Assembly: GCF_013201665.1 (NCBI RefSeq)
Contig: NZ_CP053840.1
Location: 2,728,001-2,792,000, forward strand
DNA from: Arcobacter venerupis
GTDB taxonomy: Bacteria > Campylobacterota > Campylobacteria > Campylobacterales > Arcobacteraceae
Direction of reading: 5' to 3'
DNA length: 64,000 nucleotides
Below the pieces are notes generated by a model. The model saw only the letters and a list, made by a program, of their open reading frames with translations, had not been told where the DNA came from and searched no databases. The position numbers and the translations under genes are program-made. Below are positions 1-64,000 of the stretch, in pieces (position 1 is the first letter of the stretch; every line of letters begins with the position of its first letter).

Positions 1-132
1 ATTCCATTTCCATACATAATTCATATTTGATGCAGCAATATATAAGAAATATCCTACAACTACATAAAACATTAGGGCAATTAGATGCCCTAAGTTTTTA
101 TTTTGTGCTAATGATTGATGCTTTTTTGACAT
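1..132 (-). CDS. Amino-acid ABC transporter permease, N-terminal part (runs off the left edge)
   Basis: Reading leftwards from an ATG at 132, an open frame of 44 codons continues to the window edge. It begins MSKKHQSLAQNK, has a hydrophobic stretch at about residues 17-34, then YVWKWN, which resembles the periplasmic start of HisM/GlnP-type permeases. Only 3 bases separate it from the stop of the binding-protein gene, so it is the third gene of the ATPase-binding protein-permease operon. The family inference rests on this short piece plus context; the permease core and EAA loop lie outside the window. Confidence 0.75.
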   Translation of the reverse strand, partial: MSKKHQSLAQNKNLGHLIALMFYVVVGYFLYIAASNMNYVWKWN

Positions 133-135
133 ATA

Positions 136-978
136 TTATTGAACTCTTTTTAGCCAAGTAGTATCAACTAACCATTTATTATATAACTCATTTGAGAAGT
201 CAACAACTTTGTCTTCTTGACATTGTCTTAAGAAATTATTTAACCAATTTAAGAAATCTGGATCACCTTTTCTAATAGCCCATGCTAATGGTTCATAAGT
301 TAATGCTTTATCTAAATGAACTAATTTATCTTTACCTTTATCAGCCATAAACAAAAGATTGTATGGTTGGTCATAAACAAAAGCATCGGCATTATTATTT
401 AAAACTTCACTAACAGCATCTGCTTCAGTTTCAAATGTAACAATTTTTGCATTTTTATAGAATTTTTTAATTGCAATTTCTGCTGATGTTCCAAGTTTTG
501 TCACAATTGTATATCCAGATTTATCCAACTCTTGTGCAGTTTTAATTTTACCTTCTAATGATTTATTCATAAGAACAGTTTGCCCTACAACTAAATATGG
601 ATTTGCAAAATTTACTTCTAAATTTCTTTGTTGAGTAACAGTCATACCAGATATGATAATATCGTATTTATCAGTTATTAAACCAGCGATAATTCCATCC
701 CACGCAGTTGGAACTAATGTTAATTTAACACCTAATTCTTTAGCCATTTTTTTAGCCATATCAACATCATAACCTATAACTTCACCTTTTTTATCTTTCA
801 TTTCAAAAGGCATATAACCTGGTTCTAAACCAACTCTTAATTCACCTTTTTGAACAATCTTATTCAAAGTTGAATTTTTCCATAAATCTAAATCAGCAGC
901 AAACATATTTAATGATGCAAATGCTAAAACCAACATAACTAGCTTTTTACCTGTGTGCAGGATTCCATTTTTTCTCAT
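136..978 (-). CDS. Polar amino-acid ABC transporter substrate-binding protein (SBP family 3)
   Basis: A 280-residue periplasmic solute receptor. Residues 1-27 form a signal peptide (basic start, hydrophobic core, cleavage near MFA-AD). The mature part has the SBP_bac_3 signature: GELRVGLEPGYMPFE near residue 45, then GYDVDMAKKMAKELG, WDGIIAGL and DIIISGMTVT. The ATG has a strong AAGGAGA site 7 bases upstream. It lies between its ATPase and permease genes. The family binds glutamine, glutamate, cystine or basic amino acids; the ligand cannot be read from sequence. Confidence 0.93.
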   Translation of the reverse strand: MRKNGILHTGKKLVMLVLAFASLNMFAADLDLWKNSTLNKIVQKGELRVGLEPGYMPFEMKDKKGEVIGYDVDMAKKMAKELGVKLTLVPTAWDGIIAGLITDKYDIIISGMTVTQQRNLEVNFANPYLVVGQTVLMNKSLEGKIKTAQELDKSGYTIVTKLGTSAEIAIKKFYKNAKIVTFETEADAVSEVLNNNADAFVYDQPYNLLFMADKGKDKLVHLDKALTYEPLAWAIRKGDPDFLNWLNNFLRQCQEDKVVDFSNELYNKWLVDTTWLKRVQ

Positions 979-993
979 AATTTTTATCTCCTT

Positions 994-1734
994 TTAATGT
1001 GTTAAAATTTCATTTAAGAACTTTTTAGCTCTTTCACTTTTTGGATTATTAAAGAATTCCATAGGACTATTTTCTTCAATAATCACACCATGATCCATAA
1101 ATACAATTCTATCCCCTACTTCTTTTGCAAATCCCATTTCATGAGTTACACAAACTATTGTAAAATTTTCTTGGGCTAAATCTTTCATAACAGAAAGTAC
1201 ATCTCCGATTGTTTCAGGATCAAGTGCAGATGTTGGTTCATCAAAAAGTATTATTTTTGGTTTCATGGCTAAAGATCTTGCAATTGCAACTCTTTGTTTT
1301 TGACCACCACTTAAATCAGCTGGATAAGCATTTGCTTTATCTGATAATTTTACTTTTTTAAGTAATTCCATAGCTACATCTTTAGCAATTTTTTTATCCA
1401 TATTTTTTACTAAAGTTGGAGCTATTGTAATATTTTCTAAAATTGTAAGATGTGGGAAAAGATTAAAGTGTTGAAATACCATTCCTACTTCACTTCGTAT
1501 TTCTTGAAGATTCTTTTTACTTCCATGAATATCAATTGAATCAACAATTATATCACCATCATCAATATCTTCCAATCCATTTATACACCTAATTAGCGTA
1601 GATTTACCTGAACCACTAGGCCCACAAACTACTACTATTTCACCTTTTTTTACAGTAAAATTAATATTTTTTAATACATGAAAATCATCATAAAATTTAT
1701 TAATATTTACCATCGAAATTATGTTGTCTGACAT
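994..1734 (-). CDS. Polar amino-acid ABC transporter ATP-binding protein (GlnQ/HisP type)
   Basis: The cytoplasmic ATPase of the importer. Walker [10 protein letters not shown] is at about residues 38-46, Q-loop [10 protein letters not shown] near 86, signature LSGGQKQR at 141-148, Walker B IILFDEP at 162-168 and the H-loop in VTHEMGF. The length of 246 is normal. A TTG one codon earlier (1737) is also in frame, but the AAAGAG site lies 5 bases from the ATG at 1734 and too close to the TTG, so I use the ATG. It is the first gene of the operon and precedes the binding-protein gene by 15 bases. Confidence 0.94.
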
Positions 1735-1852
1735 CAATACTCTTTTTTTATTTATTAAAAATTAATCATATCCAAAGTTTTATTTAATTTTTATACCATA
1801 ATCATATAATTTATATACAATTTATACATAATATACAATTTTGTAAATATGA

Positions 1853-1880
1853 TATAATCTCGGCTTTTATTTTTAAAGGA
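1853..1880 (+). promoter_or_regulatory. Promoter -10 and ribosome binding site of the EamA gene
   Basis: TATAAT at 1853-1858 lies in a very AT-rich divergent spacer, and an AAAGGA site at 1875-1880 sits 5 bases before the TTG start at 1886. The layout matches Campylobacterota sigma-70 promoters, which keep a good -10 and little -35 conservation. Confidence 0.5.
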
Positions 1881-1885
1881 ATATT

Positions 1886-2776
1886 TTGAAGTCAAAATTA
1901 TATGAATTAAGAGCAGATTTATTACTTTTATCTGTTGCAATTGCTTGGGGTGTAACATTCCTAATGGTTCAAGATGCCATTAATACAACACCTGTTTATG
2001 CTTTTTTATTTTTTAGATTTGCTATTGCATCTATTTTAATGTTTTTTATTGCATTTAAATTTTTAAATCAAATTAATAAAAAAACCATTTTTTATGGAAT
2101 TATTCTTGGAATATTTTTATTTAGTGCTTTTGCTACTCAAACCTTTGGATTGAGTTATACAAAAAGCTCTATTGTTGCTTTTATTACAGGACTTAATGTA
2201 ATTTGTGTTCCTTTTTTAGCATATTTTATTTTTAAAGATCATATAAAGAGAAATGTATTAATTGCCACATTTATAGCTGTGATTGGTCTATATCTTCTAA
2301 CTATGTCAGGAGCATTAACAATAGGAAAAGGTGAGCTTTTAACTTTAATTTGTGCATTTTTATTTGCCTTACAAATAATCTATACAGGAAAGTTTTCAAA
2401 AGAGGTAAATGTATTTTTATTAGTTTTATTTCAGTTAATTACAGTTACTGTATTATCTTTAGGCTTTTCACTTCTACTTGATAATGTTACATTTAATTTA
2501 ACATATGATTATGCATTTTTTAAAGCTGTTTTAATCACAGCTATATTTGCAACTGTTTATGCTTTTTTAATTCAAACTTATATGCAACAATTCACAAGTG
2601 CCACAAAAACTGCCATTATCTTTGCTATGGAGCCTGTTAGTGCTTCTATTTTTGCTTTTTTAGCAGTTGGTGAGTTATTAACAAATATTCAAATAAGTGG
2701 GGCTATTTTAATTGTACTTGCAACTATCATTGCAGAAGTAAAATTCAAAAGCCTTTCACACATATTTAATAGGTAA
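1886..2776 (+). CDS. EamA/DMT-superfamily transporter
   Basis: A 296-residue inner-membrane protein made of two EamA repeats (about residues 8-140 and 148-288), each with five predicted hydrophobic helices. Typical segments are LLLSVAIAWGVTFLMVQD at the start and AIIFAMEPVSASIFAFLAVGE in the second repeat. The family exports metabolites or amino acids; the substrate is unknown. The start is TTG, supported by AAAGGA 5 bases upstream. Its 3' end overlaps the convergent AraC-type gene by 21 bases, so the two transcripts are antisense at their ends. Confidence 0.92.
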   Translation: MKSKLYELRADLLLLSVAIAWGVTFLMVQDAINTTPVYAFLFFRFAIASILMFFIAFKFLNQINKKTIFYGIILGIFLFSAFATQTFGLSYTKSSIVAFITGLNVICVPFLAYFIFKDHIKRNVLIATFIAVIGLYLLTMSGALTIGKGELLTLICAFLFALQIIYTGKFSKEVNVFLLVLFQLITVTVLSLGFSLLLDNVTFNLTYDYAFFKAVLITAIFATVYAFLIQTYMQQFTSATKTAIIFAMEPVSASIFAFLAVGELLTNIQISGAILIVLATIIAEVKFKSLSHIFNR

Positions 2777-3628
2777 ATAATAGTCCAAAACAAACTCTTC
2801 GTCACTACTTAGAAAATGATTTTTTTGATAAATAGTATATGAAGGGTTTGGTGTTGTTTCATAACCACTATCAATTAACCAATAATGATAAACCCACTGA
2901 ATAAGTTTTATTACATCCCCATATCTTCCACTAAGGGAGAATTTTGCATAAACTCCCTTTGGAATAATTAAACTAGGAAGAGAAACATCTTTTAAATCTT
3001 CATTTTCAAGGGTTACAATTGCAATATATTGACACTCTTCAAGTGGAGTTATAATTGGATTATCATGGTGTAAAGCCATTTGTTTATACTCTTTAATATC
3101 ATTTGTATAAATCCATGTTTGTAATTTTCGCCAAGTTTTTTTGATACTTACATCATAACCTTGATGTCTTATATAATAACCTTTAATCTCTGGCATTTTT
3201 ACAATAACTGGTTCTATATCAAAAATAGTGATACTCTTATTTTGGTTTGTAATTTTTTCAACTATTTTACTTGAGTAATCTTTGTATCCACCATTTTTCC
3301 AAATTTTTGGTGTCATTTCAAATCTTTGTTTAAATGCTCTTAAAAATGAAGTTTGAGAACTATATCCACACATACTTGATATATCTGTAATTGTAGAATA
3401 TTTATTTGTAATCAATAGATTTGAAGCTTTTTGAAGTCTTATAGATTTTATACTTTCATAGATATTCTTTCCAAACTCTTCTTTGAAAATTCTATGAAGA
3501 TGAAACTTACTTACTTTTAATTCTATACTTAATTCATCTATATTTATATCTGTGTCTATATATTTATAAATATAGTTCATCACGTCATTTGCAATTTTTG
3601 CTCTTTTTTCATGGGTACTTTTTTTCAT
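2756..3628 (-). CDS. AraC-family transcriptional regulator with GyrI-like effector domain
   Basis: A 290-residue regulator. Two helix-turn-helix motifs (about residues 10-115, including IDELSIELKVSKFHLHRIF and ITDISSMCGYSSQTSFLRAF) form an N-terminal AraC DNA-binding domain. Residues of about 135-290 resemble the GyrI-like small-molecule-binding fold (IKGYYIRHQGYDVS, CQYIAIVTLE, YYLPIK). The frame extends 25 codons further upstream with hydrophobic, Tyr/Leu-rich residues that do not fit the family, so I place the start at the ATG at 3628. It diverges from the aminotransferase gene across about 108 bases, which probably hold both promoters. Confidence 0.88.
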   Translation of the reverse strand: MKKSTHEKRAKIANDVMNYIYKYIDTDINIDELSIELKVSKFHLHRIFKEEFGKNIYESIKSIRLQKASNLLITNKYSTITDISSMCGYSSQTSFLRAFKQRFEMTPKIWKNGGYKDYSSKIVEKITNQNKSITIFDIEPVIVKMPEIKGYYIRHQGYDVSIKKTWRKLQTWIYTNDIKEYKQMALHHDNPIITPLEECQYIAIVTLENEDLKDVSLPSLIIPKGVYAKFSLSGRYGDVIKLIQWVYHYWLIDSGYETTPNPSYTIYQKNHFLSSDEEFVLDYYLPIKYV

Positions 3629-3736
3629 AAATGAATTATATCTACAAATTAGCAAAAATAGATAATAATAAAAGCAATATATGTAAAGAATAAAAACTCT
3701 CATTTGAGTATGCTTATAATAAAAAATAGGAGACTT

Positions 3737-4840
3737 ATGAAAAGATCATTTATTAGAGAAATCCTTGAATCAATTGATGAACATACAATATCATTTGCAG
3801 GTGGACTTCCAAGTGAAAAACTATTTCCAAGGGATGATTTAAAAACTGCAACAATGAAAATATTTGATAATCCAAAAGTATTTCAATACGGAGTTAGTAA
3901 TGGAATTTCTGAATTAAGAGAAAAAATTGCAGCAAGATATACAAAAGAGGGATTTCCTACAACTAAAAATAATATTTTAATTACAACAGGAAGCCAACAA
4001 GGTATGTACATCCTTGCTAAATATTTTGAAAGTAAAGATATAACTATTGAAGAACCATCATATTTAGGTGCTATGAACATTTTTAGATTAAATCATCTTA
4101 CAATGAAAGGTGTAGAACTTGAAAAAGATGGAGTTAATATTGAAAAATTCAAAGAGAGTTTTAAACAAACAAAATTAGCATATTTAATTCCAGATTTTCA
4201 AAATCCATCAGCAACTACATACTGTGATGAAAAAAGAGAAGAAATTGCAAAAATTGTTGAAGATGAAAATGGATTATTAATCGAAGATAGTCCTTATAGT
4301 GAACTCTATTTTGATAAAAAAAATATTTCTATTAGTTGTAAAATTCCAAATAGATCATTTCATTTAGGAAGTTTTTCTAAAACTTTAGTTCCAAGTCTTA
4401 GAATTGGATGGATTAGAGCAGATGAAAAATTACTTCAATCTTTAATGATTATAAAAGAAAGTATTGACTTACACTCTTGTGGAATTTCTCAATATATTTT
4501 AAATGAGTATTTAGAAGATGAAGCAAATTATGAAAAACACCTTCAAGATATTAGAGATGATTATGAGAAAAAAGCAAACTTCTTTTGTGAACAATTAGAC
4601 AAGTATTTACCAGAATTTAAATATGAAAAACCAAAAGGTGGAATGTTTTTATATGGTAGTTTTGAAGGAATTGACTCTTTTGCATTGGTACAAAAATGTA
4701 TTGAGAAAAAAGTTGTTTATGTTCCAGGTAATCAATTTTATATAGATAAAATTCCAAATGGAGAAATTAGATTTAACTACACTCACTCAAGTTTTGAACA
4801 AATTGAGCAAGGTATTAAACTAATCAAAAGCTGCTTATAA
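3737..4840 (+). CDS. PLP-dependent aminotransferase, class I/II (2-aminoadipate/MocR-like type)
   Basis: A 367-residue fold-type-I aminotransferase without a GntR domain. It shows SFAGGLPSEKLFP near the start, ITTGSQQGMYIL (cofactor phosphate loop), PDFQNPSATTY, and the Schiff-base lysine K215 in GSFSKTLVPSLRIGW, followed by the substrate arginine region EIRFNYTHSS near the end. The ATG at 3737 has an AGGAGA site 5 bases upstream; in-frame starts at 3704 and 3710 lack one. The closest characterised relatives transaminate 2-aminoadipate, branched-chain or aromatic amino acids, so the substrate is open. It is divergent from the AraC-type regulator, a likely controller. Confidence 0.9.
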   Translation: MKRSFIREILESIDEHTISFAGGLPSEKLFPRDDLKTATMKIFDNPKVFQYGVSNGISELREKIAARYTKEGFPTTKNNILITTGSQQGMYILAKYFESKDITIEEPSYLGAMNIFRLNHLTMKGVELEKDGVNIEKFKESFKQTKLAYLIPDFQNPSATTYCDEKREEIAKIVEDENGLLIEDSPYSELYFDKKNISISCKIPNRSFHLGSFSKTLVPSLRIGWIRADEKLLQSLMIIKESIDLHSCGISQYILNEYLEDEANYEKHLQDIRDDYEKKANFFCEQLDKYLPEFKYEKPKGGMFLYGSFEGIDSFALVQKCIEKKVVYVPGNQFYIDKIPNGEIRFNYTHSSFEQIEQGIKLIKSCL

Positions 4841-4844
4841 AACT

Positions 4845-4870
4845 ATAGACTAGAGATTTCTCTAGTCTAT
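4845..4870. terminator. Convergent hairpin between the aminotransferase and chemoreceptor genes
   Basis: ATAGACTAGAGA and its exact reverse complement flank a 2-base centre, giving a 12-bp stem. The chemoreceptor stop codon (4867-4869) lies inside it. There is no long T-run on either side, so it may be a weak bidirectional terminator or an RNA end-protecting stem. Confidence 0.6.
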
Positions 4871-6987
4871 GACTTAAACTCTTTATTATTTACATCTTCT
4901 AATATTTTCTTAGCAATTGTTGAAGTTTCTTGTGCAATTGTTGAAGTTTCACTAGCTACAACAGCATTTTGTTGTGTTTGTTTATCTAGTTCATTTATTA
5001 CATCATTTATTTGTTCAATACTTGTTCTTTGCTCTTTTGATGATTGTGAAATATCTTCAATAATTTTTGTTGTTTTTGAGATATTGTCATTTAATTGTTT
5101 ATAACCACTTATCATATCATCAGCAATTTTTTTACCATTATTAGCTTTATTAGTTGCATTTTCTACAAGTGTTTTAATCTCTTTAGCAGCTTCTGCTGAA
5201 CGAGATGCAAGGTTTCTCACTTCTGCTGCAACTACGGCAAATCCTTTTCCAGCTTCTCCAGCAGTTGCTGCTTCTACGGCTGCATTTAAAGAAAGGATAT
5301 TTGTTTGGAATGCAATTTGATCAATAATAGTAATTGCATCTGCAATTGCATTTGTTTGCTCATTTATTTCATTCATTGAAATAACTGTTGAGTTTGCAAG
5401 TTGCTCACCTTGTAAAATCGAACTTGTTAATTGAGTTGAATATGAAGACATTGTTGCAATTTTTTCACTGTTATTTGCAACTGTTGATGTGATTTCTTCA
5501 ATTGCTGCTGCTGTTTCTTCTAAAGCTGCTGCTGTATTATTTGAAGATTTATTTAAAATACTTACATTACTTGATAACTTTTTAGAATTTGCTTCTAAAG
5601 TAATACCAGTCGATTTATTTACATTTAGCATTTCATTAATAGTCAAACACAAATTATTTAAACCCCTTGCAATATCACCTTTTGGATTTTGAATTGTTTG
5701 TGTAAAGTTTGATTTTGAATATAAATCTAAAGTAGTAATTATTTCATTAATATTATCATGAACATTTTTACTAATTTGACTAATCATCTCATTTAATATC
5801 TCTTTTAATTCACCTAAAGATTTATTGTTTGTTTCTTGAGTTACAAATTTATCTAATTTTCCCTCTTTAACCCTATTTACTACAGATTTTACATTTTCAA
5901 TTAATTTTTTATCATTTTCAAAATTTGTAGAAACTAATTCAATCTCTTTATCAAGAATAGCTGCCATTTTCCCAAATTCATCTTGAGAATTTATATTAAG
6001 TTTTTTAACATTTTGAGTTTCACCTTTTAAATAATTAAAGAAATCATTAAATCCATTTTCTAAAATTTTTAGAGGTTGCAACATTTTTGTTAATGAAAAA
6101 TATAATATAGAAATAAATACAATTAAAAGTGCTAAATATGTAATGATGTCAATAATAACATTATCATGAAGCTTTTTAAATACAGCATCATTATCTAACT
6201 CAATTACTAAATACCAATTAGTTAAAGGAACTTTACTAAAACTAACGATTTTTTTAACACCATCAACATCTAAAATCTTAAAGGCAGAATCTGTATTTTT
6301 TTCTATTGATTTAAAAGCAACACTTTGTTTATTTAATAACTCTTTGTTTTTATGAATTAAAATTTTGTTATCTTTATCTAATAAATAAGCAAAACCAGAT
6401 TCATGAATTTTAAGATTTAAAATAGTATTAACAACTGTATCTAAGAAAATATCTGAACCAATAACTCCAACAATTTTTCCATCTATAACAAGTGGTGTTA
6501 CAACTGAAATAATTAATTTACCAGTTACCACATCCATATAAGGTTCAGAAACAGCTGATTTATTTAGCTCAATTGCTTTCATGTACCAAGGTCTTTTTCT
6601 TGCATCATAATTTTTGCTTTTTAAATCATAGATTTCACCAGTAGATAATATTAATGCTCCATCTTTTTCATAACCTAAATATAAATCTGCAAATGAACCT
6701 GAATCTCTACCTAATACTAATTTAGATATAAATTCACTATTTTGATTATAAATATCAATTTTTGCTAACTCTTTAGCAACAGATTCAACTATGACAATCT
6801 TTGATTTTAAATAATTATCAATAAAATCAGATGTTTTAGTTACTAACTCTAGATTTCTTTCCTCAACCAATTTATACTCTGATGTATATGCATGGCTTGT
6901 ATTTAAAAATCCCAATATTGAAAAAGATAGAATAAAGCCAATTAAAACTATTAATAAAACTTTGTTTCTAATATTATATTTTTCCAT
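4867..6987 (-). CDS. Methyl-accepting chemotaxis protein with dCache sensor
   Basis: A 706-residue transmembrane chemoreceptor. TM1 is at about residues 8-30. A double-Cache periplasmic domain follows (about 35-270, with [12 protein letters not shown] and [13 protein letters not shown]), then TM2 near 278-298 and a long linker. The cytoplasmic signalling hairpin carries the diagnostic core [20 protein letters not shown], then [15 protein letters not shown]. Start ATG with AAGGG 5 bases upstream. dCache domains commonly bind amino acids or organic acids; the ligand here is unknown. No chemotaxis kinase genes are nearby, as is usual for orphan receptor genes. Confidence 0.95.
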
Positions 6988-7015
6988 GAAAACCCTTATT
7001 TTATATGTTCAAGTG

Positions 7016-7046
7016 ATTATATCTTTGAATAATACCAATATGGTAT
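7016..7046 (-). promoter_or_regulatory. Chemoreceptor promoter -10 with adjacent perfect inverted repeat
   Basis: On the minus strand TATAAT (7021-7016) precedes the chemoreceptor start by about 30 bases. Just upstream, at 7032-7046, ATACCA and TGGTAT flank ATA as a perfect 6-bp inverted repeat, in the position of the -35 or an operator. No regulator can be named from this. Confidence 0.4.
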
Positions 7047-7170
7047 CATTTCTTACATATGATTTATTGATTTTACATCAATTAATAAATAGATATAATT
7101 AAAATATGAATATTTTATATCCTTATTTATTTTTTGTATATCATCTATTTTAATTTAAATCAATAATCTA

Positions 7171-7268
7171 TATATTCACGGGTGAACAGGTATATTGGGA
7201 TACTATGGGATAATAAAGAAATCAAATAAAATGATTTACTTGTATATACCTGCTCACCAGTAAATATA
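7171..7268 (-). repeat. 25-bp long-range inverted repeat, candidate structured RNA in the 3' region of the glutamate-synthase-like gene
   Basis: Arms 7171-7195 and 7244-7268 pair at 22 of 25 positions as DNA, around a 48-base loop. As minus-strand RNA two of the three mismatches become G-U pairs (77/62 and 86/53), giving 24 of 25. As plus-strand RNA all three stay unpaired. A smaller hairpin (AAATCA/TGATTT, 7219-7237) sits in the loop. The element lies 15-112 bases downstream of the 7283-8983 gene and about 180 bases upstream of the chemoreceptor. It could be a processed 3' UTR RNA, an extended terminator or a small palindromic repeat. Confidence 0.5.
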
Positions 7269-7282
7269 AAATTTACTGTTTA

Positions 7283-8983
7283 TTACTTTTGTTTTTCAAA
7301 TATTCTTCTTTCAAATAATGAGTCCATATCATCATGTATTTTTGAATCAATATCAAGAAAAATTAATTTCTCTTTTGTTAAACCTTTTACATTTTTTAAT
7401 CCCATAACAGCTAATAAGCTTTTCATACTTTTTAAAACATTGTTATGATAATTTTTAATATATTCTGAGTGTTTAGCTACAAAATAATTTTTTCTTTTTT
7501 TAATATCTTGAGTTGCTAATCCAACTGGACATTGATGTTTTGTGGCACCTGAACAATATCTCGCTCGAATACATCCAGCACTCATCATAAATCCACGTGC
7601 AATTTGAACAAAATCAGCACCTAAACATAAAATGATAATTACATCATCAGGAGTTAATATTTTCCCACTTGCAGATATTTTTACATGTTCTCTAACACCA
7701 TAATCTTTTAATACTTTATCAACTAAATATAAAGCATCTCTAATATCCATACCAATTCTCTCCATCATATCAAGTGGAGCTGTTGCACTTCCACCACTTC
7801 CTCCATCAATAGAGATATAATCTGGATATGGTAAATTTAATTCAACTCTTCTTTTTATCTCTTTTGCTATTGGCACAATATTATCGTAATCAGAAATTAC
7901 AATTTTAATACCAACTGGTTTTTGTGACGCTTCTTGTAAAGTACCAATAAAATCAAATAACTCTTCAATACTATTTGCATAAGGAAATCTATTTGGTGAA
8001 AAAGCATCTTTGTATGGTTCAATATTTCTATAATATCCAATAGAAGGAGTTACTTTTTGAGCAATTAATTTTCCACCTGTTTGTTTTGCACCTTGAGCCA
8101 ATTTTATCTCAGTCATTTTGCAAAAACTCATCTGCTTTTTATATCGTTCAATATCTAGTTTTCCATCTTTTGTTCTCACCCCATAAAGCCCTGAACTAAT
8201 TTGTAAAATAATTTCTGGCATATCAGAGGGGACTTCCTCAGGGAAATTTTCTAAAGGTGCATCCCAATTTGGTCTATAAAAAGACTCATTTTGTTTATTA
8301 AATACATAAGTATCTTTTAAAGGATTTTTCTTAAAAACCAATTTTCTATAAATATCAATAGCAACTGGAACATTAAATAAAAACTTTGAAAGCTTAAAAA
8401 TCTTTTGTTGTAAATCATTACCAATAACTTCAGTCATATATTTTTCATTGTAATTATTATGAGTAACAAAGAAATTTGATGTTAATCCACCCTCACCACT
8501 ATTTATAGGGAATTTACCCATTTGTGAACCTTGAACAAAAGCTCTTGTTCCCTCAGGAGAAATAGATCCATCACTCATAGGAGCTCTTGCAATTATTGAA
8601 GATGTTTTAAATGGTTTTCCTCTTTTTTCACCAAATACAACTGAAAAATCATTATCAACCTCATCATCATTTAATACAATAGTTGTATGTCTTAACATAA
8701 ATTTTGGTTTTGGTAAAGGTTGAGATGGAGAGAAAGATGAGTAATTAATCTTATCTCTAGCAGCACTATAAACCCACTCTAATTTATCCATTGATTCATA
8801 AAATTTTTCATCACCAAAATATTGTCTAAATGGCTCTCTAAACTCTTGAAATACAAATCTCAATCTTCCAATTATTGGATAATTTACTAATATTTGATGT
8901 TTTCTTTGTACATATTTATCATGTATATACCACGCAAGTATTACAATAATAAAAATTAAGAATACTAAAATCCCTACTGTCAT
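7283..8983 (-). CDS. FMN-binding glutamate synthase family protein, membrane-anchored
   Basis: A 566-residue protein with one N-terminal transmembrane helix (residues 3-20), followed by a glutamate-synthase central/FMN-type TIM barrel. Landmarks are GEGGLTSNFFVTHNN, KLAQGAKQTGGKLI, DYISIDGGSGGSATAP, HVKISASGKILTPDD and ADFVQIARGFMMSAGC. Cys471, Cys477 and Cys485 lie where glutamate synthase binds its iron-sulfur cluster, although the second gap is longer than usual. The glutaminase domain of GltB is absent and no small subunit is adjacent, so an ordinary GOGAT reaction is unlikely. It may be a ferredoxin-linked oxidoreductase. The ATG follows AGGAT. It is monocistronic. Confidence 0.85.
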   Translation of the reverse strand: MTVGILVFLIFIIVILAWYIHDKYVQRKHQILVNYPIIGRLRFVFQEFREPFRQYFGDEKFYESMDKLEWVYSAARDKINYSSFSPSQPLPKPKFMLRHTTIVLNDDEVDNDFSVVFGEKRGKPFKTSSIIARAPMSDGSISPEGTRAFVQGSQMGKFPINSGEGGLTSNFFVTHNNYNEKYMTEVIGNDLQQKIFKLSKFLFNVPVAIDIYRKLVFKKNPLKDTYVFNKQNESFYRPNWDAPLENFPEEVPSDMPEIILQISSGLYGVRTKDGKLDIERYKKQMSFCKMTEIKLAQGAKQTGGKLIAQKVTPSIGYYRNIEPYKDAFSPNRFPYANSIEELFDFIGTLQEASQKPVGIKIVISDYDNIVPIAKEIKRRVELNLPYPDYISIDGGSGGSATAPLDMMERIGMDIRDALYLVDKVLKDYGVREHVKISASGKILTPDDVIIILCLGADFVQIARGFMMSAGCIRARYCSGATKHQCPVGLATQDIKKRKNYFVAKHSEYIKNYHNNVLKSMKSLLAVMGLKNVKGLTKEKLIFLDIDSKIHDDMDSLFERRIFEKQK

Positions 8984-9051
8984 TTTTAATCCTAATTTAT
9001 TTAATTTAGAATCATATCACTAAAAAGTGCGTGAAAAGTAGTCTTAAAATT

Positions 9052-9090
9052 AGGAATAAAATAAGAAGATTAACTTCTTATTTTATTCCT
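9052..9090 (-). terminator. Terminator hairpin of putA overlapping its stop codon
   Basis: A perfect 17-bp stem (9052-9068 with 9074-9090) closes on a 5-base loop. On the minus strand the first arm contains the last putA codons and the TAA (9080-9078). The descending arm is AT-rich but ends in CCT rather than a pure T-run. Confidence 0.7.
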
Positions 9091-12000
9091 CTTGCACCAA
9101 TATTTCCATATCTATGGAAAGAGTGAGAAATTGATTGTTCGATGAAGTAATTAAGTAATTCTAATCTTCCTTCCATCATAGGTTTTGCTCTTACAATAAA
9201 TGTTAATAATTTAGTTGCTGCTTCAAAAACTAATGCAGGAACTTTTGAAATATCTGAGTAAATTACTCTATCGTATCTTGAAATAGATGTAATAAGTTCT
9301 TCATCACTTTGTTCTATTAATCTATCTCTTGTAGAGAATAACTCTTTTGTAGCATTTAAAAATGATTTTACTTCTGCATTATTATTTACAGAAACTTTAA
9401 AATGAACCCCTGAAACTTTTGCTGCTAAAATTCTTGAAACTGTTTCGAAAATTGTATCACCTGAAGAAACTCTAATTAAAACATTTTTTAAAGGTAAATA
9501 TTTAAAGTGATTATCTTCACCTCTTACTTTTGCATAATCTTTAGCTTGAGAGAATTCATTTTCAAAATTTTCTAAATATGATTGTAATGCTACTTCAAGT
9601 TTTTCAAACTCTTCTTTGTTTTTAGAACTGTTTTTACAATTTTCTAGTAATCTTGTTAAATCATTGTTATATTTTTTAGCTACTTTTGGAGCTGATTTTT
9701 CTTTAAATTCTACAAATTGTGTGATGTAGTTAAAAATACCTACTTTTCTTCCTGCCCCAATTGCTGATTTACCCATTCCACCAAATGGCTGTCTTAATAC
9801 AATAGCTCCAGTTGTTCCTCTATTAATATATAGATTTCCAGCTTTTAGATTCTCTTTCCAATATGTTACTTCTCTTTCATCAAGTGATTCAATTCCAGAA
9901 GTTAAACCATATCCTGTATCATTTACAATTTTTACAGCATGTTCTAAATTGTTTGCTTTAATAACTGCTAAAACTGGCCCAAATAATTCATTTTTATGGA
10001 TAAAACTTCCTTCACTAACTCCCCATTTAATAGCAGGTTTTAACATATATTCATTATCTTGTGCATATGAAGGAGCCAATAGCCATGATTCATTTTTTTC
10101 TAAAGTATTAAGTGCTTTTTCAAGATTTCCAGAAACTTTATTTGCTAAAGTTCCAATTCTATTTTTGAAATCCCAAACAGATCCCACACTCATTGAACTT
10201 GCAGTATCAATTAATGCTTTTTTAAATCCCTCATCATTGTAAACTTCTTCTTCTAAAACTAATAGTGAAGTTGCACTACATTTTTGACCTGAATTTGCAA
10301 AGGCACTTTGACAAACATTTTTAACTGCTTGTTCTCTATCTGCCATATTTGTAACTATTGTTGCATCTTTTCCACCAGTTTCTGCTGTTAGAAATAAATC
10401 TGGTCTAGTTTTTAGCATAGTTTTTGCTGTATCTTCACCACCTGTTAGAATTACAAAATCTACATCTTTATTTGCAATTAAATGCTCACCTGCAAGTGCT
10501 CCAGCACAAGGAACGAATTGAAGAACATTTTTAGAAATACCTGCATCCCAAAAACATTTGCACATTTCATATGCAGTTAACGCAGCTGATGATGCTGGTT
10601 TGATAATAACTGTATTTCCAGCTGCTAGTGCAGAAGCAACTCCTCCTAAAGGAATAGCAACAGGGAAATTCCAGGGTGGAATTACAACACCAACACCTCG
10701 TCCACTAAACTCTAAGTTTTCATATTTTTCAAAATATTGAGTACTATATGGATAAAACTCTAAAAAATCAACTGCTTCACTTACTTCAACATCAGTTTCA
10801 GTAAATACTTTACCAACCTCAGCAGCAGCAACTCCAATTAAATCACCTCTTCTATCACGTACCTTTATAGCAACTAATTTTAAAGCTGCTTGTCTTTGAG
10901 CATGGGTTAAACTTCTCCAACCATCAACATCAGCCTTTGCAACTTCAACCGCTTTTTTAATATCTTCAGCATTTGCATTTGCAAATCTTCCAGCTAAAAC
11001 GCCCTCTTTTAATAAAGATTTATCAATTGCATCAACAACTATTCTATTTTCTGTAATATCTAATCCACCAATTACAATTGGAGTAATAGCATGAACTGTA
11101 TCTTTTGTAAATTTCCATTTTTTAACAATATTTCTAGCCCACTCTTGGTTAGCAGGTAATACAAAATCTGTATCAGCTTCTGCGTGATAATGTTTTGTGT
11201 CATAAGATGAATTAGAAAAATTATCCCAGTTTTCAGTAAGTCTATTTTGTTTTCTTTTTGCACCTACAAATGAAGTTTTTTCATTTTCAAAAGATTTCAA
11301 AAATAACTCTTTTTGCATTTTCCAATCAGATGAACCAACTTTTAAACCAAATGAATATCTAATAAAATTATTTGGACCTGTATTTTCATCAAGTCTTCTC
11401 ACTAAATATGCAATTGCATTTGTAAATTGTGCTTTTGAAGCAGTTGGTGCATATAAAATTACAGATTTAGAAATCTCTTTTATTGCTAATCTAGCAGCTT
11501 CACTCATTCCCTCTAACATTTCCAAAGTATGATATTGGCTTGTTCCATTTTCAGCAGCTAGTGTTGTTGCATATGCTAATTCAAATAAGTTATGAGAAGC
11601 TGTTCCTATGTGCATATATGGAGCATTTTCAGATTCTAATGCATATCTTGCCATTCTTTTATAGTTTGAATCTGTATCAGATTTATCAGTATAAGTTACC
11701 ATTTCCCAATGTTTTTGACTAGCTTCTGTCTCTTCCATTTCCATATTAGCACCTTTTACAAGTCTAAACTTGATAGGACTTCCACCATTAGCAACTCTAT
11801 TTTTTGCCCATTGGCATAAATCTTTTTGCCAATTAAATGAATCTGGTAAATAAGCTTGTAAAACAATACCTGCATAGAAATCTTTAAATTCTGGTTTTTC
11901 TAGGGTTCTTTTAAATACTTCAACAGTAATTGCTAAATCTCTATACTCTTCCATATCAAGATTGATAAATTTATTTGATTTTGTTCCATCAGGAGCAATA

Positions 12001-12647
12001 TATGGATATTTTTTTGCTTGTGCGTAAATTTTAGATAATTTTTCAACAAGTACTTGAACTGTATGTTCAAAATTTAAAGCATTAATTTGAGAATATATAG
12101 TTGAAATTTTAATAGAAATATAGTCAATATTTGGATTTGATAGAGCTTTTAAATATTTTTCCATTCTCTCTGCTGCTTCAACTTCACCAAGAACAACTTC
12201 ACCAATAAGGTTGATATTTACTCTAGTTCCCTCTTCTTTTCTCATTACTAAATGTTTATTAAATGGTTCTTCTTCACCTTTAATAACTACAGTTTTAGTA
12301 TCTTCTCTGATTTGATTTACAAACATAGGAACAGATAAATTTGGTAAAAATTTACCAAAATTAGTAAACAACCATAAAAGTGTTTTATCTTTTGTTGTAA
12401 AAAAGTGAGCCATGCCATGTTTTTCAAGTAAAAAACAAATTTGATCAGCAATTCTAGCATTTGAATCACATCTAAAACATTGATCCATTAACTCTATTAA
12501 AAGTGCTTTATCTTTTGGATGATCAAGCATTTTATTCATTTTTATATAAAACTCTCTATCAAAGTCACTTACAAGTTGTGTTGCTCTATTTTGCCATTTT
12601 TCTGCAAGACTTATTGCTGAATTTACAATTTCTACTTCATTTTTCAT
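9078..12647 (-). CDS. putA: Bifunctional proline dehydrogenase / L-glutamate-gamma-semialdehyde dehydrogenase
   Basis: A 1189-residue PutA that oxidises proline to glutamate. The N-terminal region holds the FAD-dependent proline dehydrogenase barrel (about 130-430; INLIGEVVLGEVEA, VRRLDENTGPNNFIRYSFG). The middle is an NAD-dependent aldehyde dehydrogenase (about 510-990; VVIPPWNFPVAIPLGG, general base Glu756 in TAETGGKDA, nucleophile Cys790 in NSGQKCSATS, PFGGMGKSAIGAG). A C-terminal extension of about 180 residues follows, as in other Campylobacterota PutAs. No ribbon-helix-helix DNA-binding domain is seen, so it should not autorepress as the enterobacterial protein does. It lies downstream of livF on the same strand, behind a GC-rich leader. 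Confidence 0.96.
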   Translation of the reverse strand: MKNEVEIVNSAISLAEKWQNRATQLVSDFDREFYIKMNKMLDHPKDKALLIELMDQCFRCDSNARIADQICFLLEKHGMAHFFTTKDKTLLWLFTNFGKFLPNLSVPMFVNQIREDTKTVVIKGEEEPFNKHLVMRKEEGTRVNINLIGEVVLGEVEAAERMEKYLKALSNPNIDYISIKISTIYSQINALNFEHTVQVLVEKLSKIYAQAKKYPYIAPDGTKSNKFINLDMEEYRDLAITVEVFKRTLEKPEFKDFYAGIVLQAYLPDSFNWQKDLCQWAKNRVANGGSPIKFRLVKGANMEMEETEASQKHWEMVTYTDKSDTDSNYKRMARYALESENAPYMHIGTASHNLFELAYATTLAAENGTSQYHTLEMLEGMSEAARLAIKEISKSVILYAPTASKAQFTNAIAYLVRRLDENTGPNNFIRYSFGLKVGSSDWKMQKELFLKSFENEKTSFVGAKRKQNRLTENWDNFSNSSYDTKHYHAEADTDFVLPANQEWARNIVKKWKFTKDTVHAITPIVIGGLDITENRIVVDAIDKSLLKEGVLAGRFANANAEDIKKAVEVAKADVDGWRSLTHAQRQAALKLVAIKVRDRRGDLIGVAAAEVGKVFTETDVEVSEAVDFLEFYPYSTQYFEKYENLEFSGRGVGVVIPPWNFPVAIPLGGVASALAAGNTVIIKPASSAALTAYEMCKCFWDAGISKNVLQFVPCAGALAGEHLIANKDVDFVILTGGEDTAKTMLKTRPDLFLTAETGGKDATIVTNMADREQAVKNVCQSAFANSGQKCSATSLLVLEEEVYNDEGFKKALIDTASSMSVGSVWDFKNRIGTLANKVSGNLEKALNTLEKNESWLLAPSYAQDNEYMLKPAIKWGVSEGSFIHKNELFGPVLAVIKANNLEHAVKIVNDTGYGLTSGIESLDEREVTYWKENLKAGNLYINRGTTGAIVLRQPFGGMGKSAIGAGRKVGIFNYITQFVEFKEKSAPKVAKKYNNDLTRLLENCKNSSKNKEEFEKLEVALQSYLENFENEFSQAKDYAKVRGEDNHFKYLPLKNVLIRVSSGDTIFETVSRILAAKVSGVHFKVSVNNNAEVKSFLNATKELFSTRDRLIEQSDEELITSISRYDRVIYSDISKVPALVFEAATKLLTFIVRAKPMMEGRLELLNYFIEQSISHSFHRYGNIGARGIK

Positions 12648-12685
12648 ATACTATCCTTAAAATTAATTAAATATTAACCAGATTT

Positions 12686-12760
12686 TAAGTAGCTTACGAC
12701 GCACGCTTTAAATGTGTCAATAGAGGGGAAACCGCCAAGTTACACCCCTCTTGCTACTTA
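12686..12760 (-). ncRNA. Candidate structured leader RNA between livF and putA
   Basis: The 70 bases 12691-12760 contain 33 G or C, well above the surrounding sequence. An outer stem pairs TAAGTAGC (12686-12693) with GCTACTTA (12753-12760). Inside it, AGAGGGG (12722-12728) pairs with CCCCTCT (12745-12751), and an imperfect stem can form from GACGCAC (12698-12704) with GTGTC (12714-12718), giving a three-way-junction outline. It ends about 39 bases upstream of the putA ATG. I do not recognise a named riboswitch. It may be a putA regulatory leader or the 3' end of the liv transcript. Confidence 0.35.
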
Positions 12761-12781
12761 TACTTCTTTTCTTTTATGTTC

Positions 12782-13504
12782 TTAATGCTTTTTACCCAAA
12801 TAGGCTTCTTGAATGGTTTTTGAGTTTAGTAATTCCTGTGATGTTCCTTCATGTGTGATTTTTCCAACTTCTAAGACATAAGCTCTATCTGCTAATTTTA
12901 AAGCTGCCTTTGCATTTTGTTCAACTAATAAAACTGTAACTCCTGATGAGGCTATCTCTTTAACTGCTTTAAAAATTGCTTTTATCAAAATTGGTGCAAG
13001 TCCAAGTGATGGTTCATCTAAAATTAAAAGTTTTGGTTTAGACATAATTGCTCTTCCAATTGCAAGCATTTGTTGCTCACCACCTGAAAGTGTTCCTGCA
13101 AGTTGTTTTTTTCTCTCTTTTAATCTTGGCAAAATGTCATAAATCCACTCTAAAGTCTCTTTGTCATGGTCTTTTAATGTGTAAGCCCCCATCATAAGAT
13201 TTTCTTCAACTGTTAAAGTTCCAAAAACTCTTCTTCCTTCTGGAGAATGAGACATTCCAAGAGCTACAATATCATGTGCTTCACATTTAGTAATATCATT
13301 TTTATCAAAAATAATATTCCCCGATTTTGCTTTTAAAAGTCCAGAAATTGTCTGTAAAGTTGTAGTTTTTCCAGCACCATTTGCACCAAGAATTGTTACA
13401 ACTTCACCTTTTAGAACTTTTAGTGAAATTCCTTTAATAGCTGATACTGCACCATATGAAACATGAAGGTCTCTTATTTCTAGTAATACTTCATTATTTA
13501 CCAT
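12782..13504 (-). CDS. livF: Branched-chain amino-acid ABC transporter ATP-binding protein LivF
   Basis: A 240-residue ATPase, one of the two nucleotide-binding subunits of the LIV importer. Walker A GANGAGKTT is at residues 40-48, signature LSGGEQQ at 139-145, Walker B LLILDEP at 159-165, followed by SLGLAP, which is characteristic of LivF. It is the last gene of livKHMGF and overlaps livG by one base (TAATG). Confidence 0.95.
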   Translation of the reverse strand: MVNNEVLLEIRDLHVSYGAVSAIKGISLKVLKGEVVTILGANGAGKTTTLQTISGLLKAKSGNIIFDKNDITKCEAHDIVALGMSHSPEGRRVFGTLTVEENLMMGAYTLKDHDKETLEWIYDILPRLKERKKQLAGTLSGGEQQMLAIGRAIMSKPKLLILDEPSLGLAPILIKAIFKAVKEIASSGVTVLLVEQNAKAALKLADRAYVLEVGKITHEGTSQELLNSKTIQEAYLGKKH

Positions 13505-14280
13505 TATTCATCCTCCTCATCATCAGTTCCAATATATGCTTCAATTACTTTTGGATCATCTTGAACAAAATCTGGCTCACCTTGAGAAATTTCTTTTCCA
13601 AAGTTAATAACTGTAATATAATCAGTTAATTTCATAACCATTTCCATATCATGCTCAATCATCATAATGCCAAGACCCATTTCTTTGATTTTTAAAATAA
13701 TATTTGTAAGTTCAATTGTCTCATTTTCATTTAATCCTGCTGCTGGTTCATCTAAGATTAAAAGCTCAGGATTAGCTGCTAGTGCTCTTGCCATTTCAAC
13801 TTTTCTTTGATTTCCATAAGATAAATCTCCAGCAGGTGTTGCTGCATATTTTGTTAATGCAAAAAACTCCATCAACTCTTCAACTTTTTTCCATTGTTTC
13901 AACTCATCTTTTTTATAAAAAGGAGTATGAATAATCGAGTGATACCATTTTTGCATCGATTTTGTATGACAACCTGCAATAATATTTTCAGCAACACTCA
14001 TCTCTTTAAAAAGTCTGATATTTTGAAATGTTCTTAAAACTCCCCTTTGGGCAATTTTATATGGAGCCATTCCTGTTATATTTTCACCTTTGTATTTAAT
14101 AGTTCCCTTTTCAGGAGTATAAATACCTGTAACACAGTTAAAAAGGGTAGTTTTCCCTGCTCCATTGGGACCAATAATTCCATATATTTGGCCGGGTTTT
14201 ACTTTGATTGTTAAATCATCAATTGCAACTAAACCATGGAAAAATTTTGAAACATTTTCAATTTCTAATACATATTTCAT
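13504..14280 (-). CDS. livG: Branched-chain amino-acid ABC transporter ATP-binding protein LivG
   Basis: A 258-residue ATPase with Walker A GPNGAGKTT (37-45), Q-loop RTFQNIRLF near 83, a LivG-type signature LSYGNQRK (153-160), Walker B LLILDEP (173-179) and H-loop MIEHDME. The C-terminus is acidic (DDEEDE). It pairs with LivF on the cytoplasmic face. One-base overlaps join it to both livM and livF, implying translational coupling. Confidence 0.95.
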   Translation of the reverse strand: MKYVLEIENVSKFFHGLVAIDDLTIKVKPGQIYGIIGPNGAGKTTLFNCVTGIYTPEKGTIKYKGENITGMAPYKIAQRGVLRTFQNIRLFKEMSVAENIIAGCHTKSMQKWYHSIIHTPFYKKDELKQWKKVEELMEFFALTKYAATPAGDLSYGNQRKVEMARALAANPELLILDEPAAGLNENETIELTNIILKIKEMGLGIMMIEHDMEMVMKLTDYITVINFGKEISQGEPDFVQDDPKVIEAYIGTDDEEDE

Positions 14281-15245
14281 TATTTTGATTCCTCCACTTT
14301 AGCTGCTTTCTTTTTTAAGAATTTAGGAATAGTTCCAAAAGTTGCAGGCCAAACACCATTTGGTCGCAAAATCATCGTAAGAACCATCGCTGCTCCAAAA
14401 ATCAAATATCTTGATTCTTTAAATTCAGTGAATAATTCAGGTAATACAAACATTACAAATGTTCCAATAATAATTCCAGGAAGTGAAGCAGAACCACCAA
14501 CAAGAACGATTGCAAAGAACATAACAGATTGCATAAAGTTAAATGACTCAGGACTTACAGCTGAATACTGAATAGCAAAAACACACCCAGCAGCACCTGC
14601 AATTGCAGCACCTAAAGCAAAAGCAAAAAGTTTATAATATGAAATATTAATACCCATAGATTTTGCAGCTATTTCATTTTTATTTATGTAATATAAAGCT
14701 CTTCCATATTTTGAGGTATCTAAATTTCTAATAATAAATAGTGTAAGAATTAATAATCCAAAAGCAATGTAATAAATTGAAGTATCACTAAATAATTCAT
14801 AACCAAAAACTCTAACAACATCAATTCCAAAAATACCATTTGGACCACCTGTTAATCCAAATAGATCATTTGATAAAACTTGCTCAAATATAATATTAAA
14901 TCCAATAGTTGCAACTAATAAATAATCACCTCTTAAATGAATAATTGGACCAGCAAGTAAAATTGAAAAAACAACTGGTACTAAAATAGCAAAAGGTACA
15001 GTTTCAATAATTTCAAATCCAAAATGCACATTTAATATAGCAGTTGTATATGCACCCATTCCAAAGAAAATTGCGTGTCCCATATTAAAAATTCCAGCTC
15101 GTCCAAGAATAATATCTTGCGAAAAAGCAACAACTGAAAATACTAAAAATGTAATACCAATGCTTAACCATGCAGAATCAACTAAAAATGGAAAAACAGC
15201 CATAACCGCTATAAATAATGTAGCAATAATTGTAGTTTTATTCAT
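14280..15245 (-). CDS. livM: Branched-chain amino-acid ABC transporter permease LivM
   Basis: A 321-residue integral membrane protein, one of the two LIV permeases. It has about eight to nine hydrophobic segments, the LivM-type GRAGIFNMGHAIFFGMGAY near residue 49, LRGDYLLVATIGF near 104, and the coupling segment YYKLFAFALGAAIAGAAGC near 203. The C-terminus is lysine-rich. It shares single bases with livH and livG. Confidence 0.95.
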   Translation of the reverse strand: MNKTTIIATLFIAVMAVFPFLVDSAWLSIGITFLVFSVVAFSQDIILGRAGIFNMGHAIFFGMGAYTTAILNVHFGFEIIETVPFAILVPVVFSILLAGPIIHLRGDYLLVATIGFNIIFEQVLSNDLFGLTGGPNGIFGIDVVRVFGYELFSDTSIYYIAFGLLILTLFIIRNLDTSKYGRALYYINKNEIAAKSMGINISYYKLFAFALGAAIAGAAGCVFAIQYSAVSPESFNFMQSVMFFAIVLVGGSASLPGIIIGTFVMFVLPELFTEFKESRYLIFGAAMVLTMILRPNGVWPATFGTIPKFLKKKAAKVEESK

Positions 15246-16147
15246 TATACTTTCTCCGCCGTTTTTTCACCAAGAAGACCTGTTGGTCTTACAATTAGAA
15301 TTACTATCAATAAAATAAAGGTAAAAGTTTCTGCCCAAGTAGTTGAAATATAACCTGAAATCATTGCATTAAATAATCCAAGTAATAATCCACCTAGCAT
15401 TGCTCCTGGGATTGAACCAATTCCTCCAATAATTGCTGCAATAAATGCATTTAAACCATAAAGCCATCCCATATCAAATGTTAAACCTCGATAATAAATA
15501 CCTATGAATAAACCTCCAACAGCTCCTAACATTGAACCTATAATAAAAATAGTCATAATAATTCTATTAACATTAATACCCATTAATTTTGCAGCATCTT
15601 GATCAATAGCCGTTGCTCGAATTGCTGTTCCAATTTTTGTTTTATTAATAAAAATATAAAGTGATACCATTAATACAGATGACAAAAGTAAAATAATAAC
15701 TTGTGTAAATGAAATAATTACGCCACCGAAATCCCAAGATGTACTTGGAAATATATCAGCTGGGAATATTTCCATATTTGGTCCCCAAATAAGCATAATT
15801 GCATTTTGGATTACCAAAGATGCCCCAAGTGCTGAAACAACTGCACTTAATCTTGGTGCCGTTCTTAAAGGTCTATATGCAAGACGCTCAAGAAGAACAC
15901 CTACAAAAGCCACCACTATTGCTGTTAATAAAAATACGATAATTATATTTATTAAAGACAATGCATTTGAACCAAAAAACTGCGTAAATATAGTCAAGCC
16001 AACATAAGCAGAAAAAGCTACCAAGTCACCGTGTGCGAAGTTAATTAACTTCATCACACCGTAAACCATTGTATAACCTAAAGCTACTAATGCATAAAGA
16101 CTTCCTATAGTTAAACCATTAATTAACTGTTGAAGAAAAATATCCAT
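15245..16147 (-). CDS. livH: Branched-chain amino-acid ABC transporter permease LivH
   Basis: A 300-residue membrane permease of the LIV importer. The N-terminus LINGLTIGSLYALVALGYT, then YGVMKLINFAHGD near residue 29, and the C-terminal NAFIAAIIGGIGSIPGAMLG are typical of LivH. It starts 12 bases after livK and overlaps livM by one base. Confidence 0.95.
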   Translation of the reverse strand: MDIFLQQLINGLTIGSLYALVALGYTMVYGVMKLINFAHGDLVAFSAYVGLTIFTQFFGSNALSLINIIIVFLLTAIVVAFVGVLLERLAYRPLRTAPRLSAVVSALGASLVIQNAIMLIWGPNMEIFPADIFPSTSWDFGGVIISFTQVIILLLSSVLMVSLYIFINKTKIGTAIRATAIDQDAAKLMGINVNRIIMTIFIIGSMLGAVGGLFIGIYYRGLTFDMGWLYGLNAFIAAIIGGIGSIPGAMLGGLLLGLFNAMISGYISTTWAETFTFILLIVILIVRPTGLLGEKTAEKV

Positions 16148-16159
16148 TATTTATAAACC

Positions 16160-17281
16160 TTATTGACTTATTACGTCTTTAGTACCGTCATTTTTCATTT
16201 TATAAACGACAAATTTAGCACCAATTCTTTCACCATCTTCTCTTATGTTAAATGGTCCTGTAATACCTGGAAAATCTTTCATAGTTCTGATATATTTTGC
16301 AATTTTTTCAGTATCTAGCGAATTTGTTTTTTCTACAGCTTCCATTATTGCTCTTAAGCCATCTGCATTTGTAACTGGCCAAATTGATGGAGGATCCATT
16401 TGGAATTTAGTTTTATATGCTGATAAATATTTTTTAGCTTCTGGGTATGGCAAAATTTCAGGAGTTGGGAAGTTAATTAAAACTGTACCTTCTGCTGCAT
16501 TACCAGCTAATTTATAGAAATCAGGATTATCATTTGAATCTCCACCAACAAAATCTGCATCAATTTGTAGTTGTTTTTGTTGCGCTCTTAATAAACCACC
16601 ATCAGTATAATAACCTGAATAATAAATTACATCTGGTTTCATCTCTTTAATTTTAGTTAACATTGCAGAAAAGTTTTGAGTTCCAGATTTAATTTTTCCT
16701 CTAAATATCACATTTCCACCAATAGCTTTAATTGAAGCTTCTGTTGCATCACCTAAACCCTCAGAATAAGAAGAATAATCAGATAAAACAACTATATTTT
16801 TGTATTGTTTTGTTTTAACCATGTACTCAGCTGTGTAATCACTTTGAGATGAATTAGGGAATGAATTTCTAAAAAAAGTCCAATATTTATTTGTAATTAA
16901 AGAATCACTTGTTCCATCAGATGTTTGTAAAACTTTACTTCTGTAATATGTAGTTTGAGCAGCTTCTGTTGCTCCTGAAGTATAAGAACCAATAACTGCA
17001 AGTACACCTTCATTTACTAATTTCTTAGCACATACAGCTGCTTTTTGAGCTTTTGCTTCATCATCACAAGTTACAACTTCAATTTTTTTACCTAAGAGTC
17101 CACCTTGAGCATTTTTTTCATCAACAATCAATTTTACAAAGTTTTCAATACTTTGCCCTTCATTTGCATATTCTCCAGTAATTGGCGCTTGTACACCTAT
17201 TTTTACTACATCACTTGCAAAAAGTGAGCCTGCTAATATTGTACTCAACGCTATTGTTTTAGTTATATTTCTTAAATTCAT
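16160..17281 (-). CDS. livK: Branched-chain amino-acid ABC transporter substrate-binding protein
   Basis: A 373-residue periplasmic receptor of the type-I fold (LivJ/LivK family). The signal peptide covers residues 1-22 (cleavage near LFA-SD), followed by VKIGVQAPITGEYANEGQS, GVLAVIGSYTSGATEAA near 88 and DVIYYSGYYTDGG near 211. An AGGAGAG site precedes the ATG. It heads livKHMGF. Upstream, only 21 bases separate it from an unknown gene on the same strand, so part of liv transcription may come from that module. It probably binds Leu/Ile/Val, though related receptors take other amino acids. Confidence 0.93.
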   Translation of the reverse strand: MNLRNITKTIALSTILAGSLFASDVVKIGVQAPITGEYANEGQSIENFVKLIVDEKNAQGGLLGKKIEVVTCDDEAKAQKAAVCAKKLVNEGVLAVIGSYTSGATEAAQTTYYRSKVLQTSDGTSDSLITNKYWTFFRNSFPNSSQSDYTAEYMVKTKQYKNIVVLSDYSSYSEGLGDATEASIKAIGGNVIFRGKIKSGTQNFSAMLTKIKEMKPDVIYYSGYYTDGGLLRAQQKQLQIDADFVGGDSNDNPDFYKLAGNAAEGTVLINFPTPEILPYPEAKKYLSAYKTKFQMDPPSIWPVTNADGLRAIMEAVEKTNSLDTEKIAKYIRTMKDFPGITGPFNIREDGERIGAKFVVYKMKNDGTKDVISQ

Positions 17282-17302
17282 TTATCTCTCCTTAAATTTT
17301 AT

Positions 17303-17962
17303 TTATATTGTATGTTCTATCACATAGCAACCTATGCACCATTCACCGATTTTGTCAATTTTATTAATACTCCCCCCTTTAAAGCTAGATTTCAAATTTT
17401 TATGTGAAGACACTATTTTATCAAAGGCTTCAATAATATTTTCTAATCTCTCTTTTGCATTTTTTCTAGCACTTGATGAAATATCTAAATAGAATCCAAA
17501 AATTCCATAATCTAAAGTTGTTTCATCTTTATTATCTCTTTCTAACATTTTACACATTAATTCAATGTCATCTAAATACTCTTGTTGAACATTTCTAACA
17601 CCATTTTTTAAAAACATTATTACTTTTGAGATAGAATCATTGTCACTTTTGTGGATAAATCTTTTATCTAAAGTAAGACAAAGAGTTCTATCAATAATAT
17701 ATTTTTTTTTCATAAAATCTCTAAAATCACTTCTATTAGGTAATGAACATCTTAAAATATCAGATACTGTAGCATCTAAAAATAATTCTGGACTATCTTC
17801 TAATTTTGCGATTTCTTGAGCAACATGAATAGCTAAAAATTTTGGCGGAGCATAAGATAAATATAACTCATCACATGTCCAAAAAGTATAATTTTTTTTA
17901 GCATTTAACATTCCTGTTATTACTGAATTTTCTACACTCTCTTTTAAAGGAAATTTATTCAT
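17303..17962 (-). CDS. Hypothetical protein, partner of the ribbon-helix-helix gene
   Basis: A 219-residue soluble protein that I do not recognise. It has no signal peptide or membrane helix. Visible features are an aromatic N-terminal part (NYTFWTCDELYLSYAPPKFL), an acidic helix-like stretch, KKKYIIDRTLCLTLDKRFI, and a Lys-rich region near SSHKNLKSSFKGG. Five to six Cys are scattered without a metal-site spacing. Codon use matches the neighbours. Its start overlaps the end of the ribbon-helix-helix gene by 8 bases, so the two are translationally coupled. An effector controlled by the small DNA-binding protein is an inference from that arrangement only. Confidence 0.8.
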   Translation of the reverse strand: MNKFPLKESVENSVITGMLNAKKNYTFWTCDELYLSYAPPKFLAIHVAQEIAKLEDSPELFLDATVSDILRCSLPNRSDFRDFMKKKYIIDRTLCLTLDKRFIHKSDNDSISKVIMFLKNGVRNVQQEYLDDIELMCKMLERDNKDETTLDYGIFGFYLDISSSARKNAKERLENIIEAFDKIVSSHKNLKSSFKGGSINKIDKIGEWCIGCYVIEHTI

Positions 17963-18194
17963 TATCTAACTCCACATAATTTTCATCAACTTCTTGCAAA
18001 ATACCACTTTCAAATAAAATGTCTTCAATTAATCTATTTTTTGAAATATTAAGTTCAGAACTTAATATTTTTAATGCCTCATCTAATCTACTATCTATCT
18101 TAATAGTTAATTGAGAAATGGTTTTTTTATTTATCAATGTATGCTTATTGATAACTTTTTGAATAATTGATCTTTTATTTTTTAGCTTTGCCAT
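17955..18194 (-). CDS. Small ribbon-helix-helix DNA-binding protein
   Basis: A 79-residue protein. A basic N-terminal tail (MAKLKNKRSIIQKVINK) is followed by a beta strand (SQLTIKID), helix A (SRLDEALKILSSELN) and helix B (ISKNRLIEDILFESGIL), which is the order of an RHH/Arc-MetJ domain. An acidic tail ends it. The ATG at 18194 is preferred over an in-frame GTG at 18200 because GGGTG lies just before the ATG. RHH proteins dimerise and often autoregulate through repeated operators, and repeats are present upstream (18223-18302). It is the first gene of a two-gene unit. Confidence 0.8.
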   Translation of the reverse strand: MAKLKNKRSIIQKVINKHTLINKKTISQLTIKIDSRLDEALKILSSELNISKNRLIEDILFESGILQEVDENYVELDNE

Positions 18195-18222
18195 TTTCAC
18201 CCAAATTATTAAAGATTATTTA

Positions 18223-18241
18223 GTAATACTTTTTGTACTAC
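18223..18241 (-). promoter_or_regulatory. Candidate operator inverted repeat upstream of the ribbon-helix-helix gene
   Basis: GTAATAC (18223-18229) and GTACTAC (18235-18241) form an inverted repeat matching at 6 of 7 positions around TTTTT. It lies 29-47 bases upstream of the ATG, where the promoter core should be. Autoregulation is inferred from position. Confidence 0.35.
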
Positions 18242-18265
18242 CTTTTTTTCTTTAAGCATTATTTC

Positions 18266-18302
18266 ATAGTGAAACTTAACTGAAACTTAATATTTTCACT
18301 AT
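18266..18302. repeat. Tandem 11-bp repeat nested in a 9-bp inverted repeat
   Basis: TGAAACTTAAC (18270-18280) is followed directly by TGAAACTTAAT (18281-18291), two near-identical 11-bp units one helical turn apart. They are embedded in a perfect inverted repeat, ATAGTGAAA (18266-18274) with TTTCACTAT (18294-18302). This is the kind of array bound cooperatively by ribbon-helix-helix dimers. It lies 72-108 bases upstream of that gene. Confidence 0.5.
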
Positions 18303-18397
18303 ATTTGTATAATATATAATCAATTTCGCAATATATAAAAGAATGCTATTTTGATGCTATTTTTCTGTAGATTTTATAGAAAGTTGTATATTTTTTA

Positions 18398-19282
18398 TTA
18401 GTTTTTTTCTTTGTTTGATTGCTGTAAAATTAAGCCAATTATAATAATTGATAATCCAAAAATTGTAGATAAAAATATCTCTTCCCCAACAATAAAATGA
18501 ATAAATATTAAAGAAAGAAAAGGCGATATGAAAATCAAATTTGCAATTTTTGCAGTTGATGTTGCTGTTTGCATTGCTTTTAACCAAAAAAGAAAAGTAA
18601 TACCCATTTCAAAAAAACCAACATAAGCAGCTGATAATACTCCTTTTACATCAGGAATTATCAAAGGTTGAGTTAATACAAAATAAATAATGATTAAAGG
18701 TAGTGAAATTAAAAAGTTTGAGAATAATCCAACAATCGGATCACCTTTATGTTTGGTATTTACAATCCAATACATAGACCATAAAACAGTAGATAATAAA
18801 GCAAAAAATACTCCATCAAAATTTGAGAAGTTCAAAGAAAAAGGTGCACCTTTAGTTGAAATAATAAGCACACCAAAATAACAGATAATTCCTGCAAGTA
18901 TATCTTTAAGTGTTAGTTTTTGTTTTAAAAATATTACTGATAAATATGCCAACATTAAAGCCCAAGTATAATTAATTGCTTGTGCTTCTTGCGCTGGCAA
19001 TAAATCATAAGCTTTAAAAAGAACAAGATAATATAAAAAAGGGTTTATTAAACCTAATATAAAAACTTTTTTATAATTTGAAAAAATGTGAATTTTTACA
19101 TCATTAATCTTTTTCTCATAGACAATTACAAAAAATAAAATCAGTGTTGAAAAAAACGATGAATATAAAACTAATTCAATAGGAGTTAAAAATTGTAAAG
19201 ATACTTTAAAAGCAGTTGCTACAGTTGACCAAAAGAATATTGAAATTAATGCATATTTATATGCTTGTTTTTGAGTATTAAT
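18398..19282 (-). CDS. EamA/DMT-superfamily transporter lacking a canonical start codon
   Basis: Two EamA repeats make a full-length exporter of about 294 residues if the frame is followed upstream. The N-terminal half reads TQKQAYKYALISIFFWSTVA, then helices to FKAYDLLPAQEAQAINYTWA. There is no in-frame ATG, GTG or TTG upstream of the TTG at 19000, which would remove the first three helices. The frame opens after a stop at 19315-19313. A GAAGG site at 19294-19290 is followed by two ATT codons (19285 and 19282), so ATT initiation is plausible, as in infC. Otherwise it is a start-codon mutant. Function: metabolite export, substrate unknown. Confidence 0.75.
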   Translation of the reverse strand: MNTQKQAYKYALISIFFWSTVATAFKVSLQFLTPIELVLYSSFFSTLILFFVIVYEKKINDVKIHIFSNYKKVFILGLINPFLYYLVLFKAYDLLPAQEAQAINYTWALMLAYLSVIFLKQKLTLKDILAGIICYFGVLIISTKGAPFSLNFSNFDGVFFALLSTVLWSMYWIVNTKHKGDPIVGLFSNFLISLPLIIIYFVLTQPLIIPDVKGVLSAAYVGFFEMGITFLFWLKAMQTATSTAKIANLIFISPFLSLIFIHFIVGEEIFLSTIFGLSIIIIGLILQQSNKEKN

Positions 19283-19327
19283 AATTAAGCCTTCAAATTT
19301 TAGCTTATTGTATTATATAAAGTTTAA

Positions 19328-19879
19328 TTAATATTTAATTTTTGTTATTTTGTGTTTTATTATTTTATAAAGTCCCATAATTTTATGTTTTAATCTACCT
19401 TTACTTAAAAAACCATTCTCTTTCAAAAATTTTTTATATTCAGCAACTTTTCCTTTTATCATTATATAAATTGAAGAGTTTTTAATTTTATAAATAGCTA
19501 AAATCAAATTATCATATACAAATTTAAACCATTTGAATTCTAATAATTTTGGTCTTACAATATTGAAAAACCAAAAAATAAACGCAGCTACTGGTATTTT
19601 AAGAATATATATAAGTACTGCTGTAACAATATGTCCAGATATAAACAATAATCCTGCATAAGCTCCAATAACTTCAACAATTACAAATATTGAAACAAAA
19701 AATATTAAAATAAAATATGAGTTTAAATTTAAAATTTTGGGAATAAGATTTTTAAATATTTCTTGTTTTGTAATAAAAGTAATTATAGGCTTTGCGAACT
19801 TTTCCCAAATTAACTCTTCAAAAATTATGTAAATAAATACTAAAAGAATTAAAACAATTTTTAGTATTTTTTTATACAT
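19328..19879 (-). CDS. Hypothetical membrane protein
   Basis: A 183-residue, very basic membrane protein that I do not recognise. Hydrophobic segments are near residues 4-20, 54-72, 74-98 and 93-110. The rest is a Lys-rich cytoplasmic tail (KGKVAEYKKFLKENG, then KHKIMGLYKIIKHKITKIK). It follows the DedA gene with no gap, suggesting one transcript and possibly a shared membrane role. The length and ATG start (MYKKILK) look sound. Confidence 0.75.
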   Translation of the reverse strand: MYKKILKIVLILLVFIYIIFEELIWEKFAKPIITFITKQEIFKNLIPKILNLNSYFILIFFVSIFVIVEVIGAYAGLLFISGHIVTAVLIYILKIPVAAFIFWFFNIVRPKLLEFKWFKFVYDNLILAIYKIKNSSIYIMIKGKVAEYKKFLKENGFLSKGRLKHKIMGLYKIIKHKITKIKY

Positions 19880-20485
19880 CTATAATCCTTTAATTTTTGT
19901 TTGTTTTTTATAATACCAAAAACATAGAATTACTAATAATATCAAAATAACTATAATAATGTAGTGCAAATACTCTTTAATTAATAATTGATTATCTCCT
20001 AAAAAATATCCTAAAAGTGTTAAAATCACAACCCAAATAGCAGCACCAAAGGTTGTGTATAAACAAAATACAAATAAATTCATCTTTGCAAGTCCTGCAG
20101 GAAATGAGATATATTGTCTAACTACTGGTATTAATCTTCCTGAAAAAGTTGAAATATGCCCATGAACTTTAAAGAATTCTTCCATTTTAATAATAGTTTC
20201 TTCTTTTACAAAGAAATATTTGCCATATTTTATTAGAAATTTTCGTCCATATTTTACTGCTAAATAGTAGTTAAATAAAGCTCCACTAAGAGAACCTAAT
20301 ATTCCAAACAAAAGAACTAGGTACATATTCATTTCACCTTTGAATACTAAATATCCAGCAGGAATCATAACAACTTCAGAAGGAAATGGGAAAAATGAAC
20401 TTTCTAAAAACATCATTATAAAAATACCTACATAACCTAAAGTTCCAACAGTGTTAACTATGAAGTCAATTATACTTGTAAACAA
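19880..20485 (-). CDS. DedA-family membrane protein
   Basis: A 201-residue integral membrane protein with the VTT/DedA pattern. It shows [20 protein letters not shown] near residue 17, [11 protein letters not shown], then [20 protein letters not shown] and [12 protein letters not shown] with the conserved Gly-Arg-Pro region, and terminal helices. DedA proteins are linked to undecaprenyl-phosphate or lipid flipping and to membrane homeostasis; the exact function here is unproven. The start is TTG, supported by AAAGG 6 bases upstream. The hypothetical membrane protein gene follows immediately. Confidence 0.93.
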
Positions 20486-20494
20486 TTTATACCT

Positions 20495-21013
20495 TTAAAT
20501 TAGTTTTTTCCACTTTGAAATTGAATTATTAATGAGTTCAAATATTTTATCAGATGTTGGTTCAACTTCATCAAAATAATCAGAAACAATTTTTAATATA
20601 TAAAAATCTTTTATATTCTCTTTACATTTTTGAGAAAAAAACAAAGCTTGTTTATCAACAAGTAAAGTCTCTAAATTTTCATCGGTTTCAAGGGGTTGTT
20701 CAATAGTAGTAATATTAGCAAAGTTTAATCCACCAATAAATCTATTAGTACAAAAAAGTGTTCCAAGGGCAATTGAGCCATCACTACAAGATGCAATACT
20801 TAAATCAAATGCTTTTGAAATTGAATAGTTTTTAAAAATATAATCCAAAGACTTAACTATTAAATCTTTACTTACTCCAGATATTATAAGTAAGATATCA
20901 TCGTTGGAATATATTTTATTTTCGACAGACTTTTCTAATTCTTTCAAATTAAAAAATTCAATAATCGGGTTAGCTTCGATTATTGAGGTTGTGTGAATTA
21001 AAATCTTAGACAT
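20495..21013 (-). CDS. Nucleoside phosphorylase-superfamily-like protein
   Basis: A 172-residue protein resembling a shortened MTA/SAH-nucleosidase or purine phosphorylase fold. It has ILLIISGVSKDLIVKSLDYI, IASCSDGSIALGTLFCTNRFIGG and FYILKIVSDYFDE, the last matching the superfamily segment before the catalytic Asp. Known MTA/SAH nucleosidases have about 230 residues, so the substrate-binding parts are reduced and activity is uncertain. In some Campylobacterota similar proteins are annotated as purine-nucleoside phosphorylase. It lies 9 bases upstream of dedA on the same strand. Confidence 0.7.
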   Translation of the reverse strand: MSKILIHTTSIIEANPIIEFFNLKELEKSVENKIYSNDDILLIISGVSKDLIVKSLDYIFKNYSISKAFDLSIASCSDGSIALGTLFCTNRFIGGLNFANITTIEQPLETDENLETLLVDKQALFFSQKCKENIKDFYILKIVSDYFDEVEPTSDKIFELINNSISKWKKLI

Positions 21014-21018
21014 AAATC

Positions 21019-21042
21019 AAACTAAGGCAAAAGCCTAAGTTT
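21019..21042 (-). terminator. Intrinsic terminator of trmD-rplS
   Basis: Minus-strand hairpin immediately after the rplS stop: a 10-base arm with one T-T mismatch, a TTTT loop, GCC-containing core, then a T-rich tail (TTTGATTT). Confidence 0.65.
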
Positions 21043-21401
21043 TACTTTCTTTTAAGTTCTTTAATTCTTGCAGCTTTACCTTTTAATTCTCTTAAGAAGT
21101 TAAGTTTAGCACGTCTAACTCTTCCTCTTCTTAATACTTCAAAAGATTTTAAAGACTCAGAATATAATGGAAAAATTCTTTCAACACCGATTGAATTTGC
21201 ACCAATTTTTCTAACTGTAAAAGTTGCGTCTACACCGTTTCCACTTCTACCAATAACAATACCTTCAAAAAGCTGAATTCTTTTTTTCTCACCTTCTTTA
21301 ATCTCTACACCAAGTCTTACAGTATCTCCTGCTCTGAATTGAGGAATCTCTTTTGACTCAATTTGCGCTGCTTCGAAACTAGCTATATATCTATTTTTCA
21401 T
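21042..21401 (-). CDS. rplS: 50S ribosomal protein L19
   Basis: A 119-residue L19. The family signature [26 protein letters not shown] appears in pieces from residue 22 on ([25 protein letters not shown]), then [20 protein letters not shown] and a basic C-terminus ([19 protein letters not shown]). It sits at the interface between ribosomal subunits. Its start overlaps the trmD stop by 4 bases. Confidence 0.98.
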
Positions 21402-22075
21402 CGTTTTTCCTTATTAGGTCTATAATATTTTGTCTTACAATTTGACATCTGGAATTTTAAGTCGGAAATTTTACTATGATTTCCCTTTAAGAATTCTTTA
21501 ACAACACTTAATTTTTGAAAAATTTCAGGTTTAGTAAAAGATGGCGCTTCTAAAAGATTATTTTCATAGCTCTCAACATCCAAAGAATCAGCATTTCCAA
21601 GTACATTTTTAACATTTCTTGAAATAGCATCAGCCATGACAAGTGAGGGTAATTCTCCTCCAGTTAAAATGAATTCCCCTATAGAAAATACCTCATTTGC
21701 ATATTTTTCTATAACTCTTTCATCAATTCCTTCATATCGTCCACTAACAAATACTACATTTTTTTTCTTTGCTAGTCGCTTTGCATCATTTTGTCTAAAT
21801 GGTTTAGCAGCAGCTAGTGGAAACACAATGTAAGCATCATTATTTTTACTCTTTATTTCATCTAAACAATCAAATAAAGGTTGGCAAGTAAGAAGCATTC
21901 CTGCTCCTCCACCTACCATTTGATCATCAACTTTTTTATGTTTATTAGTTGTAAAATCTCTAGGATTATAAAACTCATAAGATATAAAATTTGATTCAAT
22001 TGCTCTTTTTAATATAGAGTCATGAAAATATGGTTCTATCAAATTTGGGAAAAGTGTTACAAATGTAAATTTCAA
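21398..22075 (-). CDS. trmD: tRNA (guanine-37-N1)-methyltransferase
   Basis: A 225-residue SPOUT methyltransferase that makes m1G37 and prevents frameshifting. The trefoil-knot motifs are visible: [17 protein letters not shown] near residue 50, [15 protein letters not shown] near 109, and [20 protein letters not shown] near 132. It starts with [16 protein letters not shown]. It is coupled to rplS. The usual upstream partners rpsP and rimM are not on this side; a divergent gene follows instead. Confidence 0.97.
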
Positions 22076-22180
22076 AATAAAATCTACCCTTTTTTTGATG
22101 GAATCATACCATATTTACTTTTATTTACAATTAAGCATTAATTATTTACACTTCGTACTTATTTATTATAAAGGTTTTAC

Positions 22181-22525
22181 TTGAGATTGCTAAAGGGTTT
22201 TGGAAAAAAATATTTTACACTTTGTTCAATACAAGCGTATGCTGTTGCTCCAAAATTACATAGTGTAATTACTTCATTTAAAAATCATTTAAATACAAAA
22301 CTTTTATTATCATCTCAAGATGAGAAAGAAGAAGACTCTCCACCTAATTTACAAGAATCTCTTGTTCTTTGTTTTTTACAAAACAATAAACCTTGTCATT
22401 GTGACTGTGTTTTTAAAAGAAAAACTGCCTTAGCAGTAAGCTTATTTAAATTTATTCCACGATGTCCTTATTATAATACATTCTTCGCATTTAGAAGAAC
22501 TGGCGTTCATCCTCCTATTTTTTAA
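22181..22525 (+). CDS. Hypothetical small Cys-rich protein
   Basis: A 114-residue open frame in the 573-base gap between trmD and metE; I do not recognise the product. The TTG start has AAAGG 6 bases upstream and a TATTATAAA box before that. In DNA this AT-rich, 114 codons without a stop, with A/T-ending codons, argue for real coding. It has seven Cys, including the cluster CHCDC and LVLCFLQNNKPC, a basic segment (FKRKTALAVSLFKFIPRC), and ends FAFRRTGVHPPIF. There is no signal peptide. The CxCxC cluster could bind metal; that is inference. Confidence 0.55.
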   Translation: MRLLKGFGKKYFTLCSIQAYAVAPKLHSVITSFKNHLNTKLLLSSQDEKEEDSPPNLQESLVLCFLQNNKPCHCDCVFKRKTALAVSLFKFIPRCPYYNTFFAFRRTGVHPPIF

Positions 22526-22541
22526 TTAATCAAAATTTTAT

Positions 22542-22648
22542 ATCTGTTGTTATGGCTTTATTCTTAAAGGCCTTTAGTTTTTGCTGCTTGTAAAAGTTGG
22601 CAATTATTCTTAAGTTCCATTTTATGGACGCATTTAAAAGGATTAATT
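22542..22648 (+). promoter_or_regulatory. metE leader with palindromes
   Basis: The spacer before metE has a perfect 12-bp palindrome TAAAGGCCTTTA (22565-22576). A small hairpin TCCAT-TTT-ATGGA (22616-22628) lies just before the AAAGGA site. Parts of it (TATGG, TTCTTAAAG, the last hairpin and the AAGGAT-ATTATG run) resemble the leaders of thrC and ispH, but less closely than those resemble each other. No named riboswitch is recognised. Confidence 0.35.
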
Positions 22649-24919
22649 ATGCAAAAAAATTATGTTATAGGATTTCCAAGAATTGGAGAAAAAAGAGAGC
22701 TTAAAAAAGTTTTAGAAAAATACTGGGCAAATCAAAGTGATTTTAGTGAAGTTGAATATTTAGCAAGTCAACTAAGAAAAAGACATTGGAATTACCAAAA
22801 AGATGCAAAAGTTGATTTTATTTCATCTAATGATTTTTCATATTATGACAATATGTTAGATACTTCTATATTATTAGGAGCAATTCCAAAAAGATTTGAA
22901 AATCTAAAAAACGAAGAGTTATATTTTGCAATGGCAAGGGGAAATGAAACTTGTGTAGCAATGGAAATGACAAAATGGTTTAATACGAACTATCATTACA
23001 TTGTTCCTGAAATCTCAAAAGAGACTACATTTAAACTAAATAGCAAAAAAATAATTGAAGAGTATAAAGAGGCTCGTGAATTAGGAATTAAAACAAAAAT
23101 TAATCTAATTGGAGCAATTACATATTTAGGTTTATCAAAAAGTGTTGATAATAGTGATGTTTATTTACATATAAATAGTGTTGTTAATACCTACAAAGAT
23201 CTATTATTAGAAATATCAAAACTAGATGAGCAAGTTATTGTCCAATTTGATGAGCCATTATTTGTAAAAGATTTAGATTCAAAAGTTTTATCTTTAATCA
23301 AACCTGTTTATGATGCACTTGCAAATACAGCTTCTAACATTAAAATTGTTGTTACAACTTATTTTGAACACTCAAATGAAGCCACTAAAATATTAGTAAA
23401 TACACCAATTTGGGCTCTTGGATTAGATTTTATTTATGGAGCTAAAAATTTTGAAAGTTTAGAATATATAAAAAATTCAAATAAAATTTTAATTGCAGGA
23501 ATAATTGATGGAAGAAATATTTGGAAAAGTAATTTTAAAGATAAATTACAATTATTAGAAAAAATAGCTTTAACTATTCCAAAAGAGCAATTAATAGTTT
23601 CAACATCTTGTTCATTATTGCATGTTCCATTTTCATTAAAATATGAAGACAATTTAGATAAAGAGATAAAATCTTGGTTGGCATTTGCTTGTGAAAAATT
23701 AAATGAATTAGCACTTGTGGGAAAACAATTCTTTGATTTAAAATTAAATTTAGAAGAGACATCAACAATTAAAAGAAATTTTGAAGATAACAATCAAAGA
23801 AAAACATCACCTAAAATTCACAATATACAAATTCAAAAAGAACTAAAAAATTTAAAAATCCTTGAAAGAACAGATAAATTTGAAGATAGAATAAAAGTTC
23901 AAAGAGAGTTTTTTAATTATGATTATCTTACAACTACAACAATTGGTTCATTTCCTCAAACACCAGAAATTAGAGAAAATAGAAAAAACTTTAAAGCAAA
24001 TCTAATTTCAAAAGACGAATATGAAAAAGAGATAAAAAAATATATTGATGATTGTATCTCTTTTCAAGAAGAGATTGGACTTGACGTTTTAGTGCATGGT
24101 GAACCTGAAAGAAATGATATGGTTGAATACTTTGGTGAAATGTTAGATGGCTTTGCCTTCACTCAAAATGCTTGGGTTCAATCTTATGGAAGTAGATGCG
24201 TAAAACCTCCTTTAATTTACGGAGATGTAAACAGAGAAAATCCAATGACTGTTGAGTGGATTAAATATGCACAAAGTAAAACTTCAAAAGTAGTAAAAGG
24301 AATGTTAACAGGACCAGTTACAATATTAAATTGGTCATTTGTTAGAGATGACATTTCAAGAAGTGAAGTAGCTCATCAAATAGCCCTTGCAATTGCAAAA
24401 GAAGTAAATGATTTACAAAATGCTGGAATCAAAATGATTCAAGTAGATGAAGCTGCTTTTAAAGAGGGTTATCCATTAAGAATTGAAAACATGAAAGACT
24501 ATGCACAATGGGCAGTTGAAAATTTTAGATTAAGTGTAAGTACCTCAAAAATAGACACACAAATTCATACACATATGTGTTATAGTGAGTTTAATGACAT
24601 TATAAAAACAATTGAAGCTATGGATGCAGATGTTATTTCCATAGAAACAGCAAGAAGTGGAAATAGACTTTTAAGAATTTTTAAAGAAGTAGCTTATAAA
24701 CAAGAAATTGGTCCTGGAATTTATGATATTCACAGTCCTAGAGTTCCAAGTATAGAAGAGATGGTAAATCAAATAAAAGCATTACTTGAAGTTTTACCAA
24801 AAGAACAGTTATGGATAAATCCAGATTGTGGATTAAAAACAAGAAAATGGCCAGAAGTTAAACAGAGTCTAAAAAACATGGTTGAAGCAGTACAAATTAT
24901 AAAAAAAGGAGAAAAATAA
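22649..24919 (+). CDS. metE: Cobalamin-independent methionine synthase
   Basis: A 756-residue MetE, which transfers the methyl of 5-methyltetrahydropteroyltriglutamate to homocysteine without B12. Two barrels are seen. The N-terminal one begins NYVIGFPRIGEKRELKK; the C-terminal one contains TTTIGSFPQTPEIR and GEPERNDMVEYFGE. Zinc ligands His642 and Cys644 lie in IHTHMCYSEF, and the last Cys is in INPDCGLKTR near 727. ATG with AAAAGGA upstream. It is followed by two hairpins, so it is probably transcribed alone. Confidence 0.97.
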   Translation: MQKNYVIGFPRIGEKRELKKVLEKYWANQSDFSEVEYLASQLRKRHWNYQKDAKVDFISSNDFSYYDNMLDTSILLGAIPKRFENLKNEELYFAMARGNETCVAMEMTKWFNTNYHYIVPEISKETTFKLNSKKIIEEYKEARELGIKTKINLIGAITYLGLSKSVDNSDVYLHINSVVNTYKDLLLEISKLDEQVIVQFDEPLFVKDLDSKVLSLIKPVYDALANTASNIKIVVTTYFEHSNEATKILVNTPIWALGLDFIYGAKNFESLEYIKNSNKILIAGIIDGRNIWKSNFKDKLQLLEKIALTIPKEQLIVSTSCSLLHVPFSLKYEDNLDKEIKSWLAFACEKLNELALVGKQFFDLKLNLEETSTIKRNFEDNNQRKTSPKIHNIQIQKELKNLKILERTDKFEDRIKVQREFFNYDYLTTTTIGSFPQTPEIRENRKNFKANLISKDEYEKEIKKYIDDCISFQEEIGLDVLVHGEPERNDMVEYFGEMLDGFAFTQNAWVQSYGSRCVKPPLIYGDVNRENPMTVEWIKYAQSKTSKVVKGMLTGPVTILNWSFVRDDISRSEVAHQIALAIAKEVNDLQNAGIKMIQVDEAAFKEGYPLRIENMKDYAQWAVENFRLSVSTSKIDTQIHTHMCYSEFNDIIKTIEAMDADVISIETARSGNRLLRIFKEVAYKQEIGPGIYDIHSPRVPSIEEMVNQIKALLEVLPKEQLWINPDCGLKTRKWPEVKQSLKNMVEAVQIIKKGEK

Positions 24920-24920
24920 G

Positions 24921-24972
24921 TAGAGCTTTTGCTCTATTTAAAAAAAGTTTTAATAATACTAAAACTTTTTTT
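24921..24972 (+). terminator. Two tandem terminator hairpins after metE
   Basis: Hairpin one is TAGAGC-TTTT-GCTCTA (24921-24936) followed by TTT. Hairpin two pairs AAAAAAAGTTTTA (24940-24952) with TAAAACTTTTTTT (24960-24972), a 13-bp stem ending in a T-run on both strands. Confidence 0.75.
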
Positions 24973-25006
24973 AGATAACATCACAAAAAAAATGAGAAAA
25001 GAAATC

Positions 25007-26212
25007 ATGATAACACTTAACAATATAAAAGAAGCAAGAAAAAATCTTGAAAATATAGCAATAAATACTCCAATTGCAAAAGCTCCAATTTTAAGCAAAG
25101 AATTAAATGCAGAAATTTTCTTAAAAAAAGAGAACCTACAATTAACAGGAAGTTTTAAATTAAGAGGTGCATTTAACAAAGTTGCCTCTTTAACAAAAGA
25201 ACAAAAAGATGCAGGTGTAGTTGCAGCAAGTGCTGGAAATCATGCACAAGGTTTAGCTTTTGCAGCACAATATTTTGGCTGTGAAGCTACAATATTTATG
25301 CCAGAAGCAACTCCTCTTACAAAAGTATCTGGTGTTAAATCTTATGGTGCAAAAGTTGTTTTAATTGGTGAAAATTTTGATGAAGCTTATCAAGCTGCAA
25401 CAAAATTTGCAACTGAAAATAAAAAAGAGTTTATTCATCCCTTTGCAGATGATGCTGTAATTGCGGGACAAGGAACAATAACTTTAGAAATTTTAGATGA
25501 AATAAAAGACTTAGAACAAATTATTGTTCCAATTGGTGGAGGTGGATTAATCTCTGGAATTGCAATTGCTGCAAAAACTATAAATCCCAATATTAAAATT
25601 GTTGGCGTTGTAGCTAGTGGAGCAAGAGGAATGAAAGAATCATTTGAAGCTAGAATGCCAATTGATTCAGTATCAGTAAGAACAATTGCAGATGGAATTG
25701 CAGTTAGAGATGTAACGCCAAAATTACTTGATATTATTTTAGATTATGTTGATGAAATAGTTGAAGTTACAGATAATGAAACTGCAAATGCAATTTTATT
25801 TTTATTAGAAAAACATAAACTTGTTGTTGAGGGTGCAGGTGCAGTTGCTACAGCTGCACTTATGCATAAAAAAATTGATGTGAAAAATTCAAAAGTTTGT
25901 GCAATCGTAAGTGGTGGGAATATTGATGTTACTATGTTATCTTTGATTATAGAAAAAGGTTTAGTAAAATCAAATAGAAAAATGAATCTAATCGTAACAC
26001 TTATGGATAAACCAGGTGCATTAATGCACTTAACAGAAGTTTTCACAAAAAGCTCTGCAAACATTGTACAAATAGATTATGATAGAAAGTCTGTAAAACT
26101 GGACTTTGGTGAAGCACACGTAACCATTGCCCTTGAAACAAAAGGTGAAGAACATCAAGAACTAATAAGGGAAAATTTGAAACAAAGTGGTTATAGATTT
26201 AAGCAAATCTAA
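25007..26212 (+). CDS. ilvA: Threonine ammonia-lyase (threonine deaminase) with C-terminal ACT domain
   Basis: A 401-residue PLP enzyme converting threonine to 2-oxobutanoate, the first step to isoleucine. The PLP lysine is K51 in TGSFKLRGAFNK, the phosphate-binding loop is VPIGGGGLISG near 178, and AASAGNHAQGLAFAA is also typical. The last 75 residues form an ACT-like domain (NLIVTLMDKPGALMHL). This short form with one ACT domain is often labelled IlvA or TdcB. The frame continues upstream through the metE terminator, so I choose the ATG at 25007, which gives the usual length. Confidence 0.93.
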   Translation: MITLNNIKEARKNLENIAINTPIAKAPILSKELNAEIFLKKENLQLTGSFKLRGAFNKVASLTKEQKDAGVVAASAGNHAQGLAFAAQYFGCEATIFMPEATPLTKVSGVKSYGAKVVLIGENFDEAYQAATKFATENKKEFIHPFADDAVIAGQGTITLEILDEIKDLEQIIVPIGGGGLISGIAIAAKTINPNIKIVGVVASGARGMKESFEARMPIDSVSVRTIADGIAVRDVTPKLLDIILDYVDEIVEVTDNETANAILFLLEKHKLVVEGAGAVATAALMHKKIDVKNSKVCAIVSGGNIDVTMLSLIIEKGLVKSNRKMNLIVTLMDKPGALMHLTEVFTKSSANIVQIDYDRKSVKLDFGEAHVTIALETKGEEHQELIRENLKQSGYRFKQI

Positions 26213-26253
26213 GTTAATTTATTATCTTTAGAAAGATTTTAGAAAATAAATAT

Positions 26254-26259
26254 TATAAT
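26254..26259 (+). promoter_or_regulatory. Probable -10 element of atpB
   Basis: TATAAT in an AT-rich spacer 45 bases before the atpB ATG, downstream of a weak hairpin (ATCTT-AAGAT, about 26225-26240) that may end the ilvA transcript. Confidence 0.45.
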
Positions 26260-26303
26260 GCAGGCATAATTTAGTATGTAGTAGAACAAAACAAAGGAAG
26301 AAC

Positions 26304-26990
26304 ATGGAAGGAAGACTGTTTACATTCTTGGGTCTAATTGGTGGGCACGGTCAAGAGTGGATCATCTTATCGCACTATATTTTAGTGCTTGGTATTATTT
26401 TTTTAATTGCAAGAGCTGCGACAAGAAAAATGCAATTAGTTCCAACTGGTGCACAAAATGTAATGGAAACATTTATTGGTGGTATCATCAAAATGGGAAC
26501 AGATACAATGGGTGAGCAAAATGCTAGAACATATATGCCATTAATTGCATCTTTAGCTATTGTAATTTTCGTAAGTAACATGATGGGAGTTATTCCTGGA
26601 TTTGAAGCTCCAACAAGTAATATTAACTTTACTTTATCATTAGCATTAATTGTATTTGTTTATTATAATTATGTTGGTATTAAGAAAAATGGTTTTGTAG
26701 CTTATTTTAAACATTTTATGGGACCAATGGCTATTCTTGCTCCTTTAATGTTCCCTATTGAAATTATCTCTCATATATCAAGAATAATTTCATTATCATT
26801 CAGACTTTTTGGATCAATCAGAGGTGATGATATGTTCCTTATGGTACTTTTAATGTTAGTACCTTGGTTATTACCATTACCAGGATTTTTCCTATTAACA
26901 GCGTTTGGTTTCTTACAAGCGTTTATCTTCAGTATATTAACTTATGTTTATATTGCTGGTTCTGTTATGATGGAACACGAAGAACACTAA
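26304..26990 (+). CDS. atpB: F0F1 ATP synthase subunit a
   Basis: A 228-residue membrane subunit forming the proton half-channels against the c-ring. The essential arginine lies in ISLSFRLFGSIRGDD near residue 173, preceded by FPIEIISHISRI; the N-terminal half includes MPLIASLAIVIFVSNMMGV. Five to six hydrophobic helices are seen. It stands alone: the rest of the atp operon is absent, as is usual in Campylobacterota. A strong terminator follows. Confidence 0.97.
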   Translation: MEGRLFTFLGLIGGHGQEWIILSHYILVLGIIFLIARAATRKMQLVPTGAQNVMETFIGGIIKMGTDTMGEQNARTYMPLIASLAIVIFVSNMMGVIPGFEAPTSNINFTLSLALIVFVYYNYVGIKKNGFVAYFKHFMGPMAILAPLMFPIEIISHISRIISLSFRLFGSIRGDDMFLMVLLMLVPWLLPLPGFFLLTAFGFLQAFIFSILTYVYIAGSVMMEHEEH

Positions 26991-27010
26991 TTAAATTTAG
27001 TTTCTATTTA

Positions 27011-27046
27011 AAAAAGGGAATAAGTTTTTACTTATTCCCTTTTTTT
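27011..27046 (+). terminator. Intrinsic terminator of atpB
   Basis: AAAAAGGGAATAAG pairs with CTTATTCCCTTTTT around a TTTTTA loop and runs into a T-tract: a textbook Rho-independent terminator. Confidence 0.92.
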
Positions 27047-27074
27047 ATATCTTTTAAAAAGGAATTCTTCTTTT

Positions 27075-27644
27075 ATGAATAATCATAATTTCAAAAACTA
27101 TCTAATTACTGACCCAAAATATTATTCAAATAATAAAGAACTTTTCAAAGAAAATTTAACGAAAGCTTTAAAAAATCACAAAATAGACTTAGCTTGTTTT
27201 AGAGATAAAAGCTCTTCAAATTTTAAAGAGTTAGCTTTAATATTTATTGAAACTTGTAAAAAGTTCAATATAGAAAAAATACTTTTAAATGGTGATTATC
27301 TTCTATCTCATGAATTAAAAGCAAACGGAGTTCATCTAACTTCCACTCAATTTGATAAAATAAAAGAGGCAAAAGAACTTGGTTTATATGTGATTATTTC
27401 ATGTCATAGTTTGAGTGATATTCAAATAGCTTTGGATAATAAAGTAGATGCAGTTACTTATTCTCCTATTTTTGAAACACCAAATAAAGGCGAACCAAAA
27501 GGAATAATTGCTTTAGAAGAAGCTATTTATAAATATCCTAATATAAACATTATCGCTCTTGGCGGGATTATAAATGAAGAACAAATAATGCAAATATCTA
27601 AAACAAAAGCCTATGGAATTGCATCTATTAGATATTTTGTTTAA
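27075..27644 (+). CDS. Thiamine-phosphate synthase family protein (ThiE/TenI type)
   Basis: A 189-residue TIM-barrel protein. Family landmarks are YLITDPKYY, ACFRDKSSSNFKELA (ThiE has LRDK), LKANGVHLTSTQ, VIISCHSLSDIQIA, DAVTYSPIFETPNKGEPKG and the phosphate loop NIIALGGI. The NDR-type motif is replaced by LLNGDYLL, so TenI-like aminopyrimidine aromatase activity or an altered ThiE is possible. No other thi genes are nearby and no TPP riboswitch precedes it. Its 3' end overlaps the convergent helicase gene by 4 bases. Confidence 0.82.
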   Translation: MNNHNFKNYLITDPKYYSNNKELFKENLTKALKNHKIDLACFRDKSSSNFKELALIFIETCKKFNIEKILLNGDYLLSHELKANGVHLTSTQFDKIKEAKELGLYVIISCHSLSDIQIALDNKVDAVTYSPIFETPNKGEPKGIIALEEAIYKYPNINIIALGGIINEEQIMQISKTKAYGIASIRYFV

Positions 27645-30373
27645 ACTTCACTAATCTGCACTTCATTTGATTGTAAATAAAGCAAATAAGAAAAAACATT
27701 TTGTGTTTGAAAAATATCTTTTATAGCTTTTTTGTAAAAAGCAACTTGAGCTATATGTTCAAGATGTCTATCTTTTGTAGTTTTATAATCAATAATATAA
27801 TAATTTCCATCTTTGAAAAGAAGTAAATCTATAATTCTTATCTCTTCTTTATAAACCAAAGATTGTTCAGTAATAAACTCACTATCTTTAATAAGTGAAA
27901 GAAATTGCTCATTTTTTACCAATAAAGATAATCTATTTTTTATATCAAGAAAATCAATCTCATCTAAAAAGTTTGAGTATCTAGTTTTTGATAAATTCAA
28001 AGAATATAGTAAATTATCACTATTAAATTCATTCATCATTTCAAGACAATAGTGAGTTGCAAGTCCAAAATATTTAGCTTTTAGATGGTTTTCATCAAAC
28101 TCTTTTTCTTTTGAAATTTGTTTCTCTTGCGTTCCTAAATTCATAGCAGTATATAAAACTTTTTCTATTTTTTCATAGTTTTTTGAGATATTTTGACTTT
28201 GGATAATAGTTCCAATTTGCGTAGGTTTCATATTTAAAACATCAAAAACTGAAGATTTTGATTTTTTGAAAATAATCATATTATTTTTAGCCCGAGTTAA
28301 TGCCACATATAAAATATTTATCTCATCTTCAATACTCAAAGCTTTCTCTTTTGAAAGTGCTTTTTCATAATCTTTGTTATAGTTTTCATAACCTTTGATT
28401 TTATAAAAAATATTTTTTAATTGCACACTTTCATATTCAAATAAAAGTGAAGATTTATCTACATTTTTTCTTTTAATTCTATCAAGTAAAATTACAGTAT
28501 TAAACTCTAAACCTTTTGATTTAAAAATAGTTAGAATTTGAAGTCCAACTGATTCTGAGTTTTCCATATTAGAATCTAGTTTATCAATCTCATATACAAA
28601 ATCAACAATATTTGAAAAAACTGAACTTACTTCAATTAATTTAATTATATTTTCATCAATGATTTTTAGTCTACTTGCTAACTCTTTTATCACTTCTTGA
28701 ATTGATTTTTCTTCTAATTCTATAGTTAAATCAAGTTCATTTAATATTGGTTTTCCAATTAATGCATTTAGATTTTCTTTGTAAATCTCTTCTTTAAAAT
28801 AGAGATATTTTATGGCATTTATTACAGCTTTTACATTTTGTTGATTTATAAGTTTTGAAGTCATCTCTGTTGATATTTTCAAAGATGGGAATTTTTGTTT
28901 TAAATAATAATATAGATTTAAAACATCATCATTTGTATAAGTTAAAATTGCAATATCATTTGAATTTACACCCTCTTTTAAAAGTTGGGCAATTTTAGAA
29001 GCAATATTTTCATATTTATCATCTTCTTCAAGTTTTTCATCAACTATAACTTCAATATATCCACCTTTTGAAACTGACTCTTGTTCAAAGTATTCATAAT
29101 TTGGAATATTTAAAAACAGAGAGTTTACGTAAGAGATTATATTTTCACAAGAACGATAATTTGTATTTAAAACTTCAACTTCTAAAAGTTTATTTGTATT
29201 TGCAACATAATCAAAAAGTTCTCTTTTCCCACCTCTAAATCTATAAATTGATTGTTTTGTGTCTCCCACATAAAAAAATGTTTTGAATTTAGTTTGGTCA
29301 CCTGCAAGAATCTCTTTTATTAATGGTTCTAAGATTTTATATTGTAAAAGTGAAGTATCTTGAAATTCATCCATCAAAATATGTGAAAAAGATGAATCAA
29401 GTCTAAAATATAAAAAATCTTTATCAATTTTTGTAGATAGCAATTCATAAACTAAATTTGAAATGTCATTAAATTCTAAATAGTTTTTATTTTTGTTAAA
29501 AGTAAATTTAAACTCTTTAAACATCAAATAAAGTTCAAAAAGTTTACTCAAACTATATCCAGCTCTTAATTTATAATAAATAGCTATTTGTTCTTTCAGA
29601 TTAAAAAAGTGATTTTCTAAAATATCATTTGCACACTTTTTAAAATATGAATAATCAGCTAAGGTTTCTTTTTCAAGCCAAGTTCTTCCAAATAATTCAT
29701 CAAAAGTTTCAAAATCAACAGCTTTAATTGCACTAGCACTTGCACCATTACAATTTGAAATTTGCTCTTTTATTTTAAATGCAAACTCTAAAACATTTTG
29801 TTTTTGTAAATCAATAAGTTTTGCGTCAATATTTACAATATCAACTGTTTCATTTTTCTCAAGTAGATTTTTGAATAATTCAAAAATTGAATTAAATTTC
29901 TTTTTTTCATAGTGAGAAAAATCAATCAAAGTTTCAAATTGAGTTGCATTTAATGATTGTAAAAACTTCATACTTAAAGCTTCAATATCATCAACTTTTA
30001 TCTCAAAATCATCTGATATTCCAATATATCCACAAAATTCTCGTAAAATCTTATTTATAAATTTATCAATTGTAAAAATAGATAGAGTTGCATTTGAAAA
30101 TGATTTAACTAAAAAACTCTTTTTTCCAAGAATATCTTGTTTACTTAAATTTGATTGTTCAACAATTGCACTTAAATATGCTTCATCATCACCTAAAGTT
30201 AAAAGAGTTTTATAAATTCGCTCACTCATTTCATTTGCAGCTTTATTTGTAAATGTAAGAGTTAAAATTTCATTTGGTTTTGCACCAAGCAACATTAGTG
30301 TTATATATCGAACAGTTAAGGCAAAAGTCTTTCCACTTCCTGCACTGGCTTTTAGGGCTAAGTATTTTTTCAT
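27641..30373 (-). CDS. addA: RecB/AddA-like UvrD helicase-nuclease
   Basis: A 910-residue superfamily-1 helicase with a C-terminal RecB-type nuclease. Walker A KASAGSGKTFAL is at residues 8-19, motif II ILMDEFQDTS near 331, motif III VGDTKQSIYRFRGG, motif V LQILTIFKSKGLEFN and motif VI VALTRAKNNM. The nuclease core is IIDYKTTKD with Asp862 and Lys864. It is expected to act with AddB in end resection and double-strand break repair, but AddB is not in the window. It is shorter than Bacillus AddA, as in other Campylobacterota. Divergent from argB. Confidence 0.9.
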   Translation of the reverse strand: MKKYLALKASAGSGKTFALTVRYITLMLLGAKPNEILTLTFTNKAANEMSERIYKTLLTLGDDEAYLSAIVEQSNLSKQDILGKKSFLVKSFSNATLSIFTIDKFINKILREFCGYIGISDDFEIKVDDIEALSMKFLQSLNATQFETLIDFSHYEKKKFNSIFELFKNLLEKNETVDIVNIDAKLIDLQKQNVLEFAFKIKEQISNCNGASASAIKAVDFETFDELFGRTWLEKETLADYSYFKKCANDILENHFFNLKEQIAIYYKLRAGYSLSKLFELYLMFKEFKFTFNKNKNYLEFNDISNLVYELLSTKIDKDFLYFRLDSSFSHILMDEFQDTSLLQYKILEPLIKEILAGDQTKFKTFFYVGDTKQSIYRFRGGKRELFDYVANTNKLLEVEVLNTNYRSCENIISYVNSLFLNIPNYEYFEQESVSKGGYIEVIVDEKLEEDDKYENIASKIAQLLKEGVNSNDIAILTYTNDDVLNLYYYLKQKFPSLKISTEMTSKLINQQNVKAVINAIKYLYFKEEIYKENLNALIGKPILNELDLTIELEEKSIQEVIKELASRLKIIDENIIKLIEVSSVFSNIVDFVYEIDKLDSNMENSESVGLQILTIFKSKGLEFNTVILLDRIKRKNVDKSSLLFEYESVQLKNIFYKIKGYENYNKDYEKALSKEKALSIEDEINILYVALTRAKNNMIIFKKSKSSVFDVLNMKPTQIGTIIQSQNISKNYEKIEKVLYTAMNLGTQEKQISKEKEFDENHLKAKYFGLATHYCLEMMNEFNSDNLLYSLNLSKTRYSNFLDEIDFLDIKNRLSLLVKNEQFLSLIKDSEFITEQSLVYKEEIRIIDLLLFKDGNYYIIDYKTTKDRHLEHIAQVAFYKKAIKDIFQTQNVFSYLLYLQSNEVQISEV

Positions 30374-30416
30374 GGCCTAATGATACTAAATTTTTTATTA
30401 ATAAGATTCTTTTAGA

Positions 30417-30422
30417 TATAAT
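30417..30422 (+). promoter_or_regulatory. Probable -10 element of argB
   Basis: TATAAT 31 bases before the argB ATG in the short divergent spacer from addA. An AGGA site follows at about 30442. Confidence 0.5.
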
Positions 30423-30453
30423 CAGCACTCAAAAATCACTTAGGATTATAGAT

Positions 30454-31353
30454 ATGCAAAATAAACATCAAAAAGTTCAAACTCTACTTGATGCAATACC
30501 ATATATTAAAAAATTTTTCGGAAAAGTTATTGTTATCAAATATGGTGGCTCAGCACAAACAAGCCCTGATTTAAAAGAAAAATTTGCTCAAGATATTGTT
30601 TTTCTTTCACTTTTAGGAATCAAACCTGTTATTGTTCACGGTGGAGGGGCTAGAATTACTGAATTATTAACAAAATTAGAAATTCCTTCACACTTTGTTG
30701 ATGGACACAGAGTTACTTGTGAAGAAAGTATGAAAGTTGTTGAAATGGTGTTAAGTGGTGAAATCAATAAAAATATTACATCTTTACTTACACATCATGG
30801 AGCAAAAGCAATAGGAATTTCAGGAAAAGATTCAGCTTTAATAAATGCAATCCCAAAAGATGGTGGGAAATTTGGATACACAGGTGAAATCACAAAAGTA
30901 AATGGTGCAATGATTAATAATCTAATTAAAGAAGGATTTATTCCTGTTATTGCTCCAATTGGAGATAGCGCAGAACCAAATCATCCAGGATTTAATATAA
31001 ATGCAGATGTTGCCGCTTGCGAAATTGCTGCTGCTATTGGAGCACAAAAAGTTCTATTCTTAACTGACACTATTGGTGTTTTAGATAAAGAGGGAAAATT
31101 AATTCAAACTTTAGATAAACAAAGTGTTGAAAACTACAAAAAAGATGGAACAATCGCTGGTGGAATGATACCAAAAGTTGATTCTTGTATTGATGCAATA
31201 CACAATGGCGTAAATAAAGCGCACATCATTGATGGAAGAGTTGAACACTCTATTTTACTTGAGTTATTTACAAGTGATGGAATTGGAACTCAATTTATAA
31301 GAAAAGAAAATCCTAATAATGGGATAGATATGGAAAAATTATTAAGTGAATAA
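30454..31353 (+). CDS. argB: Acetylglutamate kinase
   Basis: A 299-residue amino-acid kinase phosphorylating N-acetylglutamate in arginine synthesis. It shows VIKYGGSAQTSPDLKEKF near residue 26, PVIVHGGGARITELLTKL near 64, GEINKNITSLL and the C-terminal TIAGGMIPKVDSCIDAI near 235. The N-terminal helix (QNKHQKVQTLLDAIPYIKKF) is that of the arginine-sensitive hexameric type. The frame is open 60 codons further upstream inside addA, but the ATG at 30454 with AGGA upstream gives the family start. Confidence 0.96.
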   Translation: MQNKHQKVQTLLDAIPYIKKFFGKVIVIKYGGSAQTSPDLKEKFAQDIVFLSLLGIKPVIVHGGGARITELLTKLEIPSHFVDGHRVTCEESMKVVEMVLSGEINKNITSLLTHHGAKAIGISGKDSALINAIPKDGGKFGYTGEITKVNGAMINNLIKEGFIPVIAPIGDSAEPNHPGFNINADVAACEIAAAIGAQKVLFLTDTIGVLDKEGKLIQTLDKQSVENYKKDGTIAGGMIPKVDSCIDAIHNGVNKAHIIDGRVEHSILLELFTSDGIGTQFIRKENPNNGIDMEKLLSE

Positions 31354-31357
31354 ATAA

Positions 31358-31475
31358 AGAGCAACGAGTTGCTCTCTTTAGAGTTTGTTTCTTTAGCTGA
31401 AATTTATTTTCAGCGTTAAAAGAAATTAAAAAATAATAGGTCCCTAAAAAATTGGGACAATTTTTAAGGATAATT
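31358..31475 (+). promoter_or_regulatory. Structured leader upstream of thrC (copy A of a two-copy element)
   Basis: Hairpin I AGAGCAA-CGAG-TTGCTCT (31358-31375) is followed by a box CTTTA..GTTTG.TTCTTTA (31376-31395) and hairpin II GCTGAAA-TTTAT-TTTCAGC (31396-31414). Next, GTCCC (31440-31444) can pair with GGGAC (31454-31458), or AAAAATTG with CAATTTTT (31447-31465); these are mutually exclusive. The AAGGA site and ATG follow directly. The same order recurs before ispH (49331-49432). Hairpin I may also end the argB transcript. Confidence 0.6.
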
Positions 31476-32957
31476 ATGAATTTTATTGAAACAAGAGGAA
31501 ATGATGGTATTAAACCAGTTGAAGTGCCATTTAGTGAAGCTATTTTAAATCCTAGCACTTCATTTGGTGGATTATATGTACCAAAAAGTTTACCAAAATT
31601 AGAAGATAACTTTATTTTAAATCATATTAACTCTTCTTATAAAGAACTTGCTTTTGACATATTAAAAGCATTTGAAATTGACATTGATGAAAATGAAATA
31701 AATAAAGCCTTAGCTTTATATGACAATTTTGATGATGCGTCAAATCCTTGCCCAGTTGTTAAAGTTAAAGATGATTTATTTGTTCATGAACAATATCATG
31801 GTCCAACACGTGCATTTAAAGATATGGCTTTACAACCATTTGGTTCAATTCTTTCTTCAATTGCAAAAAAAAGAGATGAAAAATATTTAATTCTTGCTGC
31901 AACTTCTGGAGATACAGGACCAGCTGCACTTAATACTTTTAAAAATAAAGAGAATATTCAAGTAGTTTGTCTTTATCCAGATGGAGGAACAAGTGATGTT
32001 CAAAGACTTCAAATGGTTTGTGAAGATGGAAAAAACCTAAAAGTTTTAGGAATAAAAGGAAATTTTGATGATGCACAAAATGCACTAAAAAAACTATTAG
32101 CATCTAAAACTTTTAAAGAAGAGTTAGAAAAAGACAATATCAATTTAAGTGCAGCAAACTCAGTAAACTTTGGAAGAATTATTTTTCAAATAATTTACCA
32201 CTTCTGGTCATATATCCAACTTTTAAAACAAGAAGAGATTACAAATGGTGAAAAAATTTATCTAGTTGTTCCATCTGGAAACTTTGGAAATGTTTTAGGT
32301 GGATTCTATGCACTTCAAATGGGTGTTCCAATTGAAAAACTTTTAGTTGCATCAAATGAAAACAATATTTTAACTCAATGGATTAATACAGGAGTTTATG
32401 ATATTAGAGAAAAAGAGCTAAAACTTACAAAATCTCCTGCAATGGATATATTAAAATCTTCAAACATCGAAAGAGTAATCTATTCATTATTTGGAGCAGA
32501 GAGAACTAAAGAATTAATGGAAGATTTAAATAAAAATAATATCTTTAAAATGAGTAAAACTGAAACAGAAAATCTGCAAAAATACTTCTCTGCAATTCAC
32601 TCAGATGATACTTTTGGTACAAAAACTATAAAAGAGTTTCTTAATATTGGTTACTTAATGGACCCTCATACTGCAACTTGTATTAAAGCTTACAATGACT
32701 TAAGACAGAAGCCATTAAAAACTGTTATTTATTCAACTGCTGAATGGACAAAATTCTCTCCAACAGTTTTAAATGCACTAAAAGAAAATGACAACAAATA
32801 CTCTGATAAAGAGGCTTTAGAAGAAATTTCAACAAAATACAATGCAACTTTAGTTGATAGTATAAAAGAATTATTTAATGCAAAAATAAATCATTCATTG
32901 GTTATTGAAAAAGAAAATATTGAAGAAGAAATTGTAAAATTTATTAGAGAATCATAA
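31476..32957 (+). CDS. thrC: Threonine synthase
   Basis: A 493-residue PLP enzyme turning O-phosphohomoserine into threonine. The N-terminus MNFIETRGNDGIKPVEVPFS is that of the fold-type-II enterobacterial/yeast-like class. The PLP lysine is in GPTRAFKDMALQPFG near residue 117, LAATSGDTGPAAL and VVPSGNFGNVLGGFYA follow, and the C-terminal DPHTATCIKAY is conserved. I use the ATG at 31476, 5 bases after AAGGA; an upstream in-frame ATG at 31452 lies inside the leader hairpin. Confidence 0.96.
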   Translation: MNFIETRGNDGIKPVEVPFSEAILNPSTSFGGLYVPKSLPKLEDNFILNHINSSYKELAFDILKAFEIDIDENEINKALALYDNFDDASNPCPVVKVKDDLFVHEQYHGPTRAFKDMALQPFGSILSSIAKKRDEKYLILAATSGDTGPAALNTFKNKENIQVVCLYPDGGTSDVQRLQMVCEDGKNLKVLGIKGNFDDAQNALKKLLASKTFKEELEKDNINLSAANSVNFGRIIFQIIYHFWSYIQLLKQEEITNGEKIYLVVPSGNFGNVLGGFYALQMGVPIEKLLVASNENNILTQWINTGVYDIREKELKLTKSPAMDILKSSNIERVIYSLFGAERTKELMEDLNKNNIFKMSKTETENLQKYFSAIHSDDTFGTKTIKEFLNIGYLMDPHTATCIKAYNDLRQKPLKTVIYSTAEWTKFSPTVLNALKENDNKYSDKEALEEISTKYNATLVDSIKELFNAKINHSLVIEKENIEEEIVKFIRES

Positions 32958-32970
32958 GATTCTCTAATAA
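32941..32970 (+). terminator. Hairpin spanning the thrC stop codon
   Basis: A perfect 13-bp stem (TTATTAGAGAATC with GATTCTCTAATAA) around ATAA; the TAA stop (32955-32957) is in the loop. The following T-run is poor, so termination efficiency is uncertain. Confidence 0.6.
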
Positions 32971-33088
32971 TTACTTAAGCATACTTATAAACTATATAAA
33001 AAATATACACTGTGTCAGAACTTCACAGAAATCTACTAAAAACAATCAAAATGTGACCTAAGTCAAAACTTTTTAAGTAATTTGATAA

Positions 33089-33094
33089 TATAAT
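33089..33094 (+). promoter_or_regulatory. Probable -10 element of the petABC operon
   Basis: TATAAT 35 bases before petA, in a 172-base spacer after thrC. An imperfect CTGTG/CACAG inverted repeat at 33010-33028 lies further upstream and could be a regulator site, but it does not match a CRP or FNR consensus. Confidence 0.5.
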
Positions 33095-33129
33095 CCTAGA
33101 ATTCTAAATTTAAAAAAAGGAAGCCAAAT

Positions 33130-33636
33130 ATGTCTAAAGAAACAAATAGACGAGATTTCATTGGTTACTCATTTGCTGCAGTTGCTGCAGTTGGTGGTGC
33201 GGCCTCGCTTGTTGGTATGAAACAAGCATGGGATCCACTTCCAAGCGTTTTAGCTGGAGGATTTACAACAGTAGATCTTGCGTCTATAAAAGCTGGAGAA
33301 CCTGAAACTTTTGTATGGAGAGGGAAACCTGTATTCGTACTTAAAAAAACTGCAGAGATGGAAAAATCGGAAAGAGATTTAATTGTTGGAGCAGATAGAT
33401 ACATTATTGCTATTGGATTATGTACACATTTAGGTTGTATTCCAGCATGGAGTAAAAATATGTGGAAATGTGCATGTCATGGTGGAGAATATGATGCAAA
33501 TGCAAAAAATACTTTTGGACCACCACCAAGACCTCTAGATGTTCCTCCATTTAAAATAGATGGTTCTACTATTGTTTTAGGCGAAACAGGTCCTGAATAC
33601 AACACAATTGCTGCTTTTGTAGCAACAGAAGCATAG
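33130..33636 (+). CDS. petA: Ubiquinol-cytochrome c reductase, Rieske iron-sulfur subunit
   Basis: A 168-residue Rieske protein of the bc1 complex. The twin-arginine type N-terminus (NRRDFIGYSFAAVAAVGG) acts as the membrane anchor. The 2Fe-2S cluster is held by Cys98 and His100 (CTHLGC) and Cys114 and His117 (CACHGG), with Cys103 and Cys116 forming the disulfide. It is first in petABC, 12 bases before petB. Confidence 0.97.
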   Translation: MSKETNRRDFIGYSFAAVAAVGGAASLVGMKQAWDPLPSVLAGGFTTVDLASIKAGEPETFVWRGKPVFVLKKTAEMEKSERDLIVGADRYIIAIGLCTHLGCIPAWSKNMWKCACHGGEYDANAKNTFGPPPRPLDVPPFKIDGSTIVLGETGPEYNTIAAFVATEA

Positions 33637-33648
33637 GAAAGGGTTCGC

Positions 33649-34899
33649 ATGGCAAAATTTGAAAAAGCAAACTCAGTTGGTGAGTGGTTAGACCAAAGAT
33701 TAAATCTTACAACATTCAATAAAGTTATGATGACTGAATATTGGATTCCAAAAGATATTAACTTCTTATGGGCAATGGGTGTATTGTTAGCAACAACATT
33801 TGGAATATTAATAATTTCTGGAATATTCTTAATGATGTACTACAAACCAGACATTAATTTGGCATTTGATTCTGTAAACTATACAATTATGCAAGAAGTT
33901 GCATTTGGTTGGTTATTTAGACATATGCATGGTGTTGCAGCTTCTGTTGTATTCTTAATTATTTATATTCACATGTTTACAGGAATCTATTATGGTTCTT
34001 ATAAACAAGGTAGAGAGATGATTTGGATTTCTGGTATGTTATTATTTATGACATTCTCAGCTGCTGGATTCTCTGGATATATGTTACCATGGGGACAAAT
34101 GTCTTACTGGGCGGCAATGGTTATTACAAACTTATTTGGTGGAGTTCCTGTTATTGGAGATGCACTTGTAGTTTGGATTAGAGGAGACTTTAACGTGGCT
34201 GATGCTACATTAACAAGATTCTTCATGTTACACGTATTTTTATTACCTATTACTATTATGGCAATTATTGGTGTTCACTTTTATACATTAAGAATTCCTC
34301 ACGTTAATAATCAAAATTCTGATGAATTTGATTTCGATGCAGAAGCTGAAAAATATTTAGCAGGAAATAAAAAAGAATCAAAAGTTATTCCTTTTTGGCC
34401 AATTTTTATCTCTAAAGATTTAGCTGTATTAGGTGTTTTCTTAATTTTCTATTTCTATTTAGTGTTCTTCCATTATAACTTTGCAATGGATCCAGTTAAC
34501 TTTGACCCAGCTGATAATATGGTAACACCTGCTCATATTTATCCTGAGTGGTATTTCTTATGGTCATATGAAGTATTAAGAGGTTTCTTCTTTGATATTG
34601 CTGGATTTAAAGCATTTGATATTGGATTAATAGCATTCGCATTTGCAAATGTTATCTTCTTAGTATTACCATGGTTAGATAGAGATCCAAAAATTCTACC
34701 TGCACATAAAAGACCTGTATTCTTTATTTGGTTCTGGGTACTAATGATTGACTTAATAGTATTAACTGTTTATGGTAAATTACCTCCAACAGGTGCAAAT
34801 GCATGGGTTGGATTCTTTGCAGCATTAGGATTTATCTTATTATTTGTTGTACTTCCAATCGTTACTAAAATTGACGCTAAGAAAAGGGGATCACTATGA
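33649..34899 (+). CDS. petB: Cytochrome b of the bc1 complex
   Basis: A 416-residue membrane protein with about eight helices and quinol sites. Heme-b histidines are in FRHMHGVAASVVFLIIYIHMF and LHVFLLPITIMAIIGVHFY. The Qo motif appears as PEWYFLWSYEVLR, in which the usual PEWY is intact. YMLPWGQMSYWAAMVITNLF is also diagnostic. It overlaps petC by 4 bases (ATGA). Confidence 0.97.
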   Translation: MAKFEKANSVGEWLDQRLNLTTFNKVMMTEYWIPKDINFLWAMGVLLATTFGILIISGIFLMMYYKPDINLAFDSVNYTIMQEVAFGWLFRHMHGVAASVVFLIIYIHMFTGIYYGSYKQGREMIWISGMLLFMTFSAAGFSGYMLPWGQMSYWAAMVITNLFGGVPVIGDALVVWIRGDFNVADATLTRFFMLHVFLLPITIMAIIGVHFYTLRIPHVNNQNSDEFDFDAEAEKYLAGNKKESKVIPFWPIFISKDLAVLGVFLIFYFYLVFFHYNFAMDPVNFDPADNMVTPAHIYPEWYFLWSYEVLRGFFFDIAGFKAFDIGLIAFAFANVIFLVLPWLDRDPKILPAHKRPVFFIWFWVLMIDLIVLTVYGKLPPTGANAWVGFFAALGFILLFVVLPIVTKIDAKKRGSL

Positions 34900-35924
34900 G
34901 AGAATTAAAAATACTAGCAGTAGTAGTAGCTTTAACGTTAATTACATACTGGGGAGTTGAACCATTCGCACACTCTCAAATGCATCCACATGTTGAAGCA
35001 GCAAATTATAAATTTGATAAAGCGGATGAAGAAACATCTAAAGACGCAGTTAAAAAAGCTGAAGAAGCTTTAGTAAAAGCTGAAAAATCAACTAACAAAA
35101 AAGATATTGATGCAGCAAAAGCTGATATTGCATCATTAAAAGAATTTGAAAAAACAAGTAATGAATTTTGGGCTTCAAATAAAGAAGCAGAAAATTTAGT
35201 TGGTAATGTTGCAAATGGTGAAACATTAGTTACTAGTAACTGTACTGCTTGTCACTCAATTGAAGCAAAAGGTTTCCCAGCAGTTATGGATAATGCAAGT
35301 TCAGCAGCTGCTTATGGTGTAGTTCCACCTGATTTAGGAACAGTTGGTAAATTATATACTAAAGAATATTTAGTTGCATTTATTAAAAACCCACCTATGG
35401 CATCAAAAGTTTCTCATAAATTTGTTGATGGTAAAGTGCATCCAATGCCAAACTTTGATTGGTTACAACCTCAAGAAATTGCTGATTCTGTTGCTTATTT
35501 AAAAGATATCGCACCAAAAGAGATGACTAATAAAGAAGTATTTATTAATGCTTGTCAAAGATGTCACTCAATTAAATACGCAGATATGAAAAATGGTACA
35601 ATGGCAGCATTTACACCATCTGATGATATCAAAAAATACATGGGAAAAGTACCACCTGATTTATCTCAAATGATTAGATCAAGAGGTCATGAATATTTAG
35701 AAACATTCATTAATGATCCACAAAAACACCTTCCTGGTACAGCAATGCCTAGAGTTGGATTAACAGAAGAAGCTCAAGCTCAAGTTATTTCATATTTAGA
35801 AGAAGTTGGTGATTCTAAAAAAGCACAAAGAGAAGAACTAGGACCTAAATTCTTAATCTATCTAGTGATTTTTGCGATTTTTGGTTTCTTATGGAAAGCA
35901 AGTAAATGGAGAGATGTTCACTAG
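34896..35924 (+). CDS. petC: Diheme cytochrome c1-type subunit
   Basis: A 342-residue membrane-bound c-type cytochrome with two CxxCH sites: Cys115-His119 (CTACH) and Cys219-His223 (CQRCH). N-terminal and C-terminal hydrophobic helices (about 5-20 and 318-334) anchor it. Between the first helix and heme 1 lies a charged Lys/Ala/Glu-rich helical insert (about residues 38-104). Campylobacterota bc1 complexes use such diheme subunits in place of the mitochondrial-type cytochrome c1. A small cytochrome gene follows after 29 bases. Confidence 0.94.
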   Translation: MRELKILAVVVALTLITYWGVEPFAHSQMHPHVEAANYKFDKADEETSKDAVKKAEEALVKAEKSTNKKDIDAAKADIASLKEFEKTSNEFWASNKEAENLVGNVANGETLVTSNCTACHSIEAKGFPAVMDNASSAAAYGVVPPDLGTVGKLYTKEYLVAFIKNPPMASKVSHKFVDGKVHPMPNFDWLQPQEIADSVAYLKDIAPKEMTNKEVFINACQRCHSIKYADMKNGTMAAFTPSDDIKKYMGKVPPDLSQMIRSRGHEYLETFINDPQKHLPGTAMPRVGLTEEAQAQVISYLEEVGDSKKAQREELGPKFLIYLVIFAIFGFLWKASKWRDVH

Positions 35925-35953
35925 AACATCTCTTCTATAATAGGAGAAAATAA

Positions 35954-36349
35954 ATGAAATTAGCAAAATTAATAATCGCAGCATCATTATTTGTAGTTTC
36001 TGTAAGTGCAAATGATGTGTTACAAAATTCAATGTCAACTATGGAAAAAGGTATGACTCAAATTCAAAAAGGATTTTTAAATAACAACCTTGATTTGATT
36101 AAAGAGGGTACAAAACTTGTAAAAGAAGGAAATATTCTTTTTTCTGATGCTAAAGTAATAAACCAATATTTACCTGATAATAAAAAACACATGGTAAATG
36201 TTGCTGAAAATGCTTCAAAAAGAATTTCTTTAGATATTACGGAATTAGAAGCTAATTTAGATAATAAAGCATTTATAAAAGCTGCTAATTCATATTCTGA
36301 TATGTTAAATGCCTGTTCTAGCTGTCACTCAATAGTTAGAAATTGGTAA
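35954..36349 (+). CDS. Small periplasmic c-type cytochrome, cytochrome c-prime-like
   Basis: A 131-residue protein with a signal peptide (residues 1-19, cleavage near VSA-ND) and one heme site at the far C-terminus, Cys121-Ser-Ser-Cys124-His125. The rest is predicted helical. A heme site at the end of a four-helix protein is the pattern of cytochrome c-prime/b562-like families. It has AGGAGA before the ATG and sits 29 bases behind petC, before a strong terminator, so it is probably the fourth gene of the bc1 operon. It may accept electrons from bc1 or bind NO; neither is shown here. Confidence 0.85.
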   Translation: MKLAKLIIAASLFVVSVSANDVLQNSMSTMEKGMTQIQKGFLNNNLDLIKEGTKLVKEGNILFSDAKVINQYLPDNKKHMVNVAENASKRISLDITELEANLDNKAFIKAANSYSDMLNACSSCHSIVRNW

Positions 36350-36355
36350 AAAATT

Positions 36356-36389
36356 AAAAAAGATAAACTTTAAAGTTTATCTTTTTTTT
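36356..36389. terminator. Bidirectional terminator between the cytochrome gene and rsmE
   Basis: A perfect 22-base palindrome (AGATAAACTTT and its complement, 36361-36382) flanked by A-run and T-run, giving a T-tract on either strand. It serves both convergent genes. Confidence 0.9.
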
Positions 36390-37059
36390 ATAAAAGAATT
36401 TTTGAGCTAGCAGATATTATTGCTGTTTCAGAACGAAGTATTAAATTAGAATTAAATCCTACAATATTTTCACTATTAAATTTTCCTCTTTCATTTTTTG
36501 AAAAACCACCCTCACATCCAATAACTAAAGTTTTAATTTCATCTTTTTTATTATCAATACAAACTGTTGAGAAATCTAAAAAATAAACATCTTCATTCTC
36601 TTTTATAAAATTTTCTAAACCTTTAGAAATTTCAAGTTTAATAATATCAGATCTTCCACATTGAGATGAAGAATTAATTAAAATCTTTTCTAGTTTTTCG
36701 ATATTTATTTTGAAGTTTTTTTGTGAATAATCAGCATAAATAAATGTGATTTTATCAACTCCCATTTCATTTAGTGAAGTTATATACTTTTCAACTGTTT
36801 TTGGATCTACAACACACCAACCAAGATGTAATTTTTTTTCATTAATTAAAATTTTCTCTTCACTTAAAATTAAATTCAAGTTTGCTTTTTTTTTGTCAAT
36901 AGAGCTAATTTTATATAAATAAATATTATTATCTTTTAAATTTCTAAAATATATCTCATCATCAATTTTATGTCGTCTTGCTTTTATCAAATAATTATAA
37001 ACATCATCTTTAATTTCTAATATTTCTTTTCCACAAAATTCATCATAAGTAAACTGCAT
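36388..37059 (-). CDS. rsmE: 16S rRNA (uracil-1498-N3)-methyltransferase
   Basis: A 223-residue SPOUT methyltransferase. The knot region reads LVIGCEGGFSKNE near residue 176 and LILRSETAIISASS at the end; AYDYSQKN-like ADYSQKNFKINIEKLE and WCVVDPKTVEKYI are typical for RsmE. The N-terminal PUA-like part is short. Its start shares a base with the membrane protein gene upstream. Confidence 0.92.
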   Translation of the reverse strand: MQFTYDEFCGKEILEIKDDVYNYLIKARRHKIDDEIYFRNLKDNNIYLYKISSIDKKKANLNLILSEEKILINEKKLHLGWCVVDPKTVEKYITSLNEMGVDKITFIYADYSQKNFKINIEKLEKILINSSSQCGRSDIIKLEISKGLENFIKENEDVYFLDFSTVCIDNKKDEIKTLVIGCEGGFSKNERGKFNSENIVGFNSNLILRSETAIISASSKILL

Positions 37060-37463
37060 TAAAATACCTTACTTATAATATAAACAGCAATTATTACTGA
37101 TATTTCAATTGTATAAATCTTTTTTGCATAAACAAAAAATTCATTTTGTAATTCAATTTGATCATGTTTAATAACTCTCATTTTTTTGTATCTTTTTATT
37201 TCAATTACTAATAAAAATATAGAAGCAGGAATCATTAAAGCTATTGTAATACTAAAAGTTTGGGCATAAAAAGCTACTATTGTTCCTGTGTAAATTACTA
37301 TTGCATTTGTTAAATGATATAAAGGTGTCATAAATTTCAATCGTTTTGCTAAAACAATAAACTCTTTTTCTTTAGATACTGAATATAGATTAAATAACAT
37401 AATTGCTAAGAAAAAATATATTGTATAAACGTGCATCTGAACCGCACTGTGCATTAATTCCAT
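37059..37463 (-). CDS. Conserved hypothetical membrane protein
   Basis: A 134-residue protein with four predicted helices (about residues 10-28, 46-66, 72-86 and 113-132) and a basic loop (EIKRYKKMRVIKHD). The N-terminus MELMHSAVQMHVYTIYF has two His that could sit at the membrane face. I recall a similarly sized membrane protein next to rsmE in Helicobacter, which would make this a conserved pair, but no function is known. It overlaps rsmE by one base. Confidence 0.82.
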   Translation of the reverse strand: MELMHSAVQMHVYTIYFFLAIMLFNLYSVSKEKEFIVLAKRLKFMTPLYHLTNAIVIYTGTIVAFYAQTFSITIALMIPASIFLLVIEIKRYKKMRVIKHDQIELQNEFFVYAKKIYTIEISVIIAVYIISKVF

Positions 37464-37546
37464 TCTTGTTTATCTCACTTTTAAAAAATTTTGGTATTAT
37501 ATCTAACTTGTCATAAGTTTTTATTTTAACTACAAAAAGGAATAAT

Positions 37547-38770
37547 ATGGCTATTAATGTACAAACTGCTGTAGATATTATTTCAAATTTAACACTAAGT
37601 CTTAATTTTGAAATTATCCCAATAGAAAATGCTACAAGTAGAATATGTGCTCAAGATGTTTTTGCCACAAGTTTTTTACCAAAATTTAATAATTCAGCAA
37701 TGGATGGTTATGCAATAATTTATGAAGATAAAAATAGTGAATTAGAAATAATTGATATTATTTTTGCAGGTGATAATAACGATAAATTATTAGAAAAAAA
37801 TTCTTGCATAAAAATCATGACTGGTGCAAAAATTCCAGAAAATTCAACAGCTATAATTCCAAAAGAAGATATAGAAGAACTTAATGATAATAAAATAAAA
37901 ATTTTAAAAAATGTTAAAGAATTTCAACATATAAGATATATTGGTGAAGATATAAAACAAAATGAACTTTTAATAAATATTGGTGATGAAATAAATTTCT
38001 CAAAAATTGCCCTACTTGCAAGTCAAGGAATATCTCATATAAAAGTTTATAAAAAACCAAAAGTTACTATTTTTACAAGTGGTGAAGAGTTAAAACTTCA
38101 TTATGAAAAAATTGAATCTTTTCAAATTTATAATTCAAACACTCCAACATTTATTTCAAGAACTCAAGAATTAGGTTGTGATGTAACATTTATAGGCCAA
38201 GCAAAAGATACTATTGAAGCTATTAAAGAGTTAGTTAATAACTCATTAGATGCCGATTTAATAATTACTTCAGGTGGTGTTTCTGTTGGGGATGCTGATT
38301 TTACAAAAGAGGCATTTTATGAATTAGGATTTGAAACACTTTTTGATGGAATAAATGTAAAACCAGGAAAACCAACGGTTTTTGGAAAAATTAAAGATAC
38401 ATATATTTTGAATCTTCCTGGTAATCCTTTAGCATCTGCGCTTATATTTGAAATGTTTGGAAAAATATTAATTCAAAAATTTCTAGGTTCAAAAAATATT
38501 CATCAAAATTTTATACTTGGAAAAATCAAAGATACCTTTTGCACAAAAAAAGGTAAGACTACAATAATTCCAGGTTTTTTTGATGGAGAATTTTTTGAAG
38601 TTTCGCAAAAAAGGTCACCAGGAATGGTATCAATTTTAAGCTCATGTAATTCAATGATTATTATTGATGATGAAGTTGAAACTTTAAAAAAAGATAATTT
38701 AATAAAAATATTACCAATAAATTGGAAATTCTTTAGCGATATAAAAAAGGACTTTTTAACACATGAATAA
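37547..38770 (+). CDS. moeA: Molybdopterin molybdotransferase MoeA
   Basis: A 407-residue enzyme inserting molybdate into adenylated molybdopterin. Landmarks are NNSAMDGYAI near residue 50, MTGAKIPENSTAIIPKED near 92, the MoCF-binding domain TSGGVSVGDADFTKEA near 246 and LNLPGNPLASALIFEMF near 287. A TATTAT box lies at 37495-37500 and AAAAGGA precedes the ATG. It overlaps queC by 8 bases, so the two are co-transcribed though functionally unrelated. Confidence 0.95.
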   Translation: MAINVQTAVDIISNLTLSLNFEIIPIENATSRICAQDVFATSFLPKFNNSAMDGYAIIYEDKNSELEIIDIIFAGDNNDKLLEKNSCIKIMTGAKIPENSTAIIPKEDIEELNDNKIKILKNVKEFQHIRYIGEDIKQNELLINIGDEINFSKIALLASQGISHIKVYKKPKVTIFTSGEELKLHYEKIESFQIYNSNTPTFISRTQELGCDVTFIGQAKDTIEAIKELVNNSLDADLIITSGGVSVGDADFTKEAFYELGFETLFDGINVKPGKPTVFGKIKDTYILNLPGNPLASALIFEMFGKILIQKFLGSKNIHQNFILGKIKDTFCTKKGKTTIIPGFFDGEFFEVSQKRSPGMVSILSSCNSMIIIDDEVETLKKDNLIKILPINWKFFSDIKKDFLTHE

Positions 38771-39443
38771 CAAAACTAAAAAAGCAATATGCATTTTAAG
38801 TGGAGGAATGGATTCAACATTAGCTTCATACATAGCAAAAAATGATGGATATGAAATAATTGCAGTTCATTTTAATTATGGACAAAGAACACAAGACAGA
38901 GAACTAAAAGCATTTAGAGATATTTGTGAAGATTTAAAGATTTTAGAAAAATATGAAATAGATATTCCATTTTTTACACAAATTGGAGCGAGTGCTTTAA
39001 CAGATAAAAATATTGATGTACCAACAGGTGGAGTTGAAACTGGTGTTCCTATAACTTATGTTCCATTTAGAAATGGGATATTTTTATCAATAACGGCAGC
39101 AATTGCAGAAAAAGAAGGTGCAACTGCCATGTATATTGGAGTTGTTCAAGAAGATAGTTCAGGTTACCCAGATTGTACTGATTTATTTATATCAGACATG
39201 AAAAGAGCTATAAATCAAGGAACAAAAGAAGATACTCATATTGATATAAAAACTCCTTTAGTTCATCTTTCAAAAGCACAAATTGTTTTAGAAGCAAAAA
39301 AACTAAATGTTCCACTTGAACATACTTGGTCTTGTTATAAAGAAGAGGAAGAAGCATGCGGAGTTTGTGATTCTTGTAGATTAAGATTAAATGGATTTAA
39401 AATAGCAAATCAAATTGATCCAATTGCTTACAAGGCTTTATAA
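38763..39443 (+). CDS. queC: 7-cyano-7-deazaguanine synthase
   Basis: A 226-residue ATP-dependent enzyme making preQ0 from 7-carboxy-7-deazaguanine. The PP-loop SGGMDS is at residues 13-18 and HFNYGQRTQDRE follows. Four zinc cysteines close the protein (WSCYKEEEEACGVCDSCRLR). It shares one base with queD, and queE follows, so three steps of preQ0 synthesis are together. Confidence 0.97.
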   Translation: MNNKTKKAICILSGGMDSTLASYIAKNDGYEIIAVHFNYGQRTQDRELKAFRDICEDLKILEKYEIDIPFFTQIGASALTDKNIDVPTGGVETGVPITYVPFRNGIFLSITAAIAEKEGATAMYIGVVQEDSSGYPDCTDLFISDMKRAINQGTKEDTHIDIKTPLVHLSKAQIVLEAKKLNVPLEHTWSCYKEEEEACGVCDSCRLRLNGFKIANQIDPIAYKAL

Positions 39444-39976
39444 TGCATTGGAAAATATCAAAAGAGTTTGAATTTTGTTATGGACATAGAGTTTGGTCAC
39501 AAACTTTAGATGCCGAATTTTCATTGGATTCATGTTTAAAATGCAGACATTTACATGGACACCAAGGGAAAATTTTAGTTTATTTAGAAGCTCATGAATT
39601 AAAAGATGGAATGGTTACAGACTTTAAACATCTAAATTGGTTTAAACAATTTATTGATGATGTATTAGATCATAAATTTATTTTAGATTTAAATGATCCT
39701 TTATTTTCAACACTACTTCCAAAAATAGAAAAATCAGAATTAATAAAATTTGATGAAAACTTCTATTTAGTAGATTTAACAAAATTTAAAGATGAAGAAA
39801 ATCACATTAAAGAGCTTTATGAGGGTTATGTAATTGTAGATTTTGTACCAACAAGTGAGAATCTTTCAGCTTGGTTTTTAAAAATTGTTCAAAAAAAGAT
39901 GGATAAATTAAATATAAAAGTTTCCCATGTGGAATTTTTAGAAACACCGAAAAGTAAAAGTACCTTTTATGCTTGA
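39443..39976 (+). CDS. queD: 6-carboxy-5,6,7,8-tetrahydropterin synthase
   Basis: A 177-residue QueD/PTPS-family enzyme. Zinc ligands His15 (CYGHRVW), His38 and His40 (RHLHGHQG) and the catalytic Cys34 (CxxxHxH) are visible; MVTDFKHLNW and the C-terminal EFLETPKSKSTFYA are typical. It is longer than E. coli QueD (about 120 residues), with an insert near residues 95-130. It overlaps queE by 8 bases. Confidence 0.94.
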   Translation: MHWKISKEFEFCYGHRVWSQTLDAEFSLDSCLKCRHLHGHQGKILVYLEAHELKDGMVTDFKHLNWFKQFIDDVLDHKFILDLNDPLFSTLLPKIEKSELIKFDENFYLVDLTKFKDEENHIKELYEGYVIVDFVPTSENLSAWFLKIVQKKMDKLNIKVSHVEFLETPKSKSTFYA

Positions 39977-40733
39977 GATAAATGAAATCTTTGGACCAAC
40001 AATTCAAGGTGAAGGAAAACTTGTAGGAACTCCTTCAATTTTTATTAGATTTGGAAAATGTAATTTCAAGTGTGAAGGATTTCAAGTTGAGTATGAAACT
40101 CCAAGTGGAATAAAAAAATGTGCTTGTGATTCATATTACGCTGTTGATACAGAGTTTAAAGATACTTGGACAAAATATAAATCTTATGAAGAGATTGTAA
40201 GTGAAGTAAATGAATTATTATCAAAATATCCAAACAATTATAAAATCGATATTGTAATAACTGGTGGAGAACCTTTATTATATTGGAATAAAATTGAGTT
40301 TCAAAAACTAATAAAACATTACATAAATGATGGTCATAAAGTTACAATTGAAACAAATGCTTCACTAAACTTAAACTTTGAATTTGACTATCAAAAAGAG
40401 ATTTTATTTTCAATGAGTGTAAAATTAAGTAATTCATTAGAGCCTTTAAAAAAGCGAATAAATAAAGAAACTCTTACAAAAATATTAACAAATACAAAAA
40501 AATCATATTTGAAATTTGTTATTGGAAAAGATTTTTTACAAGATGCAAATAAAGAAATTCATGCAATTTTAGAAGATATTCCAAAGTGTGAAGTATATTT
40601 AATGCCACTTGGTGATACAGCAGATGAGATAAATAAAAATTGTGAAGATGTGATAAATATGGCAATAGAAAATGGTTTTAGATATTGTGATAGATTACAT
40701 ATTAGAGTGTGGAATAATAAAAGAGGCGTTTAA
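39969..40733 (+). CDS. queE: 7-carboxy-7-deazaguanine synthase (radical SAM)
   Basis: A 254-residue radical-SAM enzyme rearranging carboxytetrahydropterin to CDG. EIFGPTIQGEGKLVGTPSIF starts it, and VITGGEPLLYWN near residue 98 is the SAM-binding GGE motif. The cluster cysteines are unusual: Cys31 and Cys35 fit CxxxC, but residue 38, where CxxxCxxC expects the third, is Phe. Cys51 and Cys53 after a 15-residue insert are the candidates. Last of queCDE. Confidence 0.93.
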   Translation: MLEINEIFGPTIQGEGKLVGTPSIFIRFGKCNFKCEGFQVEYETPSGIKKCACDSYYAVDTEFKDTWTKYKSYEEIVSEVNELLSKYPNNYKIDIVITGGEPLLYWNKIEFQKLIKHYINDGHKVTIETNASLNLNFEFDYQKEILFSMSVKLSNSLEPLKKRINKETLTKILTNTKKSYLKFVIGKDFLQDANKEIHAILEDIPKCEVYLMPLGDTADEINKNCEDVINMAIENGFRYCDRLHIRVWNNKRGV

Positions 40734-40764
40734 CACTCAAATATATTATTTATAAAAGTGTTGA

Positions 40765-40770
40765 TATAAT
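40765..40770 (+). promoter_or_regulatory. Probable -10 element of fabG
   Basis: TATAAT 32 bases before the fabG ATG, directly downstream of an AACACT/AGTGTT inverted repeat (40732-40762) that follows queE. Confidence 0.5.
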
Positions 40771-40802
40771 AAACAATTAATGTAAAATTAAAAAGGATTA
40801 AA

Positions 40803-41546
40803 ATGAAATTTACAGGTTCTAATGTATTAGTTACAGGTGCAAGTAGAGGAATTGGTGCACAAATTGCAAAAACTCTTGCAGGTTTTGGACTAAAAGTTTG
40901 GATAAATTATAGAAGTGGCGCTGAAGCTGCTGAAGCTATAAAAGAAGAGATTGAAAAAGCAGGAGGAATTGCTGCAATTATAAAAGCTGATGTAACAAAT
41001 GAAGATGAATTTGCAAATGCAGTTAAAACAATAGTTGATGCTGATGGTGAATTATCTTATTTAGTTAATAATGCTGGAATTACAAAAGATAAATTAGCTT
41101 TAAGAATGAGTGTTGCAGATTTTAATGATGTAATTAGTGCAAACTTAACATCTGGATTTATAGGTTGTAAAGAAGCTTTAAAAGTAATGAGTAAAAAAAG
41201 ATTTGGTTCAGTTGTTAATATCTCTTCAATTGTTGGAGAAATGGGAAATGCTGGTCAAACTAACTATTCAGCTTCAAAAGGTGGCTTAAATGCAATGACA
41301 AAATCATTTGCAAAAGAAGCAGCTTCAAGAGGAATTAGATATAACGCAGTTACACCTGGATTTATTCAAACAGATATGACACATGAATTAAAAGATGAAG
41401 TAAAAGCTGAATATGAGAAAAATATTCCTCTTTCAAGATTCGGTCAACCCTCAGAAATAGCTGATGCAGTAGCATTTTTATTAAGTGATCATGCTTCATA
41501 TATTACAGGTGAAATATTAAAAGTTAACGGTGGATTATACGTTTAA
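40803..41546 (+). CDS. fabG: 3-oxoacyl-ACP reductase
   Basis: A 247-residue short-chain dehydrogenase reducing beta-ketoacyl-ACP with NADPH. The cofactor loop is VTGASRGIGAQIAK near residue 10, NNAGITKDKLALRM near 90, catalytic Ser and Tyr-x3-Lys in NISSIVGEMG and NYSASKGGL, and the tail SYITGEILKVNGGLYV. It opens the fabG-acpP-fabF-accA cluster of fatty-acid synthesis. Confidence 0.96.
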   Translation: MKFTGSNVLVTGASRGIGAQIAKTLAGFGLKVWINYRSGAEAAEAIKEEIEKAGGIAAIIKADVTNEDEFANAVKTIVDADGELSYLVNNAGITKDKLALRMSVADFNDVISANLTSGFIGCKEALKVMSKKRFGSVVNISSIVGEMGNAGQTNYSASKGGLNAMTKSFAKEAASRGIRYNAVTPGFIQTDMTHELKDEVKAEYEKNIPLSRFGQPSEIADAVAFLLSDHASYITGEILKVNGGLYV

Positions 41547-41577
41547 TATTTTTAATTAAACTTCAAATATTTAATTT

Positions 41578-41601
41578 AAAAGAGTTTTTAAAAACTTTTT
41601 T
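41578..41601 (+). terminator. Hairpin between fabG and acpP
   Basis: AGTTTTTAAAAACT is palindromic, and the flanks extend it to a 12-bp stem with one G-T pair (AAAAG with TTTTT), ending in T residues just before the acpP -10. Confidence 0.5.
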
Positions 41602-41603
41602 GT

Positions 41604-41609
41604 TATAAT
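41604..41609 (+). promoter_or_regulatory. Probable -10 element of acpP
   Basis: TATAAT 30 bases before the acpP ATG, immediately downstream of the hairpin; an AAAAGGA site follows. Confidence 0.5.
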
Positions 41610-41638
41610 ACGTAAATAATTTTATAAAAGGAATAAGT

Positions 41639-41869
41639 ATGGCATTATTAGATGATGTAAAAGAAGTTGTTATTGAGCAATTAGATTGCGATCCAGCAGA
41701 AGTAAAAGAAGATTCAAAATTTATTGAAGATTTAGGTGCTGACTCTTTAGATGTTGTTGAATTAGTTATGGCATTAGAAGAAAAATTTGACATCGAAATC
41801 CCTGATGAAGATGCTGAAAAAATCTTAACTGTTGCTGACGCTATAAATTACATCGAAAATAACGCGTAA
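41639..41869 (+). CDS. acpP: Acyl carrier protein
   Basis: A 76-residue acidic four-helix carrier. The phosphopantetheine serine is Ser36 in [14 protein letters not shown], followed by [16 protein letters not shown]. Carries acyl chains for the neighbouring FabG and FabF. It probably has its own promoter and terminator, consistent with the high expression expected of ACP. Confidence 0.98.
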
Positions 41870-41882
41870 TTTATACGCTATT

Positions 41883-41909
41883 TAAATAGAAGATTAATTC
41901 TTCTATTTA
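41883..41909 (+). terminator. Terminator hairpin after acpP
   Basis: AAATAGAAGA pairs with TCTTCTATTT around TTAAT (11 bp with the outer T-A pair), followed by T-rich sequence, 14 bases after the acpP stop. Confidence 0.65.
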
Positions 41910-41980
41910 TATTTAAACTATTGAGTTTTTTTATAAAAAAATTGAATAATTCAAATAATAAAAACATGGAGCATATTTAA

Positions 41981-43237
41981 ATGAGAAGAGTTGTTGTAAC
42001 GGGTATTGGTACTATTAATTCTACAGGACATAATGTAAAAGATTCTTTCAAAGCTGTTGTAGATGGTGTTTGTGGTATTGACACAATTACACTATTTGAT
42101 GCAAGTGAATTTTCTGTAAAAATTGCTGGTGAAGTAAAAGATTTCGATCCTACAACTGTTATGGACAAAAAAGAAGTAAAAAAAGCTGATAGATTTATTC
42201 AATTAGGTATAAAAGCTGCTCTTGAAGCTATGATTGATTCTGGTTATGTAACACAAGAAAATAAAAAAGTTGATGCTTCTATTGCAGATAGATTTGGAAT
42301 GATTTCTGGTTCTGGAATTGGTGGTTTATCAACGATTGAAAGAAATTCTGTTGTTTGCGAAACAAAAGGTTCAAGAAAAGTTTCACCTTTCTTTATTCCA
42401 TCATCACTTGCTAATATGTTAAGTGGATTTATTTCTATTGAACATAATTTAAGAGGTCCATCATTGGCACATGTTACTGCTTGTGCTGCTTCAACACATG
42501 CTTTAAATGATGCTGTAAAAACTATAATGATTGGTGGAGCAGATAGAGTTTTAGTAGTAGGTGCAGAAAGTGCAATTTGTGGTGCAGGAGTTGCAGGATT
42601 TGCAGCGATGAAAGCATTATCGACAAGAAATGATGAGCCTAAAAAATCGTCTAGACCATTTGATATTGATAGAGATGGTTTTGTAATGGGAGAAGGTGCT
42701 GGAGCACTAGTTGTTGAAGATTTAGAAATAGCACTAGCACGTGGTGCTAAAATTTATGCTGAAATTATTGGATTCGGAGAATCAGGCGATGCTAATCACA
42801 TCACTTCACCTGTTATGGATGGTCCGTTAAGAGCTATGAAAGCAGCATTTGAAATGGCAAAAAGCATTACTGGAGAATATCCAAAAATTGATTATATTAA
42901 TGCACATGGAACATCAACTCCTGTTGGTGATAAAAATGAAACAGCAGCAATTAAAGCACTATTTGATGGAAAAGATATACCATTAGTTTCTTCAACTAAA
43001 GGTCAAATTGGACATTGTTTAGGAGCAGCAGGAGCTATTGAAGCTATTTTTACTATCAAGGCTCTTGAAGAGGGAATTATTCCTCCAACTATTAATATAG
43101 ATAATCAAGACCCAGAATGTGATTTAGATTATGTTGCAAATGTTGCAAGAAAAGCAAATTTAACTACTGTTATGAGTAATAATTTTGGTTTTGGTGGAAC
43201 TAATGGTTCTGTAATATTTAGAAAATATGAAAAATAA
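41981..43237 (+). CDS. fabF: 3-oxoacyl-ACP synthase II
   Basis: A 418-residue condensing enzyme for fatty-acid elongation. The nucleophile Cys is in HVTACAASTHALNDA near residue 167, and the catalytic histidines are in NAHGTSTPVGD and GQIGHCLGAAGAIE. The C-terminus is SNNFGFGGTNGSVIFR. A GGAGCA site lies before the ATG. A strong terminator follows. Confidence 0.97.
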   Translation: MRRVVVTGIGTINSTGHNVKDSFKAVVDGVCGIDTITLFDASEFSVKIAGEVKDFDPTTVMDKKEVKKADRFIQLGIKAALEAMIDSGYVTQENKKVDASIADRFGMISGSGIGGLSTIERNSVVCETKGSRKVSPFFIPSSLANMLSGFISIEHNLRGPSLAHVTACAASTHALNDAVKTIMIGGADRVLVVGAESAICGAGVAGFAAMKALSTRNDEPKKSSRPFDIDRDGFVMGEGAGALVVEDLEIALARGAKIYAEIIGFGESGDANHITSPVMDGPLRAMKAAFEMAKSITGEYPKIDYINAHGTSTPVGDKNETAAIKALFDGKDIPLVSSTKGQIGHCLGAAGAIEAIFTIKALEEGIIPPTINIDNQDPECDLDYVANVARKANLTTVMSNNFGFGGTNGSVIFRKYEK

Positions 43238-43262
43238 TTTAAAATAAAACCTAACTATAAAG

Positions 43263-43291
43263 GAGATAATTTTTATTATCTCTTTTTTTTT
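43263..43291 (+). terminator. Intrinsic terminator between fabF and accA
   Basis: GAGATAAT-TTTT-ATTATCTC followed by a run of about ten T residues: a clear Rho-independent terminator 26 bases after the fabF stop. Confidence 0.92.
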
Positions 43292-43304
43292 TAAAGGGAA
43301 AAAA

Positions 43305-44243
43305 TTGGCAGCTTACCTAGAATTCGAAGATAAAATCAAAAAAATTGAAGATGATATAATAATAGCTAAAACAAAAGCAGATGAACATGCTGTTGATATT
43401 TTAGAAAAAAAATTAGAAAAAGAAGTTGAAAAAACTTTCAAAAACTTAAGTGATTATCAAAAACTACAACTTGCACGACATCCAGATAGACCTTATTCAC
43501 TAGACTATATAAATGGTTTACTAACAAATGCTTATGAAATTCATGGGGATAGACACTATGTAGATGACCATGCAATTGTATGTTATCTGGGATATATTAA
43601 TGATCAAAAAGTATTAGTAATTGGTGAACAAAAAGGAAGAGGAACTAAAGATAAACTTTTCAGAAATTTCGGGATGCCAAATCCTGAAGGTTATAGAAAA
43701 GCATTAAGAGCAGCTAAAATGGCTGAGAAATTTCAAATTCCTATACTCATGTTAGTTGATACTCCGGGTGCATATCCAGGAATTGGAGCAGAAGAAAGAA
43801 GTCAAAGTGAAGCGATTGCAAGAAATTTATATGAATTTGCTGACTTAACAACTCCAACTGTTTCTGTTGTAATTGGAGAAGGTGGTTCAGGTGGTGCATT
43901 AGCAATTTCAGTTGCTGATAAACTAGCTATGATGAGATATTCTGTTTATGCTGTTATCTCACCAGAGGGATGTAGTGCTATATTGTGGAATGATCCTTCA
44001 AAAGTTGAAACTGCTGCAAATGCATTAAAAATTACAGCTGAAAACTTAAAAGAATTAAATTTGATTGATGATGTAATAAATGAACCATTAATTGGTGCAC
44101 ATAGAAAAAAAGAAGAGGCTATTCTAGCTTTAAAAGAGTATTTTTTAAACTCTTTAACTGAGTTAAAAAAATTAACTCCTGAAGAAAGATCTAATAAAAA
44201 ATATGAAAAAATTATGAACTTAGGTTCTTTTTTAGAAAAATAA
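43305..44243 (+). CDS. accA: Acetyl-CoA carboxylase carboxyltransferase subunit alpha
   Basis: A 312-residue subunit transferring CO2 from carboxybiotin to acetyl-CoA with AccD. Landmarks: an N-terminal coiled helix, [13 protein letters not shown] near residue 57, [53 protein letters not shown] and [16 protein letters not shown]. The start is TTG behind AAAGGGAA. It follows the fabF terminator closely, so it either relies on readthrough or has a hidden promoter. Confidence 0.96.
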
Positions 44244-44249
44244 TCTCAA

Positions 44250-44273
44250 AGATAAGAAGTAAACTTCTTATCT
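44250..44273. terminator. Bidirectional hairpin between accA and the HIT gene
   Basis: AGATAAGAAG and CTTCTTATCT form a perfect 10-bp stem around TAAA. It overlaps the last codons of the convergent HIT gene (stop at 44270-44268). Confidence 0.6.
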
Positions 44274-44597
44274 AACTAATCTACCAACTGGTTCCCCACC
44301 AATTAAGTGAAAATGTAAATGATGAACCTCTTGTCCACCATGATCTCCAATATTTGTAATCAATCTATAGCCACTTTGTTTTATATCTAATTTAGCTGCA
44401 ACTTTTTGAATAAAAGTAGTCATATCAGCCATAATATTTGAAGGTACTACATCAAAAGAGTCATAATGTTCTTTTGGAATAATTAAAACATGAATTTTTC
44501 TAGTAGGATTAATATCGTTAAATGCTAAAAAATTTTCATCTTCTAAAATAGTTTGATTTGGTATCTCACCTTTTACAATCTTACAGAATATACACAT
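44268..44597 (-). CDS. HIT-family (histidine triad) hydrolase
   Basis: A 109-residue Hint-type purine nucleoside phosphoramidase. It begins CIFCKIVKGEIPNQTILED, contains TRKIHVLIIPKEHYDSF, and closes with the triad QEVHHLHFHLIGG, where His-x-His-x-His holds the catalytic residues. The short length and the zinc-type CxxC at the start are usual for Hint. A divergent promoter region separates it from pheS. Confidence 0.94.
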   Translation of the reverse strand: MCIFCKIVKGEIPNQTILEDENFLAFNDINPTRKIHVLIIPKEHYDSFDVVPSNIMADMTTFIQKVAAKLDIKQSGYRLITNIGDHGGQEVHHLHFHLIGGEPVGRLVR

Positions 44598-44626
44598 TAT
44601 TTTTCCTTGAAATTAAATAGTAAAAT

Positions 44627-44662
44627 ATTATAACCAAACTCTAATAAATCTTTAAGTATAAT
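44627..44662. promoter_or_regulatory. Divergent promoter region of the HIT gene and pheS
   Basis: TATAAT on the minus strand (44632-44627) faces the HIT gene, and TATAAT at 44657-44662 faces pheS, leaving a leader of about 60 bases. I saw no PheM-like leader peptide or attenuator in it. Confidence 0.45.
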
Positions 44663-44726
44663 CCCAAAAATACAGATACGAATAATTTAAATCCAAGATA
44701 ATTATTTACAAATTAGGGAGAAAAAA

Positions 44727-45719
44727 GTGACACAGTGGATTGAAAAAATAACCAATGCAGCTTCACTTGAAGAATTAGAAAATCTTAGAATTGATACTTT
44801 AGGTAAAAAAGGTATTTTAACTTTAGAATTTGCTAAAATGAAAAGTGTTCCAAATGAAGAAAAAAAAGCATTTGCAGAAAATTTAAATAAACAAAAAGAA
44901 TTAGTTACTAATGCTTTAGAATCAAAAAAAGTAATTTTAGAAAAAGAGGCTTTAAATAAGAAGCTAGAAAATGAAAAAATTGATGTAACAAGATTTAACA
45001 ATGAACTAACTTGTGGAGCTACTCATCCAGTGGTTGAAACAATGGATAGAATAATTACATATTTTCAAAATTTAAATTTTGCTGTTGAAGAGGGTCCTTT
45101 AGTAGAAGACGATTTTCATAACTTTGAAGCACTAAATCTTCCTAAATATCATCCAGCTCGTGATATGCAAGATACATTTTATAATAAAGATTATACATTA
45201 CTAAGAACTCACACATCTCCTGTTCAAATTAGAACTATGCTTAGTCAAAAAACTCCAATTAGAATGATAGCACCAGGAACAGTATTTAGAAGAGATTTTG
45301 ATATTACTCACACTCCTATGTTTCATCAAATTGAAGCATTAGTTGTTGATGAAGCAGATAAAGTTTCATTTGCAAATTTAAAACATGTTTTAGTTGAATT
45401 TTTACACCATATGTTTGGTGATGTTGAAGTAAGATTTAGACCTTCATTTTTCCCATTCACAGAACCATCAGCCGAAGTTGACATATCATGTGTATTTTGC
45501 AAAGGTGAGGGATGTAGAGTTTGTTCACAAACAGGATGGCTTGAAGTTTTAGGTTGTGGTGTTGTAGATCAAAATGTATTTAAAGCAGTTGGCTATGAAA
45601 ATAAATCTGGATATGCTTTTGGATTAGGTGTTGAGCGATTTGCAATGCTAATTCATAATATTGGAGATTTAAGATCACTATTTGAAAGTGATACAAGACT
45701 ATTAGGACAATTCAAATGA
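44727..45719 (+). CDS. pheS: Phenylalanyl-tRNA synthetase alpha subunit
   Basis: A 330-residue class-II catalytic subunit charging tRNA-Phe as an alpha2beta2 enzyme. An N-terminal coiled coil is followed by [27 protein letters not shown] near residue 165, [19 protein letters not shown] (motif 2) and the motif-3 end [18 protein letters not shown] start behind AGGGAG, 6 bases apart. Four-base overlap with pheT. Confidence 0.97.
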
Positions 45720-48037
45720 TAATTACGAGAACATGGTTAGAAGAATTTATAGATATTTCAAAAATTTCTACGGATGAAATTTGCAAAACACTTAATTCAA
45801 TTGGTCTTGAAGTTGATAGTCTAGAAAGAATTACAATTGTTCCAAAAGTAGTTATTGGAAAAGTTTTAGAAAAAAAGAAACATCCAGATGCAGATAAATT
45901 AAATATTTGTCAAGTTGATTTAGGGACACAAACAGTTCAAATAGTTTGCGGTGCTAAAAATGTAGATGCAGGACAATTTGTTCCAGTTGCAACTGTTGGT
46001 TGTGATATGGGAAATAATTTTATTATTAAAGAAGCAAAATTAAGAGGTGAACAATCAAATGGAATGATTTGTTCATCAACTGAACTTGGACTTACAAAAT
46101 TAAATGATGGAATCTTAGAACTTGATAACTCTATTGGAGAATTAATTTTAGGAAAAGAGTTAAGAGAATATCCAAAAGTATGTGATGATGTTATTGAAAT
46201 TGGATTAACTGCAAATAGAAGTGATTGTTTAAGTATAAATGGAATTGCAAGAGAATTAAGTGCATATTATAATATCCCTTTACTAGAATGTGACAAACAA
46301 ATTAAATATAATGATTTAGGAATTGGTCAATTTTTAGAAATTGAGTGTGATAGTAATATTGATTCATCTTTATCTTTTAAAATAGTTGATTTTTCAAATT
46401 TCATATTAAATGTTTTACAAAAATTAAGAACTGGAATAATTGGTAAATATAAAGATAACTCTGATGTAAAAAATATATTAAATTATGCTACTCAAGCAAC
46501 TGGCGTAATTTTAAATGCTTATACAAAAGAAAAAACTATTAAAAAGAATAATCTTAATATTTTACATGTAAAAAAAGATGAATTAGGTTTTGATAATATT
46601 TATGGAAGTGAACAACTAAGTAAAATTTGTGTTGAATATAAAGATATTGATTTTAATGAAACAGATTTGATTATAGAAGCTTCTTATGTAAATCCAGAGC
46701 TAATTTCAAAAAGAGTTTTTGATACAAAAGTAAAAACAGGAGAAGTTTTTTATAAATCTTCAAGAGGAAGTGAACCTAATATTGAATACGGTATTGATTA
46801 TTTTTCTAATTTAGTTTCTAAATTTGGAGCATTAGTTTACAAAGGTGTAGAAACTTTTATTGATGATAAAGAAAAATTAACACTTGATGTTAATATAAAA
46901 AAAGTTAATTCAATTATTGGTCAAGAAATTGAAAAAATTACTATTGAAAAAATTCTTGTTTCATTAGGTTTTGAAGTAAAAGATATGGGTAGTATTTTAG
47001 TTACTAAAGTACCTCATTTTAGACATGACATAAAAAATATTGCAGATATTACAGAAGAAATTGTTAGAATAATTGGAATTGATAATATTATTGCAAAACC
47101 TCTGCAAATTGATGAAGTAAATAGAGTTAACAAAACGTCTAATGACATAATTAAAAAAAATAAGTTAAGATTTAAAGCAATAGAAAATGGTTTTTATGAA
47201 ACTTTAACTTATGTATTTTCATCAAAAGAGAATTTAGAAAAATATGGTTTTAAAACAGTTAAAGATGAATTAGAATTAATAAATCCTATAGTAAAAGAAT
47301 TAAATACATTTAGAACAACTATGCTTTTAAATTTAGTAGAAGCTTGTGCTAATAACTTTAAAGTTGGTGTAAGATCTAGTGCATTTTTTGAGATAGGAAC
47401 AATATTTGATGAAAATAGAGCTGAGAGTAAAAAAATATCGTTTATTCAAACGGGCTTTGCTGAATTAGAAGATTTTTCAAATGCAGGAAAACCAAAAAAT
47501 ATTGATTTTTTCTCATTTTCTAAAAAGATTTTAAATAGTGTTGGAAAATTTGATTTAGAACCAATGACGAATATTGATAATATGTTTATTCATCCTTTCC
47601 AAAATGCAAATGTATTAATTGATGGAAAAGTTGTGGGATTTATTTGTAAATTACATCCAAGTGTTTGTGCTGATTTTGATTTAAATGATACATTTGTTGC
47701 TGAAATTGATTTTGAAGCAATCAAAGATGAACTTGTAAAAACAACTTCATATTCAAAATTCCAATCATCAAAAAAAGATTTAACTATCATTGTTCCGAAA
47801 TCTTTAGAATATAAAGAGATTAAGAAAGTAATTAATTCTTTAAATAATTCAAATATTAAACAATTTAATTTAATTGATATTTATAATGATGAGAAACTTG
47901 AAGAAAATGAGAGTTTAACAATAAGATTTGTTTTACAAAATAATGAAAAAACGATGGAAGAAGAAGATATTACAACAACAATGAGCTCAATTTTAGATGT
48001 ACTTAATAAAGAGTTATCAATTGGTTTAAGACAATAA
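45716..48037 (+). CDS. pheT: Phenylalanyl-tRNA synthetase beta subunit
   Basis: A 773-residue subunit. The N-terminal OB-fold tRNA-binding domain spans about residues 40-150 ([34 protein letters not shown]). The B3/4 editing region and B5 domain follow ([20 protein letters not shown]). A ferredoxin-like anticodon-binding domain ends it ([16 protein letters not shown]). pheS, pheT and aroA are close enough for one transcript. Confidence 0.96.
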
Positions 48038-48052
48038 TCAAAAGGAAAAAAA

Positions 48053-49330
48053 GTGGAAAAATTCAGCATTAAAAAATTGACAAAAGCATTTGATGTAGAA
48101 ATAGATTCAATTGCAAGTGATAAATCAATATCTCACAGATGTGCAATGTTTTCGCTTTTTTCAAACCAAACTTCATACATTAAAAACTATTTAACAGCTG
48201 AAGATACGTTAAATACTTTAAGTATCGTAGAACAATTAGGTGCAATTATTAAAAGAGATGGTTCAAGCGTTGAAATAACGCCAACACCAACTCTTACTGA
48301 GCCTTCTGATGTTCTTGATTGTGGAAACTCAGGAACAGCAATGAGACTATTTTGTGGGCTATTAGCTAGCGTTGATGGTGCATTTACACTAACAGGTGAT
48401 AAGTATTTAAGAAATAGACCAATGAAAAGAGTTGCAGATCCACTAAGAAGTATCGGTGCACTAATAGATGGAAGAGAAAATGGAAATAAAGCACCTTTAT
48501 TTATTAGAGGAGTAAAAGAGCTTCAACCATTTACTTACCATTCTCCTGTTGATTCAGCTCAAGTTAAATCTGCAATGATTTTAGCAGCTCTTAGAGCAAA
48601 TGGAATTTCAAAATATAAAGAGAATGAATTAACAAGAGACCACACAGAAAGAATGTTAAAAGGAATGGGCGCAAAGCTTGAAAATGATTCAGATGGTTTC
48701 ATAAATATTCATCCTCTAACTGAACATTTAAAACCTTTAAATATTACAGTTCCAACTGATCCTTCCTCTGCATTTTTCTTTGCACTTGCAGCTTCTATTA
48801 CAAAAGGTGCAAGAGTTCTTATTAAAAATGTAACTTTAAATCCAACAAGAATTGAAGCTTATCAAGTTTTAAAAAGAATGGGTGTAATTGTAAACTTTAT
48901 TGAAAAAGAGAATGTTTACGAGCCTATTGGTGATATTGAAGTAATTAATAATGAATTAAATGGTGTTGACGTTAGTGAAAATATATCATGGCTTATTGAT
49001 GAGTTGCCAGCCTTATCAATTGCAATGAGTTTAGCAAATGGAAAATCAAAAGTTTCAAATGCAAAAGAGTTAAGAGTTAAAGAGAGTGATAGGATTTCAA
49101 GTGTTGTAAACAACTTAAAACTTTGTGGAGTAACTTATAAAGAATTTGAAGATGGATATGAAATAATTGGTGGATCTATACAAAAAGCTGTAATAAATTC
49201 TCACGGTGACCACAGAATTGCCATGAGTTTTGCAATAGCTGGACTTAATAGTGATATGGAAATTGAAGATGTTCAATGTATTGAAACATCTTTCCCAAAT
49301 TTTAAAGAACTTCTAGACTCTTTATACTAA
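48053..49330 (+). CDS. aroA: 3-phosphoshikimate 1-carboxyvinyltransferase (EPSP synthase)
   Basis: A 425-residue enzyme of the shikimate pathway. It shows [15 protein letters not shown] near residue 22, the active-site [15 protein letters not shown] near 88, [13 protein letters not shown], and the C-terminal [12 protein letters not shown] and [16 protein letters not shown]. The sequence around LDCGNSGT resembles class II/Campylobacter-type enzymes. GTG start behind AAAGGA, 15 bases after pheT. Confidence 0.96.
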
Positions 49331-49432
49331 GAATAACTCGTTGTTCCCTTTATGGTTTGCTTCTTTAAAGATTGCTTTGCCAACTTGTTAAAAAAATGTC
49401 CCTTAAAATTGGGACAATTTTAAGGATAATTA
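49331..49432 (+). promoter_or_regulatory. Structured leader upstream of ispH (copy B of a two-copy element)
   Basis: Hairpin I GAATAA-CTCG-TTGTTC (49331-49346), box CCTTTATGGTTTGCTTCTTTA in two parts (CCTTTATGG, TTTGCTTCTTTA; 49347-49367), then GTCCC (49398-49402) with GGGAC (49411-49415), or TTAAAATTG with CAATTTTAA (49403-49423). The AAGGA site and ATG follow. It has the same order and spacing as the thrC leader; in hairpin I a G-C pair there is A-T here and a C-G pair is T-G, so pairing is preserved while sequence changes. Confidence 0.6.
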
Positions 49433-50269
49433 ATGAAAGTAAAATTAGCATCAAATTATGGTTTTTGTTTTGGTGTAAAAAGAGCAATTAAAATTGCAGA
49501 AGATTATAAAAACTCAGCAACAATGGGTCCACTTATTCATAACCAAGATGAAATAAATAGGCTACAAAATGATTTTAATGTAGGTTTATACAATAATTTA
49601 AGTGATGTAAAAGAGAATGATACGGTAATTATTAGAACACATGGTATTCCCAAAAATGAATTAAAAAATTTAAGAAAATTAAATGCAAAAGTTATTAATG
49701 CAACTTGCCCATTTGTTACAACTCCTCAACAAATAGTAAAAAAAATGTCTAATGAAGGATATTCTATACTTATTTTTGGAGATGCGGATCATCCAGAAGT
49801 AAAAGGTGTTCAATCTTATGGAGAAAATCAAGAAGACGTTCATATTATTTTAGAACCCTCAGATTTAGACAATATTGTATTTAGGCAAAATAAAATTGCA
49901 ACCGTTGCTCAAACAACTAAAAAGAAAGAAAAATATCTTGAAATTGTTAATACTTTAATCTTAAAAAATAAAGAAGTTAGAGTTTTTAATACTATTTGCG
50001 ATGCAACTTTTGAGAATCAAGATGCAGCTAGAGATCTTTCAAAAGAGGTTGATATTATGATTGTAATTGGTGGCAAAAACTCATCAAATACTAAACAATT
50101 ACACTCAATTTGCTTAGAAAATTGTCCAGATTCTTACCTAATAGAAAATGAAACTGAACTTGAAAATATTTGGTTTAATAAAAAAGATTTATGTGGTGTA
50201 ACAGCTGGTGCAAGCACTCCTGACTGGATAATACAACAAGTTATAGATAAAATAGAATCATTCAACTAA
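49433..50269 (+). CDS. ispH: 4-hydroxy-3-methylbut-2-enyl diphosphate reductase
   Basis: A 278-residue iron-sulfur enzyme, last step of the MEP isoprenoid pathway. Cluster ligands Cys12 (NYGFCFGVKRA), Cys90 (NATCPFVTT) and Cys187 (NTICDATFENQ) are all present, with THGIPKNE and GGKNSSNTKQL for substrate binding. In many bacteria ispH lies next to rpsA, as here. Confidence 0.97.
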   Translation: MKVKLASNYGFCFGVKRAIKIAEDYKNSATMGPLIHNQDEINRLQNDFNVGLYNNLSDVKENDTVIIRTHGIPKNELKNLRKLNAKVINATCPFVTTPQQIVKKMSNEGYSILIFGDADHPEVKGVQSYGENQEDVHIILEPSDLDNIVFRQNKIATVAQTTKKKEKYLEIVNTLILKNKEVRVFNTICDATFENQDAARDLSKEVDIMIVIGGKNSSNTKQLHSICLENCPDSYLIENETELENIWFNKKDLCGVTAGASTPDWIIQQVIDKIESFN

Positions 50270-50291
50270 GAGTTTTTAAGTCAATTTTCTG

Positions 50292-50297
50292 TATAAT
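50292..50297 (+). promoter_or_regulatory. Probable -10 element of rpsA
   Basis: TATAAT 39 bases before the rpsA ATG, within the 67-base spacer after ispH. Confidence 0.45.
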
Positions 50298-50336
50298 CAT
50301 CCCATTTAATAAAACTGGTAAATATGAAGGAATAAA

Positions 50337-51989
50337 ATGGGTATCGAAGATATTGATTTAGGTGAAGACTTTGATTTTGAGCAAATGCTTAATGAGTCTT
50401 TTGAGAATGCAGAAAATAATTCTGTAGTTGATGGTGTAATTGTAGAAATTTCTAGTGAAAGAGTTCTAGTTGATGTTGGTCAAAAAATTGAGGGTCAATT
50501 AAATATTTCTGAAATTACAATTGGTGGTGAAGTTAAATACAAAGTTGGTGACACAATTCCTGTTATGTTAATGGGAAGCAGAGGTGAGAGACCAAGTATT
50601 TCACATAAAAAAGTTTTACAAAAAGAAAAATTTGACGCTTTTGTAAAACTTCATGGTGAAAATGTAGAAGACGTAACTATTGAAGGTAAAATCGTTTCTG
50701 TTAAACAAAGAGGTGGTTTTATAATCGAAGATACTGATGGTTGTGAATATTTCATGCCGATGGCACAATCTTACTTAAAAGCTATTGGAGCAGTTGGAAA
50801 AACTGTTAAAGCAAAAGTTATTAAAGTAAACAAAGCACAAAATTCAATTATTGTTTCAAGAAAAAAATTAATTGAAGAATCAAAAGCTGTAAAAGACAAT
50901 AAAGTAACTGAAATTTTAGATAATAAAGAAGCAGTTATTGGAACAATCAAAAAAATTACTTCTTATGGAATGTTTGTTGATTTAGGTGGAATTGATGGTT
51001 TAGTAAACTACAATGAAATCTCATACAAAGGTCCTGTTAATCCTGCAAATTATTACAATGAAGGTGATGAAGTTTCAGTTGTTGTTTTATCTTATGACAA
51101 AACAAAACAACATTTATCATTATCTATCAAAGCTGCACTTTCTAATCCTTGGGAAGAGATCAAAGACGAATTAGAAGTTGGAGATACAATTACTGTAACT
51201 GTTTCTAATTTTGAATCTTATGGTGCATTTGTTGATTTAGGAAATGATATTGAAGGTTTACTACATATTTCAGAAATTTCATGGAATAAAAACTTAAAAA
51301 ATCCAAAAGAACTTTTAACAATTGGTGAAGAAATCAATGTTGAAGTTATTGAATTAAATATTGAACAAAAAAGATTAAGAGTATCTTTAAAAAATCTTCA
51401 AGAAAAACCTTTTGCAAAATTCACTAATGACCATAAAGTTGGTGATGTAATTAAAGGTAAAATTGCCACATTAACTGACTTTGGTGCTTTTGTTAGCATT
51501 GGTGATGTTGATGGTTTATTACACAATGAAGAAGCTTCATGGGAACCTAATGCAAAATGTAAAACTCTTTACAAAAAAGGTGATGAAGTTGAAGTAAAAA
51601 TTATCAAAATTGATAGAGAAAAAGAAAATATCTCATTATCAATTAAAGAAATTGCTGATTCTCCTGCAAAAAAATTCCAAGATGCTTATAAAATTGGTGA
51701 TATTGTAAAAGGAACAGTAAAAGATGCTAAAGATTTTGGAATTTTCATCAAATTAGAAAATAACCTTGATGGTTTAATTAGAAATGAAGATTTTGGTCCA
51801 TTAAAAGCCGATGAAGTAAAAAATGGTGATGAAATCGAAGCAGTTGTTGTAAATATTGATACTAAAAAAAATAGAGTTAGATTATCTGTTAGAAGATTAG
51901 AACAACAACAAGAAAGAGAAGTTTTAAAATCTGTAAATGATGATTCATCTATGACTTTAGGTGACATTATAAAAGATCAAATGAAATAA
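50337..51989 (+). CDS. rpsA: 30S ribosomal protein S1
   Basis: A 550-residue mRNA-binding protein built of six S1/OB repeats. An acidic N-terminus (MGIEDIDLGEDFDFEQML) precedes them. The last four are the most regular, each with a G-x-F-V-DLG-x-x-GL type core (YGMFVDLGGIDGLVNYNEIS, YGAFVDLGNDIEGLLHISE, FGAFVSIGDVDGLLHNEE, FGIFIKLENNLDGLIRNED). Delivers mRNA to the 30S subunit. It heads rpsA-serA-efp. Confidence 0.97.
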   Translation: MGIEDIDLGEDFDFEQMLNESFENAENNSVVDGVIVEISSERVLVDVGQKIEGQLNISEITIGGEVKYKVGDTIPVMLMGSRGERPSISHKKVLQKEKFDAFVKLHGENVEDVTIEGKIVSVKQRGGFIIEDTDGCEYFMPMAQSYLKAIGAVGKTVKAKVIKVNKAQNSIIVSRKKLIEESKAVKDNKVTEILDNKEAVIGTIKKITSYGMFVDLGGIDGLVNYNEISYKGPVNPANYYNEGDEVSVVVLSYDKTKQHLSLSIKAALSNPWEEIKDELEVGDTITVTVSNFESYGAFVDLGNDIEGLLHISEISWNKNLKNPKELLTIGEEINVEVIELNIEQKRLRVSLKNLQEKPFAKFTNDHKVGDVIKGKIATLTDFGAFVSIGDVDGLLHNEEASWEPNAKCKTLYKKGDEVEVKIIKIDREKENISLSIKEIADSPAKKFQDAYKIGDIVKGTVKDAKDFGIFIKLENNLDGLIRNEDFGPLKADEVKNGDEIEAVVVNIDTKKNRVRLSVRRLEQQQEREVLKSVNDDSSMTLGDIIKDQMK

Positions 51990-52003
51990 TAGGATTTATT
52001 TAA

Positions 52004-53587
52004 ATGACGAAACATACAATTGTAGTTTGTGATCATATACATGAAGCTGGTTTACAAATTCTTCAAAATACTGAAGATGTAAACTATGTATATGCAGCAG
52101 ATGTAAATAAAACAGAACTATTAGATATCATCAAAGATGCTCATGTAGCAATTACAAGATCATCTACTGATGTTGATGAGAAATTTTTAAATGCAGCTAC
52201 TAATTTAAAAGCAATTATTAGAGCTGGTGTTGGTTATGATAATGTTGATATGGAAGGTTGTAGTAAAAGAGGGATAATCGCAATGAATGTTCCAACTGCA
52301 AACACAATAGCAGCAGTTGAATTAACTATGACTCACATGCTATCTTGTATGAGAAAATTTCCATACGCTCATAATCAATTAAAAAATGATAGAGTATGGA
52401 AAAGAGAAGATTGGTATGGAAATGAACTTTATGGTAAAAAACTTGGAGTTATAGGTTTTGGTAATATTGGTCATAGAGTTGCACTTAGAGCTAAATCATT
52501 TGAAATGGATGTAATGACTTACGATCCATATATTCCTTCAACTAAAGCAACTGATTTAGGTATTAAGTATACAACTAATTTCGAAGATATCTTATCTTGT
52601 GACATTATTACAATTCATACGCCAAAAAATAAAGAAACTATCAATATGATAGGTTTCGAAGAAATTGCAAGAATGAAAGATGGTGTAGTTTTAATTAACT
52701 GCGCAAGAGGTGGATTATATAATGAAGATGCATTGTATGAAAACCTAAAATCTGGAAAAATTGCAATGGCTGGTATTGATGTATTTATCAAAGAACCTGC
52801 AACTAGTCATCCTTTATTAGATTTACCAAATGTAACTGTAACTGCTCACTTAGGAGCAAATACAAAAGAATCACAAAGAGAAATCTCTGTTCAAGCGGCA
52901 AATAATGCAATTGAATCAGCACGTGGAATTGCTTATCCTAATGCTCTGAATTTACCAATTGATGAGAGTAAAATCCCACCATTTGTAAAACCATATATTG
53001 AATTAACTCAAAAAATGGCTTTTTTAGTAGCACAAATAAGTAAAAGTGAAATTAGATCTATTAATATTTCAGCTGAGGGTAAAATTTCTGAATATTTAGA
53101 TTCTTTACAAACATTTGCAACGGTTGGAGTGTTAGCTGTTAGTTCAGGAAGTGAAGTAAACTATGTTAATGCTAATTTTATTGCAAAAGAAAAAGGAATT
53201 GAACTTACAACTTCTGAATACTCAAATAATAGTGGCTACCAAAATAAGGTAACTATTAAACTAACAACTTCTACAGGTGTTAAAACAATATCTGGAACTG
53301 TATTCAATGATGATGTACAAAGAATTGTTGAAATTAGCGGTTTTTCTTTAGATATTGAGCCAAAAGGTAAAATGATTATTATGAGAAACAGTGATGTACC
53401 AGGTGTAATTGGTGAAGTTGGAAGAATTTTAGGTGATAATAAAATTAATATTGCTGACTTTAGGTTATCAAGAGGGAAAGATGGCGCGTTAGCTGTAATT
53501 CTAATTGATGAAAAACCAAGTTCAGATATATTAAAAAAACTAGATAATTTAGAAGCTGCAATTGCAGTTGCTTATGCAGAAATTTAA
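52004..53587 (+). CDS. serA: D-3-phosphoglycerate dehydrogenase
   Basis: A 527-residue enzyme for the first step of serine synthesis, in the long form. Substrate and NAD domains: IRAGVGYDNVDMEGCSKRGI, LGVIGFGNIGHRVALRAKS near residue 146, INCARGGLYNEDAL, VTAHLGANTKESQREIS with the catalytic His. An intervening domain (about 320-450) and a C-terminal ACT domain (IIMRNSDVPGVIGEVGRIL) follow, the usual site of serine inhibition. 14 bases after rpsA. Confidence 0.96.
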   Translation: MTKHTIVVCDHIHEAGLQILQNTEDVNYVYAADVNKTELLDIIKDAHVAITRSSTDVDEKFLNAATNLKAIIRAGVGYDNVDMEGCSKRGIIAMNVPTANTIAAVELTMTHMLSCMRKFPYAHNQLKNDRVWKREDWYGNELYGKKLGVIGFGNIGHRVALRAKSFEMDVMTYDPYIPSTKATDLGIKYTTNFEDILSCDIITIHTPKNKETINMIGFEEIARMKDGVVLINCARGGLYNEDALYENLKSGKIAMAGIDVFIKEPATSHPLLDLPNVTVTAHLGANTKESQREISVQAANNAIESARGIAYPNALNLPIDESKIPPFVKPYIELTQKMAFLVAQISKSEIRSINISAEGKISEYLDSLQTFATVGVLAVSSGSEVNYVNANFIAKEKGIELTTSEYSNNSGYQNKVTIKLTTSTGVKTISGTVFNDDVQRIVEISGFSLDIEPKGKMIIMRNSDVPGVIGEVGRILGDNKINIADFRLSRGKDGALAVILIDEKPSSDILKKLDNLEAAIAVAYAEI

Positions 53588-53596
53588 GGAGAAAAT

Positions 53597-54157
53597 ATGG
53601 CAATTGGTATGAGTGAATTAAAAAAGGGATTAAAAATTGAAGTAGATGGTGTTCCTTACAAAATTACAGAGTATCAACATGTAAAACCTGGAAAAGGTGC
53701 AGCATTTGTTAGATGTAAAATTAAATCATTTTTAAATGGAAAAGTTATTGAAAAAACATTCCATGCTGGTGATAAATGTGAAGTTCCAGATTTACAACAA
53801 AAACAGATGCAATTTTTATATGATGATGGTGAATTATTACAATTTATGGATAACACAACTTATGAACAAGAGGGGTTAACTTACGATCAAGTTGGTGAAG
53901 CTTTTGATTGGATTATAGATGGTATGTCTTGTGACATGATGTACTATAATGGTAAAGCAATTACTGTTGAGCCTCCAATGGTTGTTGAATTAAAAATTGT
54001 AGAAACACCACCAAACTTTAAAGGTGATTCTCAAGGTGGTAGAAAACCTGCTACTTTAGAATCAGGTGCAGTTGTGCAAATTCCTTTCCACATTCTAGAA
54101 GGTGACATTATTAAATGTGACACAAGAACTGGTGAGTACTTAGAAAAAGTAAAATAA
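53597..54157 (+). CDS. efp: Elongation factor P
   Basis: A 186-residue EF-P that relieves ribosome stalling at polyproline. The three beta domains are present. The tip loop [10 protein letters not shown] carries Lys33, the residue modified by EpmA in some bacteria. [16 protein letters not shown] and the C-terminal [18 protein letters not shown] are typical. It follows serA by 9 bases behind AAGGAGA and ends the operon. Confidence 0.97.
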
Positions 54158-54162
54158 AAATA

Positions 54163-54196
54163 AAATCTTTATCGCTATAAACTGCGATAGAGATTT
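54163..54196 (+). terminator. Terminator of rpsA-serA-efp
   Basis: AAATCTTTATCGC pairs with GCGATAGAGATTT (13 bp, one T-G pair) around TATAAACT, followed by CTTTTCTTC. The remaining bases to 54359 hold nothing I can support. Confidence 0.8.
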
Positions 54197-54359
54197 CTTT
54201 TCTTCAGTACACTAGTCAGATCCTTCTTCAAAAAAATTTCTCTGTTGTTTCTATCAATAAATGTTTACATTTTAGAAGATTTTATTATGTTTGCTTTTTT
54301 AATTTTTGGTCATTTATATTACTAATAGAAAGTTCAATTATTTTAGAAATTTATATAAA

Positions 54360-55364
54360 TTATTTTCTCTTTAAATATATAATTTTTTCTTCTCCAAGAT
54401 AATTCTCATGGACAATTTCAAAATCTATGTTTATGTCATTTAAAGCATTAATTCCATTTCTAATTTTTGGACTTACAATTAATACAATATAATCAATTTT
54501 TTCTTTTAATATATTCATTAAATTATAAACACCCTCAACCATTACAAGCTTGTAATCAAGTAATTTAAATAAATCATCGCTAATCAAAACTTGCCTATTT
54601 GGTACTTTAAATAGTTGAATATTATTATCAAATATTTTATTTTTACTATAAATCATTATATTTGGAGCACGACCTGCAATATATCTTGCATCAAGGGTTG
54701 GTTTATCAATTCTTACTGTATTTCCACCTATTAACATTAAATCTACTTTATCTCTTAATGTGTGAACGTAAAGTTGGCTCATTTTTGAGGATACTGTTCC
54801 ATCAATGCAGCCATTTAATGTTTGAGCCATTTTATAAAAGATAAAAGTTCCACTACTCCACTTTATAAATGGATATAAAAGGTTATAAGCCTCTTTTTTC
54901 ATACATCCTAAGCTAACATCAATATTAAAATTTTTTAGTGTTTCAATGCCTCCTGAGGCAACTTTATTTATATCTTCATGGGCAACAATTACTCTTTTTG
55001 GTTTTAACTCTTTTAATAAGTTTGCACATGATGGCGTTTTACCTATATGATTACAAGGTTCTAGGGTTACAAAAATTTCACAATCATTAAAATACCCATT
55101 ATGATTTTCTAAAAGAAAAGTATGAATATCTTGAGAACTATTTTTCATTTTTAGTATTGAATTTGGATATTCTATTAAATATGCAGCTTTAAGTGCATTA
55201 ACTTCTGCATGGGGCATTCCAGCCTCTTTATGTGCCTCTATTGATAATAACTTACCATCTTTTAAAATAACACATCCAACAGCAGGATTTGGGTATGTTA
55301 AAAGCTGATATTTCCATGCTTCATCAATAGCTAATTTCATATAAAAATTATCATCTATTTTCAT
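54360..55364 (-). CDS. ribD: Riboflavin biosynthesis bifunctional deaminase/reductase
   Basis: A 334-residue two-domain enzyme of riboflavin synthesis. The deaminase domain (1-145) has the zinc site His52-Ala-Glu54 (PHAEVNALKAA), Cys104 (LEPCNHIGKTPSC) and Cys113. The reductase domain contains FIFYKMAQTLNG and LMLIGGNTVRIDKPTLDAR. No FMN riboswitch is seen upstream and the ribosome binding site is poor; TATAAT directly abuts the ATG, so the real start might be the ATG eight codons in. Confidence 0.93.
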   Translation of the reverse strand: MKIDDNFYMKLAIDEAWKYQLLTYPNPAVGCVILKDGKLLSIEAHKEAGMPHAEVNALKAAYLIEYPNSILKMKNSSQDIHTFLLENHNGYFNDCEIFVTLEPCNHIGKTPSCANLLKELKPKRVIVAHEDINKVASGGIETLKNFNIDVSLGCMKKEAYNLLYPFIKWSSGTFIFYKMAQTLNGCIDGTVSSKMSQLYVHTLRDKVDLMLIGGNTVRIDKPTLDARYIAGRAPNIMIYSKNKIFDNNIQLFKVPNRQVLISDDLFKLLDYKLVMVEGVYNLMNILKEKIDYIVLIVSPKIRNGINALNDINIDFEIVHENYLGEEKIIYLKRK

Positions 55365-55433
55365 TATAATATTCGCTTTTTTTGTATAAATTTTTGAGAG
55401 TAGTATATATTAAGTAGTTTTAATTAGGGTTAA

Positions 55434-55459
55434 AAAACAATAGAAATAACTATTGTTTT
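55434..55459 (-). terminator. Terminator of the nadC-to-rimP operon
   Basis: On the minus strand AAAACAATAG pairs with CTATTGTTTT around a 6-base loop and runs into six T residues, starting right after the rimP stop. Confidence 0.88.
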
Positions 55460-55460
55460 A

Positions 55461-55889
55461 TTACCACTCGTAGTAAGTTGCAGCTGCTAAAATATTATCA
55501 TATGTGATTTCATCATCTCCAAATTCAGTTTTAACAATTATTTTTTCATTATCAGCAAAAATTAATTCACCTTTGAATACTTCAGTTGCAAAGTTTTTAA
55601 TTTTAACTTTTTCACCAACTGAGGCAAGAAAATGCTCTTTTCTTCTAAGTTTTCGCTCGATACCTGGAGAGCTAACTTCTAGAATATATTCTCCACCCAT
55701 TGGCTCATTTACATCCAATATTGGTGAAATCATTCTTGAAATTTCCGCACATTTATCTAAACTGATACCATTTTCAGCAGTTACTAAAACTCTAAAAATA
55801 TTTCTATCATGTTCTTTTGCATTTACAATATCGTAAAGTTTAGCACCTAAACTCTCGACAGCTAATTTAATTGATTCTTCTAAACTCAT
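55461..55889 (-). CDS. rimP: Ribosome maturation factor RimP
   Basis: A 142-residue factor for 30S assembly. It has the N-terminal alpha/beta domain with [20 protein letters not shown] and the signature [22 protein letters not shown] near residue 64, followed by a small Sm-like beta barrel. Last gene of the operon. It overlaps rbfA by 4 bases. Confidence 0.94.
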
Positions 55890-56245
55890 TCTTCTTCACT
55901 TTTCGTTTTTCTAATTTGAGCAAATAATGCTTCAATATTTTTTGATTTTTCTAAAGATGTATCATTTAAAAAAGTAAAGTTTGGACATTTGTACCAACCA
56001 GTACTTGCAAGTATATGTGTCTTTAATCTTCCATTTGCTTTATTTAATAAAGCAATAATCTCTTTTATTTCTGCTTTTTCATAATCAGAACCATCAAAAT
56101 ATACAATTGCATCATATTTACCATTTTTGCAATTTACCGCTGTTATTGGTAAAGAATTAATTCTCGAATCAACTAAATTTGATAGTGCTTCTGGAATTAA
56201 TTCCATTAATAAAGATTCTGTTCTTTGTAGATTAATACTTTTCAT
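55886..56245 (-). CDS. rbfA: Ribosome-binding factor A
   Basis: A 119-residue single-KH-domain protein needed for 16S 5'-end maturation and cold growth. It shows [54 protein letters not shown] and [17 protein letters not shown]. It lies between infB and rimP with overlaps of one and four bases. Confidence 0.92.
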
Positions 56246-58947
56246 TAGTTCTTATCTACTGATACTTTCTCTTCGATTTGTATGAATGTTTCAATAAAGT
56301 CACCTGGTTTAATATCATTGAATTTATCAAACATAATTCCACACTCATAACCATTAGCAACTTCTTTAGCATCATCTTTAAATCTTTTTAATGATGAAAT
56401 TTTACCTGTATAAGTTACAATTCCATCTCTAATAATTCTAGCATGACCACCTCTGATTACTTTTCCATCTGTTACTAAACATCCAGCTACAGTTCCAACT
56501 TTTGGAACAACGAAGGTGTCTCTTACTTCTGCTTGTCCAGTATTTTCTTCTCTAATTACTGCACTCATCATACCTGATAATGCATCTTTAACATCATCAA
56601 TTAAATCATAAATAATTGAATAAGTATTAATAGAAATTCCATCTGCTTTTGCTTTTGCTTTAACAGAACCTGTAGGTCTTACATTAAATCCTAAAATAAT
56701 ACATCCCTCAGATGCACCAGCAAGAATTAAATCAGATTCTGTAATTCCACCAACAGCTGCATGTATTACTTTTACTTTTACTTCATCATTTGCAATTTTT
56801 TCTAATGAACCTTTAATAGCTTCTAGTGAACCACCAACATCCGTTTTAATAATTACGGGAAGTTGTTTGATTTTACCTTCTGCAATTAATCCACTCATCT
56901 CTTCTAAAGAAACTTTAGTAGATTTAGATAACTCTTTAGCACGTGCATGTTCAGCTCTTGTAGTTGCGATATCTCTTGCTTCTTTATCAGTATCAAGAAC
57001 AACCATTACAGTACCAGTTGTTGGAACATCATTTAAACCTAAAACTGTTCCAGTTTCTGATAGTCCAAGTTCTTTAACTGGATTTCCATTATCATCAGTG
57101 ATTGCTTTTACTCTACCAAAAGTAGTATCACAAACAATATTATCACCAATTCTTAGAGTTCCGTTTTGCACAATAATAGTAGCAACTGGACCTCTACCTT
57201 TTTCTAATGAAGATTCAATAACAGCAGCTTTTGCTTTTACAGTTGGATCAGCTCTTAATTCTAATAGTTCAGATTGAATTAAAATGTTTTCTAATAAATC
57301 ATCAATTCCAGCACCAGTTAAAGCAGAAACTCCAATGAATTCTGTATTTCCACCCCAATCAATTGGAGTTAAATCTCTCTCAGCCATTTGAGCTTTTACC
57401 ATGTCTGGATTTGCAGTTTCTTTATCCATTTTGTTAATTGCTACAATAATTGGACAACCACTAGCTTTTGCATGAGAAATAACTTCTTCGGTTTGAGGTT
57501 TAACCCCATCATCAGCAGCAACAACAATAATAACGATATCAGTAATTGCAGAACCTCTTGCTCTCATAGCAGAGAAAGCAGCATGCCCTGGAGTATCTAC
57601 AAATGTGATTTTTTGTCCATTTTTTTCAACTGTATAAGATGAAATATGTTGAGTAATTCCACCTGCTTCACCTTTTGCAACTTTAGAAGATCTAATTTTA
57701 TCTAATAATGAAGTTTTACCATGATCAACGTGCCCCATAATAGTAACAACTGGCGGTCGTGTAACAAAATCTGAATCATTTATATCTTCATCAAGATAAT
57801 CACCAACATAATTTACATCTTCTAATGCATCTCTAACAGTTACTTCTATTCCGAACTCTTCACCAAGAATTTCTAATTCATCTTGTTTTAAGAAATCATT
57901 TTTAGTAACCATCATTCCTAAAGAAAATAAAACTGTAATAACTTCAGCAGGTGATTTTCCACAAGCTTCAGCAAATTCATAAACTCTAATATCTTCAGGA
58001 ATTGTAACTTCTGTAATTTCTATAGTTTCTTGTGTTCTAGCAATTCTTTTCTTTCTTTTCCCTCTTTTTAAACCTTGAGGTGCATTTCCAAAAGCAGCTG
58101 GTCTTGAACTTCTTGATTGTTTTGCAGGATTTTGTGGTTTTGGTTCATCAAATATTTTGAATCCATCACCTAAATCCATATCTAAAAGAACAACTTCCTC
58201 ACCAAGTAAAGAATCATCTGAGCTTACGAAATCATCTGTATAAGTTCTATTAACATCAAGTTTTTTACCATGATCTTGAGCTCTTACAATAGTTTTCTTT
58301 TTCTCTTTTTTTATTCTATTAATTCTTTTTTGATCTTCACTTAAAATGTGATTGTCAATATTTGATTTGTCATCTTCATCATTAGAACCTAAAATTTCAC
58401 TTAATGATTTCATTTGTTTTCTTGGTTGAACTTCTAGCTCAAATGAATTAACAACTGGTTCTTCTTTTTTAGGTTTGTTCTTTTTAACAATAACTAGACC
58501 TCTTCTTTTAGGTACTATTTTATTTGCATTATCAGGATTAACTTCAGGTTTGTCTAATTCTTCTTGAGTTTTTAAAGCAGGTCTTGAAATAGGTTTAGAA
58601 ATTACAACTTTTTTTAATTCAGGTTTTTTTATAACTTCCGCCTCTTTTTTTTCGATAACTTCAGTTTTCTCTAATTCTATTTTAACTTCTTTTTCTTCTT
58701 TTACTTCTTCGCTAATTTCAGGAATCTTATTTTCAATAACTTTTTTTGCTTTTGATGCTGGCTTACTCGGTAATCTTGAACTATTTCCTGTCATGATATA
58801 TTTTGTAATCTCTTCAGCATCTTCATATGATACTGCACTTTGCGGTGATTTTAGTTCTATTCCTAAATCTTTAGCTTTCGCAATTACATCTTGGCTACTT
58901 GCTCCCGCTTCTTCTGCAATTTCATATACTCTTACTTTATCTGACAT
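56245..58947 (-). CDS. infB: Translation initiation factor IF-2
   Basis: A 900-residue GTPase that places fMet-tRNA on the 30S subunit. The N-terminus has an IF2_N module (VRVYEIAEEAGASSQDVI), then a long charged Lys/Glu linker, and a second IF2_N (IRVYEFAEACGKSPAEV). The G domain starts near 400: G1 GHVDHGKT at 405-412, G3 DTPGHAAF, G4 NKMD. Domains II-IV follow. Its start overlaps ylxR by 11 bases. Confidence 0.97.
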   Translation of the reverse strand: MSDKVRVYEIAEEAGASSQDVIAKAKDLGIELKSPQSAVSYEDAEEITKYIMTGNSSRLPSKPASKAKKVIENKIPEISEEVKEEKEVKIELEKTEVIEKKEAEVIKKPELKKVVISKPISRPALKTQEELDKPEVNPDNANKIVPKRRGLVIVKKNKPKKEEPVVNSFELEVQPRKQMKSLSEILGSNDEDDKSNIDNHILSEDQKRINRIKKEKKKTIVRAQDHGKKLDVNRTYTDDFVSSDDSLLGEEVVLLDMDLGDGFKIFDEPKPQNPAKQSRSSRPAAFGNAPQGLKRGKRKKRIARTQETIEITEVTIPEDIRVYEFAEACGKSPAEVITVLFSLGMMVTKNDFLKQDELEILGEEFGIEVTVRDALEDVNYVGDYLDEDINDSDFVTRPPVVTIMGHVDHGKTSLLDKIRSSKVAKGEAGGITQHISSYTVEKNGQKITFVDTPGHAAFSAMRARGSAITDIVIIVVAADDGVKPQTEEVISHAKASGCPIIVAINKMDKETANPDMVKAQMAERDLTPIDWGGNTEFIGVSALTGAGIDDLLENILIQSELLELRADPTVKAKAAVIESSLEKGRGPVATIIVQNGTLRIGDNIVCDTTFGRVKAITDDNGNPVKELGLSETGTVLGLNDVPTTGTVMVVLDTDKEARDIATTRAEHARAKELSKSTKVSLEEMSGLIAEGKIKQLPVIIKTDVGGSLEAIKGSLEKIANDEVKVKVIHAAVGGITESDLILAGASEGCIILGFNVRPTGSVKAKAKADGISINTYSIIYDLIDDVKDALSGMMSAVIREENTGQAEVRDTFVVPKVGTVAGCLVTDGKVIRGGHARIIRDGIVTYTGKISSLKRFKDDAKEVANGYECGIMFDKFNDIKPGDFIETFIQIEEKVSVDKN

Positions 58948-59212
58948 CTGTTAGCATCTCCTTAAGTTGTGTGACATACTTATCTTTATTTTTACACTCT
59001 CTGCAGAGTGACTTTTCGATTTTTTTATAATCTTTTCCGTTTATATCCATTTGTAAATGTTTTTCACACTCTCCACAAATATAAAAACTTCTACCATAAT
59101 TATTGTAAAACAATAATTTCTTCTCTTCACATTTTAGTCTTAATAACTCTTTTTGTTCAAATTTGCCTCTGCAAATGACACAAGTTCTTAAGGTCTTTTT
59201 TAAACTAGGCAA
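58937..59212 (-). CDS. ylxR: YlxR-family (DUF448) nucleic-acid-binding protein
   Basis: A 91-residue protein carrying the YlxR motif RTCVICRGKFEQKELLRL and a second pair of cysteines (YICGECEKH) plus CRECKN near the end. YlxR normally lies between nusA and infB; here nusA is missing and thrB precedes it. TTG start with AGG 8 bases upstream. The role is RNA/DNA binding, reported to modulate gene expression; details unsettled. Confidence 0.88.
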   Translation of the reverse strand: MPSLKKTLRTCVICRGKFEQKELLRLKCEEKKLLFYNNYGRSFYICGECEKHLQMDINGKDYKKIEKSLCRECKNKDKYVTQLKEMLTDVR

Positions 59213-59248
59213 ATATTATACCTAAAATATACTTAATATCAAAGACTT

Positions 59249-60130
59249 TCAAATTTCTATTCTCACACCGACATTATCAAAATCTGCTACAAACACTTTG
59301 AAATGAGGAAATCTAAGCTTTAGTGCTTTTTCAAGATTTTTACTATCATCTCCATAAGCCATTGAAAATAGTGTTGAACCAGATCCAGAAAGTGTACTCA
59401 TTAACGCACCTTCTTTTAAAGCAGTTTTTTGAACATCAAAAAGTTCTGGCATCTGTTTCATTCTATATTTTTGATGAACTTGATCATGAGAAGCATTTTT
59501 TAACATTTCCCAATCTTCAGCCATAAAAGCAGCTGTTAATAAAGATGAATGTGAAATATTAAAAACTGTATCTTCTTTTGAATATTTAAAAGGTAGAGTT
59601 TTTCTTGATAGTTGCGTAGATATTGCTCTATTTGGAACAACAACAACAGCTTTTAAACTTTTTGGTATCTCTTTATGAATATATCTTACTTCATTTTCTT
59701 GAACACATGCTACATTAAATCCACCCATAACGGCTGGTGTTATATTATCAGGATGATTTTCATATGCTAAGGCTAAATTCAATAATTTATCTTTTTCAAG
59801 TTTTATTCCCTCAATTGCATAAGCACTTGCAATTGCAGAAACAATAACAGCTGATGAGCTTCCTAATCCTCTTGATAAGGGAATTTCATTTTGAAATTCA
59901 AATCTAAAATGTCTTTTTTTATATGATAAGTTGTGATAAAAATCATTAAAAATTGATATAAACATATTATTATCTTTTAAAGCAGGATTATTAGCACCCT
60001 CACCTTTTAAAGATACACTATGAAATTTTGATGGTCTGATTATTACTTGATTTTTCATTGAGATTGCTAGACCTAAGCAGTCAAAACCTGGGCCTAAATT
60101 TGCACTAGTAGCTGGAACGCTTACTTTCAT
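59249..60130 (-). CDS. thrB: Homoserine kinase
   Basis: A 293-residue GHMP kinase making O-phosphohomoserine, the substrate of Thr[21 protein letters not shown] opens it, the ATP loop is [17 protein letters not shown] near residue 85, and the C-terminal motif is [16 protein letters not shown]. It is separated from thrC by about 26 kb and embedded in a translation-related operon, as in Campylobacter. Confidence 0.96.
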
Positions 60131-60141
60131 CCATTTCCTTC

Positions 60142-60594
60142 TTAAACAGCTGGTAAATTATATATCGGCAGTGTTTCTTCATTAAATTTATATTTTTCTA
60201 TACACATAGGTAATTTAAAGTCGTGGATTATACTATCTTTTTCTAAAAAGTCTACTTTAATTTTATTATTTACTTTTATAAAGTATTTTTTTCCTAAGGC
60301 TTTTATTGCAGAATTTTGATTAAACTCAAAACCATCAGAAGCTTCTAGTTTAATATTTTTTGTAATACTGATTGTTTTTAAAAAAATGTAAGCAACTTTT
60401 ATTGCCATAAATGAACCTGGAGAATTTACATAAATTATTTTATCTATATTATATTCTATTATAAGTTTTTCAAATAAACTTGGCAGCAAATCAGATGTTT
60501 TGCCATCAAGTTTATGTTCTTTAATTAATTTTTTATTTTCATAAATTCCAATTAATAATGGATTTGAGATAGTTATTACTAAAACTTCAATCAA
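60142..60594 (-). CDS. tsaB: tRNA threonylcarbamoyladenosine protein TsaB-like, short form
   Basis: A 150-residue ASKHA-fold partner of TsaD in t6A37 synthesis. [19 protein letters not shown] fits the phosphate-1 strand pair, and [22 protein letters not shown] matches the GPGSFTGLR region of TsaB. E. coli TsaB has 231 residues; this one lacks most of the second lobe, a reduction I recall in Campylobacterota. Assignment rests on this motif and its place between lpxC and thrB. Confidence 0.78.
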
Positions 60595-60602
60595 ATTTAA
60601 CC

Positions 60603-61508
60603 TTAACTATCTGCATTAGCATAAGCCATTTCAAACACAACAGCTTCACTACTTGCTTCTTCTAAGTCAATAATTTCATAATTATCAGCACTTTCGAAAA
60701 GTTTTTTTGTTAACAGATGATTTAGATGATGACTTCCTGCAATTGCATCATATTCACCAACCATTGTATATTCAAGTAAAGCCATATCACCAATAGCATC
60801 TAAAATTTTATGTCTTACAAATTCATCTTCAAACCTTAAACCTTCAGGATTTAAGACTTTAGTTTGATCAAGCACAATAGCATTTTCCATAGAACCACCT
60901 TGAGCTAATCCAATACTTCTTAAATATTGAACTTCATGTAAAAACCCAAATGTTCTTGCTCGACTAATATTTTCTTTATATTCAGAAATAGAATAATCAA
61001 AATGAAATTTTTGTTTCCCAATTGCTGGATGATCAAAAGTAATCTCAAAATCATAAACAATTCTATCCGATGGTTTTAAACAAACTCTTTTGCCCTCAGG
61101 AGTTGTAACTTCAACCATTTTTTTGATTTTAATTGCTTTTTTTGATTTATCAAGCTCTTTTATTCCAGCTTCTTCAATTAACATACAATATCCAGCAGAA
61201 CTTCCATCAAGAACAGGAACTTCATCATTATCAATTACTATTCTTAGATTATCAATTCCATAAGCATAAATTGCAGATAAAAGATGTTCAATTGTTGAAA
61301 TAACAACTCCATCCTTACCAATTACTGTTGCCATTTTTGTGTCAACAACATACTCTTTTTTAAGTGGAATAGTAACTCCTGCATCAACTCTATAAAAAAC
61401 TATTCCCATATCACTTTCTAATGGTTCAAGTCTCATTTTTACAGGGACACCTTTATGCAATCCTATTCCTACTATTTCCGTACTTTTTGCTATTGTTCTT
61501 TGTTTCAT
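60603..61508 (-). CDS. lpxC: UDP-3-O-acyl-N-acetylglucosamine deacetylase
   Basis: A 301-residue zinc deacetylase for the committed step of lipid A synthesis. QRTIAKSTEIVGIGLHKGVP opens it; zinc His is in VISTIEHLLSAIYAYGIDN, and the second site reads EFVRHKILDAIGDMAL followed by AGSHHLNHLL. This confirms a lipid-A-bearing Gram-negative. It overlaps the peptidase gene by 4 bases. Confidence 0.97.
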   Translation of the reverse strand: MKQRTIAKSTEIVGIGLHKGVPVKMRLEPLESDMGIVFYRVDAGVTIPLKKEYVVDTKMATVIGKDGVVISTIEHLLSAIYAYGIDNLRIVIDNDEVPVLDGSSAGYCMLIEEAGIKELDKSKKAIKIKKMVEVTTPEGKRVCLKPSDRIVYDFEITFDHPAIGKQKFHFDYSISEYKENISRARTFGFLHEVQYLRSIGLAQGGSMENAIVLDQTKVLNPEGLRFEDEFVRHKILDAIGDMALLEYTMVGEYDAIAGSHHLNHLLTKKLFESADNYEIIDLEEASSEAVVFEMAYANADS

Positions 61509-62884
61509 TTAGTATTTATCACTTTCACAGCATCATTTATTGTTTTAGTAACATTTGTACTTATCCAATCTTTTGTTTGCCATTCATTAGGGTTTACTTC
61601 TATTCCTTGAACTAAGACACCAAAGTGTAAATGATCACCAAATACAGCCCCAGTTGATCCAGTATTTCCAATTTGTTGTCCAGCTTTTACTTCATCATTT
61701 AATTCAACATTTGCACTACTTGTATGGGCATAAAGTGTTGCTAATCCGATACCATGATCTATAATAATAGAATTTCCATAAATTCCTAAATAATCTTTAA
61801 ATATTACTTTTCCATCATTATATGTTTTAATTGGAGCTCTTTTTACACTTGCCCAATCCATTCCTAAATGCCACTCTTCATCAACTTTTTGATCATTGTA
61901 AAAATAACTTCTTCTTTCTCCATAACCCGCAACTGTTGCTGAATTTTCTAATCTTAAAAATGTTTTTAAATCATATGATGTAACTAAGTTATTAGAGAAA
62001 TTTTTTCTTGTAACATCTCTAATTGTTTTAATATTCTTTTCTCTAACTTCTTTATTAGTTTTTAGGAATATATCCACAGGATCAGTTGGAATATTTACAT
62101 CACTTTTTTCTAATACTTGTTTTGCTACATTTTGAATAAAATCATCTGATACTTTTATATCATCATCTTTTTCTTGAAAACTTTTAATATAAAAAGGAAC
62201 TTTAGCAACACTTTTATTACCAGCCATATCAACTGCTACTAAATTTACTCTACTAAATTCTTTTATTTTTACTGGCCATGTAATAATTGCTATATAGTAA
62301 TTCTTTTTATAAAAAGGGAATAGTTCAAATAATTCTTCATCATTAAACGAGATGTAATAATCTTTTAAATTTTCATCTGAAACTTCTACAATTACAACAC
62401 CACTTCCACCTTGTCTTAATAAATATGAATTTGCAATTACATTTGCAACTGGACTTTTTTTATCAATAATTACTTTTGATGTTGTTACGCTTTGATTTCC
62501 TCTAAAGAAATTCCATTTACTTACATCATAAACATCAATTTTAATATTTCCATCTTTTGGTTTTTGCATTTCATTAAAAGAAGGAGGTAATATCTCTAAT
62601 TCAATTAAACCTTTTTCACTTTTAGTAACTTTTGTCTCTAATTTTGTTTGTTTTTGTCCATCATCATAAATGATATCATATGATTTTATATCATTATTAT
62701 CTGTGATCTCAACTTTTATTGGTTTTTGTAAATTCCAATAAATCTCTTTATCTATTGATATTTTGGGAGCAACTCTTTCAAAAGTTGGAGATAAAAATAA
62801 AAAGGCTATTAAGGCCATAACTAATATAAGAAGGATTATAAAAATCCAAAATACTTTTCCGTTTTTATTATTTGTAAATTTCAA
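61505..62884 (-). CDS. M23-family zinc metallopeptidase, membrane-anchored
   Basis: A 459-residue periplasmic peptidoglycan endopeptidase. One transmembrane helix at residues 10-32 anchors it; a long beta-rich region follows (Ig-like repeats with VKVEITDNNDIKSYDI). The LytM domain near 340-440 has the zinc ligands HLGMDWAS and HLHFG, with YGNSIIIDHGIGLATLYAH between. Both zinc motifs are intact, so it should be active. It lies upstream of lpxC as in Campylobacter. Cell-shape or daughter-cell separation roles are inferred. Confidence 0.9.
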   Translation of the reverse strand: MKFTNNKNGKVFWIFIILLILVMALIAFLFLSPTFERVAPKISIDKEIYWNLQKPIKVEITDNNDIKSYDIIYDDGQKQTKLETKVTKSEKGLIELEILPPSFNEMQKPKDGNIKIDVYDVSKWNFFRGNQSVTTSKVIIDKKSPVANVIANSYLLRQGGSGVVIVEVSDENLKDYYISFNDEELFELFPFYKKNYYIAIITWPVKIKEFSRVNLVAVDMAGNKSVAKVPFYIKSFQEKDDDIKVSDDFIQNVAKQVLEKSDVNIPTDPVDIFLKTNKEVREKNIKTIRDVTRKNFSNNLVTSYDLKTFLRLENSATVAGYGERRSYFYNDQKVDEEWHLGMDWASVKRAPIKTYNDGKVIFKDYLGIYGNSIIIDHGIGLATLYAHTSSANVELNDEVKAGQQIGNTGSTGAVFGDHLHFGVLVQGIEVNPNEWQTKDWISTNVTKTINDAVKVINTK

Positions 62885-63854
62885 AAATTTCCTTTAATAC
62901 AATTTCTTTCGCTTTATTAACATCTAATATTTCTAATGTACAACCAGATGCATTAAAATGTCCACCACCACCAAATTTCATGGCTACAGTAGAAACATCA
63001 ATTTGTCCCTTTGATCGCAAAGATACTCTTGAGACTCCATTAACTACTCTTACAAATATTGCAATTTTTACAATTGCCATACTCATAATCATATCTAGGG
63101 CATCTTCACAATCCCTATTATGAGCGCCCGTTTGTTTAAACCATTCTTCCATAGCAATAATAGAAGCAACTTCTCCATCTTTAAATAATTCTAAACTATC
63201 CAAAACTTTCGGAATAATTCTATATTTTGCCAAAGAATCTCTTCGTAAAAGTTTATTTGCAATTCCAGAAGGGCTTGCACCACACTCTACTAAAAAGTTA
63301 ACCTTTTCAAAAGTCATTTCATCGCATCTTCCTAAAGAAAAAGCTAATGTGTCATCATAAATGCCAACATAAAGTGCAGTCGCAGAATCTTTTGTTATAT
63401 ATAAACCATTATGCTTAAAAAATTCAAAAACTAATTCAGCAGTTGAACTTTTCTGAGAATCAACAATATTAACAACCCCAAAACTATTATTTGATTTATG
63501 ATGATCAAAATTTATAAGTGGAATTGATGGATCAAGTTCAAACCCTAATCTTTTATAAGTTCCACAATCAACACTTATAGCTAAATCAAAAAAAGCTGGT
63601 AATTGATCTGTGATTTTTTCAAATCTTGGTATAAAATCAAGATTTTGAGGTAAATCTGAACTTATATTAAATACTTTATGTTTTATTTTATTTTCATGGA
63701 ACAGATTTGACAAAGCTAAAGCTGAACCTATAGAATCTGGATCTGGATTTACATGAGTAATTATTAATATATATCTACTTTTTTCAATAAGCTCTAATGC
63801 TTTTGTATACTCAGACATATCAACTTTATTACTAATTATAAAATCTTTTTTCAA
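62868..63854 (-). CDS. DHH/DHHA1-family phosphoesterase (NrnA-like)
   Basis: A 328-residue manganese phosphoesterase. Metal motifs are THVNPDPDSIGSALALS near residue 35, DLAISVDCGTYKR, NFDHHKSNNSFG near 119 and YVGIYDDTLAF; the DHHA1 C-terminus has FGGGGHFNASGC. NrnA enzymes degrade nanoRNA or dephosphorylate pAp. TTG start with AGGA 6 bases upstream. Seventeen-base overlap with the peptidase gene. Confidence 0.92.
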   Translation of the reverse strand: MKKDFIISNKVDMSEYTKALELIEKSRYILIITHVNPDPDSIGSALALSNLFHENKIKHKVFNISSDLPQNLDFIPRFEKITDQLPAFFDLAISVDCGTYKRLGFELDPSIPLINFDHHKSNNSFGVVNIVDSQKSSTAELVFEFFKHNGLYITKDSATALYVGIYDDTLAFSLGRCDEMTFEKVNFLVECGASPSGIANKLLRRDSLAKYRIIPKVLDSLELFKDGEVASIIAMEEWFKQTGAHNRDCEDALDMIMSMAIVKIAIFVRVVNGVSRVSLRSKGQIDVSTVAMKFGGGGHFNASGCTLEILDVNKAKEIVLKEIFEIYK

Positions 63855-63862
63855 ATCAAATC

Positions 63863-64000
<138 letters not shown>

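Follow-up and report, generated by a model that had tools for sequence, protein, structure and literature searches.

The IS200/IS605 family and REP elements insert in an orientation-specific manner without target site duplication (TSD) and have subterminal hairpins. The ERIC/IRU/RU-1 repeats of enterobacteria are structured, non-coding, approximately 127 bp long and co-transcribed with neighbouring genes, and the effect of ERIC on mRNA depends on its orientation and comes about through a conformational change that ribosomes induce (PMC2229807). The MITEs RUP, Correia/NEMIS and YPAL are short, highly base-paired, non-autonomous and dispersed, and their mobility has been read from empty and filled sites (PMC2229807, PMC3049150). 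BOX elements of pneumococcus are modular small repeats that can join untranslated-region structures (PMC3049150). A motif survey of Arcobacter sp. L left most of its novel intergenic regions unnamed in the text (PMC6429828).

Here, we analyse the leaders of thrC and ispH in a 64,000-nt stretch of Arcobacter venerupis (NZ_CP053840.1, positions 2,728,001 to 2,792,000; hereafter the window, with coordinates counted from its first base). The two leaders very probably belong to an as yet undescribed family of mobile repeats, structured, non-coding and approximately 95–120 bp long, that insert between a stop codon and the Shine-Dalgarno (SD) sequence in Campylobacterota and their phages. Rfam gave no match at gathering score in the window and only sub-threshold matches (E 4–5) in copies. 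The literature searched holds no description of the repeat, nor of a stop–SD target with a re-formed SD and a bistable hairpin.

The thrC and ispH leaders

Both leaders are gaps between co-directional genes, argB–thrC (stop 31353, ATG 31476) and aroA–ispH (stop 49330, ATG 49433), and all features are on the plus strand. The downstream genes thrC (31476–32957; TIGR00260, 280 bits) and ispH (49433–50269; TIGR00216, 321 bits) are named from NCBIfam matches, and the putative argB and aroA from their sequences. The two leaders have the same order of parts: hairpin I (6–7 bp, 4-nt loop), a box CTTTA(G), GTTTG, a stem-loop P2, an A-rich linker and a 3' module (module B). This module has the layout a-b-a'-b' (GTCCC, CCTTAAAATT, GGGAC, AATTTTAAGG), and its last bases are the SD AAGGA. 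The initial annotation had described such a shared order upstream of both genes, and every part that it named is present where it placed it; it lacked a third stem-loop, P2, which is complete at thrC but has partly decayed at ispH.

The thrC copy covers 114 bp (31354–31467), as delimited by empty orthologous sites and covariance-model (CM) scores (R1, 94.3 bits; R2, 49.1 bits), with the argB stop TAA (31351–31353) on its left and GGATAATT-ATG of thrC on its right. Hairpin I (GAGCAA-CGAG-TTGCTC, 31359–31374), found by reading the sequence and backed by covariation, is followed by the invariant box CTTTAG (31376–31381), the first of two CTTTA repeats, and by the linker AGTTTG. P2 (31388–31425), located by mapping R1 columns to the window, has an outer stem CTTCTTT..AAAGAAG (31388–31394/31419–31425) around an inner hairpin (31396–31402/31408–31414). 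In module B, the state A hairpin (31440–31458) pairs GTCCC (31440–31444) with GGGAC (31454–31458) and leaves the SD free, and the state B hairpin (31443–31469, CCTAAAAAATTG/CAATTTTTAAGG) takes in the SD and excludes state A. The SD AAGGA of thrC (31466–31470) contains the insertion junction, between AA of the element and GG of the target. The start of thrC is likely the ATG at 31476, behind this AAGGA. A program-made open reading frame call starts thrC at a TTG inside module B (31452–32957).

The ispH copy, delimited in the same way, covers 93 bp (49331–49423; R1, 75.7 bits; R2, 37.5 bits) between the aroA stop (49328–49330) and GGATAATTA-ATG of ispH. It consists of hairpin I (GAATAA-CTCG-TTGTTC, 49331–49346), again from sequence reading and covariation, the box CTTTA (49348–49352), P2 with a decayed 3' side (49360–49397; its 3' arm and the linker are partly deleted), the state A hairpin (TGTCCC/GGGACA, 49397–49416) and the state B hairpin, which includes the SD (CCTTAAAATTG/CAATTTTAAGG, 49401–49425). 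The SD AAGGA of ispH lies at 49422–49426. An S1-like open reading frame follows ispH, at 50337. The box has two exact matches in the window, at thrC and ispH, and the next best there have 2–3 mismatches. The thrC leader folds better than 200 of 200 dinucleotide shuffles (z −4.4); for the ispH leader z is −2.4.

Copies, empty sites and decay

R1, a covariance model of module A, was built from seven copies and finds copies in 30 of the 31 genomes of the same genus. We collected 104 copies, 103 of which have an open downstream gene; the sole exception (L122) is a weak match. The initial annotation had proposed a covariance-model search, and held that a lack of further copies, or of covariation beyond the first two, would speak against a common element. 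The search gave approximately 103 copies in the genus and more beyond it, with clear covariation. The downstream genes belong to 45 unrelated protein families without a pathway theme among them. Those with NCBIfam names include hom, thrB, thrC, hisA, hisH, metE, cysK, cysD, kdsA, thiD and ispH, further adk, gatC, hypA, ureG, urtE, lpd, dnaK, tal and acetaldehyde dehydrogenase, as well as a tautomerase, an ApbC-like protein, a thiol peroxidase (bcp) and a DJ-1 family protein. The genes thrC and ispH are just two of these 45 families, and the empty orthologous sites described below show an element inserted between stop codon and SD and not a leader particular to the two genes. An AGG lies within 16 nt of the start in all 103 genus copies, and an upstream stop lies at −5 to 20 nt in 75 of the 95 scorable ones. 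The stop codon at the junction is usually TAA. The genus copies are oriented like the gene that follows and have AGG at their end, by which an SD is re-formed.

Outside the genus, 30 of 249 genomes in an order-wide sample match, both from other Arcobacteraceae, with the same intercistronic layout, and from other families. When 85,000 species were scanned for the exact pattern, nearly all matches were in Campylobacterales, including Arcobacter, Sulfurospirillum and Campylobacter; the few under other names may be mis-binned records. The element also matches 28 viral stretches, and Mu-like prophages carry copies.

The orthologous argB–thrC and aroA–ispH gaps were compared across the genus genomes. 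Empty argB–thrC gaps (TAA-GGAATATT-ATG; G004, G008, G017, G031 and others) are 8–18 nt long, mostly 8–12, against 98–136 nt for filled ones, decayed remains included (G000, G011, G042, G005, G007). At aroA–ispH, the gap is empty in 24 of 30 genomes (TAA-AGGTAATTTAA-ATG and similar; 2–12 nt, mostly 8–12), and filled gaps measure 80–172 nt (G000, G015; decayed copies in G001, G006, G011, G017). The added DNA is placed exactly between the stop TAA and the GG(A) of the SD. Because of these empty sites and the exact stop–SD insertion we read the element as a small inserted repeat and not as a metabolite-specific leader, in line with the mobile small repeat that the initial annotation had offered as an alternative. 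A phage junction, between what appear from their sequences to be tail sheath and tube genes, reads TAA-GGAG when empty and TAA-element-GGATT when filled. Empty and filled sites occur at the bcp and hypA loci too, and bcp presents a series of intact copies, hairpin I with module B, module B only (in the window's genome), scars and short gaps. In G222, a tandem second copy has inserted within the SD of the first, and nested element remnants lie upstream of L013, L106 and L077.

Bounded copies measure 93–122 bp. The element is dispersed, shorter than 200 bp, non-coding and polymorphic for empty and filled sites, as MITEs are. However, in six bounded insertions only 3–8 of 15 end positions match, with a run from the ends of 0–1, and thus no terminal inverted repeats (TIR) are seen; flanks share 0–6 nt, with no constant length and none at bcp, and thus no consistent TSD. 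In five of the six sites, (T)AA is common to the left flank and the 3' end.

Near-identical copies stand at unrelated genes. The thrC copy of G005 and the lpd copy of G016 are 91.5% identical over 117 nt, and the thrC copy of G042 is 89.9% identical to the same lpd copy. Both thrC copies are nearest to this lpd copy, and the window's thrC copy, which is not among their best matches, has the acetaldehyde dehydrogenase copy of G007 as its nearest non-orthologue (86%). The thrC site holds at least two different subfamilies across species, and in G086 exactly identical 69-nt cores are found at three loci. One subfamily (L018, L023, L026, L110, L118, L119, L120, L121), with copies at unrelated genes, has an extra insert of two tiny hairpins (TCTCAAAGAGAG with GTGCAAGCAC, GTTCTAAAGAAC or GTTTAACAAC) that separates the CTTTAG box from P2. 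At tal, the copies of G031 and G004 (L075:1072-1181, plus strand; L087:2560-2669, minus strand) carry an insertion of approximately 38 nt in the P2 region.

The usual form in Arcobacteraceae is A+B. Copies of module A that lack B precede hypA, adk and others; in the window's genome, bcp and hypA are preceded by B-only copies. Its hemE-like gene (L180) has a truncated copy with a P2 remnant and an intact module B, a candidate domesticated ribosome-binding region. A truncated copy before a hemE-like gene is conserved in several species (L016, L020, L021, L025, L027). In some decaying copies module B persists longer than module A, in keeping with its retention as a new ribosome-binding region. 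Campylobacter-type copies are A-only, and some precede phage genes at the stop–SD junction. The chromosomal copies of G086 and G073, which are partly identical, are scattered through long stretches between genes. In these two Campylobacter-type genomes, mosaic stem-loop repeat arrays surround flagellin and other genes (L137–L156); several loci there have identical element cores, and CTAAAGCCCC..GGGGACTTTAG ends stand head to head.

Covariation and the two SD hairpins

The initial annotation, comparing two copies, had noted that hairpin I keeps its pairing through compensatory change, and the seven copies of module A bear this out far beyond chance: 14 pairs are changed on both sides (7.6 when shuffled), 95.9% of cells are paired (78% when shuffled), and sliding the partner by one column lowers pairing to approximately 55%. 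Compensatory changes in P2 include CTTC/GAAG, CTAC/GTAG and GTTC/GAAC. The module-A stems contain 91 GU pairs against 21 AC mismatches, a count that leans high because the alignments were fitted to the structure; the excess supports folding of the sense strand there.

In module B, stems a/a' and b/b' overlap and are mutually exclusive, and one of them pairs with the SD, as the initial annotation had proposed; both are backed by covariation. Stem b/b' is 95.6% paired, with 32 double-change cells against 11.7 when shuffled. In its Watson-Crick-only register there are 11 GU and 5 AC, no clear GU excess, and its near-perfect complementarity may come from RNA selection or from the insertion mechanism. 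For a/a', whose strand shifts by one base between copies so that fixed columns are uninformative, we scored each copy separately, with one representative for each of 42 families, and shuffled by swapping a' between families. The mean score is 15.4 against 13.2 ± 0.36, above 300 of 300 shuffles, and the types include GTCCC/GGGAC, GGTTCC/GGAACC and GGTTTCC/GGAAACC.

Mean energies at 37 °C are −8.7 kcal/mol for state A and −9.7 kcal/mol for state B, and in 40 of 75 copies B is the more stable one. The shift with temperature is weak (B is favoured in 48 of 75 copies at 10 °C and in 39 of 75 at 45 °C). A bistable effect on translation through the SD hairpin, including control or attenuation, is plausible, given that the 3' module keeps exclusive, covarying and near-isoenergetic hairpins. 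Predicted SD accessibility has a median of 0.23 over 102 copies, with 0.61 and 0.65 for the window copies and 0.32 (ispH) and 0.75 (thrC) for empty sites; filled and empty sites do not differ in a consistent direction. Of the regulatory reading first put forward, the exclusive, covarying stems at the SD stand, whereas a leader specific to thrC and ispH does not.

A stem between the CTTTAG box and the SD (P1), seen in the minimum free energy fold of thrC, finds no support as a conserved feature: the SD arm differs between copies although the box does not, and only a few P1 pairs are left, by eye, in Campylobacter copies. In the ispH copies of G015 and G011 (L331, L327) and in a copy of G265 (L130), a further hairpin like CCTTAAAAAAT..ATTTTTTAAGGCACC is nested in module B.

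Mobility, rival readings and known systems

Movement is inferred from empty and filled sites; it would be slow, since many copies are orthologous between species. The mechanism may be one that is specific for strand and orientation, leaves no TSD and has TAA^GG as its target, with the element mobilized in trans by a separate enzyme. Insertions at such sites inside coding sequence would be removed by selection, leaving the copies at SDs, where the co-transcribed RNA would act: with a/a' formed, the re-formed SD would stay available, and with b/b' formed, its use would be damped. A more speculative version, to which we give a modest chance, is that the target is the SD itself, where AAAAGG might be recognized through pairing with CCTTTT of the element's own anti-SD strand b; the element would then be a mobile ribosome-binding region whose bistable hairpin leaves the host gene with a usable re-formed SD.

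Movement as single-stranded DNA by a Y1 transposase, as a non-autonomous relative of IS200/IS605 or REP, would be a special form of the mobile-repeat reading. The missing TIR and consistent TSD, fixed orientation, hairpins near both ends and the (T)AA common to left flank and 3' end in five of six sites are consistent with it. However, Y1 genes (PF01797) are present in only 6 of 31 genomes, compared with 30 of 31 for the element, no element ends were found next to them, the insertion specificity includes the right flank GG and the presumed cleavage site is covered by the terminal hairpin; we consider this relationship conceivable but rather improbable. Reverse transcriptases occur in 14 of 31 genomes and not in the window's genome, and neither they nor resident Y1 transposases have a distribution that fits the element's, so both were rejected as mobilizer. 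The window's genome has a 186-aa Y1 transposase-like frame without adjoining element ends (L382; G000:C1:1789224-1789499, minus strand), and G001 and G033 have similar frames.

Somewhat less probable still, and on balance unlikely, is a dedicated cis-regulatory leader, riboswitch- or thermosensor-like, in which a-b-a'-b' would be a translational switch answering a general signal and the spread from gene to gene would be recruitment. Such a leader agrees with the constant orientation and placement at the SD, with a pair of exclusive, covarying hairpins whose energies are similar, with orthologous conservation (the tal copy in six genomes) and with the persistence of module B in some copies without A. 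Against this, it would have to serve 45 unrelated families with no pathway theme, it is often absent, with a clean short gap, and copies that precede hypA, adk and phage genes lack module B; moreover, there are few conserved unpaired bases, a weak response of the state energies to temperature and no Rfam match. Very improbable is a transcription antitermination element (boxA/boxB-like) made of hairpin I and UUUGCUWCUUUA. The order of a hairpin and a UGC.CUUUA-like box, and copies in rRNA operons of other families, would suit it, but the rrn leader of the window's genome has, by eye, a different boxA-like stretch and no motif, P2 takes up the box-like strand in pairs that show compensatory changes, and one of the rRNA operon copies is antisense. 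These copies are module-A-like; in G190 they lie directly before the 23S 5' end (L175:1733-1799, minus strand; L176:1840-1906, plus strand), and in G175 the antisense one lies in the 23S–5S spacer (L135:1501-1572, minus strand).

If the mobile-repeat reading is true, ordinary operon genes of Campylobacterota repeatedly acquire, lose and remodel their ribosome-binding regions. Mobile repeats of small size are common, but one that lands between stop and SD in gene orientation, with an SD-proximal switch of its own, would be a natural route to rewired translation of operon genes, and the dozens of filled and empty ortholog pairs, including thrC and ispH, allow direct measurement of the effect of a structured ribosome-binding region on expression. 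The element also calls for caution, as a structured, covarying leader common to unrelated genes need not be a riboswitch.

The element shares with translational riboswitches and SD-sequestering RNA thermometers the layout of mutually exclusive SD-free and SD-paired hairpins, but it is an insertion, without a gene theme or known sensed signal. On these comparisons it counts neither as a typical MITE nor as a demonstrated derivative of IS200/IS605. It is short, highly base-paired, non-autonomous and dispersed, as RUP, Correia/NEMIS and YPAL are, and co-transcription with neighbouring genes is a further likeness to YPAL (PMC2229807, PMC3049150), whereas the missing TIR and consistent TSD, and the site and orientation specificity TAA^GG, separate it from RUP, Correia/NEMIS and YPAL. 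From IS200/IS605 and REP it differs in having no Y1 gene with matching ends and in a target that includes the 3' flank GG. With BOX it has modularity in common, its modules occurring as A, B and A+B, although the ends of BOX are inverted and its descriptions do not restrict it to the stop–SD junction. Like ERIC/IRU/RU-1, it is a structured non-coding repeat in a similar position as to co-transcription with its neighbours. By description it is set apart from ERIC in that it does not fold into a single long hairpin with paired ends, and in that it lies in one orientation, exactly between stop and SD, with the SD re-formed.
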